IMG/VR virus record: IMGVR_UViG_3300009134_000007
Coordinates: 1-34,455 of that record
Strand: one strand, 5' to 3'
From: a virus
Length of the DNA: 34,455 nucleotides
This document shows, in pieces, positions 1 to 34,455 of the stretch (position 1 is its first letter; each line of letters opens with the position of its first letter). Position numbers and translations under genes: made by a program. The notes under the pieces were generated by a model. It was not told where the DNA came from. It made no database searches and was given only the letters and a program-made list of their open reading frames with translations.

Positions 1-1170
1 TCACTTGTCTTTCATAAATCCAAACCTATCCTCATAAACTTCATCAAAATCTCCGTGGCTGTAATGCGACAACATGCGCATGTCGGCATGGCCCGTACGG
101 CCCATGGCGCGGTGAGGCGGTACGCCGACGTCCTGGAGCATGGTCGTGTATGTGTGCCTGGCATCATGGAGGCGGGCCACGATGCCGCATTCCCGGAAAA
201 GCGTCCGGATCGCTTTTGAGACCGTCTCCGGATGTAACCTTGGCAGGATGAATTCCGATTTTGGATTTTGGATTTCCGATTTTGGAACATCCTTTGAGGT
301 TTCGGCTTTGAGCTTTGAACTTTGAGCTTTCAGCTCATTATACAGCCGAGTCCCCAGACCGATCGTGCGCTTTTTTTTCGTCTTTGTGATCTCTGCCGGC
401 AGGGTGATGGAGCGTTCCTTCCAATCGATCATGGCCCACCGGGCCAACAGCACTTCTTTTCTCCGGATCCCGAGCCCGAAAAACATGAGCAGGTGAAGCG
501 TGAGGGTACCCTGAAGCCATGGCCGGTCTTGCCGGTCTTTTTTGTCAGCGCGATCCAGGACCTCCCGGATCTGGTCGTCTGTGAGAATTGCGTGTTTGAT
601 TTTTTCCTCAGGAGGTGTCCGGCCGGCCGAAAGCGTTGCAAAGGCGTTGTACGGGAGGTACCGGATCGCGAGCTGATGATTGAAGGCGCTCTTCAGGTCC
701 CGGACATGCTTTCTAATATAGGTCACCTTTCGTCCACGCGCCTTCAGCTCGTTGACCATGACCAGACCGTCGGTGAACTCGAGGCTTTTGATCGGCGTGT
801 CCTTGCCCAGGATCGTTTCGATGTTTTTTCTCCTGGCTGATCGGCTTTCGATCTCCTCAGGACAGACAGTCCACGTGGCTTCCCATTCATCGAGACAGTC
901 CGAGAGCGTCTTCCCGTGCCCGGGCAGGTCCCCCTCGAGTCGGGCGCGGTCCGCCCTGGAGATGAGCCGCGCATTGTGCCAGATGATCACATCCCTGCTC
1001 GAGTACGTTTGCCCGGCCGTATGCACTTCGATCTCATTGGCCAGCACCATCTTCTCCCTGGCCACCCGCACGCTATCCACCAGCCGGCTCCGCTCCACAA
1101 TCTCCCCATCCGGAAAATAGACCTTGTACCGCAGGCGATGCTTATTGACGAGTTTGGAGATCCTGGCCAT
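1..1170 (-). CDS. int: Tyrosine-family integrase
   Basis: Site-specific recombinase that would integrate and excise the prophage. The 389-residue protein has an N-terminal arm/core-binding part (about 1-190) and a C-terminal catalytic domain. The catalytic set is visible: R236 in GIRRKE, H335 and R338 in LHDARHT, H361 in RTGHAD, and nucleophile Y370 in SHYSHG; lysines at 263-267 could supply the catalytic Lys. It reads toward the left edge, as expected for an integrase beside its attachment site, but that site must lie outside the window. Residues 281-307 (SSKLKAETSK, then PKSEIQNPKSEF) are low-complexity and look like translated intergenic repeat lying between the beta-sheet and the HxxR motif. 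All catalytic motifs remain in frame, so the enzyme may still be active. Confidence 0.95.
   Translation of the reverse strand: MARISKLVNKHRLRYKVYFPDGEIVERSRLVDSVRVAREKMVLANEIEVHTAGQTYSSRDVIIWHNARLISRADRARLEGDLPGHGKTLSDCLDEWEATWTVCPEEIESRSARRKNIETILGKDTPIKSLEFTDGLVMVNELKARGRKVTYIRKHVRDLKSAFNHQLAIRYLPYNAFATLSAGRTPPEEKIKHAILTDDQIREVLDRADKKDRQDRPWLQGTLTLHLLMFFGLGIRRKEVLLARWAMIDWKERSITLPAEITKTKKKRTIGLGTRLYNELKAQSSKLKAETSKDVPKSEIQNPKSEFILPRLHPETVSKAIRTLFRECGIVARLHDARHTYTTMLQDVGVPPHRAMGRTGHADMRMLSHYSHGDFDEVYEDRFGFMKDK
250..330 (-). repeat. Repeat-derived in-frame insertion in int
   Basis: The DNA consists of short near-repeats (GATTTTGGATTTTGGATTTC; TTTGAGCTTTGAACTTTGAG) that encode SSKLKAE and NPKSEIQ-type peptides inside the integrase. 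Such strings usually sit between genes. The tract is a whole number of codons and falls in a loop of the catalytic domain. Confidence 0.7.
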
Positions 1171-1221
1171 ATTCTGTAAATTCAGAGAATATTTTGATGA
1201 ATATTTTACAACTCTTTTGTC

Positions 1222-1242
1222 ATTTCGAGCGAAGCGAGAAAT
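1222..1242. repeat. CGAGCGAAGCGAG-type intergenic palindromic repeat
   Basis: The tract ATTTCGAGCGAAGCGAGAAA has complementary ends (ATTTC/GAAAT) and sits between the int start and the stop of the barrel gene. The same GAGCGAAGCGA core recurs upstream of several late genes further right. Confidence 0.55.
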
Positions 1243-1245
1243 CTT

Positions 1246-1932
1246 TCAGAAATAGAAGTTGAAGCCCACGGTAACAATATGAGCCTCATAGGTTGTCTTG
1301 ACGTCAAAATCCGCGCCCTTTGAAAAGCGCGGCTCCGCGTGAAAAAACGCATAGCGCACACCAAGAGACACGTTTTCAGCGATATCGGCCATTAGACCTA
1401 AATTTAGCTGCCATCCAAAACATTCATCATCTGCATTACCGATTCGATAACTTCTGTTATTATCCGGAATCCATACCCATCCTTCCGGTAGGATTAGATA
1501 TATGTCATCCATATCAAACCATGCCCAACCAAATCCCGGCCCGCCATAGATCCAGATATTTTCATATCGTGGCCCCGCCAGAATATTGAACATCAGGGTT
1601 TTAGCAGAAACATTTCCTTGTATATTTATGTCGGGATCGACAGAATAGTAATATTGATTTCTTACATTTGTTCCGTGAATCGCCATTCCCTCAAGCTCAA
1701 TAGCAATGTTCGCGTTTTCTTTTTCAATGATGTGCCCAAATCTGAGCGCCCATGCGAAGCCACTATCCAGGTCGAGATCAGAAAGTACGATATCGCTGTC
1801 GGCTGTTTTGTCTTCTGATTCCAAATCCGCTGGATGCACTAATCCCACCCCAAACCCAATGTAATTTTCATCCGCCATTACCGGACCCACTGCAAAAAGT
1901 ACCAAAATAATGGAAGTAATTAACATTTTCAT
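1246..1932 (-). CDS. Outer-membrane beta-barrel protein (OmpX/Lom-like), probable lysogenic-conversion gene
   Basis: The 228-residue protein opens with a clear signal peptide (MKMLITSIILVLFAVGPVMA, cleavage before DENY). It continues with alternating amphipathic segments rich in Gly and aromatic residues and ends in GFNFYF, a C-terminal aromatic signal used by the Bam machinery. Size and pattern fit a small eight-stranded barrel of the OmpX/Ail/Lom type. AGGAGG lies 6 bases before the ATG. It sits between integrase and repressor on the lysogeny strand, a classic place for genes expressed in the lysogen, so superinfection exclusion or host-surface change is plausible. Function is inferred from fold and location only; a chromosomal gene picked up by transfer is the alternative. 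Confidence 0.75.
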   Translation of the reverse strand: MKMLITSIILVLFAVGPVMADENYIGFGVGLVHPADLESEDKTADSDIVLSDLDLDSGFAWALRFGHIIEKENANIAIELEGMAIHGTNVRNQYYYSVDPDINIQGNVSAKTLMFNILAGPRYENIWIYGGPGFGWAWFDMDDIYLILPEGWVWIPDNNRSYRIGNADDECFGWQLNLGLMADIAENVSLGVRYAFFHAEPRFSKGADFDVKTTYEAHIVTVGFNFYF

Positions 1933-2023
1933 GATTTACCTCCTCTTTGAGTTTGTTTTCTCTAATGTTTCAATTATGAGTGGCCAGCCCCATGGACGAC
2001 CCCTTGCTTTCATTTTACCACCC

Positions 2024-2494
2024 TCAGACGTCTTTTCGTTTTTTTTTAAAAAACTTGTCAATATCTACCTTTCCTCTGATTTTCTCGACCAGCCATAAAT
2101 ATTCTAGCGGCAGGTTTGCCTCGATATAGGCGAGGTCCTCCTTGACCCTCAGAGCCAGCTCTTTGTTCCGAAAAGGGCATTCTCCTTTTTGCGCATATTC
2201 AGATATACGCCCCGGCGAGATCGTCTCTTCTGCGACCTCTCTGTAAGCCTCGCCATACAAATAATACTCTATCGGCTTGTTGGTTACTCTGGATACAGTT
2301 ATGATGTATTCGAGCGAGGGATCTTGACGTTCTACCTTCTTACTGTTTTTCCTTTTTTTCCCATGGATATTAGAAACCACACTTCGGGAAACACCAAGCT
2401 TTTGAGCCCATTGAGACGCTTTATAACCTTCCATGTCACGCTCTATTCGCTTCCGCACAGCATCAATATCTATTTGTAGATCAAGTTTTTTCAT
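2024..2494 (-). CDS. CI-like phage repressor with N-terminal helix-turn-helix
   Basis: Probable lysogeny repressor of 156 residues. Residues 24-48 (KASQWAQKLGVSRSVVSN and following) form a helix-turn-helix of the CI/Cro type, where the phrase 'ASQWAQKLGVSRSVVSNI' is the recognition pair of helices. The rest is charged and helical, ending in a Lys-rich tail, with no LexA-type Ser/Lys autoprotease domain visible. The gene is divergent from the early rightward genes, and a dyad sits just upstream over the rightward promoter. No Shine-Dalgarno sequence is visible before the ATG, so translation may be leaderless or weak. Without the peptidase domain, induction would need an antirepressor or another signal instead of RecA-driven self-cleavage. 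Confidence 0.8.
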   Translation of the reverse strand: MKKLDLQIDIDAVRKRIERDMEGYKASQWAQKLGVSRSVVSNIHGKKRKNSKKVERQDPSLEYIITVSRVTNKPIEYYLYGEAYREVAEETISPGRISEYAQKGECPFRNKELALRVKEDLAYIEANLPLEYLWLVEKIRGKVDIDKFFKKKRKDV

Positions 2495-2512
2495 TACAGC
2501 TTAATTTTTTTC

Positions 2513-2540
2513 TTGACAGAATTGCGTTGTCATATATTAT
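2513..2540 (+). promoter_or_regulatory. Early rightward promoter with overlapping dyad operator
   Basis: TTGACA (2513-2518), a 16-base spacer, then TATTAT (2535-2540). The dyad TGACA-N9-TGTCA (2514-2532) overlaps the -35 box and spacer, so a bound repressor would block polymerase. It lies in the divergent gap right after the repressor start. Promoter and operator are read from sequence only. Confidence 0.6.
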
Positions 2541-2574
2541 CCCCTGCTAACCTGTATTACGTGAGGGGGATTTT

Positions 2575-2673
2575 ATGGTGGAGAGGCGCTGTAATAGCTG
2601 TCCCTTGAGGCCGGCATGCCTGGTACAACCCCTCAGGACTATTACTATTACTACTGCCTCCGGCTGCGGGTGA
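2575..2673 (+). CDS. Small Cys-containing leader ORF
   Basis: A 32-codon reading frame beginning MVERRCNSCPLRPACL, 35 bases downstream of the predicted early promoter and preceded by GTGAGGGGGA as a possible ribosome site. Three cysteines (C6, C9, C15) give a CxxCx5C pattern. Its stop codon lies inside the left arm of a strong RNA hairpin, so translation could influence folding of the leader. It resembles no family I recognise and may simply be a chance frame in a structured leader. Confidence 0.35.
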   Translation: MVERRCNSCPLRPACLVQPLRTITITTASGCG

Positions 2674-2723
2674 ATTTGGGACCGGGGATTTCCTAGGTCC
2701 CTGGCTACCCCGAATTCATCCGC
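2666..2723 (+). other. Strong leader-RNA hairpin
   Basis: Arms 2666-2676 and 2713-2723 pair over 11 positions with one G-U. Next, 2678-2680 pairs with 2708-2710, and 2682-2688 with 2698-2704 (one G-U), closing a 9-base loop. It lies between the early promoter and the excisionase-type gene. It could also be transcribed from the other strand. Confidence 0.5.
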
Positions 2724-2734
2724 GTCACAGAGCG

Positions 2735-2803
2735 CGCCCCTCTCAAAAGTTTGGTCAACATAGTTGGCCTCCTTTCTGAGAGGTATTTTTCCAGGGAGGG
2801 GCG
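2735..2803 (+). terminator. Terminator/attenuator-like structure before the excisionase-type gene
   Basis: CCTCTCA (2739-2745) pairs with TGAGAGG (2777-2783) around an inner GGTCAAC/GTTGGCC stem with loop ATA, followed by TATTTTT (2784-2790). A competing pairing is possible: CGCCCCTC (2735-2742) with GAGGGGCG (2796-2803). The two share bases 2739-2742, as in an attenuator switch. No ligand or protein binding site is recognised. Confidence 0.45.
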
Positions 2804-2832
2804 TCGCTCCTCCATAAACCCATAGGTGATCC

Positions 2833-3054
2833 ATGACCGAAACAATATCAATGACCATGACCGTCCAGGAGCTGGCCGATTACCTTCGTCTTGCCCCAAA
2901 CCATGTGCGCAGCATGGCGGCCGGCGGCCGGATCCCCGAGGATGCGATAATCAAACCTCCCGGCAGCCGCAAATATATTTTCGATCGCAAAAAGATCATA
3001 GAGTGGGCGAGATACGAACCGCGACGACGACGAGAGCGACTCGCCAGTCCATGA
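2833..3054 (+). CDS. MerR/excisionase-type helix-turn-helix protein
   Basis: A 73-residue basic protein. Residues 10-58 (TVQELADYLRLAPNHVRSMA, then GGRIP, then GSRKYIFDRKKIIEWA) match the HTH_17 excisionase/MerR-like fold: a helix-turn-helix, a short wing and a helix that reads 'F....I..W'. The tail is rich in Arg. As the first sizeable gene of the rightward early transcript, it could be the excisionase, a Cro-like regulator or a CII-like activator; sequence alone does not separate these. GGTGAT lies 4 bases before the ATG at 2833, and an in-frame ATG at 2851 is an alternative start. Confidence 0.7.
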   Translation: MTETISMTMTVQELADYLRLAPNHVRSMAAGGRIPEDAIIKPPGSRKYIFDRKKIIEWARYEPRRRRERLASP

Positions 3055-3059
3055 AAAAA

Positions 3060-3156
3060 GGCGTACCCCTACGCCCGCCCGCCAAGCTTGCTTCGCAGAC
3101 GGGTCTGCCCTCCCTCAAGGGCTCTGACACTGGGCCGTCAGACTATGGGGTACGCC
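3060..3156. terminator. Large stem-loop after the excisionase-type gene
   Basis: GGCGTACCCC (3060-3069) is exactly complementary to GGGGTACGCC (3147-3156). The 77-base loop contains GCCCGCCCGCC and GACGGGTCTGCC segments that look like chromosomal repeat DNA. It begins 6 bases after the stop codon. No T-tract follows, so a repeat element is as likely as a terminator. The remaining 147 bases to the next gene hold only its AAGGAG ribosome site. Confidence 0.45.
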
Positions 3157-3303
3157 TAACACAATAACAATGATTTTGCAAACATAACCCCTCTAAGCTT
3201 ATACATCGGTATATTTTGAAATATCTGAATGCAAATAAAAGCACACGGCGTTTAACATGGTAGTACCAACGGTGCATATTAACAAAATCAAGGAGTTATC
3301 GGG

Positions 3304-3819
3304 ATGGTAAGGAAGTCAGGAAAGAAAATGGCAACCTCAGAGCTTTGTAAATTTCTTTGTAAATTTGAGGTTAAAGAGGAGTTGGATCATTACATTAAAG
3401 AAAAGGGGTGGTCTCGCAGATACGCAGCTAGAGTCCTCGCCGAACAGCTCACCGAGCTGCTGGGGGAAGAGGTTAGCCCCGAGACACTTAGGACAAAGAG
3501 TAAACGTGCTGTGGGTTCAAATGAACCCAATGACCCAACCCCAGAAAATCACACGGAATCCGAAGGAAATCAAACAAATCAAACGCCCAAGAAGAAGGCC
3601 AAAGATGGCACATACCGGGGTGGTAAGAGAAAGGGGGCTGGTAAAAAACGGTTATGGTTTCGGCAGGGAACTGAAGGCAAGGTAACTAAAGAATTCGAAG
3701 AAGCGATTGAAAATGTCAAAGGAATAATTCTCGACGCCAAACATTCAAATTGGCAAAAAATGGAACCAGAATCTATCTTTTATCACCTGGGGATCATTTA
3801 CAACATAATTGCCTGTTAA
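3304..3819 (+). CDS. Hypothetical early protein with basic GGKRKGAGKK motif
   Basis: A 171-residue protein of unknown function. Residues 22-62 look helical (KGWSRRYAARVLAEQLTELL) and could form a helix-turn-helix-like segment. Residues 63-105 are a polar Asn/Thr/Pro-rich linker. Residues 106-115 (GGKRKGAGKK) match the glycine-basic motif seen near the start of many phage DNA-binding and small-terminase-type proteins. The C-terminal part is helical. AAGGAG sits 8 bases before the ATG. It is followed 18 bases later by the ParB-like gene and is probably co-transcribed with it. A DNA-binding role is inferred. Confidence 0.6.
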   Translation: MVRKSGKKMATSELCKFLCKFEVKEELDHYIKEKGWSRRYAARVLAEQLTELLGEEVSPETLRTKSKRAVGSNEPNDPTPENHTESEGNQTNQTPKKKAKDGTYRGGKRKGAGKKRLWFRQGTEGKVTKEFEEAIENVKGIILDAKHSNWQKMEPESIFYHLGIIYNIIAC

Positions 3820-3837
3820 TAGCGAGGGAGAGAAAAC

Positions 3838-4704
3838 ATGAGCTTAAAACTAATATCAAAAGAATTGATCGAAGTAGAGCCAGGCCTTGCAGCACAATGG
3901 TTAAATTTCGATACGTATGGCGGACAAAGAACTGTAAAATCAGAACATATAAACTTTCTTTGTGACCAAATTAAGCGAGGTCTATTTGGTACCGGCCTTA
4001 TTGGTGTAGCGAGGAAGGCTGGAGAAAAAGAAGACTTGCTTATGAATGGCAATCATCAATTACCCGCAATCAGTCGATCAGGAAAAACTGTGACTTGTGT
4101 GTTGGAAAGATGGGAGTATGACAAAATTAATCACTTATCCAAAATATACAATCGATATGATACGCATCTGACACGAACCTTAACCTACCTAACAAGAGCA
4201 AGCCATTTTGCTTTGTCCCCCTCGTGGAACGAAAAAATTTCAAAGCTAGTAGTTTCGGCGATGACATATGTTCACTATGGAGAAAAATATGTTCATCCCG
4301 TCATTAAAAGCGAATTACTTGAAAAGAATATGGATTTTGGCGAGTTATTAAGCCAAATATTTGGACACAGGATAACGCCTTCTAATAGACATGTGGCAAG
4401 AAGACCTGTTGTAGCTGCTATTTATTTAACCTGGAAAGCAAATATTAACAAAGATAATTCATCATGGGATACAAAACTTTTCTGGGCAAAAGTCTGTGAT
4501 GGAGGACAATTAAAAAACACAGCCCCTGAATTTACATTAAGAGAATATCTTATTCGGGTTGGTCTTCCAGGATCGTATGTTAAACATATTGCAAAGCCGA
4601 GAGAAATTCTTGTTAAATGTATCCACGCTTGGAATGCACGCAGAAAGAACAAGTCAACCAATTTGGCATATTCTCCAAATAGACCAATTCCTGAACCTGT
4701 ATAG
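3838..4704 (+). CDS. ParB/Srx-fold-like N-terminal domain protein
   Basis: A 288-residue protein. The N-terminal part carries YGGQRTVK (27-34), then 'HINFLCDQIKRGLF' and LLMNGNHQ (67-74). This arrangement resembles a family of phage and actinobacterial proteins in which 'NR.v...hv..L...m..G.f' precedes a ParB-like 'LLNGQHRL' box. The rest is helical with no further motif that I recognise. ParB-fold proteins bind DNA or act as nucleases or CTPases, but which applies here is not visible. GGGAGAG before the ATG gives a good start. The base composition is more AT-rich than the late genes, as for other early genes here. Confidence 0.6.
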   Translation: MSLKLISKELIEVEPGLAAQWLNFDTYGGQRTVKSEHINFLCDQIKRGLFGTGLIGVARKAGEKEDLLMNGNHQLPAISRSGKTVTCVLERWEYDKINHLSKIYNRYDTHLTRTLTYLTRASHFALSPSWNEKISKLVVSAMTYVHYGEKYVHPVIKSELLEKNMDFGELLSQIFGHRITPSNRHVARRPVVAAIYLTWKANINKDNSSWDTKLFWAKVCDGGQLKNTAPEFTLREYLIRVGLPGSYVKHIAKPREILVKCIHAWNARRKNKSTNLAYSPNRPIPEPV

Positions 4705-4707
4705 CTA

Positions 4708-5004
4708 ATGGCAACCAAAGCTGACCTATTGCGAATGATCCGGCAAAACTGCTCGGAGTGCATGGGCGGGCCACGTGTCCATGAGAACGTGTGGCCCGTC
4801 ACTACCCCGACCGAAATTCTTAAATGTCCAGTGTCGGAATGTGGATACTATCCATATCGATTTGGGACAGATCCCAATCCGAATCCACGAAAGAGTGCGG
4901 CTGGCAGGCGGAGCGCCCTGATTAGTCGTTCAGTTCAGCTAGCTACGAGGAAAAAACGCGACAGAATCGACGATCGTGACAGGATTAAGGCTAAGTGTGC
5001 ATGA
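4708..5004 (+). CDS. Small phage zinc-finger-like protein (CxxCMGG...CPLYPYRFG type)
   Basis: A 98-residue protein. Residues 10-54 read MIRQNCSECMGGP, then CPVSECGYYPYRFGTDP. Cysteines at 15, 18, 40 and 45 would make one zinc site. This pattern (C..CMGG ... C.....C.lyPYRfG.dP) is a recurrent small protein of phage early and replication regions. Its biochemical role is unknown to me. It follows the ParB-like gene by 3 bases and overlaps the next gene by ATGA, indicating translational coupling. Confidence 0.65.
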   Translation: MATKADLLRMIRQNCSECMGGPRVHENVWPVTTPTEILKCPVSECGYYPYRFGTDPNPNPRKSAAGRRSALISRSVQLATRKKRDRIDDRDRIKAKCA

Positions 5005-5276
5005 ACCCATTTGCTCCGGAAAAGAGGCTTTGGTTGGCAGTTGTTCTTAGGGCTGTTGAAAATCTGTTTCTTGATAACAAAGGGAAGGATTCTGACCACG
5101 GGAAAAACAATAAATCAATCCGGCAAAATGCTTATTGGTTCCTGTTTGGAAATTCCCCAGAGTTACAACGGCATCGAAAGTACGTGTTTGAGAATGCAGG
5201 TGTGAATCCGAAATATCATAAGTGGCGCAAAATACGAAGACGAGCGGATGAATTTGAATTGTCGATTGAATATTGA
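5001..5276 (+). CDS. Hypothetical early phage protein
   Basis: A 91-residue protein starting at the ATG that overlaps the previous stop (ATGA at 5001-5004); an in-frame GTG two codons earlier is less likely. The sequence is helical: RLWLAVVLRAVENLFL near the start, then RQNAYWFLFGNS and a basic HKWRKIRRRADEF end. Small proteins with an N-terminal '.a..W....l' helix and a later 'A..WF' segment are frequent in phage early operons and may regulate late transcription. This one is not close enough for me to name. Function unknown. Confidence 0.55.
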   Translation: MNPFAPEKRLWLAVVLRAVENLFLDNKGKDSDHGKNNKSIRQNAYWFLFGNSPELQRHRKYVFENAGVNPKYHKWRKIRRRADEFELSIEY

Positions 5277-5330
5277 CCAGGTGTCAGGTTTCAGTATTCA
5301 GGTCCTGACACCTGACACCTGGACACTGGA
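5277..5330. repeat. CAGGTGTCAGG inverted-repeat element, copy 1
   Basis: CCAGGTGTCAGG (5277-5288) faces CCTGACACCTGACACCTGG (5304-5322), so the transcript can fold into a stem. It lies between two early genes. Related copies occur near 7925, 10383, 12033, 13600 and 32913. Confidence 0.65.
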
Positions 5331-5357
5331 CAACCGCGCCCGGCTCCGAGAGGACAG

Positions 5358-5885
5358 ATGGAAAAGACAGACAGAGAGGAAATGATGAATACTAAACCCC
5401 CCGATTTTCATGGCGATTCAGGTATGGCATGGCGACTGGATCTACCGAAAATTCTAAGGGAGCCAGAACACCAAGCCACGTTAATGAGTTATATTGTCCA
5501 GGGAAATAACTACCATCCATGTTGGGATCATTGGATCGTAAGTTTGATAACTCTTGAGGAAATCCCGGGAGCTCTCCCTGCCTTTAAAAAATACCCAGAA
5601 GCAATGTATGAAGTAATGATCGTGGCATTAAATCCCGAAAAGCCATTACCGGATCTGGATCACATCTATGAAAAACCAGCCGATATCTTAACCCCCCCTG
5701 ACGTCATTCTTCAATTTCATGGTGTAGATGTCAATAAAGCCAAGGAAATCGTAACGTCTCTTGTTAAACAAATCGTTGCCGGAGAGCTGTCTCCGGATCA
5801 AGATTATAGAAAACTATGGAAGCTGAGACTGGCAGAGCAAGTAGATGGCGGAATGAAAGGAGCTTATGGATCTGTCGAGCGATAA
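5358..5885 (+). CDS. Hypothetical protein upstream of the Gp37/Gp68 gene
   Basis: A 175-residue acidic protein without a motif I recognise. The first half has GNNYHPCWDHWIVSLITLEE; the C-terminal third is helical and charged. Candidate starts are ATG 5358 (after CGAGAGGACAG) and the in-frame ATGs at 5382 and 5385. The 3' end overlaps the next gene by 20 bases and carries that gene's AAAGGAG ribosome site, so the two are likely co-translated and may act together. Function unknown. Confidence 0.6.
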   Translation: MEKTDREEMMNTKPPDFHGDSGMAWRLDLPKILREPEHQATLMSYIVQGNNYHPCWDHWIVSLITLEEIPGALPAFKKYPEAMYEVMIVALNPEKPLPDLDHIYEKPADILTPPDVILQFHGVDVNKAKEIVTSLVKQIVAGELSPDQDYRKLWKLRLAEQVDGGMKGAYGSVER

Positions 5886-6744
5886 ATATTGGGATCGGGC
5901 ATTGAGCCTGGTGGAAGGGTGTAGGCCGGTGAGTGAGGGGTGTCTGAATTGCTGGTCTGCGGCTCAATCCTATATGAGGTCATACCAAAAGAACCCGAAG
6001 ATCCGGCTCAGGCACAGAGGCCTGACAACGATTCGCAATGGGCGGCCCACGTTCCATGGCCAGATCCGGCTGATGCATGATGATCTAAAAAAGATTTGTC
6101 GGCCAGGGCGAACGCGCCGGGTATGGTCGGTATGGAATGACTTGTTTCATGAGAATGTGCCGGACGAATTTATCGAGGATGTACTTCAGTGCATGAAGTG
6201 CGCATATTATGACGTATTTCTGATTTGCACCAAGCGGGGTCGAAGATTATTGGAATGGTTTAGGGATTGGTGGGGTTTTGAGTCGCCAGGAGATAATATC
6301 TTTTTCGCGATAACTGGAGAAAACCAAGCACGACTGGAGTCAAGGTTAGAATTTGTGCTGGAGCTTAAAGCCCGAACCGGCATAAAAACTTTCCTAAGCA
6401 TCGAGCCATGTTTGGGTAGTATCGATCTATCTGGAGATGATGGGGGGCACCATTGCTTTTCCTATGAAGCCGAAACGGGTGAACAGGTTCCGGCTCTTTT
6501 TGACGGCGTCATCCTGGGCGGCGAAACCGGTCCCAAAGCAAGGCCCATGCATCCAGACTGGCCACGGAAGGTGCGGGATGATTGCCTTGCGGCCGGTGTG
6601 CCCTTCTTTTTTAAGCAATGGGGCGAATGGATACATAATCCACATATGCACTCAATGCCATGGGATAAAAGATTTAAACGTGTAGGTCGTAAGGTTACAG
6701 GCCGGCTCCTGGATGGCCGTGAATGGAATGAGTTGCCGTGGTGA
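5866..6744 (+). CDS. Phage Gp37/Gp68 family protein (DUF5131)
   Basis: A 292-residue protein with the family hallmarks: an N-terminal cysteine cluster C19, C26, C29 (VEGCRPVSEGCLNC), FLSIEPCLGSIDL in the middle, then GGETGPKARPMHPDW and VPFFFKQWGEW near the end. The spaced cysteines near the N terminus suggest an iron-sulfur or metal site, and the fold is thought to be related to radical-SAM/photoproduct-lyase-like barrels. The true reaction is not established. AAAGGAG precedes ATG 5866. Usual family length is about 230-300 residues, so it looks complete. Confidence 0.85.
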   Translation: MDLSSDKYWDRALSLVEGCRPVSEGCLNCWSAAQSYMRSYQKNPKIRLRHRGLTTIRNGRPTFHGQIRLMHDDLKKICRPGRTRRVWSVWNDLFHENVPDEFIEDVLQCMKCAYYDVFLICTKRGRRLLEWFRDWWGFESPGDNIFFAITGENQARLESRLEFVLELKARTGIKTFLSIEPCLGSIDLSGDDGGHHCFSYEAETGEQVPALFDGVILGGETGPKARPMHPDWPRKVRDDCLAAGVPFFFKQWGEWIHNPHMHSMPWDKRFKRVGRKVTGRLLDGREWNELPW

Positions 6745-6776
6745 GGACAGAAGGCAGAGAACAGGGGGGGTGGCAT

Positions 6777-6794
6777 GGACAAACTTGTTTGTCC
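6777..6794 (+). repeat. 18-bp palindromic repeat (family B), copy 1
   Basis: The palindrome GGACAAACTTGTTTGTCC lies within GGTGGCAT...GTGGGAGGTCA. It creates a false start (MDKLVCPWEV) in front of the next gene. Other copies are at 13575, 14301, 16275, 18571, 27115, 33211, 33552 and 34145. Confidence 0.85.
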
Positions 6795-6840
6795 GTGGGA
6801 GGTCAGGAAGAGATCGTCACTAGATGATGAAGGAGGAAAA

Positions 6841-7083
6841 ATGCCAGCAAAAACTATCGATGTAGAAGAAATCAAGTGGAAGTTTCTGGTTCCGGATCCA
6901 AGTTGGTTTCCGTGCCTGATCTGTGAGCACCGGGCAGCCACGCACCGGGTCACACTGGATGATGACGGAGTTATTGTCAAAGTCCACGTATGCGTGCCCT
7001 GCATACCAAGGGCAGGCGAATGGTTGGAAAGAAGGCATGTTAAAAAAGAAATGCCTGGATCCAGAGCGTTTTCCTTTGTGTGA
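6841..7083 (+). CDS. Small zinc-ribbon-like protein
   Basis: An 80-residue protein started at ATG 6841, which has GAAGGAGG at 6829-6836. A longer in-frame reading from 6775 would only translate the palindromic repeat. Cysteines C25, C28 (CLIC) and C51, C54 (CVPC) are spaced 22 apart, the layout of a zinc ribbon with two knuckles. Between them is a short beta-like stretch (HRVTLDDDGVIVKVHV). Nucleic-acid or protein binding is possible; nothing identifies a partner. It precedes two more zinc-knuckle genes in the same transcript. Confidence 0.65.
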   Translation: MPAKTIDVEEIKWKFLVPDPSWFPCLICEHRAATHRVTLDDDGVIVKVHVCVPCIPRAGEWLERRHVKKEMPGSRAFSFV

Positions 7084-7135
7084 CATTTAAAGAAAATGCC
7101 GGCCGGATCGAATATTCGAAAAGGAAGGGGCAAGC

Positions 7136-7255
7136 ATGATTAAAATTTGCGCATGGTGTAAAAAAGAATTGAGTCGAGACAATGCAGAGCCTAAAGAGGA
7201 AATATCTCACGGTATTTGTCTTGACTGCAAAAAAACCCTAGAGAAAAAGTTATGA
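7136..7255 (+). CDS. 39-residue two-knuckle zinc protein
   Basis: A very short gene reading MIKICAWCKKELSRD at the start and HGICLDCKK near the end. C5, C8, C28 and C31 form two CxxC knuckles, a minimal zinc ribbon. GGAAGGGG lies just upstream of the ATG, and the stop overlaps the next start as ATGA, so it is translationally coupled. The conserved metal pattern in so small a frame argues that it is real. Confidence 0.65.
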   Translation: MIKICAWCKKELSRDNAEPKEEISHGICLDCKKTLEKKL

Positions 7256-7923
7256 AACATCAATCACCTTGTCTTAACTGCGAGAGAAAAGACGAGGATA
7301 AAACTCACTGCTCAAAAGAGTGCCAGCGACTGTTGGCATATATAAATAGTGAGTCGTGGGAAGATTTGCCGATTCCCGATCTAAACGAAACCTCTAACCT
7401 GACGCCGCAAATAATAATGTGCAAAAAGTGTGGTAAGAAGCCGGCCACGCTTAACTCGGCTGGGCGGGTAGTAAATGGCTTGTGCGGCTATTGCATGGGT
7501 GTAATCATGAATAAGGCAAAAAGGGAGAAAAACGTAACGAAGAAAACAGGCGAGAAGTCAGGCAAGCGGGCAAAGCCCGGCGAAAAAAAAGTATGCGAGT
7601 TTCCGGAGTGTGACAACCCCCATAAAGCTCGCGGCTTGTGTTCGATGCATTATGGCAAATGGATACGCGGGGATCTCCCCGGGTGGCCGAAATATAAACA
7701 GCGGAGACCAAAGAAAGCTAAAATGAAATCACGAGGGCAGGTTGTAGAGACGATTCCGGAGTCCCAGGTAGCCATTGACTTAACCCGGTTTCCCGGGCTC
7801 AGGGATATTATCTTCAGCATGGCACGGCGGCTGTATGTCACCCCTGAGCATGTGATCATCTCTATGTTGGGCCAGGCCGTGGCCGCCAGGCCGGAAAGCT
7901 TTGTGATCGGTCCTGATTCCTGA
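7252..7923 (+). CDS. Protein with three successive Cys clusters (putative zinc sites)
   Basis: A 223-residue basic protein with three metal-type clusters: C7, C10, C20, C24; C57, C60, C78, C81 (CKKCGKKPA to CGYC); and C115, C120, C130, H133 (CEFPECDNPHKARGLCSMHY). The third matches the 'C...gC..p..arGLC..H..rw..G' finger found in phage HNH-like and regulatory proteins. A basic linker lies at 83-112, and a helical C-terminal domain (FPGLRDIIFSMARRLYVTPE) may mediate oligomerisation. No nuclease catalytic motif is present. The stop is followed at once by a CTGACACCTGACACCTG repeat. A nucleic-acid-binding regulator is the best guess. Confidence 0.65.
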   Translation: MKHQSPCLNCERKDEDKTHCSKECQRLLAYINSESWEDLPIPDLNETSNLTPQIIMCKKCGKKPATLNSAGRVVNGLCGYCMGVIMNKAKREKNVTKKTGEKSGKRAKPGEKKVCEFPECDNPHKARGLCSMHYGKWIRGDLPGWPKYKQRRPKKAKMKSRGQVVETIPESQVAIDLTRFPGLRDIIFSMARRLYVTPEHVIISMLGQAVAARPESFVIGPDS

Positions 7924-7924
7924 A

Positions 7925-7944
7925 CACTGACACCTGACACCTGA
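7925..7944. repeat. CAGGTGTCAGG-type element, copy 2
   Basis: CACTGACACCTGACACCTGA follows the stop codon of the three-cluster zinc protein directly. It is a short copy of the family, with no opposing arm nearby. Confidence 0.6.
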
Positions 7945-7950
7945 TTAGCA

Positions 7951-8211
7951 ATGAGCATTCACGAGATCCAGCAAGACCCGGAAAAAGAACACAGGCCGAT
8001 TGCTCGCCCGTCGAAGCCGAAGGATAAGCAATTGGCATTTCCGATAGTCGTGAAAAATCCGGCATCACTGCCCAGAAAGCAACGCGTTTCGAACATCTGG
8101 CAAGACCTGGGCTATGACTCCCCAGAGGCATACATGGATTGGATTCGGCGCACATCATCAAGAGACATACCATTATTTCGATCGAAGGCCCCAGGAGGGC
8201 ACAAACCATGA
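7951..8211 (+). CDS. Hypothetical early protein
   Basis: An 86-residue basic protein with no recognised domain. The N-terminal half is polar (QQDPEKEHRPIARPSKPKDK) and probably disordered. The second half (RVSNIWQDLGYDSPEAYMDW) is helical. Its end overlaps the next start (ATGA at 8208-8211), and the AGGAGG that serves the next gene lies inside it. The ribosome site for this gene is weak, the sequence before the ATG being repeat DNA. Confidence 0.55.
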   Translation: MSIHEIQQDPEKEHRPIARPSKPKDKQLAFPIVVKNPASLPRKQRVSNIWQDLGYDSPEAYMDWIRRTSSRDIPLFRSKAPGGHKP

Positions 8212-8381
8212 ACCAAGAGGAATGGCATAAGCGATATATAGCCCATCTTCAAAAACGCGGAGGGCTTACCAGAACAGAGGCAGAAGATACATTGAAAGCT
8301 GGTACGGGTGAACATGACTACAATGACGATCCTGAAGATGCTGCGAATGAGGAAATGTCTTACTGGGCAAATGACGGCTAA
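8208..8381 (+). CDS. Small acidic hypothetical protein
   Basis: A 57-residue protein started at ATG 8208, 9 bases after AGGAGG (8193-8198) and overlapping the preceding stop. A longer in-frame reading from 8139 lacks a ribosome site. The N-terminal half is a basic helix (WHKRYIAHLQKRGGLTRTEA); the C-terminal half is acidic and Asp/Asn/Glu-rich. The 'A....l.aG.~.~d....P...A..e...W..' layout resembles small phage proteins of unknown role. Function unknown. Confidence 0.6.
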   Translation: MNQEEWHKRYIAHLQKRGGLTRTEAEDTLKAGTGEHDYNDDPEDAANEEMSYWANDG

Positions 8382-8399
8382 CCAATTACTGAACCCGAT

Positions 8400-8413
8400 A
8401 CGGGATATCCCGT
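8400..8413. other. 14-base perfect palindrome
   Basis: ACGGGATATCCCGT is self-complementary. It lies 18 bases after a stop codon and before a small reading frame. It could be a protein-binding site; only one copy was noticed. Confidence 0.35.
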
Positions 8414-8435
8414 GCCGTAATGGGGAGAATAGGCT

Positions 8436-8525
8436 ATGGGTGCCCCAACACCCTGTGAATATAGAGGAGTTGATATTGAAAAAGTTGATGATTCAGAAGC
8501 TAATGTAATTAAAATTATTACATAG
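8436..8525 (+). CDS. 29-residue putative small protein
   Basis: MGAPTPCEYRGVDIEKVDDS begins a 29-codon frame preceded by TGGGGAGAAT. It is acidic with one cysteine. A competing out-of-frame reading crosses the region, and I cannot match either to a family. The good ribosome site is the only strong evidence for translation. Confidence 0.35.
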   Translation: MGAPTPCEYRGVDIEKVDDSEANVIKIIT

Positions 8526-8550
8526 GTACAATTAATCTTGGAGAACAAAC

Positions 8551-8742
8551 ATGAAAGATATATTTGGTGTTTATCGCTCTTGGCCACCCCGGCAGAAACG
8601 AAGCAAAAAGGATGGGCTTCGACAAGACTTAAAGGATCCGATTGCAAAGATTGATAAAGATGAATATGGAAATCCTAAAAACCGGAATGAACTAAGAAGT
8701 GATTTGGTTAATCTTTTGATCTCAGAGAGATTCCAGCCCTGA
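8551..8742 (+). CDS. Small basic hypothetical protein
   Basis: A 63-residue, very charged protein (RSWPPRQKRSKKDGLRQDL; NPKNRNELRSDLVNLLISER). TTGGAGAAC lies upstream of the ATG. It has no cysteine cluster or known motif. It is spaced like the neighbouring small early genes and followed by 86 bases before the DUF397 gene. Function unknown. Confidence 0.5.
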   Translation: MKDIFGVYRSWPPRQKRSKKDGLRQDLKDPIAKIDKDEYGNPKNRNELRSDLVNLLISERFQP

Positions 8743-8828
8743 GGTTAGAAAATATCATTTTTTCAGGTCGTCTCTCACCAAAAAAGGTGGTTCCGTGTTA
8801 GACCGCCCTCCATTGAAAGGAGGAGATT

Positions 8829-9038
8829 ATGTTAGATTTAGAATTCAAGAAATCATCGTATTCAGTTCCGACTCGGCAGTTCACGTGCGTGGAAGTAAAA
8901 AGAGGAAAGGATTGTGTCTTGGTAAGACATAGTCGTACGAGACACAGCGGTTTTCCTGATAATCAGATCTCTTACACAAGAGATGAGTGGATAGCTTTTA
9001 TCAAAGGGATAAAGGCTGGAGAGTTTAATCTAAAATAA
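8829..9038 (+). CDS. DUF397 domain protein
   Basis: A 69-residue protein that is almost entirely a DUF397 domain. FKKSSYS near the N terminus is followed by CVEVKRG, VLVRHSR and DEWIAFIKGIKAGEF, matching the family consensus 'W.KSSyS...CVEVA...V.VRDSk...l.f...eW.aFl.gvk.Gef'. I know this family mainly from Actinobacteria, where such genes pair with helix-turn-helix regulators in abundance, so a phage of a probable Gram-negative host is an unexpected place. AAAGGAGGAG before the ATG is an excellent ribosome site. A second, broken copy of its C terminus lies 420 bases downstream. Confidence 0.75.
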   Translation: MLDLEFKKSSYSVPTRQFTCVEVKRGKDCVLVRHSRTRHSGFPDNQISYTRDEWIAFIKGIKAGEFNLK

Positions 9039-9076
9039 ACTGAGGGACGACCTGGAATTAGAAATGGAGGCTAAAC

Positions 9077-9133
9077 ATGACTATCAATGTAGGCAGGCGT
9101 AGCCCATCGGGAACGAAAGGATTAAGGTTATGA
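9077..9133 (+). CDS. 18-residue ORF coupled to the next gene
   Basis: MTINVGRRSPSGTKGLRL is preceded by AATGGAGG, and its stop overlaps the start of the following gene (ATGA at 9130-9133). The downstream gene has no ribosome site of its own, so this mini-ORF may act as a coupling leader more than encode a functional peptide. Confidence 0.4.
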   Translation: MTINVGRRSPSGTKGLRL

Positions 9134-9447
9134 GACGGCGAAGAATGAGAAGATATAGTCCAGAACAAATAGTTGAAAAAAAGCAACAAGATATAAAACG
9201 AGCAAGGGATGCAAACAATATAATTAAGGAAATAAAAGGCTCTCTCGTTAAAACAGAGCCTACAAAATGTTGTTTTAATTGTTTTCATGGCGAGAATCGA
9301 TATGGAGGATGGGGGTGTAGTTATGAGGGAACATGGTGTCGTTTACTATATGCCCATATTAATATAGTATCAGGCCATAAAAAAGCTTTTAAAGAGCAGG
9401 TTGTAAATAAGCATAATATTTGTAAATTATATGAGTCGAGAGGCTAA
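9130..9447 (+). CDS. Cys-rich hypothetical early protein
   Basis: A 105-residue protein with an Arg-rich start (MRRRRMRRYS), a helical segment to about residue 40, then C47, C48, C51, C63, C70 and C98 (KCCFNCFHGENRYGGWGCSYEG). This looks like a metal-binding or disulfide cluster of the phage 'C..C......g.C......W' kind. It interrupts two related segments, the DUF397 gene and its C-terminal remnant, so it may have arrived by insertion or with a duplication. Function unknown. Confidence 0.55.
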   Translation: MRRRRMRRYSPEQIVEKKQQDIKRARDANNIIKEIKGSLVKTEPTKCCFNCFHGENRYGGWGCSYEGTWCRLLYAHINIVSGHKKAFKEQVVNKHNICKLYESRG

Positions 9448-9458
9448 CCAGCCGCCGC

Positions 9459-9518
9459 AAAAATGAATGGACAGCTTTTATCAAAGGGGTGAAGGCTGGA
9501 GAATTTGATTTGGAATAG
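9459..9518 (+). pseudogene. Remnant of a second DUF397 copy (C-terminal 18 codons)
   Basis: In frame this reads NEWTAFIKGVKAGEFDLE and stop, matching the end of the intact DUF397 protein (DEWIAFIKGIKAGEFNLK) at 14 of 18 positions. DNA identity continues at synonymous sites. There is no start codon or N-terminal half upstream in that frame, so it is a broken duplicate. Confidence 0.7.
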
Positions 9519-9558
9519 AGTGGGGGCGGTCTAATAAACCACGGTTGTTAGAAGGCTT

Positions 9559-9750
9559 ATGATTAAATCAAAAGAAGAGGCCCCAAAGACAATCTACCTG
9601 CAATGGTCGGATGATTATGGAGAGCCTATCGAGGAAGTGACGTGGTGTGAAGACAGGATAACCAAGCATGATCTTGTCTATCATCTTGAAGTGTGTGGTG
9701 TATGTTTCTATCCAAATCCACATCATTCGGTATGGTGTTCCCGCCGCTGA
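9559..9750 (+). CDS. Small hypothetical phage protein
   Basis: A 63-residue protein. TIYLQWSDDYGEPIEEVTWC followed by EDRITKHDLVY matches a recurrent layout of small phage proteins ('iylqw......~evTWs.drI...DveYi') whose role is unknown. The C-terminal end is His/Cys-rich (CGVCFYPNPHHSVWC) and could bind zinc, which the usual version lacks. The ribosome site is weak (TTAGAAGG). It is followed 7 bases later by another small frame. Confidence 0.5.
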   Translation: MIKSKEEAPKTIYLQWSDDYGEPIEEVTWCEDRITKHDLVYHLEVCGVCFYPNPHHSVWCSRR

Positions 9751-9757
9751 TTAAGAT

Positions 9758-9964
9758 ATGCTGCCATCATTCATAATGTTGGAAATGAGTAAATTGCCGG
9801 ATCACAAATACAAATTGAGTCTGGTAGACAAGAAGCATAAGTGTGAAATGGACCATATAATTATTACAATCCATACAAATTTAAGATCGAGGAATTCCAT
9901 AGGCCGCTATCTCATGAAGCAAGTCGCCGATTACAAAGCAGACCTCATTAAGGAATTGCTATGA
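9758..9964 (+). CDS. Small hypothetical protein coupled to the ASCH gene
   Basis: A 68-residue frame ending in ATGA with the next start at 9961. Starts at 9758, 9776 and 9785 are all possible and none has a good ribosome site. The sequence is charged and helical at the end (QVADYKADLIKELL). No family recognised. Coupling to the ASCH gene is the main support. Confidence 0.45.
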   Translation: MLPSFIMLEMSKLPDHKYKLSLVDKKHKCEMDHIIITIHTNLRSRNSIGRYLMKQVADYKADLIKELL

Positions 9965-10374
9965 AAGCAATTAGTCTAAAACCACCATGGCCATATGCGA
10001 TTTTTTACCTGGGAAAGGATGTAGAGAATCGCCCATGGCGTGATCCATACCGTGGTCCGATATTGATCCATGCGAGTAAAAAGTGGGACAAAAAGGGCTC
10101 TGATTTTATCTCTGGTCGCCTTGGACCAGGGTATATGGATGAATACGTGCCAAGCCGCGAACACCATGTGTTTGGGGCGATTGTAGGCATAGCGGAATTA
10201 GTTGACTGTGTTAGCTCGTATGATTCCCGTTGGTTTTTTGGGACCTGGGGTTTCGTCCTGGAAAATGCCGTGGAGTTTAAGCAGCCGATTAACTACTCAG
10301 GGCAATTAAAGATCTTCAATGTGCCGGATGGATTTTTGAGGCGATACGATTTTATGAGGGAATATCTAATCTGA
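9961..10374 (+). CDS. ASCH-domain protein
   Basis: A 137-residue protein made of one ASCH domain. It opens with MKAISLKPPWPYAIFYLGKD and ENRPW, continues with GPILIHASKKWDKKG, and has a beta strand 'VFGAIVGIAELVDC' before FFGTWGFVLENA and QPINYSGQLKIFNVP. These match the ASCH RNA-binding fold related to PUA, including the 'S...PWa..i..G.K..E.R.W...~rG.~~IHasK' signature. In phages such proteins are thought to bind RNA or process modified nucleosides, but the ligand here is unknown. It is translated from an ATGA overlap. Confidence 0.85.
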   Translation: MKAISLKPPWPYAIFYLGKDVENRPWRDPYRGPILIHASKKWDKKGSDFISGRLGPGYMDEYVPSREHHVFGAIVGIAELVDCVSSYDSRWFFGTWGFVLENAVEFKQPINYSGQLKIFNVPDGFLRRYDFMREYLI

Positions 10375-10440
10375 TTTGAAGCCAGGTGTCAGGTATCAGG
10401 ATACTGACACCTGACACCCAGTCACTTCTTTATAGATGAA
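10375..10440. repeat. CAGGTGTCAGG inverted-repeat element, copy 3
   Basis: CCAGGTGTCAGGTATCAGG faces CTGACACCTGACACC, giving a hairpin in the gap between the ASCH gene and the replication-type gene. It could terminate early transcription or simply be a repeat. Confidence 0.6.
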
Positions 10441-10442
10441 AG

Positions 10443-10883
10443 ATGTCCAAAAAACGCACTCCCGGCCAGGTAGCGGTTGAACGCGATCTGATAATGTCTT
10501 CAGCCTTCCTTTCGCTTACCGGCATGGCCCCTCAAGTGCTCCTTCTGTTTCTTTCCTGCCGAAAATTCGAGCGTCGAAAAACCCACAAGAAAAAAAGAGG
10601 AGAGTGGATCTGTATCAATGCAGATGAACTGTCATTCACGTACGCTCAGGCCGAAAGCCTGGGCATTAACGGCAAGCGTTTCGTGAGAGCGATAGATCAG
10701 TTGGTTGAGAAGGGCTTCCTCAATATAGCACACTCCGGCGGCGTGATCCGGGGGGACGTCTCGCTGTATGAAGTGAGCGAGCGCTGGAAACTTTATGGCA
10801 CGAAAGAGTTTCAGCCTGCCACCAGACCGAAAGATGATCGCTGGATAGGATACAGAAAGCAGGGAAAAAACGATGAGACCTGA
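10443..10883 (+). CDS. Winged-helix Rep-like protein next to the iterons
   Basis: A 146-residue basic protein. Residues 15-40 (DLIMSSAFLSLTGMAPQVLL) and residues 64-115 (FTYAQAESLGINGKRFVRAI, then LVEKGFLNIAHSGGVIRGDV, then SLYEVSERWKLYGT) look like a winged helix-turn-helix of the plasmid/phage replication-initiator type: ordered helices, then a beta-wing, then 'Y..SerWk.YGT'. The gene is followed within 16 bases by six copies of a 19-bp iteron. Initiator gene plus iterons is the usual plasmid and phage origin layout. An alternative is a transcription regulator binding the same repeats. No helicase or primase motif is present, so host functions would be needed. Confidence 0.6.
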   Translation: MSKKRTPGQVAVERDLIMSSAFLSLTGMAPQVLLLFLSCRKFERRKTHKKKRGEWICINADELSFTYAQAESLGINGKRFVRAIDQLVEKGFLNIAHSGGVIRGDVSLYEVSERWKLYGTKEFQPATRPKDDRWIGYRKQGKNDET

Positions 10884-10898
10884 GCCCGATTAAGGGTG

Positions 10899-11241
10899 TC
10901 ATAAACGTCTGTTATGGACAACGTAAGTTGACAATTTGCGTCACAGTCACAAACGTCTGTTATGGGGTCAAAAAAGGGATGTCCGGCACGGGTTTCCGGG
11001 CTGTTAGCGGTAGATCGATAATAAAATCAGCAAGTAAATAGGTGGGGAAAAATACCCCATAGGGAAAACATAACGGTCATAAACGTCTGTTATGGAGGCG
11101 AGTTTAACAGACGTTTATGGCGGACATAAAAACCTACAGTACAGACGTTTATGACTGTGACGCAAATTGTCACTTTTGTAAGGGTGCGAAAAGACTCATT
11201 AATTAAACTGGGGTAAAATACCCCGCTACAGACGTTTATGA
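10899..11241. repeat. Six-iteron array with inverted arms; candidate replication origin
   Basis: Forward iterons (consensus TCATAAACGTCTGTTATGG) lie at 10899-10917, 10947-10965 and 11077-11095. Inverted copies lie at 11102-11120, 11136-11154 and 11223-11241; the last two are weaker at one end. A separate exact inverted repeat, GACAATTTGCGTCACAGTCA at 10930-10949 and its complement at 11152-11171, abuts an iteron on each side, so each arm extends to about 30 bases with one mismatch. AT-rich DNA and a GGGGTAAAATACCCC palindrome (11210-11224) lie within. The polarity switches near 11100. Confidence 0.65.
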
Positions 11242-11260
11242 CCGCGTACAACTGTATCAA

Positions 11261-11335
11261 CCAACCGGGGTCGCGCTTGCGCCGCTTGCGACAAGCGCGA
11301 GTTCGACCCCGGTTGGTCAGAGTTTCCCTTTTTTT
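11261..11335 (+). terminator. Strong stem-loop with T-tract downstream of the iterons
   Basis: CCAACCGGGGTCG (11261-11273) pairs exactly with CGACCCCGGTTGG (11304-11316). An inner CGCGCTTG/CAAGCGCG stem (11272-11279 with 11292-11299) extends it. A run of T residues follows at 11329-11335. This is unusually long for a simple terminator and could also be part of an origin or a processing site. Confidence 0.55.
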
Positions 11336-11458
11336 CTGGTCGACTCTTTTTTGCGCTTTTTTTGATCGTAGATGAACGAAGACGAGAGGGGCGCGAAAAC
11401 GATGGCCGGTTCAGTTCATGGGTCGAGGGATGAGGCAGGTCGGTTCCGGAGGTGATGA
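11320..11458. other. Gap after the stem-loop
   Basis: Two short T-rich runs (TTTTTTT near 11330 and 11361) are followed by a 27-codon frame starting at 11372 without a ribosome site. GGAGG at 11448 belongs to the next gene. Nothing else stands out. Confidence 0.3.
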
Positions 11459-11800
11459 GTGAGGCAGATTGGTTTAGAGGGGATTAATCAGGCTGGGAAC
11501 GAGGCTGGTAAGGGCGTCACGTGGAAGCTTTGTGACAGGATTTTCAGGGCTGCGCATCAAAGAGTAGAGAATTATGCGCGGCACGTCAGAGAGGTTATTG
11601 AGCAGGGGCCTGAGCAACACGATCTCTGCTTGAGCGAGGGGTTTGATGCGCGATACCAGGAGATGATCGAGGAGATAGAGCGTGAGTGGCTGTTGGACAG
11701 GGCGGATCTTAAGCGGTTTTCGCGGCTGGTCGCGGACTGGGAGGATCTGTGTATGACTGCATTGCAGGTCGAGTTGAAAAAGCGAGACAGACCACTTTGA
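11459..11800 (+). CDS. Hypothetical helical protein
   Basis: A 113-residue protein starting at GTG 11459, placed by GGAGG at 11448-11452 with a 6-base gap. It is almost entirely helical and charged (RIFRAAHQRVENYARHVREV; MIEEIEREWLLDRADLKRFS). It has no known motif and no cysteine cluster. It lies alone between the stem-loop after the iterons and a 325-base gap, so it may be the first gene after the origin region. A role in control of replication or late expression would be a guess. Confidence 0.5.
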   Translation: MRQIGLEGINQAGNEAGKGVTWKLCDRIFRAAHQRVENYARHVREVIEQGPEQHDLCLSEGFDARYQEMIEEIEREWLLDRADLKRFSRLVADWEDLCMTALQVELKKRDRPL

Positions 11801-12125
11801 TCCACTGCGAAAATGACGCTAAAAAACGTAATAATTTCAATAACGTTGACATATTAAATATTATCGTACCCTAACGCGGAAAATGGTTTTAGAAACGGGC
11901 GAAAACAGGCGAAAACAGGCGATTTTTCGAGGTGGAACCTAACTCGATTGAGTCGCATAATCGACATGGCCGGATTGGCTATTTCGGTGTCACGGCCCCT
12001 GATTCCGTGTCAGGCCGGATATTCACCACTAATCAGGTGTCAGGTGTCAGGTGCCAGGTGTCGACTCTTGTTTTACCACCAGGTCCTATTTGTCCTGGTG
12101 GAGGAAGAATCAAGGAGGTGATGAC
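11801..12125. other. Intergenic gap with tandem GGCGAAAACA and a CAGGTGTC tract
   Basis: This 325-base gap holds TTGACATATTAAATATTATC near 11846 as a possible promoter with no clear -10 box. It also holds three tandem units of GGCGAAAACA (about 11898-11922) and a copy of the CAGGTGTCAGG family (12032-12062). AAGGAGGTGATG at 12113-12124 serves the next gene. A readable frame across the repeat from 11932 was judged not real. Confidence 0.4.
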
Positions 12126-12386
12126 ATGCCGATCGAGGTGATCTGCTCGCGTTGCGGCGGCCTCGGAACCCTCGAGTTTCTGCGTCTATCCGAACCACTT
12201 TATGAGGACATCCAGCCGGGTCAGCGCGTCTATATCGGCAAGCGCCCGCACTGGAGAACCGAGCCCTGCCCTGATTGCGCCGGCCGTGGCCGCGTTGAGG
12301 CCCTCTCTTTCCAGGAACGCCGGAAAAAAACCGATGGGTCCCATACCCCCCTACCCCCCCCGACGGGGGGTACCGTCCCAAATTGA
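12126..12386 (+). CDS. Protein with two DnaJ-type zinc motifs
   Basis: An 86-residue protein with an ideal AAGGAGGTGATG ribosome site. CSRCGGLG near the N terminus and EPCPDCAGRGRVE near residue 55-65 are CxxCxGxG repeats, the pattern of the DnaJ zinc domain but with two repeats instead of four. The same pair, with the same EPCPDCxGxGxVE phrase, appears inside the small terminase 1.6 kb downstream, so the two genes share a module. The C-terminal tail runs through a G/C-rich hairpin (CCCCCCCCGACGGGGGG) that may also be a terminator. Confidence 0.65.
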   Translation: MPIEVICSRCGGLGTLEFLRLSEPLYEDIQPGQRVYIGKRPHWRTEPCPDCAGRGRVEALSFQERRKKTDGSHTPLPPPTGGTVPN

Positions 12387-12443
12387 TGACCCTACTTCTT
12401 GGGTGTAGGTAACTTTTTGGATGGTGCAAAAGGAGGTGATAAT

Positions 12444-12641
12444 ATGGTTAAAGTATTAGAAATCAGAGAGGTTATTAGCGTAATAATTGAAACCGATAAA
12501 GAAGATTTTCCTACATATCGACGGTACAGCGCAGATAATTGGGAAAATCTAATGGGTACTACTTGGGAACCTGAATATGATTGTGATGAAATCGAGGCTG
12601 CATATCAAAAGTATATAAAAAAACAAGAAGAGGAGGAATAG
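12444..12641 (+). CDS. Small acidic hypothetical protein
   Basis: A 65-residue protein started at ATG 12444 because AAAGGAGGTGAT lies at 12429-12440; an earlier in-frame start is less likely. It has a beta-type N terminus (MVKVLEIREVISVIIETD) and an acidic end (KKQEEEE). It shows no family match. It belongs to a run of three small genes spaced within a few bases. Confidence 0.6.
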   Translation: MVKVLEIREVISVIIETDKEDFPTYRRYSADNWENLMGTTWEPEYDCDEIEAAYQKYIKKQEEEE

Positions 12642-12645
12642 TAAT

Positions 12646-12987
12646 ATGGTGAAAACATTAAAAATTGCTGCGTTAATTTTTTTGGGATTCTTATTTGGCG
12701 CTACTTTTGGTGTCAAATCCGCAGCGCTCGCACAAAAATTTTTTCGCGACGAAGGACATACGATTATTCTCAACGGCGAGAATATGAGCGGTTTTGTTTA
12801 TCGCAATGTCGATCCAGCTGATATGTTGCTCAAAATATATCCGTCTTCAAGAACCGCATATCGCATTGATGCCCGCGGCGTGGTAAAGCTTTACGGGAGA
12901 TGGGGTTCTCATATGGTTCCCACGGCCGAGGGAGGAAAACTTTCAGAGGATTCTTTGGTTGCTATGATAGTGCCGATTCGGAGGTAA
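12646..12987 (+). CDS. Small secreted or periplasmic protein
   Basis: A 113-residue protein with a signal peptide: basic MVKTLK, a hydrophobic core (IAALIFLGFLFGATFG), then cleavage near SAALA-Q. The mature part is mixed alpha/beta (HTIILNGENMSGFVYRNVDP) and has no known motif. It lies between early genes and the packaging genes in a group of small genes, and GAGGAGG lies just before it. A secreted phage protein at this place could act in superinfection exclusion or host-envelope change. A lysis-related role is less likely because the lysis genes are far to the right. Confidence 0.6.
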   Translation: MVKTLKIAALIFLGFLFGATFGVKSAALAQKFFRDEGHTIILNGENMSGFVYRNVDPADMLLKIYPSSRTAYRIDARGVVKLYGRWGSHMVPTAEGGKLSEDSLVAMIVPIRR

Positions 12988-12993
12988 AATTAT

Positions 12994-13284
12994 ATGCAAT
13001 GGCATGAATTATATACTGAGTATACTGACCATGAAGATATCATTCCACAAGGTATGGCTTTTTTTATCGATGAACCACTTATCTCGGAACTTGAGAAACA
13101 GAAGAAGTGCACATCTTGTGGAAAATATTATTATTCATACGAAAAAATTAAGACCTATCTGTGCTACAGAGATGATATATGTGCCTGCTGTTATCTCCAG
13201 TTTCTTAAGAGACTTTATTCTCATCGTTGTCGACTCCATAGACGTATGTGCCGGCTCTTAAATGTAAATCATGTCATAGTTTGA
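12994..13284 (+). CDS. Cys-rich hypothetical protein
   Basis: A 96-residue protein. CTSCGKYYYSYEKIK to CYRDDICACCY forms a zinc-ribbon-like centre (C39, C42, then C56, C63, C65, C66). The C-terminal end is basic and His/Arg/Cys-rich (SHRCRLHRRMCRLL). GGAGGT lies before the ATG, overlapping the end of the previous gene. It is AT-rich like other early genes. Function unknown. Confidence 0.5.
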   Translation: MQWHELYTEYTDHEDIIPQGMAFFIDEPLISELEKQKKCTSCGKYYYSYEKIKTYLCYRDDICACCYLQFLKRLYSHRCRLHRRMCRLLNVNHVIV

Positions 13285-13634
13285 TTGATATAGTCCAATA
13301 GATTTAACGTCTTTATTCATTTTGCGGATTGTCAAGGAAAAAATGAAAGTTTTTTGCTATCAGTTAATATATTTTAAGGTGATATAGCACAATATAATAC
13401 ACCCCTTTTTTCCCTTCCAAATTTCCTTCCAAAAAACCCGTGTTATAAGATTTAGGCAAAAAATCAAAATCTCCGGGCGCGCCTCGCGACCCTGGGTACA
13501 TGGTGGGGACCACAACCCAGGGTGCGCCCGGAAGATTTCTGGATTCAGATGTTGATGAGTGTCCAGGAATACACGGACAAACGAGTTTGTCCGTGCCACT
13601 CTGACACCTGACACCTGAACACTATTGGTTCTCT
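13285..13634. other. 350-base gap with strong hairpin and three repeat types
   Basis: AT-rich to 13470, then a G/C-rich hairpin: CCGGGCGC (13473-13480) with GCGCCCGG (13524-13531), and ACCCTGGGT (13489-13497) with ACCCAGGGT (13515-13523). Next come a palindromic family B copy (13575-13592) and CTGACACCTGACACCTGAAC (from 13597). No coding frame is convincing. A transcription stop between early and late genes would fit here. Confidence 0.45.
13558..13621 (-). repeat. Long family B copy, left of terS
   Basis: Contains GGACAAACGAGTTTGTCC (13575-13592) within AGTGTCCAGGAATACAC and GTGCCACTCTGACACCTG. About 50 bases are nearly identical to the copy at 14284-14338 on the other side of the terminase small gene. 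Confidence 0.75.
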
Positions 13635-14270
13635 ATGCCTGGTTTAAACAAAATTGATAAATTTCAGCTTGGGGATCGCATTCTCGCCTTGTGCGGTGAT
13701 GGGCTTACCGATGAGGAGATTTCCAAAATCCTGAATCAGGAGGCCGTCGGCGCCTACACTGTTAGCCGACCGACAATTTCCCGGTGGCTCCAGGGCGTGC
13801 GCCGTGCCCGGGCACAGAAGACTAAAAAGGTTTATGATGAGCACATCGAGGTGGTCTTACCTCAGGACCTCGAAGCCCTCGAGCGGCTGGAGAAATACTT
13901 TCTTGGCGTAGCCCTACCGAACTTCAACAAAGATCCGAATAGCGAGCCTGCCACACAACCTTGCGAGAATTGCAAGGGTACCGGCAAGATCAAGAACCTT
14001 TACCTCCAGGAGCCACAAATTAGGATGGAGCCCTGCCCGGATTGCAACGGCGACGGCAAGGTAGAAATCCCCCCGGAGGTAATGGATCCGAGAAATCGTC
14101 TGGCGGCCGCGGACCGCGTGATTAAAATCATCGATACAAAGTTGAAATACGCCGGGCTCCTGGAGGATCCGAGTGGCCGGGGTGATGACGATCACCCGGT
14201 TGATTTAACACAATTCAGGAAAGACATGGAAGGAATCAGGGATCAGCAACAGGTCACCACTAAACATTGA
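13635..14270 (+). CDS. terS: Terminase small subunit with internal DnaJ-type zinc motifs
   Basis: A 211-residue protein directly before the large terminase gene, so it likely recognises the packaging site. An N-terminal helix-turn-helix lies at about 23-52 (GLTDEEISKILNQEA then TVSRPTISRWLQ). Residues 110-144 contain C110, C113 (CENCKGTG) and C134, C137 (CPDCNGDG), a DnaJ-like CxxCxGxG pair not usual in small terminases. A helical third (PRNRLAAADRVIKIIDTKL) may mediate oligomers. The Cys pair resembles the stand-alone gene at 12126. The assignment rests on location and the N-terminal DNA-binding motif. No ribosome site is obvious before ATG 13635. Confidence 0.7.
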   Translation: MPGLNKIDKFQLGDRILALCGDGLTDEEISKILNQEAVGAYTVSRPTISRWLQGVRRARAQKTKKVYDEHIEVVLPQDLEALERLEKYFLGVALPNFNKDPNSEPATQPCENCKGTGKIKNLYLQEPQIRMEPCPDCNGDGKVEIPPEVMDPRNRLAAADRVIKIIDTKLKYAGLLEDPSGRGDDDHPVDLTQFRKDMEGIRDQQQVTTKH

Positions 14271-14283
14271 GTTGGTGGGAGAT

Positions 14284-14338
14284 AGTGTCCAGGAATACAC
14301 GGACAAACAAGTTTGTCCATGCCACTCTGAAACCTGAA
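14284..14338 (-). repeat. Long family B copy, right of terS
   Basis: Same orientation as the copy at 13558, with centre GGACAAACAAGTTTGTCC (14301-14318). With that copy it brackets the terminase small gene as direct repeats. It runs into GGAGTGAAGCGAAGCGA, which sits just before the large terminase start. Confidence 0.75.
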
Positions 14339-14357
14339 GCGGAGTGAAGCGAAGCGA

Positions 14358-15875
14358 ATGCTTGATTTTAAACCTATACCCGACGCGAATTATAAACACG
14401 ATTATAACGAGATTTTTGCGTATGTGGCAGCCGGTAAGATCAAGGGCCGGTCCACGTATAGGTCTCTTTGCCTGGACGATCTCTTTTTCCTCCTCTATTT
14501 CGGCCTGGGCCGCACGGACTGTAATCAGTCGTTCGTGATCGATGTTATTCGCCAGGTAGAACAAGATCATGACAACACGCTCGATCTTTGGGCCAGAGAG
14601 CATTACAAGAGCACAATCCTCACATTGGCTCTTCCGATCCAGGAAATCATGAAAAACCCCGAGGAACGGATTAGTATATTCAGCCACACTCGGCCCATTG
14701 CAAAGGCTTTTCTCCGCCAGATCAAACAAACGCTGGAGGCCGATCCGTGGTTTAAGCGCTGGTTTCCCGATGTTTTTTATGTCAATCCCAAAAAACAGTC
14801 CCCGAAATGGTCCGAGGATGACGGGATTATCGTCAAAAGGAAATCCACCTACAACGAGTCCACGGTCGAGGCCTGGGGTCTCGTGGACGGCCAGCCGACC
14901 AGCAAGCATTTCACCATACGTATCTATGACGATATCGTAACAAAAGAGTCGGTAAGCACATCCGACCAAATCAAGAAAACCATCGACGCCTACGAGCTGT
15001 CACAATCCCTGGGTACCGACGGCGGCACCGAGCGGATCTGCGGCACCCATTATCACTGGGCGGACCCGTACGTGCATCTCAAAAAGCAGGGCAATCACAA
15101 GGTGCGCATCAAGCCCGCGATCGATCGCCGCGGGAATCCGGTTTTTCTTACTTCGGCTCGCCTGGCCGAACTCAAGAGAAAACAGGGCAAATATATATTT
15201 GCCTGCCAGCAGCTCTTAAAGCCTGTCGCTGACGAAGATCAAATTTTCCGGGAGAAATGGCTCAGGTATTACGGAGCGCTTCCAGCTCGATTGAACAAAT
15301 ACCTGCTCGTGGATCCTGCTCACGAGAAAAAAGAAGACTCGGACTATACCTGCATGGCCGTGATCGGCGTCGACGCCCTGCGGAACCGGTTTCTCCTCGA
15401 CATGGTGTTCGACAAGTTAGGCTTGAACGAGCGATGGGTTAAGCTCAAGGGACTGATCGAAAACCATGCGCCCATTTCGGCGATCGGCTACGAAAAGTAC
15501 GGCATGCAGGCGGATACCGCGTACATCGAGGAGAAAAAGCGCGACACAAAGGTCTATTTCAACCTGATCCCGCTGGCCGGCCAGACCAAAAAGACGGACC
15601 GCATCAAGCGCCTCCAGCCAACATTTCAGAACGGGGCGTTTTATCTTCCGTCCAAGCTGATTTACAAACCGATCGCAAATGGCCAGCCGAGCGTTGACCT
15701 GGTAAAAATCTTCATCGAAGAAGAATATAATTTTTTCCCGTTTTGTACGCACTTTGACATGCTTGATTGCATGTCCCGGATAGAGGACGAAAATCTGCAC
15801 GTGACTTACCCGTCGCTTGAGCTGCATAACCAGCAGACCCAGCAGGTGACGGACTACAATATGTTTGGAAATTGA
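14358..15875 (+). CDS. terL: Terminase large subunit
   Basis: ATPase-nuclease that pumps DNA into the procapsid. The 505-residue protein has an adenine/Walker A-type segment AREHYKST (79-86), Walker B IRIYDDIV (187-194), and a C-terminal RNase-H-like nuclease beginning YLLVDPAHE (D319) with later acidic residues in HFDMLDCMSRI. The Walker A variant without GK is typical of T7-like and related podovirus terminases. Length is normal. The start is ATG 14358, preceded by GGAGTGAAGCGAAGCGA from a repeat tail, which probably provides the ribosome site. It follows the small subunit in the packaging cassette. Confidence 0.93.
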   Translation: MLDFKPIPDANYKHDYNEIFAYVAAGKIKGRSTYRSLCLDDLFFLLYFGLGRTDCNQSFVIDVIRQVEQDHDNTLDLWAREHYKSTILTLALPIQEIMKNPEERISIFSHTRPIAKAFLRQIKQTLEADPWFKRWFPDVFYVNPKKQSPKWSEDDGIIVKRKSTYNESTVEAWGLVDGQPTSKHFTIRIYDDIVTKESVSTSDQIKKTIDAYELSQSLGTDGGTERICGTHYHWADPYVHLKKQGNHKVRIKPAIDRRGNPVFLTSARLAELKRKQGKYIFACQQLLKPVADEDQIFREKWLRYYGALPARLNKYLLVDPAHEKKEDSDYTCMAVIGVDALRNRFLLDMVFDKLGLNERWVKLKGLIENHAPISAIGYEKYGMQADTAYIEEKKRDTKVYFNLIPLAGQTKKTDRIKRLQPTFQNGAFYLPSKLIYKPIANGQPSVDLVKIFIEEEYNFFPFCTHFDMLDCMSRIEDENLHVTYPSLELHNQQTQQVTDYNMFGN

Positions 15876-15905
15876 TTATCGGTTATTTGAAAGGAGCATG
15901 GATAT

Positions 15906-16268
15906 ATGGGCTTAGGACGGACTTGGAAAAAGGTCAAGAAAAGCTTCAAGAGGACTACCAGAAAGATCAAGAAAACCTTCAAGAGGGCTACGAGGAAGTG
16001 GGGCTGGACGGCCGTGGGGCCGCTAGGCTTGGTATATAAGGGCGTTAAAGAGTTGGGTGAGATGATGCCCGTGATACCCGAGATCCCCCAGACAATATTG
16101 ACACTGCCAGAGCCACCGACAGTAGAAAGCCCGGAGGTAAAAGAAGCGAGGCGCCAGGAGCTACTGATGTTAAGGAAACGGCGTGGCCGGCGATCCACGA
16201 TTTTGACGTCTCCATTGGGAGTGTCGGATCAAGCGCCTACGACGAGAAAGACGTTATTGGGAACATAG
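15906..16268 (+). CDS. Basic phage protein of the terminase-portal interval
   Basis: A 120-residue protein. The first 35 residues are basic and repetitive (WKKVKKSFKRTTRKIKKTFK), made of near-duplicates of KKSFKR/TRK. The middle is Pro-rich. Residues 92-118 (RRGRRSTILTSPLG then RKTLLG) match a short conserved motif 'RGR.STILT..LG......RKTLLG' found in small podovirus proteins located between terminase and portal. AAGGAG lies 9 bases before the ATG. Its role in the virion is unknown. The stop is 6 bases before a family B palindrome. Confidence 0.75.
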   Translation: MGLGRTWKKVKKSFKRTTRKIKKTFKRATRKWGWTAVGPLGLVYKGVKELGEMMPVIPEIPQTILTLPEPPTVESPEVKEARRQELLMLRKRRGRRSTILTSPLGVSDQAPTTRKTLLGT

Positions 16269-16274
16269 TGACAC

Positions 16275-16292
16275 GGACAAACAAGTTTGTCC
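16275..16292 (-). repeat. 18-bp palindromic repeat (family B) before portal
   Basis: GGACAAACAAGTTTGTCC, flanked by ACAC and ATGCCACC, in the minus orientation relative to the copy at 6777. Confidence 0.8.
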
Positions 16293-16313
16293 ATGCCACC
16301 CTCAAAGTGAGCT

Positions 16314-17936
16314 ATGGCTATCGATAAAAAAATAGAAGAGTTTATCAAGCGGCGGGATAACCTAAAATCGGCCCGGGCTACCTGGGAAAGCCACTGGCAG
16401 GAAATATGCAACAATTTTATTCCGCGCAAGGCGACGATAACTCGCAAGGGCATGCCCGGGGAAAAGCGCATGTCTGAAATATATGACTCCACTGCGTTCC
16501 GGGCGCTCGATATCCTGGGCGCGGGGTTAAGTAATTATCTTACCAGCTCGGTCAACAAATGGTTCGCATTCAAGACCGAAGACGACAGTTTAATGGAGAT
16601 CCACGAAGTCAAGGCATGGCTTCAGGAAACGGAACGCAGAACTTATAATGTACTCAACGGTTCTAATTTCGGAAACGAGATGCATGAATCATATTTAGAT
16701 GACGCGAGCATCGGCACGTCCATACTCTACATAGACGAAGATCCCAAAGATATTGTTCGGTTTCAAAATCGCCACATTTCCGAATGCTGCATAGCGGAAG
16801 ACAGCAAGGGACGCGTAGATACATTGTTTCGCAGCTTTCCGATGACTGCGCGCCAGGCGATACAGGACTGGGGGCCCACGAATCTTGGTACAAAAATTGT
16901 CAAAGAGGCAGATAAAAAGCCTGATAACGAATTCGATTTCATACACGTCGTACTGCCCAGAGACGAGTATGATTCGCGCAAAAGGGACCGGTTGAACATG
17001 CCCTGGGCCAGTATTTACATAAACACAAAGGAGAAACGATTGATTTCAGAGGGCGGCTATCACGAGATGCCATACATCGTGAGCCGCTGGCTGAAGGGCG
17101 CTGGGGAGGCTTACGGCAGATCCGCCGCCATGATTGCCCTACCGGATGTAAAGATGCTCAACGAGATGTCGAAAACCACCCTGAAGGGCGCCCAGAAAGC
17201 TGTCGACCCGCCTATTATGCTGCCCGATGACGGCGTGGTGGGTACGGTGCGCACCGTACCGGGCGGGATCCTGTACATCCGGGCTTCCGCGTGGGCGGGC
17301 GGGATGAAACCCGAAACCATAAAGCTGGGCGGCGATGTTCGGTTAGGACTCCAGATGGAAGATCAGCGTCGCAAGTCGATCAATCAATCGATGTTCGTGG
17401 ATCTTTTCCTGATGTTGACCGAACGGCCGGAAATGACCGCTACGGAGGTGATCGAGCGCGTACAGGAGCGGATGTCGATCCTTGGACCCGTGCTTACCAG
17501 GGCCATATCGGAAAAGCTTGACCCCTTGATGGACCGCGTTTTCGGAATTCTGATGCGCCGGGGATATTATCCTCCCCCGCCCGAAATCCTGCGCGGCCAA
17601 AAAGTTGTCGTGGAATACGTGAGCCTACTGGCCCGCGTGCAGAGAATGTACGAGGTGAAGGCGGTCAGGCAAACGTTCGCCGATGTCGGTCCGTACCTGG
17701 AGATGTTCCCGGAGATGGCGGATAATGTAAATCCTGATGAGCTATTCGACGTGATTGCGGACGTCCACGCATTTCCGCAGAGAGCGAGGCGAGACAAGCG
17801 AACTATCAGGGAGATCCGCACCGCCCGGCAAAAGGTATCAGAGCAAGAAGTCCAGAAGGAGGATCTTGCCAAGCTGGTCGGCGGGATCGCAACACTGAAA
17901 AAGGCGGGTGTCGATGTTCCGGCGGGGATGGGTTAA
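16314..17936 (+). CDS. Portal (head-to-tail connector) protein, T7 gp8-like family
   Basis: A 540-residue portal that forms the dodecameric DNA gate of the head. The N terminus (EFIKRRDNLKSARATWESHW, then ICNNFIPRK) and the segments YDSTAFRALDILGAGLSNYLT, YGRSAAMIALPDVKMLNEM and MTATEVIERVQE are hallmarks of the podovirus head-tail connector family. Length is in the usual 500-560 range. The ATG lies 21 bases after the family B palindrome, with only AAGTGAGC as a weak ribosome site. The gene is followed by an AT-rich hairpin repeat. Strongly supported by position after terL and before the scaffold. Confidence 0.93.
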   Translation: MAIDKKIEEFIKRRDNLKSARATWESHWQEICNNFIPRKATITRKGMPGEKRMSEIYDSTAFRALDILGAGLSNYLTSSVNKWFAFKTEDDSLMEIHEVKAWLQETERRTYNVLNGSNFGNEMHESYLDDASIGTSILYIDEDPKDIVRFQNRHISECCIAEDSKGRVDTLFRSFPMTARQAIQDWGPTNLGTKIVKEADKKPDNEFDFIHVVLPRDEYDSRKRDRLNMPWASIYINTKEKRLISEGGYHEMPYIVSRWLKGAGEAYGRSAAMIALPDVKMLNEMSKTTLKGAQKAVDPPIMLPDDGVVGTVRTVPGGILYIRASAWAGGMKPETIKLGGDVRLGLQMEDQRRKSINQSMFVDLFLMLTERPEMTATEVIERVQERMSILGPVLTRAISEKLDPLMDRVFGILMRRGYYPPPPEILRGQKVVVEYVSLLARVQRMYEVKAVRQTFADVGPYLEMFPEMADNVNPDELFDVIADVHAFPQRARRDKRTIREIRTARQKVSEQEVQKEDLAKLVGGIATLKKAGVDVPAGMG

Positions 17937-17937
17937 G

Positions 17938-18000
17938 TTATTTGTTATAAGTTATTAGTTATTAGTAACCGAATAGCGATTAACTGATAACAAATAACGC
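17938..18000. repeat. AT-rich TAATAAC hairpin (family A) after portal
   Basis: TTATTTGTTATAAGTTATTA and later GATAACAAATAAC can pair as an imperfect stem. It ends in GCGAAGGGGAGCGAAGAC, placing GGGGAGCGAAG 7 bases before the next ATG, so the repeat tail gives the ribosome site. Related copies follow most late genes. Confidence 0.75.
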
Positions 18001-18016
18001 GAAGGGGAGCGAAGAC

Positions 18017-18292
18017 ATGTTCCGGCTGCGACGTAGGAAAGAGTATGAAGATCCGGCGGAGAGGGAAAAACAGCTCCGGATAGATTTCGGGCTGACTTTC
18101 GGCTCGGAGCACGGCAAAAGAGTCCTCTCATGGATCCTGGAGCAAGGCCATGTCTTTCATACGAGTTATTTACCGCAGCACGGCCCGGAGGCTGCGATAT
18201 TCCGCGAAGGCGAGCGAAACATGGGGCTGATGATTCTGGATATGCTCCAGGTGAAGGATGTTGAGAAGTTGCAGGAATACACTGAGGATTGA
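18017..18292 (+). CDS. Bbp19-like small phage protein
   Basis: A 91-residue protein. FGLTFGSEHGKRVLSWILEQ, then HTSYLPQHGPEAAIFREGER and MGLMILDMLQ match the small protein found between portal and scaffold in BPP-1-like podoviruses ('F.S.~GkrVL.~L......~s.f..~p...af.eG~r..gl~il..l'). Its role is unknown. The N terminus is basic. It is followed by GATTGATGATTGTCGATTGA, a separate short repeat family. Confidence 0.8.
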   Translation: MFRLRRRKEYEDPAEREKQLRIDFGLTFGSEHGKRVLSWILEQGHVFHTSYLPQHGPEAAIFREGERNMGLMILDMLQVKDVEKLQEYTED

Positions 18293-18318
18293 TGATTGTC
18301 GATTGATGATTGAAAAAC
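18292..18318. repeat. GATTGATGATTG repeat, copy 1
   Basis: Tandem GATTGATGATTGTCGATTGA follows the stop codon; a second copy is at 27051-27082 after the tail tubular B gene. These are short simple units of host intergenic type. Confidence 0.55.
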
Positions 18319-18343
18319 AATAATTAAACGGAAGGAGATAGCC

Positions 18344-18541
18344 GTGGATACAGGTGAAGGAAAATTTGAAATGTTTCAGACCAAAGTGGAATTAGAAGAA
18401 TTAAGAAAACTATATCCTAAGTTCGGCGGAACTTTTCAAGAAGGTGAAATAGTTGAACTGCGAGGCAGTAAATTTGAAATCAGCAAGATCATACAAGGCG
18501 GATTGAAGTTGCGACTGCTACCCAAGAAGGACGGGGGATAA
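18344..18541 (+). CDS. Small phage protein with GTG start
   Basis: A 65-residue protein starting at GTG 18344 with GGAAGGAGATAG upstream. The C-terminal half (FQEGEIVELRGSKFEISKII then GLKLRLLPK) has the 'G..v.l.g..F.V..i..~.l.Lrl.p' layout of a small virion-region protein found near scaffold genes. It is probably a small beta-barrel. Function unknown; it fits the head-gene order of related podoviruses. Confidence 0.65.
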   Translation: MDTGEGKFEMFQTKVELEELRKLYPKFGGTFQEGEIVELRGSKFEISKIIQGGLKLRLLPKKDGG

Positions 18542-18570
18542 ACCCGCCTCTACGTAGAATAGGGTGGCAT

Positions 18571-18588
18571 GGACAAACTTGTTTGTCC
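18571..18588 (+). repeat. 18-bp palindromic repeat (family B)
   Basis: GGACAAACTTGTTTGTCC within GGTGGCAT and GTGGGAAATC. It lies 12 bases before the next ATG. Confidence 0.85.
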
Positions 18589-18600
18589 GTGGGAAATCAA

Positions 18601-18789
18601 ATGGCATTCAGAAAGAGAAAATGGATCCAGCAAGCGATAAAAAAGCCCGGGGCTTTGCACCGGCAAATGGGGGTAAAGCAGGGAAGGACGATCCTGGTCA
18701 AGGATCTTAGGGCAGCGGCCGGAAAAGGTGGAAAGCTCGGCCAACGGGCCAGATTAGCCCTTACACTGAGGAAATTGAGAAAAAGATAA
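18601..18789 (+). CDS. Small basic phage protein (KPGALHRQMGV type)
   Basis: A 62-residue basic protein started at ATG 18601; a TTG at 18583 lies in the repeat and is less likely. IKKPGALHRQMGVKQGRTI, then GGKLGQRARLALTLRKL match a small protein found in many podovirus head regions ('KPGALh..LGvp.g..ip...l.......gklg~rarlA.tl'). Its role is unknown. The ribosome site is weak (GTGGGA). Followed by AAGGAGG and the scaffold gene. Confidence 0.75.
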   Translation: MAFRKRKWIQQAIKKPGALHRQMGVKQGRTILVKDLRAAAGKGGKLGQRARLALTLRKLRKR

Positions 18790-18838
18790 GTATTCAGATG
18801 TCGGGTGTCAGCAAATCTGAATACCAAGGAGGAAACAA

Positions 18839-19627
18839 ATGGGTGAAGAAACTGACTGGAAAGAGCAGCTCCCGGAGGATATGCGGGGCGATGCGTCTTT
18901 AAAGGACATTGCGGATGTGGCAGGGCTGGCCAAGAGTTACATACATGCCCAGGGTATGGTCGGGGCGGACAAGGTCGTGATCCCGAAGGACGGGGCGAGC
19001 GATGAAGAAATAACCGCTTTTTATACGAAGCTCGGCCGGCCGGAAACAAGCGACAAATATGAGCTCAAGAATCCGGACAACATGCCTGAGAACTTTCCGT
19101 TGAGCGAGGAGCGCGTAAAGGCATTCCGTGAGAATGCGCACAAACTGGGCCTTTCGGCCAAACAGCTCAGTGGCCAGTATACCTGGTATATGGAAGATGA
19201 GATCAAGCAATATAACGATGCTGTTCGCGAGAACGAGGAGGCCGTGGCCAGCGCGACAAAGCAACTTCGCACGGATTGGGGCAAGGCGTTCGACACCAAA
19301 TTCAACCAGATCGAGACGATGATCAACACCTATGGTGATGAGGAGCTGAAAAATTATCTCAAAGAGACCGGCATCAACAATGACGCCCGGTTTATTCGCT
19401 TCTTAGGCAAAGTCGCGGAGAATTTCAGCGAAGATACGCTCAGAGGCACCGGCCGCAGGGAATTCGACGTGCTGACGCCCGAGGCCGCCCAGGCGCGCAT
19501 TGCAGAGCTGAAGGGCGATAAGGATTTTATGGCGCGGTACCAGAACAGGGATGCCACGATACGCGCCCCGGCCGTCAAGAGAATGCAGGAACTGTATTCG
19601 TTTGCGTATCCGACGAGTGAGAAATGA
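18839..19627 (+). CDS. Capsid scaffolding protein
   Basis: A 262-residue acidic, helical protein preceded by AAGGAGG. TAFYTKLGRPETSDKYELKN near residue 60-80 matches podovirus scaffold or capsid assembly proteins ('Fy..lGrPe..d.Yel'). It continues with a charged helical middle (MEDEIKQYNDAVRENEEAVA) and ends with a region before the next repeat. It lies directly before the major capsid gene apart from one small gene, the normal order. It would guide coat assembly and leave before or during packaging. No protease motif is visible. Confidence 0.85.
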   Translation: MGEETDWKEQLPEDMRGDASLKDIADVAGLAKSYIHAQGMVGADKVVIPKDGASDEEITAFYTKLGRPETSDKYELKNPDNMPENFPLSEERVKAFRENAHKLGLSAKQLSGQYTWYMEDEIKQYNDAVRENEEAVASATKQLRTDWGKAFDTKFNQIETMINTYGDEELKNYLKETGINNDARFIRFLGKVAENFSEDTLRGTGRREFDVLTPEAAQARIAELKGDKDFMARYQNRDATIRAPAVKRMQELYSFAYPTSEK

Positions 19628-19635
19628 GTGAGAAG

Positions 19636-19700
19636 AGGTTATTCGTTATCGGTTATAAGTTATAAGTAACCGAATAACCAATAACTAATAACCAATAACG
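19636..19700. repeat. AT-rich TAATAAC hairpin (family A) after scaffold
   Basis: GTTATTCGTTATCGGTTATA faces TAACCAATAACTAATAACC. It continues into CCCGCCCTGCGGGC and GGAGCGAAGCGAC just before the next ATG. Confidence 0.75.
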
Positions 19701-19730
19701 CCCGCCCTGCGGGCTGGAGCGAAGCGACTA

Positions 19731-19904
19731 ATGACTGAATCTGAAATCAAGCTTAGATGTTTGGAGATTGCGGCGATGGCCAGGGCTCGAATGGGGGTGT
19801 ATACGACCAGCGATGCCATGGCTGATGCCAGAAGTTTCTTTGGCTTGGTGACGAAGGTAGCTTCTAAAGATCAGGAGTCTTTGGAACCAAAGCCAAAGAA
19901 GTAA
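19731..19904 (+). CDS. Small phage protein between scaffold and capsid
   Basis: A 57-residue protein reading MTESEIKLRCLEIAAMARAR, then DARSFFGLVTKVASKDQES. It is helical and matches small proteins that begin 'M...EI.lRClElA' near head genes of podoviruses, function unknown. The only ribosome-like sequence is GGAGCGAAGCGA from the repeat tail. After it, the DNA to 20025 holds two copies of CGGGTAGCTCT (19907 and 19974) before the AAAGGAGG of the capsid gene. Confidence 0.6.
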   Translation: MTESEIKLRCLEIAAMARARMGVYTTSDAMADARSFFGLVTKVASKDQESLEPKPKK

Positions 19905-20025
19905 ACCGGGTAGCTCTTCCACGGGTCCGGGCTTAACAGCTCTGCACGACAGGAAGGGTCCGCTCTCATAGCGGGTAGCTCTGATCGACGTTGCGTACAA
20001 CAACAATCGAAAGGAGGAACTCGCT

Positions 20026-20904
20026 ATGAGTTTTCAAATCACAACGGCGTTCGTACAGCAGTACGGAAGCAACGTTCAACTCCTGAGCCAGCAAAAGGGC
20101 AGCCGTCTCAGAAAGTGCGTCCGCGAAGAGCCCCAGACCGGCAAAAACGCCTTTTACGACCAGATCGGTGCGACCACTGCTCGTAAAAGAACCGAGCGCC
20201 ACGGGGACACACCCCTGATCTCCACTCCACACTCGAGGCGTCGCGTCACGCTCAACGATTACGACTGGGCGGACCTGATTGACGATCTCGACAAAGTCAA
20301 GATGCTGATCGATCCGGAGTCAGGCTATGCCAAGAACGCGGCCTTCGCCATGGGCAGGGCAATGGACGATGAGATCATCACAGCCGCGACCGCCATTGCC
20401 TATACCGGCGAGACGGGCGCTACGCCGGTAACGTTCCCAGCGTCTCAGCAGATAGATATCTCGGGGACGATTACGGTTCCCCACCTGGTTCAGGCAAAGG
20501 AGATGCTGGACGCAGCGGAAGTCGATGAGGACATGGAGCGCTATTTTATGTGCCCCTCAAACATCCTGACCGACCTGCTCGCCATCACACTGGTTACCAG
20601 CGCCGATTACAACACCGTTAAAGCCCTCGTAGAAGGCAAGATCAACACCTTCCTCGGCTTTACGTTCAAGAGGTCCGAAAGGCTCCCCCTGGACAGAACC
20701 ACCACGGGCGGCGGCAGCGGTGACAGGAGCTGTTTCGCCTGGGCGGAGGACGGCATACTCCTGGCAGTGGGAAAAGAGCCGGTGCCCAGGATAGACGAGC
20801 GGCCCGACAAGAATTATTCGACCCAGGTGTATTACTCCGAGGCCATCGGCTCGACCAGGATGGAAGAAAAGAAGGTCGTGGAAGTGATCTGCCAGGAAGG
20901 GTAG
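20026..20904 (+). CDS. Major capsid protein
   Basis: A 292-residue coat protein with an AAAGGAGGAAC ribosome site. An N-terminal FVQQYGSNVQLLSQQKGSRL (6-29) is followed by TPHSRRRVTLNDYDWADLID, then MGRAMDDEIITAA and, later, TVKALVEGKINTFLGFTFKR and the strand-rich C terminus ending in EVICQEG. These match the family of podovirus capsid proteins with the HK97 fold, about 290-350 residues. Position after the scaffold confirms it. It probably assembles into the icosahedral head without proteolysis, as no cleavage site or protease was seen. The start codon is placed by AGGAGG. Confidence 0.93.
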   Translation: MSFQITTAFVQQYGSNVQLLSQQKGSRLRKCVREEPQTGKNAFYDQIGATTARKRTERHGDTPLISTPHSRRRVTLNDYDWADLIDDLDKVKMLIDPESGYAKNAAFAMGRAMDDEIITAATAIAYTGETGATPVTFPASQQIDISGTITVPHLVQAKEMLDAAEVDEDMERYFMCPSNILTDLLAITLVTSADYNTVKALVEGKINTFLGFTFKRSERLPLDRTTTGGGSGDRSCFAWAEDGILLAVGKEPVPRIDERPDKNYSTQVYYSEAIGSTRMEEKKVVEVICQEG

Positions 20905-20910
20905 TAAAAG

Positions 20911-20968
20911 ACGTTATTAGTTATCAGTTAATCGTTATTCGGTTACTGATAACGAATAACAATTAACT
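20911..20968. repeat. AT-rich TAATAAC hairpin (family A) after capsid
   Basis: GTTATTAGTTATCAGT with ACTGATAACGAATAAC, one mismatch, after the capsid stop. It is followed by CCCGGCTTTGCCGGGC, a small hairpin, and AAGGAGG for the next gene. Confidence 0.8.
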
Positions 20969-20998
20969 CCCGGCTTTGCCGGGCAAGGAGGATTCGAT

Positions 20999-21760
20999 AT
21001 GGATAATGAAGAAAGATGGGCCTTACACGACCTGGAAATTGTCGGAAAGCCCTTTATAAACGTACGCATACCGGACACTGTTCAGCAGTTTCCGCTCGGG
21101 TCGATATGGAGAAACAGGGGCAAGACGTTTGTCTACGCCCATGCCGGTGCGGCTGCGCTCGTAGTGGGCGATGTGATCCAGAGCGCGGCATTCGGCGGGT
21201 CCGTAAGTGTGATTCAGCATGACCTCACGCCGTCCGCGACCGCGAAAGGTCTGGTCGAAGCTTCCGTCACGACGGTTACGGACACGGTGACGAAGAATCA
21301 ATTCGGCGGCGGTGAGTTCGGTATCACCGACGGCGATGCCGCGGCCGCAATGGGCGATACATACGAGATTTTGTCCCATCCGGCCGGCGCGGCCGGGGCC
21401 ATAGTGTTCACTCTTTGCGAGCCGTTGCAAAGGGCGCTTCTGACGTCGTCCCGGATAAGCATTCTGAAGAATATATACGAGGATGTTATCCAGGCCCCCA
21501 TTACGACCCCGTCAGGCCTGGTCGTCGGGGTTGCCGTCTCGCCCATTGCAATAGCCGGCTATGGTTTTTTGCAGACGTACGGCATGGCAAACGTGCTGAA
21601 CTTGACCGCCCTTACCGCCGGCACCAATGTCAGGCGGGATGTCGCCGCGGCCGGTTCAGCCGGTATCCAGGGCACCCTCGCAACGGAGGTGATCGGTAAT
21701 ACCGGTTGGGTAACGGACACGACCGATTCGGGATTTGTGTTCCTCACAATCCGGGCATAA
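20999..21760 (+). CDS. Putative head decoration/cement protein
   Basis: A 253-residue protein directly after the capsid gene. It begins with a structured N terminus (LHDLEIVGKPFINVRIPDTV, then LGSIWRNRGKTFVYAHAGAA) and is Ala/Gly/Thr/Val-rich afterward (AAALVVGDVIQSAAFGGSVS), which suits a beta-rich surface protein. In other podoviruses a protein of this place and composition is found on the head or is of unknown role. AAGGAGG before the ATG gives a firm start. The assignment rests on order and composition; a head-completion role is the alternative. Confidence 0.6.
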   Translation: MDNEERWALHDLEIVGKPFINVRIPDTVQQFPLGSIWRNRGKTFVYAHAGAAALVVGDVIQSAAFGGSVSVIQHDLTPSATAKGLVEASVTTVTDTVTKNQFGGGEFGITDGDAAAAMGDTYEILSHPAGAAGAIVFTLCEPLQRALLTSSRISILKNIYEDVIQAPITTPSGLVVGVAVSPIAIAGYGFLQTYGMANVLNLTALTAGTNVRRDVAAAGSAGIQGTLATEVIGNTGWVTDTTDSGFVFLTIRA

Positions 21761-21773
21761 GAGCGAAAAGACA

Positions 21774-21838
21774 TTATTAGTTATCAGTTAATCGTTATTC
21801 GGTTACTGATAACTAATAACTAATAACAAATAACGCGA
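21774..21838. repeat. AT-rich TAATAAC hairpin (family A) before tail tubular A
   Basis: TTATTAGTTATCAGT (21774-21788) pairs exactly with ACTGATAACTAATAA (21805-21819). After it come TAATAAC units and GCGAAGCGGAGCGAAGCC, then the ATG, so GGAGCGAAG is the only ribosome-like sequence before tail tubular A. Confidence 0.85.
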
Positions 21839-21852
21839 AGCGGAGCGAAGCC

Positions 21853-23337
21853 ATGAACAGCGTCGTCGACCTGTGCAACGAGGCCCTGGTCCTGATCGGG
21901 GCGGATACGATCATGGACCTCGATGAGGACTCCAAGGAGGCCAGGCATTGCAAGCTCCTGTACGATTCTTCGCGTGACGCCGTGCAGCGGGCACACCCGT
22001 GGAATGTGTGCATGGAGCGGGCAGCTCTTTCCGACTGGAACAAGCTGGCCGACCCGGGCACGCTGCCCACGGGCATCGGCCGGGGCGCGGCTTTCAGCCC
22101 GGACGGCTCCCTGCTGGCAATCACGCACGACGTATCACCATTTGTTACGATCTACAACACGTCCGACTGGAGCAAGGTGACCGACCCGGGCACGCTGCCC
22201 ACGGGCATCGGCCGTGGCGCGGCTTTCAGTCCGGACGGCTCCCTGCTGGCAATCGCGCACACTACTTCGCCATTTGTTACGATCTACAACACTTCGGACT
22301 GGTCCAAGGTGACCGACCCGGGCACGCTGCCCACGGGCAACGGCTATGGCGCGGCTTTCAGCCCGGACGGCTCCCTGCTGGCAATCGCGCATTTCACGTC
22401 ACCATTTGTTACGATCTACAACACGTCCGACTGGAGCAAGGTGACCGACCCGGGCACGCTGCCCACGGGCAACGGCATGGACGCGGCCTTCAGCCCGGGC
22501 GGCTCCCTGCTGGCCATCGCGCACATTACTTCGCCATTTGTTACGATCTACAACACTTCGGACTGGTCCAAGGTGGCCGACCCGGGCACGCTGCCCGCGG
22601 GCAACGGCGTCGACGCGGCTTTCAGCCCGGACGGCTCCCTGCTGGCCATCGCGCACCACACGTCACCATTTGTTACGATCTACAACACTTCGGACTGGTC
22701 CAAGGTCACCGACCCGGGCACGCTGCCCACGGGCAACGGCTATGGCGCGGCCTTCAGCCCCGACGGCTCCCTGCTGGCCATCGCGCACACCACGTCGCCA
22801 TACGTCACGATCTACAACACGTCGGACTGGTCCAAGGTGACTGATGGCACCCTGCCTCTGGGCATCGGGTATGGCGCGGCGTTCAACCACAACGGTTCAT
22901 TCCTGGCCATCGCGCACGCGATAACGCCGTATGTTACCGTTTACAACACTGCATTGCTCGGGAAATCCCCGGCCTGGGGCTACGCTAGTCAGTACCAGCT
23001 CCCCGCTGATCCGTACTGCCTCCGGGTGCTACAGATGGAACACCTCGATTATGAATTCAAGATCGAGGGAAGAAAACTGCTGACCAATGAGGGTACGGCG
23101 AATATTCTCTATATTGCCCGCCGCGAGAATGTGGCTGAATTCGATGCCCTGTTAAAAAAGGCGATCGCGGCACGGCTCGCCTGCGACCTGGCGTATGCGA
23201 TTACGGACTCGAACACGATGGCGGAAGCAAAATGGGGACTCTACCAGCACGCGCTGACAGAGGCGAGATCAATCGACGGCCAGGAAGGAACGCCGGAAGA
23301 GATCCAGGCGGATACGTGGATTAACGCAAGGAGATGA
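21853..23337 (+). CDS. Tail tubular protein A (gp11-like) with an inserted seven-repeat beta-propeller
   Basis: The 494-residue protein is a gp11-type tail tubular protein split by an insert. Residues 1-60 (LCNEALVLIGADTIMDLDED, then CKLLYDSSRDAVQRAHPWNV) are the usual N terminus. Residues 375-494 (WGYASQYQLPADPYCLRVLQ, then FKIEGRKLL and LYIARRENVAEFD) are the usual C-terminal half. In ordinary gp11 proteins these meet in a short loop ('PWnfa..r..La......p.wgyayqLP'). Here residues 61-376 hold seven 44-residue WD-like repeats (R6 has 43). Without the insert it would be about 180 residues, a normal gp11 size. It would form the tail ring against the portal, with a propeller projecting from it. 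Confidence 0.9.
   Translation: MNSVVDLCNEALVLIGADTIMDLDEDSKEARHCKLLYDSSRDAVQRAHPWNVCMERAALSDWNKLADPGTLPTGIGRGAAFSPDGSLLAITHDVSPFVTIYNTSDWSKVTDPGTLPTGIGRGAAFSPDGSLLAIAHTTSPFVTIYNTSDWSKVTDPGTLPTGNGYGAAFSPDGSLLAIAHFTSPFVTIYNTSDWSKVTDPGTLPTGNGMDAAFSPGGSLLAIAHITSPFVTIYNTSDWSKVADPGTLPAGNGVDAAFSPDGSLLAIAHHTSPFVTIYNTSDWSKVTDPGTLPTGNGYGAAFSPDGSLLAIAHTTSPYVTIYNTSDWSKVTDGTLPLGIGYGAAFNHNGSFLAIAHAITPYVTVYNTALLGKSPAWGYASQYQLPADPYCLRVLQMEHLDYEFKIEGRKLLTNEGTANILYIARRENVAEFDALLKKAIAARLACDLAYAITDSNTMAEAKWGLYQHALTEARSIDGQEGTPEEIQADTWINARR
22060..22980 (+). repeat. Seven 132-bp WD-like repeats (propeller array 1)
   Basis: Repeats begin at TLPTG-type boundaries, residues 70-113, 114-157, 158-201, 202-245, 246-289, 290-332 and 333-376. 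The core of each is AAFSPDGSLLAIAH, then SP(F/Y)VTIYNTSDWSKV. The seventh is diverged at both ends (FNHNGSFLAIA; YNTALLGK). DWNKLADPG before the first unit looks like the closing strand. Confidence 0.95.
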
Positions 23338-23342
23338 TAAAG

Positions 23343-23500
23343 AGACGTTATTGGTTATCGGTTATAAGTTATTTGATTACTAATAACATCTTTCTTAGAC
23401 GCGAAGCGACTTGGTTATGGATTCCTGCTTCCGCAGGAATGACAGAACTTTGGACTGTGTAGTTACTAATAACTAATAACTAATAACGAATAACGTCTTT
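23343..23500. repeat. Split AT-rich hairpin (family A) with inserted ATTCCTGC palindrome
   Basis: GACGTTATTGGTTATCGGTT and later TAACTAATAACGAATAACG flank ATTCCTGCTTCCGCAGGAAT (23421-23440), an 8-bp stem with 4-base loop, and GCGAAGCGAC. It looks like one repeat interrupted by other repeat DNA. Confidence 0.65.
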
Positions 23501-23518
23501 TTACACGCGTAGCGACCT

Positions 23519-26500
23519 ATGCCCAAAGCCAGTCCAATCCTGACGAATTTTACCGCCGGCGAGCTATCGCCACGGCTCGACGCGCGGGTGGATTTTTCGA
23601 AGTATTACAACGGCTGCGCCGTCCTGGAGAACATGATGGTCTGGCCGCAGGGCGGGGCCACGCGCAGGCCGGGTACGAGGTACGTGGCGGATGTAAAGGA
23701 CCATGACAAAAAAGTGCGGCTGGTACCCTTCGAGTTCTCCACGGAGCAAGCGTACGCGATCGAGTTCGGGGATCGATATGCCCGGTTCTATATGAACAAG
23801 GGACAGATCAAAAAACCCATGAACAACCCGGGCACGACGCCCACGGGCATCGGCCGGGGCGCGGCTTTCAGCCCGGACGGCTCCCTGCTGGCAATCACAC
23901 ATAGCACGTCACCGTACGTGACGATCTACAACACATCGGACTGGTCCAAGGTGACCGACCCGGGCACGCTGCCCACGGGCACCGGCTGCGGCGCGGCCTT
24001 CAGCCCTGACGGCTCCCTGCTGGCAATCGCGCACACTACTTCGCCATTTGTTACGATCTACAACACTTCGGACTGGAGCAAGGTCACCGATCCCGGCACG
24101 CTGCCCGCCGGCGACGGCCAGGGCGCGGCCTTCAGCCCGGACGGCTCCCTGCTGGCAATCGCGCATGTCTCATCACCGTACGTGACGATCTACAACACGT
24201 CCGACTGGAGCAAGATGGCTGACCCCGGCACGTTGCCCACGAGTATAGCCTGGGACGCTGTGTTCAGCCCGGACGGCTCCCTGCTGGCAATCGCGCATCT
24301 CACATCACCGTACGTGACGATCTACAACACGTCCGACTGGTCCAAGGTGACCGACCCCGGCACGCTGCCCGCGGGCACCGGCTGGGGCGCGGCCTTCAGC
24401 CCGGACGGCTCCCTGCTGGCAATCGCGCATAGCATGTCACCGTACGTGACGATCTACAACACGTCCGACTGGAGCAAGGTGGCTAACCCCGGCACGTTGC
24501 CCACGAGTATAGCCTGGGACGCTGTGTTCAGCCCGGACGGCTCCCTGCTGGCAATCACGCATAGCATGTCACCGTACGTGACGATCTATAACACGTCCGA
24601 CTGGTCCAAGGTGACCGACCCCGGCACGCTGCCCGCGGGTGTTGGTTACGGCGCGGCCTATAGCCCGGACGGCTCCCTGCTGGCCATCGCGCATTACACA
24701 TCACCGTACATGACAATTTACGGGGCCGGAAATATCTATGAAATCCCTACGCCGTATAAAGAGGGGGATCTTCCGCAGCTCCAGTTCGCCCAGAGCGCGG
24801 ATGTGATGTGGATCACCCACCCGTCATATAAGACCAGGAAGCTTAGCCGCACGGGGCATACTGCGTGGCTATTAACCAGGTATCTTCCTACCTCGGATCC
24901 CTTTATCGTTAGCTGGGATAAGCTCACCGATCCGGGCACCCTGCCCGCGGGCATCGGCCGCGGCGCGGCCTTCAGCCCGGACGGCTCCCTGCTGGCAATC
25001 GCGCATCTCATATCACCGTACGTGACGATCTACAACACATCGGACTGGAGCAAGGTGGCAAATCCGGGCACGCTGCCCACGGGCAACGGCTATGGCGCGG
25101 CTTTCAGCCCGGACGGCTCGCTCCTGGCCATCGCGCACGACGTATCACCATTTGTTACGATCTATAACACATCGGACTGGTCCAAGGTGACCGACCCCGG
25201 CACGCTGCCCACGAGCACCGGCATCGGCGCGGCTTTCAGCCCGGACGGCTCGCTCCTGGCCATCGCGCACGACGTATCACCATTTGTTACGATCTATAAC
25301 ATATCGGACTGGTCCAAGGTGACCGACCCCGGCACGCTGCCCACGGGCGACGGCGTCGGCGCGGCTTTCAGCCCGGACGGCTCCCTGCTGGCCATCGCGC
25401 ACACCACGTCGCCATACGTCACGATCTACAACACGTCGGACTGGTCCAAGGTGACTAACCCCGGCACGACGCCCACGGGCAACGGCTATGGCGCGGCCTT
25501 CAGCCCGGACGGCTCCCTGCTGGCCATCGCGCATCTCACATCACCGTACGTGACGATCTACAACACTTCGGACTGGTCCAAGGTGACCGACCCGGGCACG
25601 CTGCCCGCGGGCAACGGCTATGGCGCGGCTTTCAGCCCGGACGGCTCCCTGCTGGCCATCGCGCACATCACGTCGCCATACGTCACGATCTATAACACGT
25701 CGGACTGGTCCAAGGTGGCCGACCCCGGCACGCTGCCCGCGGGCGACGGCATCGACGCGGCCTTCAGCCCGGACGGCTCCCTGCTGGCAATCGCGCACAG
25801 CACCTCACCGTCCGTGACGATCTATAGAGAATCCGGTGACGATTTTCCGCGGTGTCTTGGATTTTACGAGGAGCGGCTATGGTTCGCTTCCACCAGGAAC
25901 AATCCGCAAACAAAGTATTCCACTAAAAGCGGGGATTTTGAGGACATAACCACTGGGACCAATGACGATGACGCCGTGCAATACACGATCGCCGCGGATC
26001 AGGTGAATGCAATCCAGTGGTTGGCGCCAGGGCCGTTATTATTAGCCGGCACTACCGGCGGGGAGTGGAAGACGGGCAGCAGCGTACTGACCGAGCCTAT
26101 TACGCCCACTAACATTAAAGTCACCAGAGAAACAATACATGGCAGTGCATGGATCCAACCGACCATGGTGTCACATGCCGTATTGTTCGTGCAAAAGGCA
26201 AAACGCAAAGTTCGGGAGTTGGGTTATCGGTACGAAGTGGACAGATATACCGCACCGGACCTGACGCTGTTGGCAGAGCACATCACGAGGGGCGGGATCA
26301 CCGGCCGTATGGCGTACCAACAGGAGCCGAACAGTATCGTCTGGGCCGTGCGCAGCGACGGAGTGCTGTTAGGGCTGACGTACCAGAAGGATCAGGACGT
26401 AGTGGCGTGGCACAGGCACATAACGGACGGGGCAGTGGAGTCCGTGGCCTGCATACCAAGTTTGGGCCGGGACGAATTATGGCTATCGGTTAAGCGCACT

Positions 26501-27055
26501 ATCGGCGGGGTTACCAAGAGATATATCGAGTATATGAACGCGGAAGAAGTTGATGCCCTGGAGGATATGTTCTTTGTAGATTCGGGACTTTCATACTCGG
26601 GGCCACCCGCCACAACAATATCCGGCCTGGATCATTTAAAGGGCAAAACCGTGTCCATACTGGCCGACGGTATCGTGGTCGCTGATCAGGTGGTGTCAGG
26701 TACCGGCACGATTACCCTGGTCACCGCGGCCAGCAAGGTACACGTGGGGTTGCCTTATACCAGCAAGCTCCAAACGATGCGCATCGAGGCGGGGAGCGCG
26801 GAAGGCACGGCCCAGGGTAAGATCAAGAAGATCCGGAAAGTAGCAGTACGCCTGCTTGAAAGCTCTGGGTTTCGAATAGGGCCGAACGAAGATAGGCTGG
26901 ATACCGCGGATGTTTCCGCTGGGCTGTTCACGGGAGACAAGGAGATCTTGTTTAAGGGTGGTTGGGAAACCGAAGGAAAAATCATGATCGTCCAGGAGCA
27001 ACCGCTGCCATTGACGGTGCTGGCTATCATAGCCAGATTGAGGACCTCGGATTGA
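23519..27055 (+). CDS. Tail tubular protein B (gp12-like) with two inserted seven-repeat beta-propellers
   Basis: The 1178-residue protein is a gp12-type nozzle protein interrupted twice. Residues 1-100 (NFTAGELSPRLDARVDFSKY, then NMMVWPQGGATRRPGTRYVA) are canonical. The first array is 106-413. Canonical text returns at 'IYEIPTPYKEGDLPQLQFAQ', then SADVMWITHP and LSRTGHTAW. The second array is 474-781. Canonical text resumes from GDDFPRCLGFYEERLWFAST and DFEDI to the end (RELGYRYEVDRYTA; MRIEAGSAEG). Without the arrays it would be about 560 residues. It ends the tail and is exposed on the virion. The start is ATG 23519; GCGTAGCGACCT is the only ribosome-like sequence. Confidence 0.9.
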   Translation: MPKASPILTNFTAGELSPRLDARVDFSKYYNGCAVLENMMVWPQGGATRRPGTRYVADVKDHDKKVRLVPFEFSTEQAYAIEFGDRYARFYMNKGQIKKPMNNPGTTPTGIGRGAAFSPDGSLLAITHSTSPYVTIYNTSDWSKVTDPGTLPTGTGCGAAFSPDGSLLAIAHTTSPFVTIYNTSDWSKVTDPGTLPAGDGQGAAFSPDGSLLAIAHVSSPYVTIYNTSDWSKMADPGTLPTSIAWDAVFSPDGSLLAIAHLTSPYVTIYNTSDWSKVTDPGTLPAGTGWGAAFSPDGSLLAIAHSMSPYVTIYNTSDWSKVANPGTLPTSIAWDAVFSPDGSLLAITHSMSPYVTIYNTSDWSKVTDPGTLPAGVGYGAAYSPDGSLLAIAHYTSPYMTIYGAGNIYEIPTPYKEGDLPQLQFAQSADVMWITHPSYKTRKLSRTGHTAWLLTRYLPTSDPFIVSWDKLTDPGTLPAGIGRGAAFSPDGSLLAIAHLISPYVTIYNTSDWSKVANPGTLPTGNGYGAAFSPDGSLLAIAHDVSPFVTIYNTSDWSKVTDPGTLPTSTGIGAAFSPDGSLLAIAHDVSPFVTIYNISDWSKVTDPGTLPTGDGVGAAFSPDGSLLAIAHTTSPYVTIYNTSDWSKVTNPGTTPTGNGYGAAFSPDGSLLAIAHLTSPYVTIYNTSDWSKVTDPGTLPAGNGYGAAFSPDGSLLAIAHITSPYVTIYNTSDWSKVADPGTLPAGDGIDAAFSPDGSLLAIAHSTSPSVTIYRESGDDFPRCLGFYEERLWFASTRNNPQTKYSTKSGDFEDITTGTNDDDAVQYTIAADQVNAIQWLAPGPLLLAGTTGGEWKTGSSVLTEPITPTNIKVTRETIHGSAWIQPTMVSHAVLFVQKAKRKVRELGYRYEVDRYTAPDLTLLAEHITRGGITGRMAYQQEPNSIVWAVRSDGVLLGLTYQKDQDVVAWHRHITDGAVESVACIPSLGRDELWLSVKRTIGGVTKRYIEYMNAEEVDALEDMFFVDSGLSYSGPPATTISGLDHLKGKTVSILADGIVVADQVVSGTGTITLVTAASKVHVGLPYTSKLQTMRIEAGSAEGTAQGKIKKIRKVAVRLLESSGFRIGPNEDRLDTADVSAGLFTGDKEILFKGGWETEGKIMIVQEQPLPLTVLAIIARLRTSD
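23834..24757 (+). repeat. Seven 132-bp WD-like repeats (propeller array 2)
   Basis: Residues 106-149, 150-193, 194-237, 238-281, 282-325, 326-369 and 370-413 of the gp12-like protein; the last is diverged after IYG. Units 4 and 6 are nearly the same at DNA level, both carrying TSIAWDAVFSPDG, which suggests duplication of a two-unit block. Confidence 0.95.
24938..25861 (+). repeat. Seven 132-bp WD-like repeats (propeller array 3)
   Basis: Residues 474-517, 518-561, 562-605, 606-649, 650-693, 694-737 and 738-781 of the gp12-like protein. SWDKLTDPG precedes unit 1 as the closing strand; the seventh diverges after VTIYR. Units 2 and 3 share the DVSPFVTIYN block with unit 1 of the gp11 array. Confidence 0.95.
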
Positions 27056-27082
27056 TGATTGATGATTGGCGATTGATGATTA
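27051..27082. repeat. GATTGATGATTG repeat, copy 2
   Basis: GATTGATGATTGATGATTGG begins in the last codons of the gp12-like gene (its stop is at 27053-27055). It matches the copy after the Bbp19-like gene. Confidence 0.55.
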
Positions 27083-27114
27083 ATGCCAGAAAAATTGATG
27101 ATGGTGGGTGGCAT

Positions 27115-27132
27115 GGACAAACTTGTTTGTCC
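27115..27132 (+). repeat. 18-bp palindromic repeat (family B)
   Basis: GGACAAACTTGTTTGTCC within GGTGGCAT and GTGTGGGC. It makes a false N-terminal extension (MDKLVCPCG) for the next gene. Confidence 0.85.
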
Positions 27133-27154
27133 GTGTGGGCTTAAACAGCGAGCT

Positions 27155-27613
27155 ATGCAATTGAAGATCATAAAGTTTGAGCCGGATCACCTGAAAGGCT
27201 TTATGTTGCGGGGTTATACGAGATCGCCGGTTGAAGCGCTTCCAGGCCTGAAGGAACGAATTGACCAGCTTGCAGGATCGAATTGTCATGCGTACACGAT
27301 GATGGCAGGCGACGATATCGCCGGCTGCGCAGGGATTTACGAGGTATGGCGAGGCGTTGGCGAGGCGTGGCTGATGGCATCTGAATTGGTGGAAAAGTAT
27401 CCTTTGTTTTTTCACCGCACGGTAAAACACATGCTTAACAGCATACAGAGATTCTATGGTTTACATCGAATACAATTAACCGTGCGGGCGGATTCGCCTT
27501 TTAAGTATTACGAGTGGGTCCAGGTCCTCGGTTTTCGATATGAAGGAACGCTGAAAATGTTCGGGCCGGATAAAGCGGATCATTATCGATACGCAAAAGT
27601 GACCACGGAGTGA
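27155..27613 (+). CDS. Gp13-like internal virion protein with acetyltransferase fold
   Basis: A 152-residue protein started at ATG 27155; the longer in-frame reading from 27083 would translate a palindromic repeat. The order and sequence match a family next to gp12 in T7-like phages that resembles GNAT acetyltransferases (Gp13, DUF2833). AGDDIAGCAGIYEVWRGVGE looks like the central strands, and 'GLHRIQLTVRADSPFKYYEW then LGFRYEGTLKMFG' like the C-terminal GNAT arm. The P-loop-like Q/RxxGxG/A motif of an active GNAT is not clear, so an enzyme activity is uncertain. The ribosome site is weak. Confidence 0.75.
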   Translation: MQLKIIKFEPDHLKGFMLRGYTRSPVEALPGLKERIDQLAGSNCHAYTMMAGDDIAGCAGIYEVWRGVGEAWLMASELVEKYPLFFHRTVKHMLNSIQRFYGLHRIQLTVRADSPFKYYEWVQVLGFRYEGTLKMFGPDKADHYRYAKVTTE

Positions 27614-27617
27614 TTTC

Positions 27618-28094
27618 ATGGCTGATCCAGTCACAATTGCAATGATTGGTATGGGCGCAGGCGGGCTACTGAGCGCTTACTCACAGATCCAGGCAGGCGA
27701 GGCCGCGGCGAAGATGGGCGAATACAATGCCCGCCTGTTGGAATACCAGGCAGGGGTCAGTCGCGAGACCGCGGCATACGAAGAAAAAAGGCTGCGCAGA
27801 GGCGCCGAGCGCTTTAAAGGAAAGCAGAGAGCTCTTTACGCCAAGGCCGGCGTCACGTTCGAAGGATCCCCGCTTCTTGTATTGGCGGATACCGCGGCAG
27901 AGGCGGAGATGGATGCCCTGGCCATTCGATACGGGGGTGAAACCAGGGCCAGGGGTTATGAAATGGAAGCGATCTCCAGCCGCTGGCAAGGAAAGATGGC
28001 CAAATTGACGGGCCGGATCGGAGCCGTGTCAACGATCCTTTCGACAGGAGGTCAGATGGGATATTTGTATGGAATGGGACAAGCGAATAAATAA
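27618..28094 (+). CDS. Internal virion protein (gp14-like)
   Basis: A 158-residue protein. It begins with a Gly/Ala/Met-rich hydrophobic segment (VTIAMIGMGAGGLLSAYSQI) that could insert in the host membrane. It follows with a helical, Ala-rich body (YNARLLEYQAGVSRETAAYE; LYAKAGVTFEGSPLLVLADT; AEMDALAIRYGGETRARGYE), matching the small podovirus ejection protein layout. The order after Gp13 supports gp14. GGAG lies 7 bases upstream of the ATG, overlapping the previous stop region. It would enter the host with the DNA and help form the ejection channel. Confidence 0.8.
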   Translation: MADPVTIAMIGMGAGGLLSAYSQIQAGEAAAKMGEYNARLLEYQAGVSRETAAYEEKRLRRGAERFKGKQRALYAKAGVTFEGSPLLVLADTAAEAEMDALAIRYGGETRARGYEMEAISSRWQGKMAKLTGRIGAVSTILSTGGQMGYLYGMGQANK

Positions 28095-28111
28095 GGGAGG
28101 GTGAAAAGACG

Positions 28112-28172
28112 TTATTAGTTATCAGTTATTCGTTATTAGTAATCAAATAACTTATAACTAATAACAAATAAC
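28112..28172. repeat. AT-rich TAATAAC hairpin (family A) before the second internal protein
   Basis: GTTATTAGTTAT (28112-28123) pairs with ATAACTAATAAC. It ends in CACGGAGCGATAGCGACC, with GGAGCGA the ribosome-like sequence for the next ATG. Confidence 0.8.
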
Positions 28173-28192
28173 ACGGAGCGATAGCGACCGCC

Positions 28193-29698
28193 ATGCCCAG
28201 AATACCCACATACACAGCGCAGGTTTCTCCACCCGCCCCCCAGGTTGCCGGGCTGATGGATCCCGGCGTGGCGGCGGCGCCGTACAGGGAGCTGGCCAAG
28301 ATAGGTCCCGTAATAGCGGATTTTGCGGCAAAGATGCTCCAGGCACGCAGGGTCACGGACTTATCAAATGCAAGGACGGGCGCGCTCAAGGAGGTTATGG
28401 ACTTTGAGACCAGCCTGGCCGGCCGGCAGGACTTCGAGAATTTCGAGCGGGAATACAACGACAAGATCGAGGATATCAAGGTCCGCGCCCGTGAAGAGCT
28501 CACCGACAACGTAGTTTACCGGGCCTTTGAGACCGACTTTGCGGATCTTGCCATACGCAAGTCCAGCGCTGTCAGGGGTCTGGCGGACCGGAAGCGGATC
28601 CAGTTCGGCCGCGCCAGTTTTTTCAATAATATGACGACCCGGCTGGGGATGTTAGCCGATGCGGACGAACTGACCCGGACAAATATTTTAGATCAGGCCC
28701 GGATAGACACTGCAGCAGCAGTCGCTGTCGGCTACCTGAACGCGGAAGAGGGGGCAAGGGGCCTTCACGCCTTTCTCGAGCAGGCCGATATCATCGAGGC
28801 CATGGAAGATATCCGCGATGACCCCGGGGCATTCGATCCGAAAGACTATCCGCACATCGATCCAAAGGCCCTGATACGGTTTGCCGATGATGCGGTGCGA
28901 CGACTCGACTCCAACAGAAAGGAATCGATCCGGCTGGAAAAAAAAGCGGAGACCGCCCGGGAAAAAGCGCTCAAGAAAAAACAGGAACAGGCGGCCCGGG
29001 AAATGTGGGTGCGGATTCCCATGCCTGGTCGAGAATCGGTGGAAACAGATCTGACACTACCGGAAGTCGACGAAGGAATCCTAAATGGAACCCTGTCACT
29101 TTCTGAAGGTAAGGCCCTTCAAAGTGCCCTGAAGAGCGAGAGAACAGAGAGTGATCCCGAGGATCTCCTTGAGCTGAACGAAGACGTAAGAGACGGGTCC
29201 CCCGGGATAAAAGATCGGATACTCAATGTAGAGACGATCGCGCCCGGGCATAAGAATGCGTTGCTGCAAAAGCTGTATTCGCTCCAGGATGAAAAGAAAA
29301 AACATGACTATACCCGGGCCGCGAATACAATCAAGGCGTTTATCATTACGGAATACGGCCCCCTGGGTCAGTTCGTAAAAGCCGACGAGATCCAGGACTA
29401 TAATTTTGCGATAAACGAGCTGGATCTGAGACTCGGCAAAGGCGAGGGCATCTGGCAGGCCACGGGGGCCATCCTGGGTGACTCGGGAAACATGAAACCA
29501 CGGGTACCCGTTTTGAAGTACGGATCCATAGAGAACATTGAAGAGGCGGAAAGGCTCCTTGTTGAGGCGTATATGAGACAACAGATAGATGAAAAAGCAT
29601 CTAAACTCGAAACCGGGAAGATAGAAGCCTACAAGAAGAGTCTGGAGGTTTACAATAATCGCGTGAATATTTTGCAGCAACTCTCGCAGCAAAGGTAA
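28193..29698 (+). CDS. Large internal virion/ejection protein (gp15-like by position)
   Basis: A 501-residue, hydrophilic, mostly helical protein with several coiled-coil-like stretches (LEKKAETAREKALKKKQEQA near 240-275; RADRKRIQF-type segments). The order after the gp14-like protein supports an internal core protein. The N terminus is Pro-rich (IPTYTAQVSPPAPQVAGL) and is followed by 'DPGVAAAPYRELAKIGPVIADFA', an arrangement common in podovirus internal proteins. No enzyme motif is visible. It ends just before an AT-rich hairpin repeat. The assignment depends mainly on order and helical content. Confidence 0.65.
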   Translation: MPRIPTYTAQVSPPAPQVAGLMDPGVAAAPYRELAKIGPVIADFAAKMLQARRVTDLSNARTGALKEVMDFETSLAGRQDFENFEREYNDKIEDIKVRAREELTDNVVYRAFETDFADLAIRKSSAVRGLADRKRIQFGRASFFNNMTTRLGMLADADELTRTNILDQARIDTAAAVAVGYLNAEEGARGLHAFLEQADIIEAMEDIRDDPGAFDPKDYPHIDPKALIRFADDAVRRLDSNRKESIRLEKKAETAREKALKKKQEQAAREMWVRIPMPGRESVETDLTLPEVDEGILNGTLSLSEGKALQSALKSERTESDPEDLLELNEDVRDGSPGIKDRILNVETIAPGHKNALLQKLYSLQDEKKKHDYTRAANTIKAFIITEYGPLGQFVKADEIQDYNFAINELDLRLGKGEGIWQATGAILGDSGNMKPRVPVLKYGSIENIEEAERLLVEAYMRQQIDEKASKLETGKIEAYKKSLEVYNNRVNILQQLSQQR

Positions 29699-29700
29699 AA

Positions 29701-29797
29701 TGTTATTAGTTATCGGTTATATGTTTTCAGCCGTCGTAGCTAAAGCTACTTTCGCGAAGTCGGCATTCGAATAACTAATAACTTATAACAAATAACG
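29701..29797. repeat. AT-rich hairpin (family A) with GTAGCTAAAGCTAC insert
   Basis: GTTATTAGTTATCGGTTATA and AATAACTAATAACTTATAAC flank GCCGTCGTAGCTAAAGCTAC, TTTCGCGAAGTCGGC, which is itself a hairpin. The tail GCGGAGCGAGTA ends at the next ATG. Confidence 0.75.
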
Positions 29798-29820
29798 TCT
29801 CTTTAAACGCGGAGCGAGTA

Positions 29821-32800
29821 ATGCCCATTACCGTGAAAGATTTATTATCCGACGATACTTCCGATCTGGCTTCCAGATATCTTGAAACCAGAGGCGTGGC
29901 CGAGCAGCAGGACACACCCTGGGCACGCTTGCTGAAAAAGCACGGCCGGTCGGTTTTTATCTCGATGCAGAAAGAAGACGGCAAGACAGACGAAGAGATC
30001 CGGACGATGCTTTCCGGCATGAAAGAGCCCTGGATCGATCCGGTGTCCGCTTTCAGCGGCGGCTTTGCGGGCGCGGGCAGGACGGCCATGAAAGCCGGCG
30101 TGAAAGTCGGCGGTGCCATGGTCAGGGGCCTGGCAGGCGGAACATCCGGCGCGATCATGGAATACCCGATCGGGCTGGCTACTGAAAAGATCGGAGAGAA
30201 GTATCCGAGATTGGCGTTTCCGTTCAGTTTGACCGTAGGAATGCTTTCAGGCATCACGGTCGAAAACATTATCGAAAAAAGAATCGTGAAGACCCTCACT
30301 AAAGGAGGCGTCAGGCCGGCCGTGGAGGCTGTTGATGCGGTTAGGGCCAAAGTCCGGAAGGGCCTGGAGACCGGCAAGATCGAGGATGATCTGACCGGCC
30401 AGGTGGTCGAGGATCTGAATAAACGGACGGAACCACTCAAGGGTTTTGAGAAAGAGGCCGTGATTCCGGAAAAAGGGGAGGCGTCGTTTGATTTCCGCAA
30501 AGTCGAGGGGGATCCAAAGAAGCCGCTCATTTCGCCGGCAAAGAAGGAAGAAGCTGAGGCGTTCTTTCAGTTACGCATAGAAGAAACTCCGGAGAGGGCC
30601 GTCAATATCAACCTGGCCAGGATCGAGTCTCCGGATGATGTGAAAAAGGCGATCGCAAAGGTCGGCAAGCTATATGAGCCCGGCATAGAAGCGGCCAGGC
30701 GCGAGACCGTAACGAATATAGAGACGCAGAGACTGGCGGACGATCTTGGAATGAGCCCGGAAGACCTTCTAAGCCGGCGGGTCGGCCAGGCGTTCAACGC
30801 CCATGAAGCCCTGGCGGCCAGGCAGATCCTGGAGGCCTCCGGCCGGAAATTAGTGGAGCTCGCAAACAAGGCCCGGGCCCCGGATGCATCGGACATGGAC
30901 AAGTTCGCGTTCAGGAAGCATTTGAATCTTCACTACGGGATACAGGCCCAGGTCTCCGGTATGACCGCAGAGGCCGGCAGGGCGCTTCAGGCGTTCCGGA
31001 TCCAGGCGGCCGGAGACGCCGTCAAGCTGAAGCAGATCCAGGAGTTTCTGGACGGCATGGGTACCAGGGAAATGACGGACGATCTTGCCGAAAAGATTGC
31101 CGGGCTGGAAACCCCCGGGCAGATCAGCACGGCCGTACGGCAGATGCAAAAAGCCACAACGTCCGATGTGCTCCTCGAGGCCTGGATAAACGGCCTGCTC
31201 TCGGGGCCTCAGACGCACGCTGTCAACACGCTGTCGAATTCCCTGACCGCCATATGGCAGATCCCGGAACGGCTGACAGCGAGCTTCTTTGGCAGGGTAT
31301 TGCCCGGGAAACAGGAGATACTCGAGCGGGAAGCCCTGGCCCAGGCATTCGGGATGATAGAAGGTCTGAAGGACGGGTTACGTTTGGGCTGGCGTGCGCT
31401 TCGAACCGGAGAGCCGACAGATGTGCTGTCGAAAATAGAGGCGAGAAAGTACAGGGCGATCAGCGCGGAGTCCCTGGAGCTGAGCGGAACCACAGGCCGG
31501 GCCGTGGATCTGCTTGGTGAAGTGGTGCGCGTACCCGGCCGGGCGTTAATGGCGGAAGACGAATTTTTCAAGGCCATAGGGTACCGGATGGAGCTGCGGG
31601 CCAGGGCGTTCAGGCAGGCAGGCTCGGAAGGGCTCAAGGGACAAAAGGCAGCGGAGCGGATCCAGGAGATTATCAACAACCCCCCGGATGACATTCATCT
31701 GGCTGCGATCGATGCGTCCCGGTACCAGACGTTTACGAGAGAAGTGACCGGTCTGGCCAGGCACCTTCAGCGGGCAGCCGTTGAAAACCCGGCTTTAAGG
31801 CTCGTGGTTCCTTTCATCCGCACGCCCGTAAATATCATGAAGTTCGCCATGGTCGAGCGGACTCCGCTCGGGCTGCTCTCAAAAGCGATCCGTGCGGACA
31901 TAAAAGCGGGAGGCGCTCGCCGGGATCTTGCGCTCGCCCGGGTATCCCTTGGTTCCGCGATCATGGCCGGGGCAGCCACGATGGCCGCCGAGGGTCATAT
32001 TACGGGAGGGGGGCCGTCCGATCCGAAGATGAAAAGTCTCTTGTATGACACCGGCTGGCAGCCCTACTCCATCAAGATTGGCGGCAAATATTATTCCTAT
32101 GCCCGCCTGGAGCCGGCAGGCATGCTTTTAGGCGTTGCGGCTGATTACGCGGAGATTGCCGGGCAGGCGGAAGAGATGGAAACGGACGAGCTGGCATCAG
32201 CCATGGTGATGGCGATCTCAAAAAACGTAACGAGCAAGACCTGGCTCAGGGGAGTATCCGAGCTGCTCAATGTGATGAGTGATCCGGACAGGTACGGAGA
32301 GAGATATGTCGAGCGATTCGTGGGAACCGTGGTTCCTACCGGAGTGGCACAGGTCGAGCGGGTCGTGGATCCAGAGCTTAGACAGGCGAATTCCATGCTT
32401 GATCAGATCAGGTCCAGGATACCCGGATATTCGGATGATCTTCCGCCCCGCCGCAATCTCTGGGGGGAACCGATTATATTGAGCGGCGGCCTGGGACCGG
32501 ATATTGTATCGCCGGTTTATACGTCAGAGAAAAAAGAAGCGCCGGTAAGCGAGGAGATGATCAGGCTGCAATTGCCGCTTTCGATGCCGTCCAGGGTAGC
32601 CCACGGAGTTGAGCTTGCGCCTGAGCAATACGACCGGTACCTGGTCCTGGCCGGAAACGAGGCAAAACATCCAAGGACCAACCTGGGCCTCAAGGAGACG
32701 CTGGAGCAATTGATCGAATCCCCGGAATACCAGAGACAGAGCGACGGCCCAGACGGGGGAAAGGCGTCGATGATCCTGACGCACGTTTATGCGTTCAGGG

Positions 32801-32901
32801 CAATGGCCAGGGATATGCTGCTCGAGGAGTTTCCCGAGCTCAGGACCCTGGTGGAAGGCGCAATCGAGGAAAAAGCGGCCGCTTTGCAGCCGGCTTATTG
32901 A
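29821..32901 (+). CDS. Very large internal/ejection virion protein (gp16-like position)
   Basis: A 1026-residue protein. The N terminus is polar, then a Gly/Ala-rich hydrophobic stretch at about 75-145 (GGFAGAGRTAMKAGVKVGGA; LAFPFSLTVGMLSGITVENI) may insert in membrane. Residues about 457-477 (NGLLSGPQTHAVNTLSNSLT) match a motif common in giant podovirus ejection and polyvalent proteins, followed by a helical middle with 'LRLVVPFIRTPVNIMKFAM'. The C terminus has PLSMPSRVAHGVELAPEQYD. I see no lytic transglycosylase (ExD) or peptidase signature, unlike T7 gp16. It lies last among the internal proteins. GGAGCGAG precedes the ATG. Confidence 0.75.
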   Translation: MPITVKDLLSDDTSDLASRYLETRGVAEQQDTPWARLLKKHGRSVFISMQKEDGKTDEEIRTMLSGMKEPWIDPVSAFSGGFAGAGRTAMKAGVKVGGAMVRGLAGGTSGAIMEYPIGLATEKIGEKYPRLAFPFSLTVGMLSGITVENIIEKRIVKTLTKGGVRPAVEAVDAVRAKVRKGLETGKIEDDLTGQVVEDLNKRTEPLKGFEKEAVIPEKGEASFDFRKVEGDPKKPLISPAKKEEAEAFFQLRIEETPERAVNINLARIESPDDVKKAIAKVGKLYEPGIEAARRETVTNIETQRLADDLGMSPEDLLSRRVGQAFNAHEALAARQILEASGRKLVELANKARAPDASDMDKFAFRKHLNLHYGIQAQVSGMTAEAGRALQAFRIQAAGDAVKLKQIQEFLDGMGTREMTDDLAEKIAGLETPGQISTAVRQMQKATTSDVLLEAWINGLLSGPQTHAVNTLSNSLTAIWQIPERLTASFFGRVLPGKQEILEREALAQAFGMIEGLKDGLRLGWRALRTGEPTDVLSKIEARKYRAISAESLELSGTTGRAVDLLGEVVRVPGRALMAEDEFFKAIGYRMELRARAFRQAGSEGLKGQKAAERIQEIINNPPDDIHLAAIDASRYQTFTREVTGLARHLQRAAVENPALRLVVPFIRTPVNIMKFAMVERTPLGLLSKAIRADIKAGGARRDLALARVSLGSAIMAGAATMAAEGHITGGGPSDPKMKSLLYDTGWQPYSIKIGGKYYSYARLEPAGMLLGVAADYAEIAGQAEEMETDELASAMVMAISKNVTSKTWLRGVSELLNVMSDPDRYGERYVERFVGTVVPTGVAQVERVVDPELRQANSMLDQIRSRIPGYSDDLPPRRNLWGEPIILSGGLGPDIVSPVYTSEKKEAPVSEEMIRLQLPLSMPSRVAHGVELAPEQYDRYLVLAGNEAKHPRTNLGLKETLEQLIESPEYQRQSDGPDGGKASMILTHVYAFRAMARDMLLEEFPELRTLVEGAIEEKAAALQPAY

Positions 32902-32912
32902 GAAGATAGTGG

Positions 32913-32990
32913 CCAGGTGTCAGGTTTCAGGATTCTTGAACACTGAACATTGAACACTGAACACTGAACACTGACACCTGGATACTGGAG
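32913..32990. repeat. CAGGTGTCAGG element with tandem GAACACT units
   Basis: CCAGGTGTCAGG faces CTGACACCTGG across TGAACACTGAACATTGAACA-type tandem units. It is the largest copy of its family here. Confidence 0.65.
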
Positions 32991-33210
32991 CGAAGCGACT
33001 TGAATCCAAAGGGATAGAGAAAAATTAGTGCAGGCGTTTAAGTACTATGCGGAGCTCCTGGGGGGAGGCGGGGAATAATGTCAGTCGGATGTCATTTCAA
33101 TTCAGCAAAATATCGGAGATAGCTGGAAGACGGTATTCTAAGATCGATAGTCATTAGTCATTGGTCATTAGTAAACCAGTGACCAGTGACCAGTGACCGA
33201 AGGGTGGCAT

Positions 33211-33278
33211 GGACAAACCCGCCCGCCTCGCCTGAGCGACCACGCCTGGCTCGCGATGGCGGGCAGGCTTGTTTGTCC
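33211..33278 (+). repeat. Nested family B copy, left of holin-like gene
   Basis: The left half GGACAAAC (33211-33218) and right half GTTTGTCC (33271-33278) are separated by about 50 bases of GC-rich DNA containing CGCCCGCCTCGCCTGAGCG and ATGGCGGGCAGG. The insert replaces the usual 2-base loop. A near-identical copy lies at 33552. Confidence 0.85.
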
Positions 33279-33301
33279 GTGGGAGGTCAATTAAATAAAA
33301 A

Positions 33302-33541
33302 ATGCCGACAATACTTGAATATGCCTGGGCTCAAGCGGCTGCACTTGGCATTCTTTTCGTCCTGCTCACGGGGGCCGTAGCCGTGCTCTGGCGGTATTTA
33401 ACCAGGATAATAGCGAGCCACAAAAAGGAATGTTGGCAGTTTGCCGAAAGGGTCAGAGAGGGTCAGGATAAATCGACCCAGGCTCTAACCCAACTATCTA
33501 CGCTTATCAAGTCAATGGATCGGCGGTTGAACAGAAATTAA
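33302..33541 (+). CDS. Holin-like small membrane protein
   Basis: A 79-residue protein with one transmembrane segment at about 11-33 (AAALGILFVLLTGAVAVLWR), then a basic and helical cytoplasmic tail ending in DRRLNRN. Location directly before the endolysin and after the last virion protein, with this size and topology, fits a class III/pinholin-like holin or another lysis membrane protein. A second protein such as a spanin was not found. The ribosome site is not clear (AATTAAATAAAA before the ATG). The gene is bracketed by two nearly identical nested repeats. Confidence 0.6.
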   Translation: MPTILEYAWAQAAALGILFVLLTGAVAVLWRYLTRIIASHKKECWQFAERVREGQDKSTQALTQLSTLIKSMDRRLNRN

Positions 33542-33551
33542 GGGGTGGCAT

Positions 33552-33619
33552 GGACAAACCCGCCCGCCTCGCCTGAGCGACCACGCCTGGCTCGCGATGG
33601 CGGGCAGGCTCGTTTGTCC
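33552..33619 (+). repeat. Nested family B copy, right of holin-like gene
   Basis: Same 68-base structure and orientation as the copy at 33211 with one or two base changes. It lies between the holin-like and endolysin genes. Confidence 0.85.
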
Positions 33620-33641
33620 GTGTGTTCAAGGGAGCGAAGCC

Positions 33642-34109
33642 ATGATCGAATGGGAGCGCATCAGGCACTTTAAGCGATCCGAGTATACGCACCCGGACAG
33701 GATGGACTTGCTGGCCGTGCAGATGATGGACGGCATGCGGCACGAGGAAGATCTCCATCGCCGGCGGGTAGGTAAGAACAGGATTATCATCACCCTGGGC
33801 GAAACCTGGGCCGAGCGCCCCAAAAACCCGGCGTCGCAGCATCCAAAGGGCAGGGCGCAGGACGCGGTGATCCGGGATGTGGTGACCAGGGAACCGCTGG
33901 ACGTCCTTGAGCAGTTTCTGATCGCTTGCCGGTACTTCTGGAGCGGCATCGGATTTTATCCCTACTGGAATAGTCCTGGGATACACGTCGACACCAGGCC
34001 GTTGACCCTCTGTCAGCGCCGTGCCACCTGGTGGAGGGATGAAGATGGAACATATCGATCGATCGACCAATATTTTGAAAGGAGGTTCGGAGATGAGCTT
34101 TTTGGTTAG
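33642..34109 (+). CDS. M15-type peptidase endolysin
   Basis: A 155-residue peptidoglycan peptidase. ATG 33642 is chosen because AAGGGAGCGAAGCC lies just before it; a longer in-frame reading from 33597 only covers the repeat. The zinc set is visible: H67 and D74 in QHPKGRAQD (HxxGxAxD) and H115 in GIHVDTRP, with a nearby W-rich end (RRATWW). This is the M15/VanY-like peptidase pattern used by many phage endolysins to cut L-Ala-D-Glu or D-Ala links. It has no signal peptide, so it would depend on a holin. It overlaps the next gene by 17 bases, which contains that gene's ribosome site. Confidence 0.85.
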   Translation: MIEWERIRHFKRSEYTHPDRMDLLAVQMMDGMRHEEDLHRRRVGKNRIIITLGETWAERPKNPASQHPKGRAQDAVIRDVVTREPLDVLEQFLIACRYFWSGIGFYPYWNSPGIHVDTRPLTLCQRRATWWRDEDGTYRSIDQYFERRFGDELFG

Positions 34110-34455
34110 AAGTTTATTGATATTTTTCTTGGTTTGGGTGGCATGGACAAACTCGTTTGTCCGTGGCACTGCGATGGCGGCAGATGTTACTATGGCGTGG
34201 GACAAAGACGTGGTGGAAGAGGATCTCGAGGGATTTAAAATTTATTGCAGCGCAGATCCGGAAACAGGCTTTGAACTGGTGGAAGCAATTAATGATCCAG
34301 CGGCAAGGCAATATACCCATACTGGAGTTGAAGGGCCGCACTGGTGGTATGTTACGGCTTTCGATACATCAGGCAACGAGAGCGGGCCGTCGAATATTGT
34401 CGATAATACTGTGCCCGGTCCCTGGACGATGCGGATTTGCGATACTATCAAATAA
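34093..34455 (+). CDS. Secreted fibronectin type III domain protein
   Basis: A 120-residue protein complete to a stop at the last bases of the window. AAAGGAGG lies upstream of ATG 34093. The N terminus is hydrophobic (MSFLVRSLLIFFLVW) and leads to a likely cleavage near TAMA-ADV. The mature part is one fibronectin type III domain: VTMAWDKDVVEEDLEGFKIY, then WWYVTAFDTSGNESGPSNIV. The signal-peptide end (VAWTNSFVRG) is encoded by a palindromic repeat, so the repeat lies in the reading frame. Its role is unknown; FN3 domains occur as accessory domains of phage virion proteins. It follows endolysin closely. Confidence 0.65.
   Translation: MSFLVRSLLIFFLVWVAWTNSFVRGTAMAADVTMAWDKDVVEEDLEGFKIYCSADPETGFELVEAINDPAARQYTHTGVEGPHWWYVTAFDTSGNESGPSNIVDNTVPGPWTMRICDTIK
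34145..34162 (+). repeat. 18-bp palindromic repeat (family B) inside a coding sequence
   Basis: GGACAAACTCGTTTGTCC with GTGGCAT on the left and GTGGCAC on the right. It encodes WTNSFVR inside the signal peptide of the last gene, in frame. Confidence 0.85.

Follow-up and report, generated by a model that had tools for sequence, protein, structure and literature searches.

Seven-unit WD40-like repeat arrays, predicted to form extra propellers, interrupt the tail adaptor and nozzle proteins of a phage

We analyzed a 34,455-nucleotide stretch of viral DNA (IMG/VR record IMGVR_UViG_3300009134_000007, positions 1 to 34,455; hereafter the ‘window’) in which two tail genes, both on the + strand, are interrupted by arrays of a short protein repeat. 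The first gene (21853–23337) encodes a 494-residue gp11-like tail adaptor (tail tubular protein A; phrog_394, E 1.3e-48) with one insert; its core (21853–22032 plus 22951–23337) is 39–48% identical to that of its homologues, and 29–40% identical to that of the divergent homologues L051 and L053. The second (23519–27055) encodes an 1178-residue gp12-like tail nozzle protein (tail tubular protein B; phrog_376, E 2e-201) with two inserts, and relatives of its core match the solved tail nozzle 8ck1 (E 1e-195). Both phrog families are annotated ‘tail protein’, both open reading frames are intact, and the gene order runs from portal, capsid and related genes through adaptor and nozzle to the internal virion proteins. 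Membership in the adaptor and nozzle families, judged by family core sequence and by an adaptor-nozzle order after the capsid gene, is satisfied. By analogy with T7 and SU10, the two proteins would be expected to assemble into a 12-mer adaptor ring and a 6-mer nozzle ring.

Array A (22033–22950, residues 61–366 of the gp11-like protein) consists of a putative closing strand, DWNKL, followed by seven units. In the gp12-like protein, array B1 (23822–24721, residues 102–401) contributes seven units at a hairpin that follows FYMNKGQIK (nozzle site 1), and array B2 (24911–25825, residues 465–769) contributes a putative closing strand, SWDKL, and seven further units (nozzle site 2). The two are separated by a nozzle core segment (24722–24910) homologous to the LPxLxFAQSADVMYITHP...KLSRTGHTxW segment of relatives, and are followed by the C-terminal nozzle core (25826–27055), which by homology holds the remaining core propeller blades and the C-terminal domains.

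The consensus of the repeat unit across the three arrays is TDPGTLPTGNGYGAAFSPDGSLLAIAHTTSPYVTIYNTSDWSKV. Computed blade centers fall at residues 79, 123, 167, 211, 255, 299 and 342 in array A, and from 115 to 379 (B1) and from 483 to 747 (B2) in the gp12-like protein (7 + 7). Every unit is 44 residues long except the last in the gp11-like protein, which has 43 and is short of one DPG residue. Tandem Repeats Finder (TRF) independently reported 132-bp arrays at 22033–22841, 23826–24721 and 24926–25826 with scores of 1141–1222, which exclude a chance origin for all three. The original prediction of seven 44-residue units in each of three arrays was therefore right in counts and positions, apart from the one 43-residue unit. 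It had also likened the partial repeat ends that precede A (DWNKLADPG) and B2 (SWDKLTDPG) to the closing strand of a propeller, and such ends do precede both arrays, with a closing role predicted for that of A (see the model below); B1 starts with a degenerate partial repeat end, KKPMNNPG.

The units read PGTLP...SPYVTIYNT and lack the GH and WD dipeptides of canonical WD40 repeats. PF00400 scores 26.7 bits in the gp11-like protein (cut-off 27) and 43.1 bits in the gp12-like protein, and PD40 (PF07676) is above its cut-off in both. Given these scores and the absence of the GH/WD signature, we call the units WD40-like. The definition of a canonical WD40 repeat (PF00400, GH...WD, a DHSW signature and an Asp in the b-c turn) is not met.

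We modeled array A and its flanks (gp11 residues 55–385, without the gp11 core) with AlphaFold2, using an alignment of 24 seven-blade arrays. The model (pLDDT 90.7, pTM 0.89) predicts a closed seven-bladed ring with 21 long strands, three in each of seven blades, together with short outer strands, among them an N-terminal one at the closing position. Structural alignment of the model with VIA-align gave Z scores of 40.9 for 2ymu, 40.4 for the PkwA WD40 domain (5yzv, with rmsd 1.7 over 288) and 40.3 for 7big, the seven-bladed design WRAP-T, with rmsd values of 1.7–1.8 Å against seven-bladed WD40 structures; Foldseek was also run. By prediction only, array A thus passes a fold test for a seven-bladed WD40-like beta-propeller (four-stranded blades and Velcro closure), and the blade number is met in all three arrays (7 + 7 + 7). 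B1 and B2 align with A over their full length (78 and 80% identity), from which we infer that they share its fold, although only A was modeled.

The sites of insertion are precise. Array-free gp11 homologues have a loop of 5–6 residues (LA-xDTAT-PAWGF) at the position of array A. In array-free gp12 homologues site 1 is a short hairpin, and most homologues carry at site 2 a small beta domain that is missing from the window and replaced by B2; Pfam assigns no family to the 8ck1 insert at this site. No array was found in the 80 closest gp12-core homologues. Three other gp12-like proteins do carry seven-blade inserts at nozzle loops, at site 1 (L138), at site 2 (L234), and at both site 2 and a third nozzle loop, site 3 (L168). 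The site 3 insert of L168 places 321 residues between the KNKVAG (KNKxAG) and TFELYL motifs of an FCCH-like domain, with all host residues kept; L234 provides the natural counterpart, in which the FCCH-like domain is unbroken. In other phages an E1_FCCH domain of ∼65 residues (PF16190, above cut-off) occupies the same loops: that of gp11 in L053, nozzle site 1 in Pelagibacter phage HTVC010P, site 2 in the Vibrio phages 1.021.A and PS25B.1, and site 3 in L234. The insertions are not random, and specific loops are reused. A CBM-like reading of the L053 and L138 inserts is without Pfam support, and for L092 there is only a weak match that falls below cut-off (CBM_4_9, E 5e-4).

We then scanned IMG/VR viral contigs with a degenerate DNA pattern for DGxxLAxAHxx[ST]P[FY]. 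At least 120 stretches matched, and 88 of the 106 non-redundant complete phage arrays with good units lay within 0.65 blade of 7, 14 or 21, a quantized count. Most of the others are accounted for by divergent blades at the ends, by half blades or by broken reading frames (as in L208); in L025, L026 and L124 the profile misses divergent terminal blades, and each has seven by eye. The one clear misfit, L022, has three units, two of which are 99% identical over 132 bp, so that an assembly collapse remains possible there. The arrays also occur in two circular permutations, with the D strand first in the window and the B strand first in L168 and L234, and each totals seven. Quantized counts and two permutations that both sum to seven support ring closure as the constraint on blade number.

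These results bear on most of the remaining claims of the original prediction. That seven units would close a WD-type propeller is supported by the model, for array A only. That the arrays interrupt canonical tail proteins at short loops or a small domain held, given the phrog_394 and phrog_376 matches and the array-free homologues, and the same loops carry seven-blade inserts in L138, L168 and L234. That a constant seven reflects selection for closure is supported by the quantized counts and the two permutations; freely varying counts, which would have refuted it, were not observed, with L022 the single clear misfit. The repeats that it mentioned in ‘some phage proteins’ prove to belong to a widespread family.

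One could argue that the arrays are collapsed, expanded or chimeric products of assembly, since the record is metagenomic, the repeats are 132 bp long and L022 illustrates that collapse can occur. All 21 units of the window differ from one another, however, and exact repeats within an array extend to 71–76 bp at most, which makes collapse or expansion by a short-read assembler unlikely; furthermore, both reading frames are intact and joined to their cores at precise homologous loops. We regard an artefact as virtually ruled out.

The positions of these loops on the tail are inferred from alignment and published descriptions of T7 and SU10, without a model. In those phages hexameric nozzles sit on dodecameric adaptors, and the nozzle protein is built around a seven-bladed core propeller whose tip (nozzle) domains are inserted between core blades 2 and 3 or extend from a blade-3 loop (PMC6702177, PMC9509320). 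Nozzle site 2 likely corresponds to that tip insertion. The gp11 loop may correspond to the opening of an outward beta region: residues 57–99 of KP32 TTPA were proposed to form such a lectin-like region (PMC5440376), and array A begins at gp11 residue 61. If T7 and SU10 copy numbers apply, a tail would bear about 12 + 6 + 6 = 24 extra rings. The novelty originally claimed for a three-ring tail needs partial correction, because the same part of T7- and SU10-type tails already holds a Velcro-closed seven-bladed propeller, itself interrupted by the tip domain. That core propeller constitutes the nozzle fold and forms the lining of the channel, whereas the arrays described here would be additional propellers in its loops.

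Variation between units is concentrated at a few positions. Positions 28, 12, 10 and 29 of the unit vary most, whether in the window alone or averaged over 66 arrays, with 28, 12 and 10 the top three over the 66. Relative to the strands of the array A model (unit positions 11–16, 22–27, 33–37 and about 43), positions 10 and 12 fall within the D-A loop and at the beginning of strand A, and positions 28 and 29 in the B-C loop. Both loops lie on the top face of WD40 domains. The top-face interaction hotspots R1-2, R1 and D-1 have been mapped to residues 16, 18 and 34 in G-beta (PMC3419727); their spacing equals that of positions 10, 12 and 28, a match with a chance of about 0.002 for the triple. 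Comparison of paralogous units within this one genome gave pN 0.47 and pS 0.39 for the five variable codons (pN/pS about 1.2), vs pN 0.046 and pS 0.285 (pN/pS 0.16) for the framework, from which positions 8–13 and 28–29 were excluded. Among these units, variation at the hotspot codons is not purged and the framework is constrained.

In principle this pattern could come from a targeted diversifier, for instance a diversity-generating retroelement (DGR), since the concentration of variation on a few tail-protein codons resembles that of DGR targets. Against this, no reverse transcriptase was found in the record (which may be incomplete), changes are not confined to adenines, and variable and constant codons show comparable synonymous divergence. 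The arrays thus fail the test for a DGR target (reverse transcriptase gene, template repeat and adenine-specific variation), with the same caveat about completeness; these observations favor selection over a targeted mutator, which we consider close to eliminated.

The blades also carry a record of recent amplification. Mean DNA identity between units inside the arrays is 0.84–0.89, the test for a recently amplified propeller (blades more than 60% identical) is met, and framework amino acid identity is 0.92 both within and between arrays, vs 0.71 for the best other genome. We conclude that blades were amplified or homogenized within the lineage; the arrays of L021 are likewise closer to one another than to those of other genomes. 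Copying of whole arrays could not be shown, as units of the same index are no closer than other units (same-index vs other, A–B2 0.877/0.868, A–B1 0.847/0.838, B1–B2 0.827/0.832). The arrays share a first-unit motif, GIGRG, which is weak evidence of copying for the same reason. The route may have been array copying followed by shuffling, or exchange at the level of single blades, and we favor neither. The arrays are not flanked by terminal inverted repeats, inspection of their junctions showed no obvious duplication of a target site, and no mobile-element signature was seen. GC content is 64–66% in the arrays vs 55–57% in the tail cores; the gap is smaller at fourfold sites (0.82–0.86 vs 0.73–0.77), and composition is not decisive for a foreign origin. 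No close bacterial homologue was found except on two MAG contigs.

Such data might suggest nearly neutral repeats, recently amplified and spread by recombination, that are tolerated because closed rings spare the host fold. Propeller amplification is continuous in all lineages (PMC9218822), and the much greater likeness of arrays in the same genome (0.92 vs at best 0.71) fits this view. It is difficult to reconcile, however, with a framework pN/pS of 0.16 alongside variation at precisely the known hotspots, or with reuse of the same loops by independent lineages, and we consider it very improbable.

On balance we lean, with moderate confidence, toward interchangeable adhesion rings that decorate the adaptor and nozzle externally. 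In this proposal each array would be a self-closing seven-bladed WD40-like propeller in an outward loop, one on the adaptor and two on the nozzle. The first strand (DWNKL or SWDKL) would complete the last blade, so that chain entry and exit adjoin and a ring could be inserted without breaking the host fold. The framework is kept constant and the D-A and B-C loop residues, placed around the top face by the model, vary freely from blade to blade; each ring would therefore display a different seven-fold binding surface. The likeliest job of these surfaces would be to bind polysaccharide or protein ligands multivalently, on the host surface or from the environment, at adsorption; the rings would act as a receptor-binding device, either accessory or main, at loops that bear other modules in relatives. 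This reading rests on the hotspot pattern, the reuse of the loops by accessory domains, and the precedent of phage OWB for host-receptor binding by tail tubular proteins (PMC7241545). There are no binding data and no virion structure, ligand and host are unidentified, and the role in adsorption is inferred. The top face may instead serve docking within the phage.

That last possibility defines the main rival, in which the closed rings are tail stiffeners or docking platforms for fibers, spikes or decoration proteins, with a variable face matched to a varying virion partner. The adaptor and nozzle of T7 each bear fiber docks (PMC6702177), the gp11 insert lies close to the start of the beta region, and no fiber or spike gene was recognized within the window, so an unknown partner is possible. 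A site for one repeated partner should nevertheless be conserved, and the faces differ in nearly every blade; the rings are absent from 80 near relatives, and unrelated FCCH domains occupy the same sites. We find docking unlikely. A bolder form of the adhesion reading, which we raise only as a possibility, is that the propellers are multivalent receptor-binding cassettes that move between adaptor and nozzle loops and even into other inserted domains, that shuffling among the 21 blades generates new seven-fold surfaces, and that adhesion depends mainly on the tail shaft itself rather than on fibers.

Taken singly, each element has precedent: the fold, the recent amplification of propellers, and accessory domains in phages. 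PkwA (5yzv) and WRAP (2ymu, whose 14 blades make two rings) are like arrays of near-identical blades, seven per ring, with the fold of array A (Z about 40) and tandem rings in multiples of seven (PMC9218822, PMC6805158). They are domains of cellular proteins, whereas the rings described here would be inserts in loops of a phage tail core and vary at hotspots. Phage WD40/YVTN-like proteins (phrog_19311; the wD40 repeat protein of MW202701; POR1, CGphi29 and ZRG1) belong to the same FSPDGxxLAxAHxxSPYITIY family and mostly have 7 or 14 blades, but are mostly free-standing or C-terminal domains, have no assigned function and are not adaptor or nozzle inserts. Decoration domains (Ig-like domains, the E1_FCCH found at the same four loops, and the lectin-like region of KP32 TTPA) are, like these rings, accessory modules on structural proteins; they are single and small, in contrast to seven-fold rings with variable hotspot residues. 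We found no account of propellers inserted in adaptor or nozzle loops, of quantized phage counts or of hotspot-restricted variation in the literature searched, which did not extend to most subscription papers.

If our reading is correct, a ring-shaped, repeat-built adhesion module would join the known phage decorations, and adhesion would be sited on the adaptor and nozzle, which are usually viewed as conserved plumbing. The arrays offer a natural test of what fixes propeller blade number (7, 14 or 21 in a fast-evolving repeat) and bear on whether tail-shaft proteins share in host recognition. Because their variable residues can be read from sequence, predicted binding surfaces may be compared across phages and hosts.

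Arrays of the window's WD40-like repeat family also occur in other phages, within ORFs of differing architecture. An unidentified virion-like protein of 1667 aa (contig L021, 9062–14062), from a phage other than that of the window, carries two seven-unit arrays, one of which follows a jelly-roll-like stretch. A 1489-aa ORF (contig L022, 9278–13744) contains three near-identical units within an apparent duplicated jelly-roll (LamG-like) domain; the array is either a genuinely short one or the product of collapse during assembly. Three further phage proteins consist of blades over nearly their whole length: one of 14 blades (L030, MW202701, 7764–9908) and two of about 21 (L145, 5213–8299; L218, 699–3773). 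By appearance, these are likely to be two or three propellers in a string.

The gp12-like protein of contig L234 displays, in addition, a distinct repeat array (ITWTIRSSAADNDWYGVAYGAGLFVAVA...MTSPDG; positions 1–560, reverse strand, residues about 1160–1346), which comes after the beginning of the C-terminal nozzle domain and reaches the contig end. This array is possibly another kind of inserted propeller.

Elsewhere in the window, an integrase gene (1–1170, minus strand; phrog_1) occupies the left end of the record, and a 211-aa protein encoded immediately ahead of the terminase gene (13635–14270) contains a DnaJ-type CXXCXGXG zinc-finger-like stretch (with a Pfam match under cut-off). Among the window ORFs scanned, none was recognised as encoding a tail fibre or spike; the record is linear and potentially incomplete.

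The window also contains seven tandem tracts of 7-nt units, for the most part intergenic (306–333, 12032–12059, 19671–19698, 21805–21832, 23463–23490, 28147–28174 and 32936–32970), with TAACTAA-, TGAACAC-, TCAGGTG- and CTTTGAG-like units, whereas five shuffled-sequence controls yielded none. Similar heptamers compose the 36-nt arms (86% complementary) of an inverted repeat between the adaptor and nozzle genes (23338–23503). The tracts are reminiscent of the heptamer repeats of filamentous cyanobacteria, and might offer a hint to the identity of the host.
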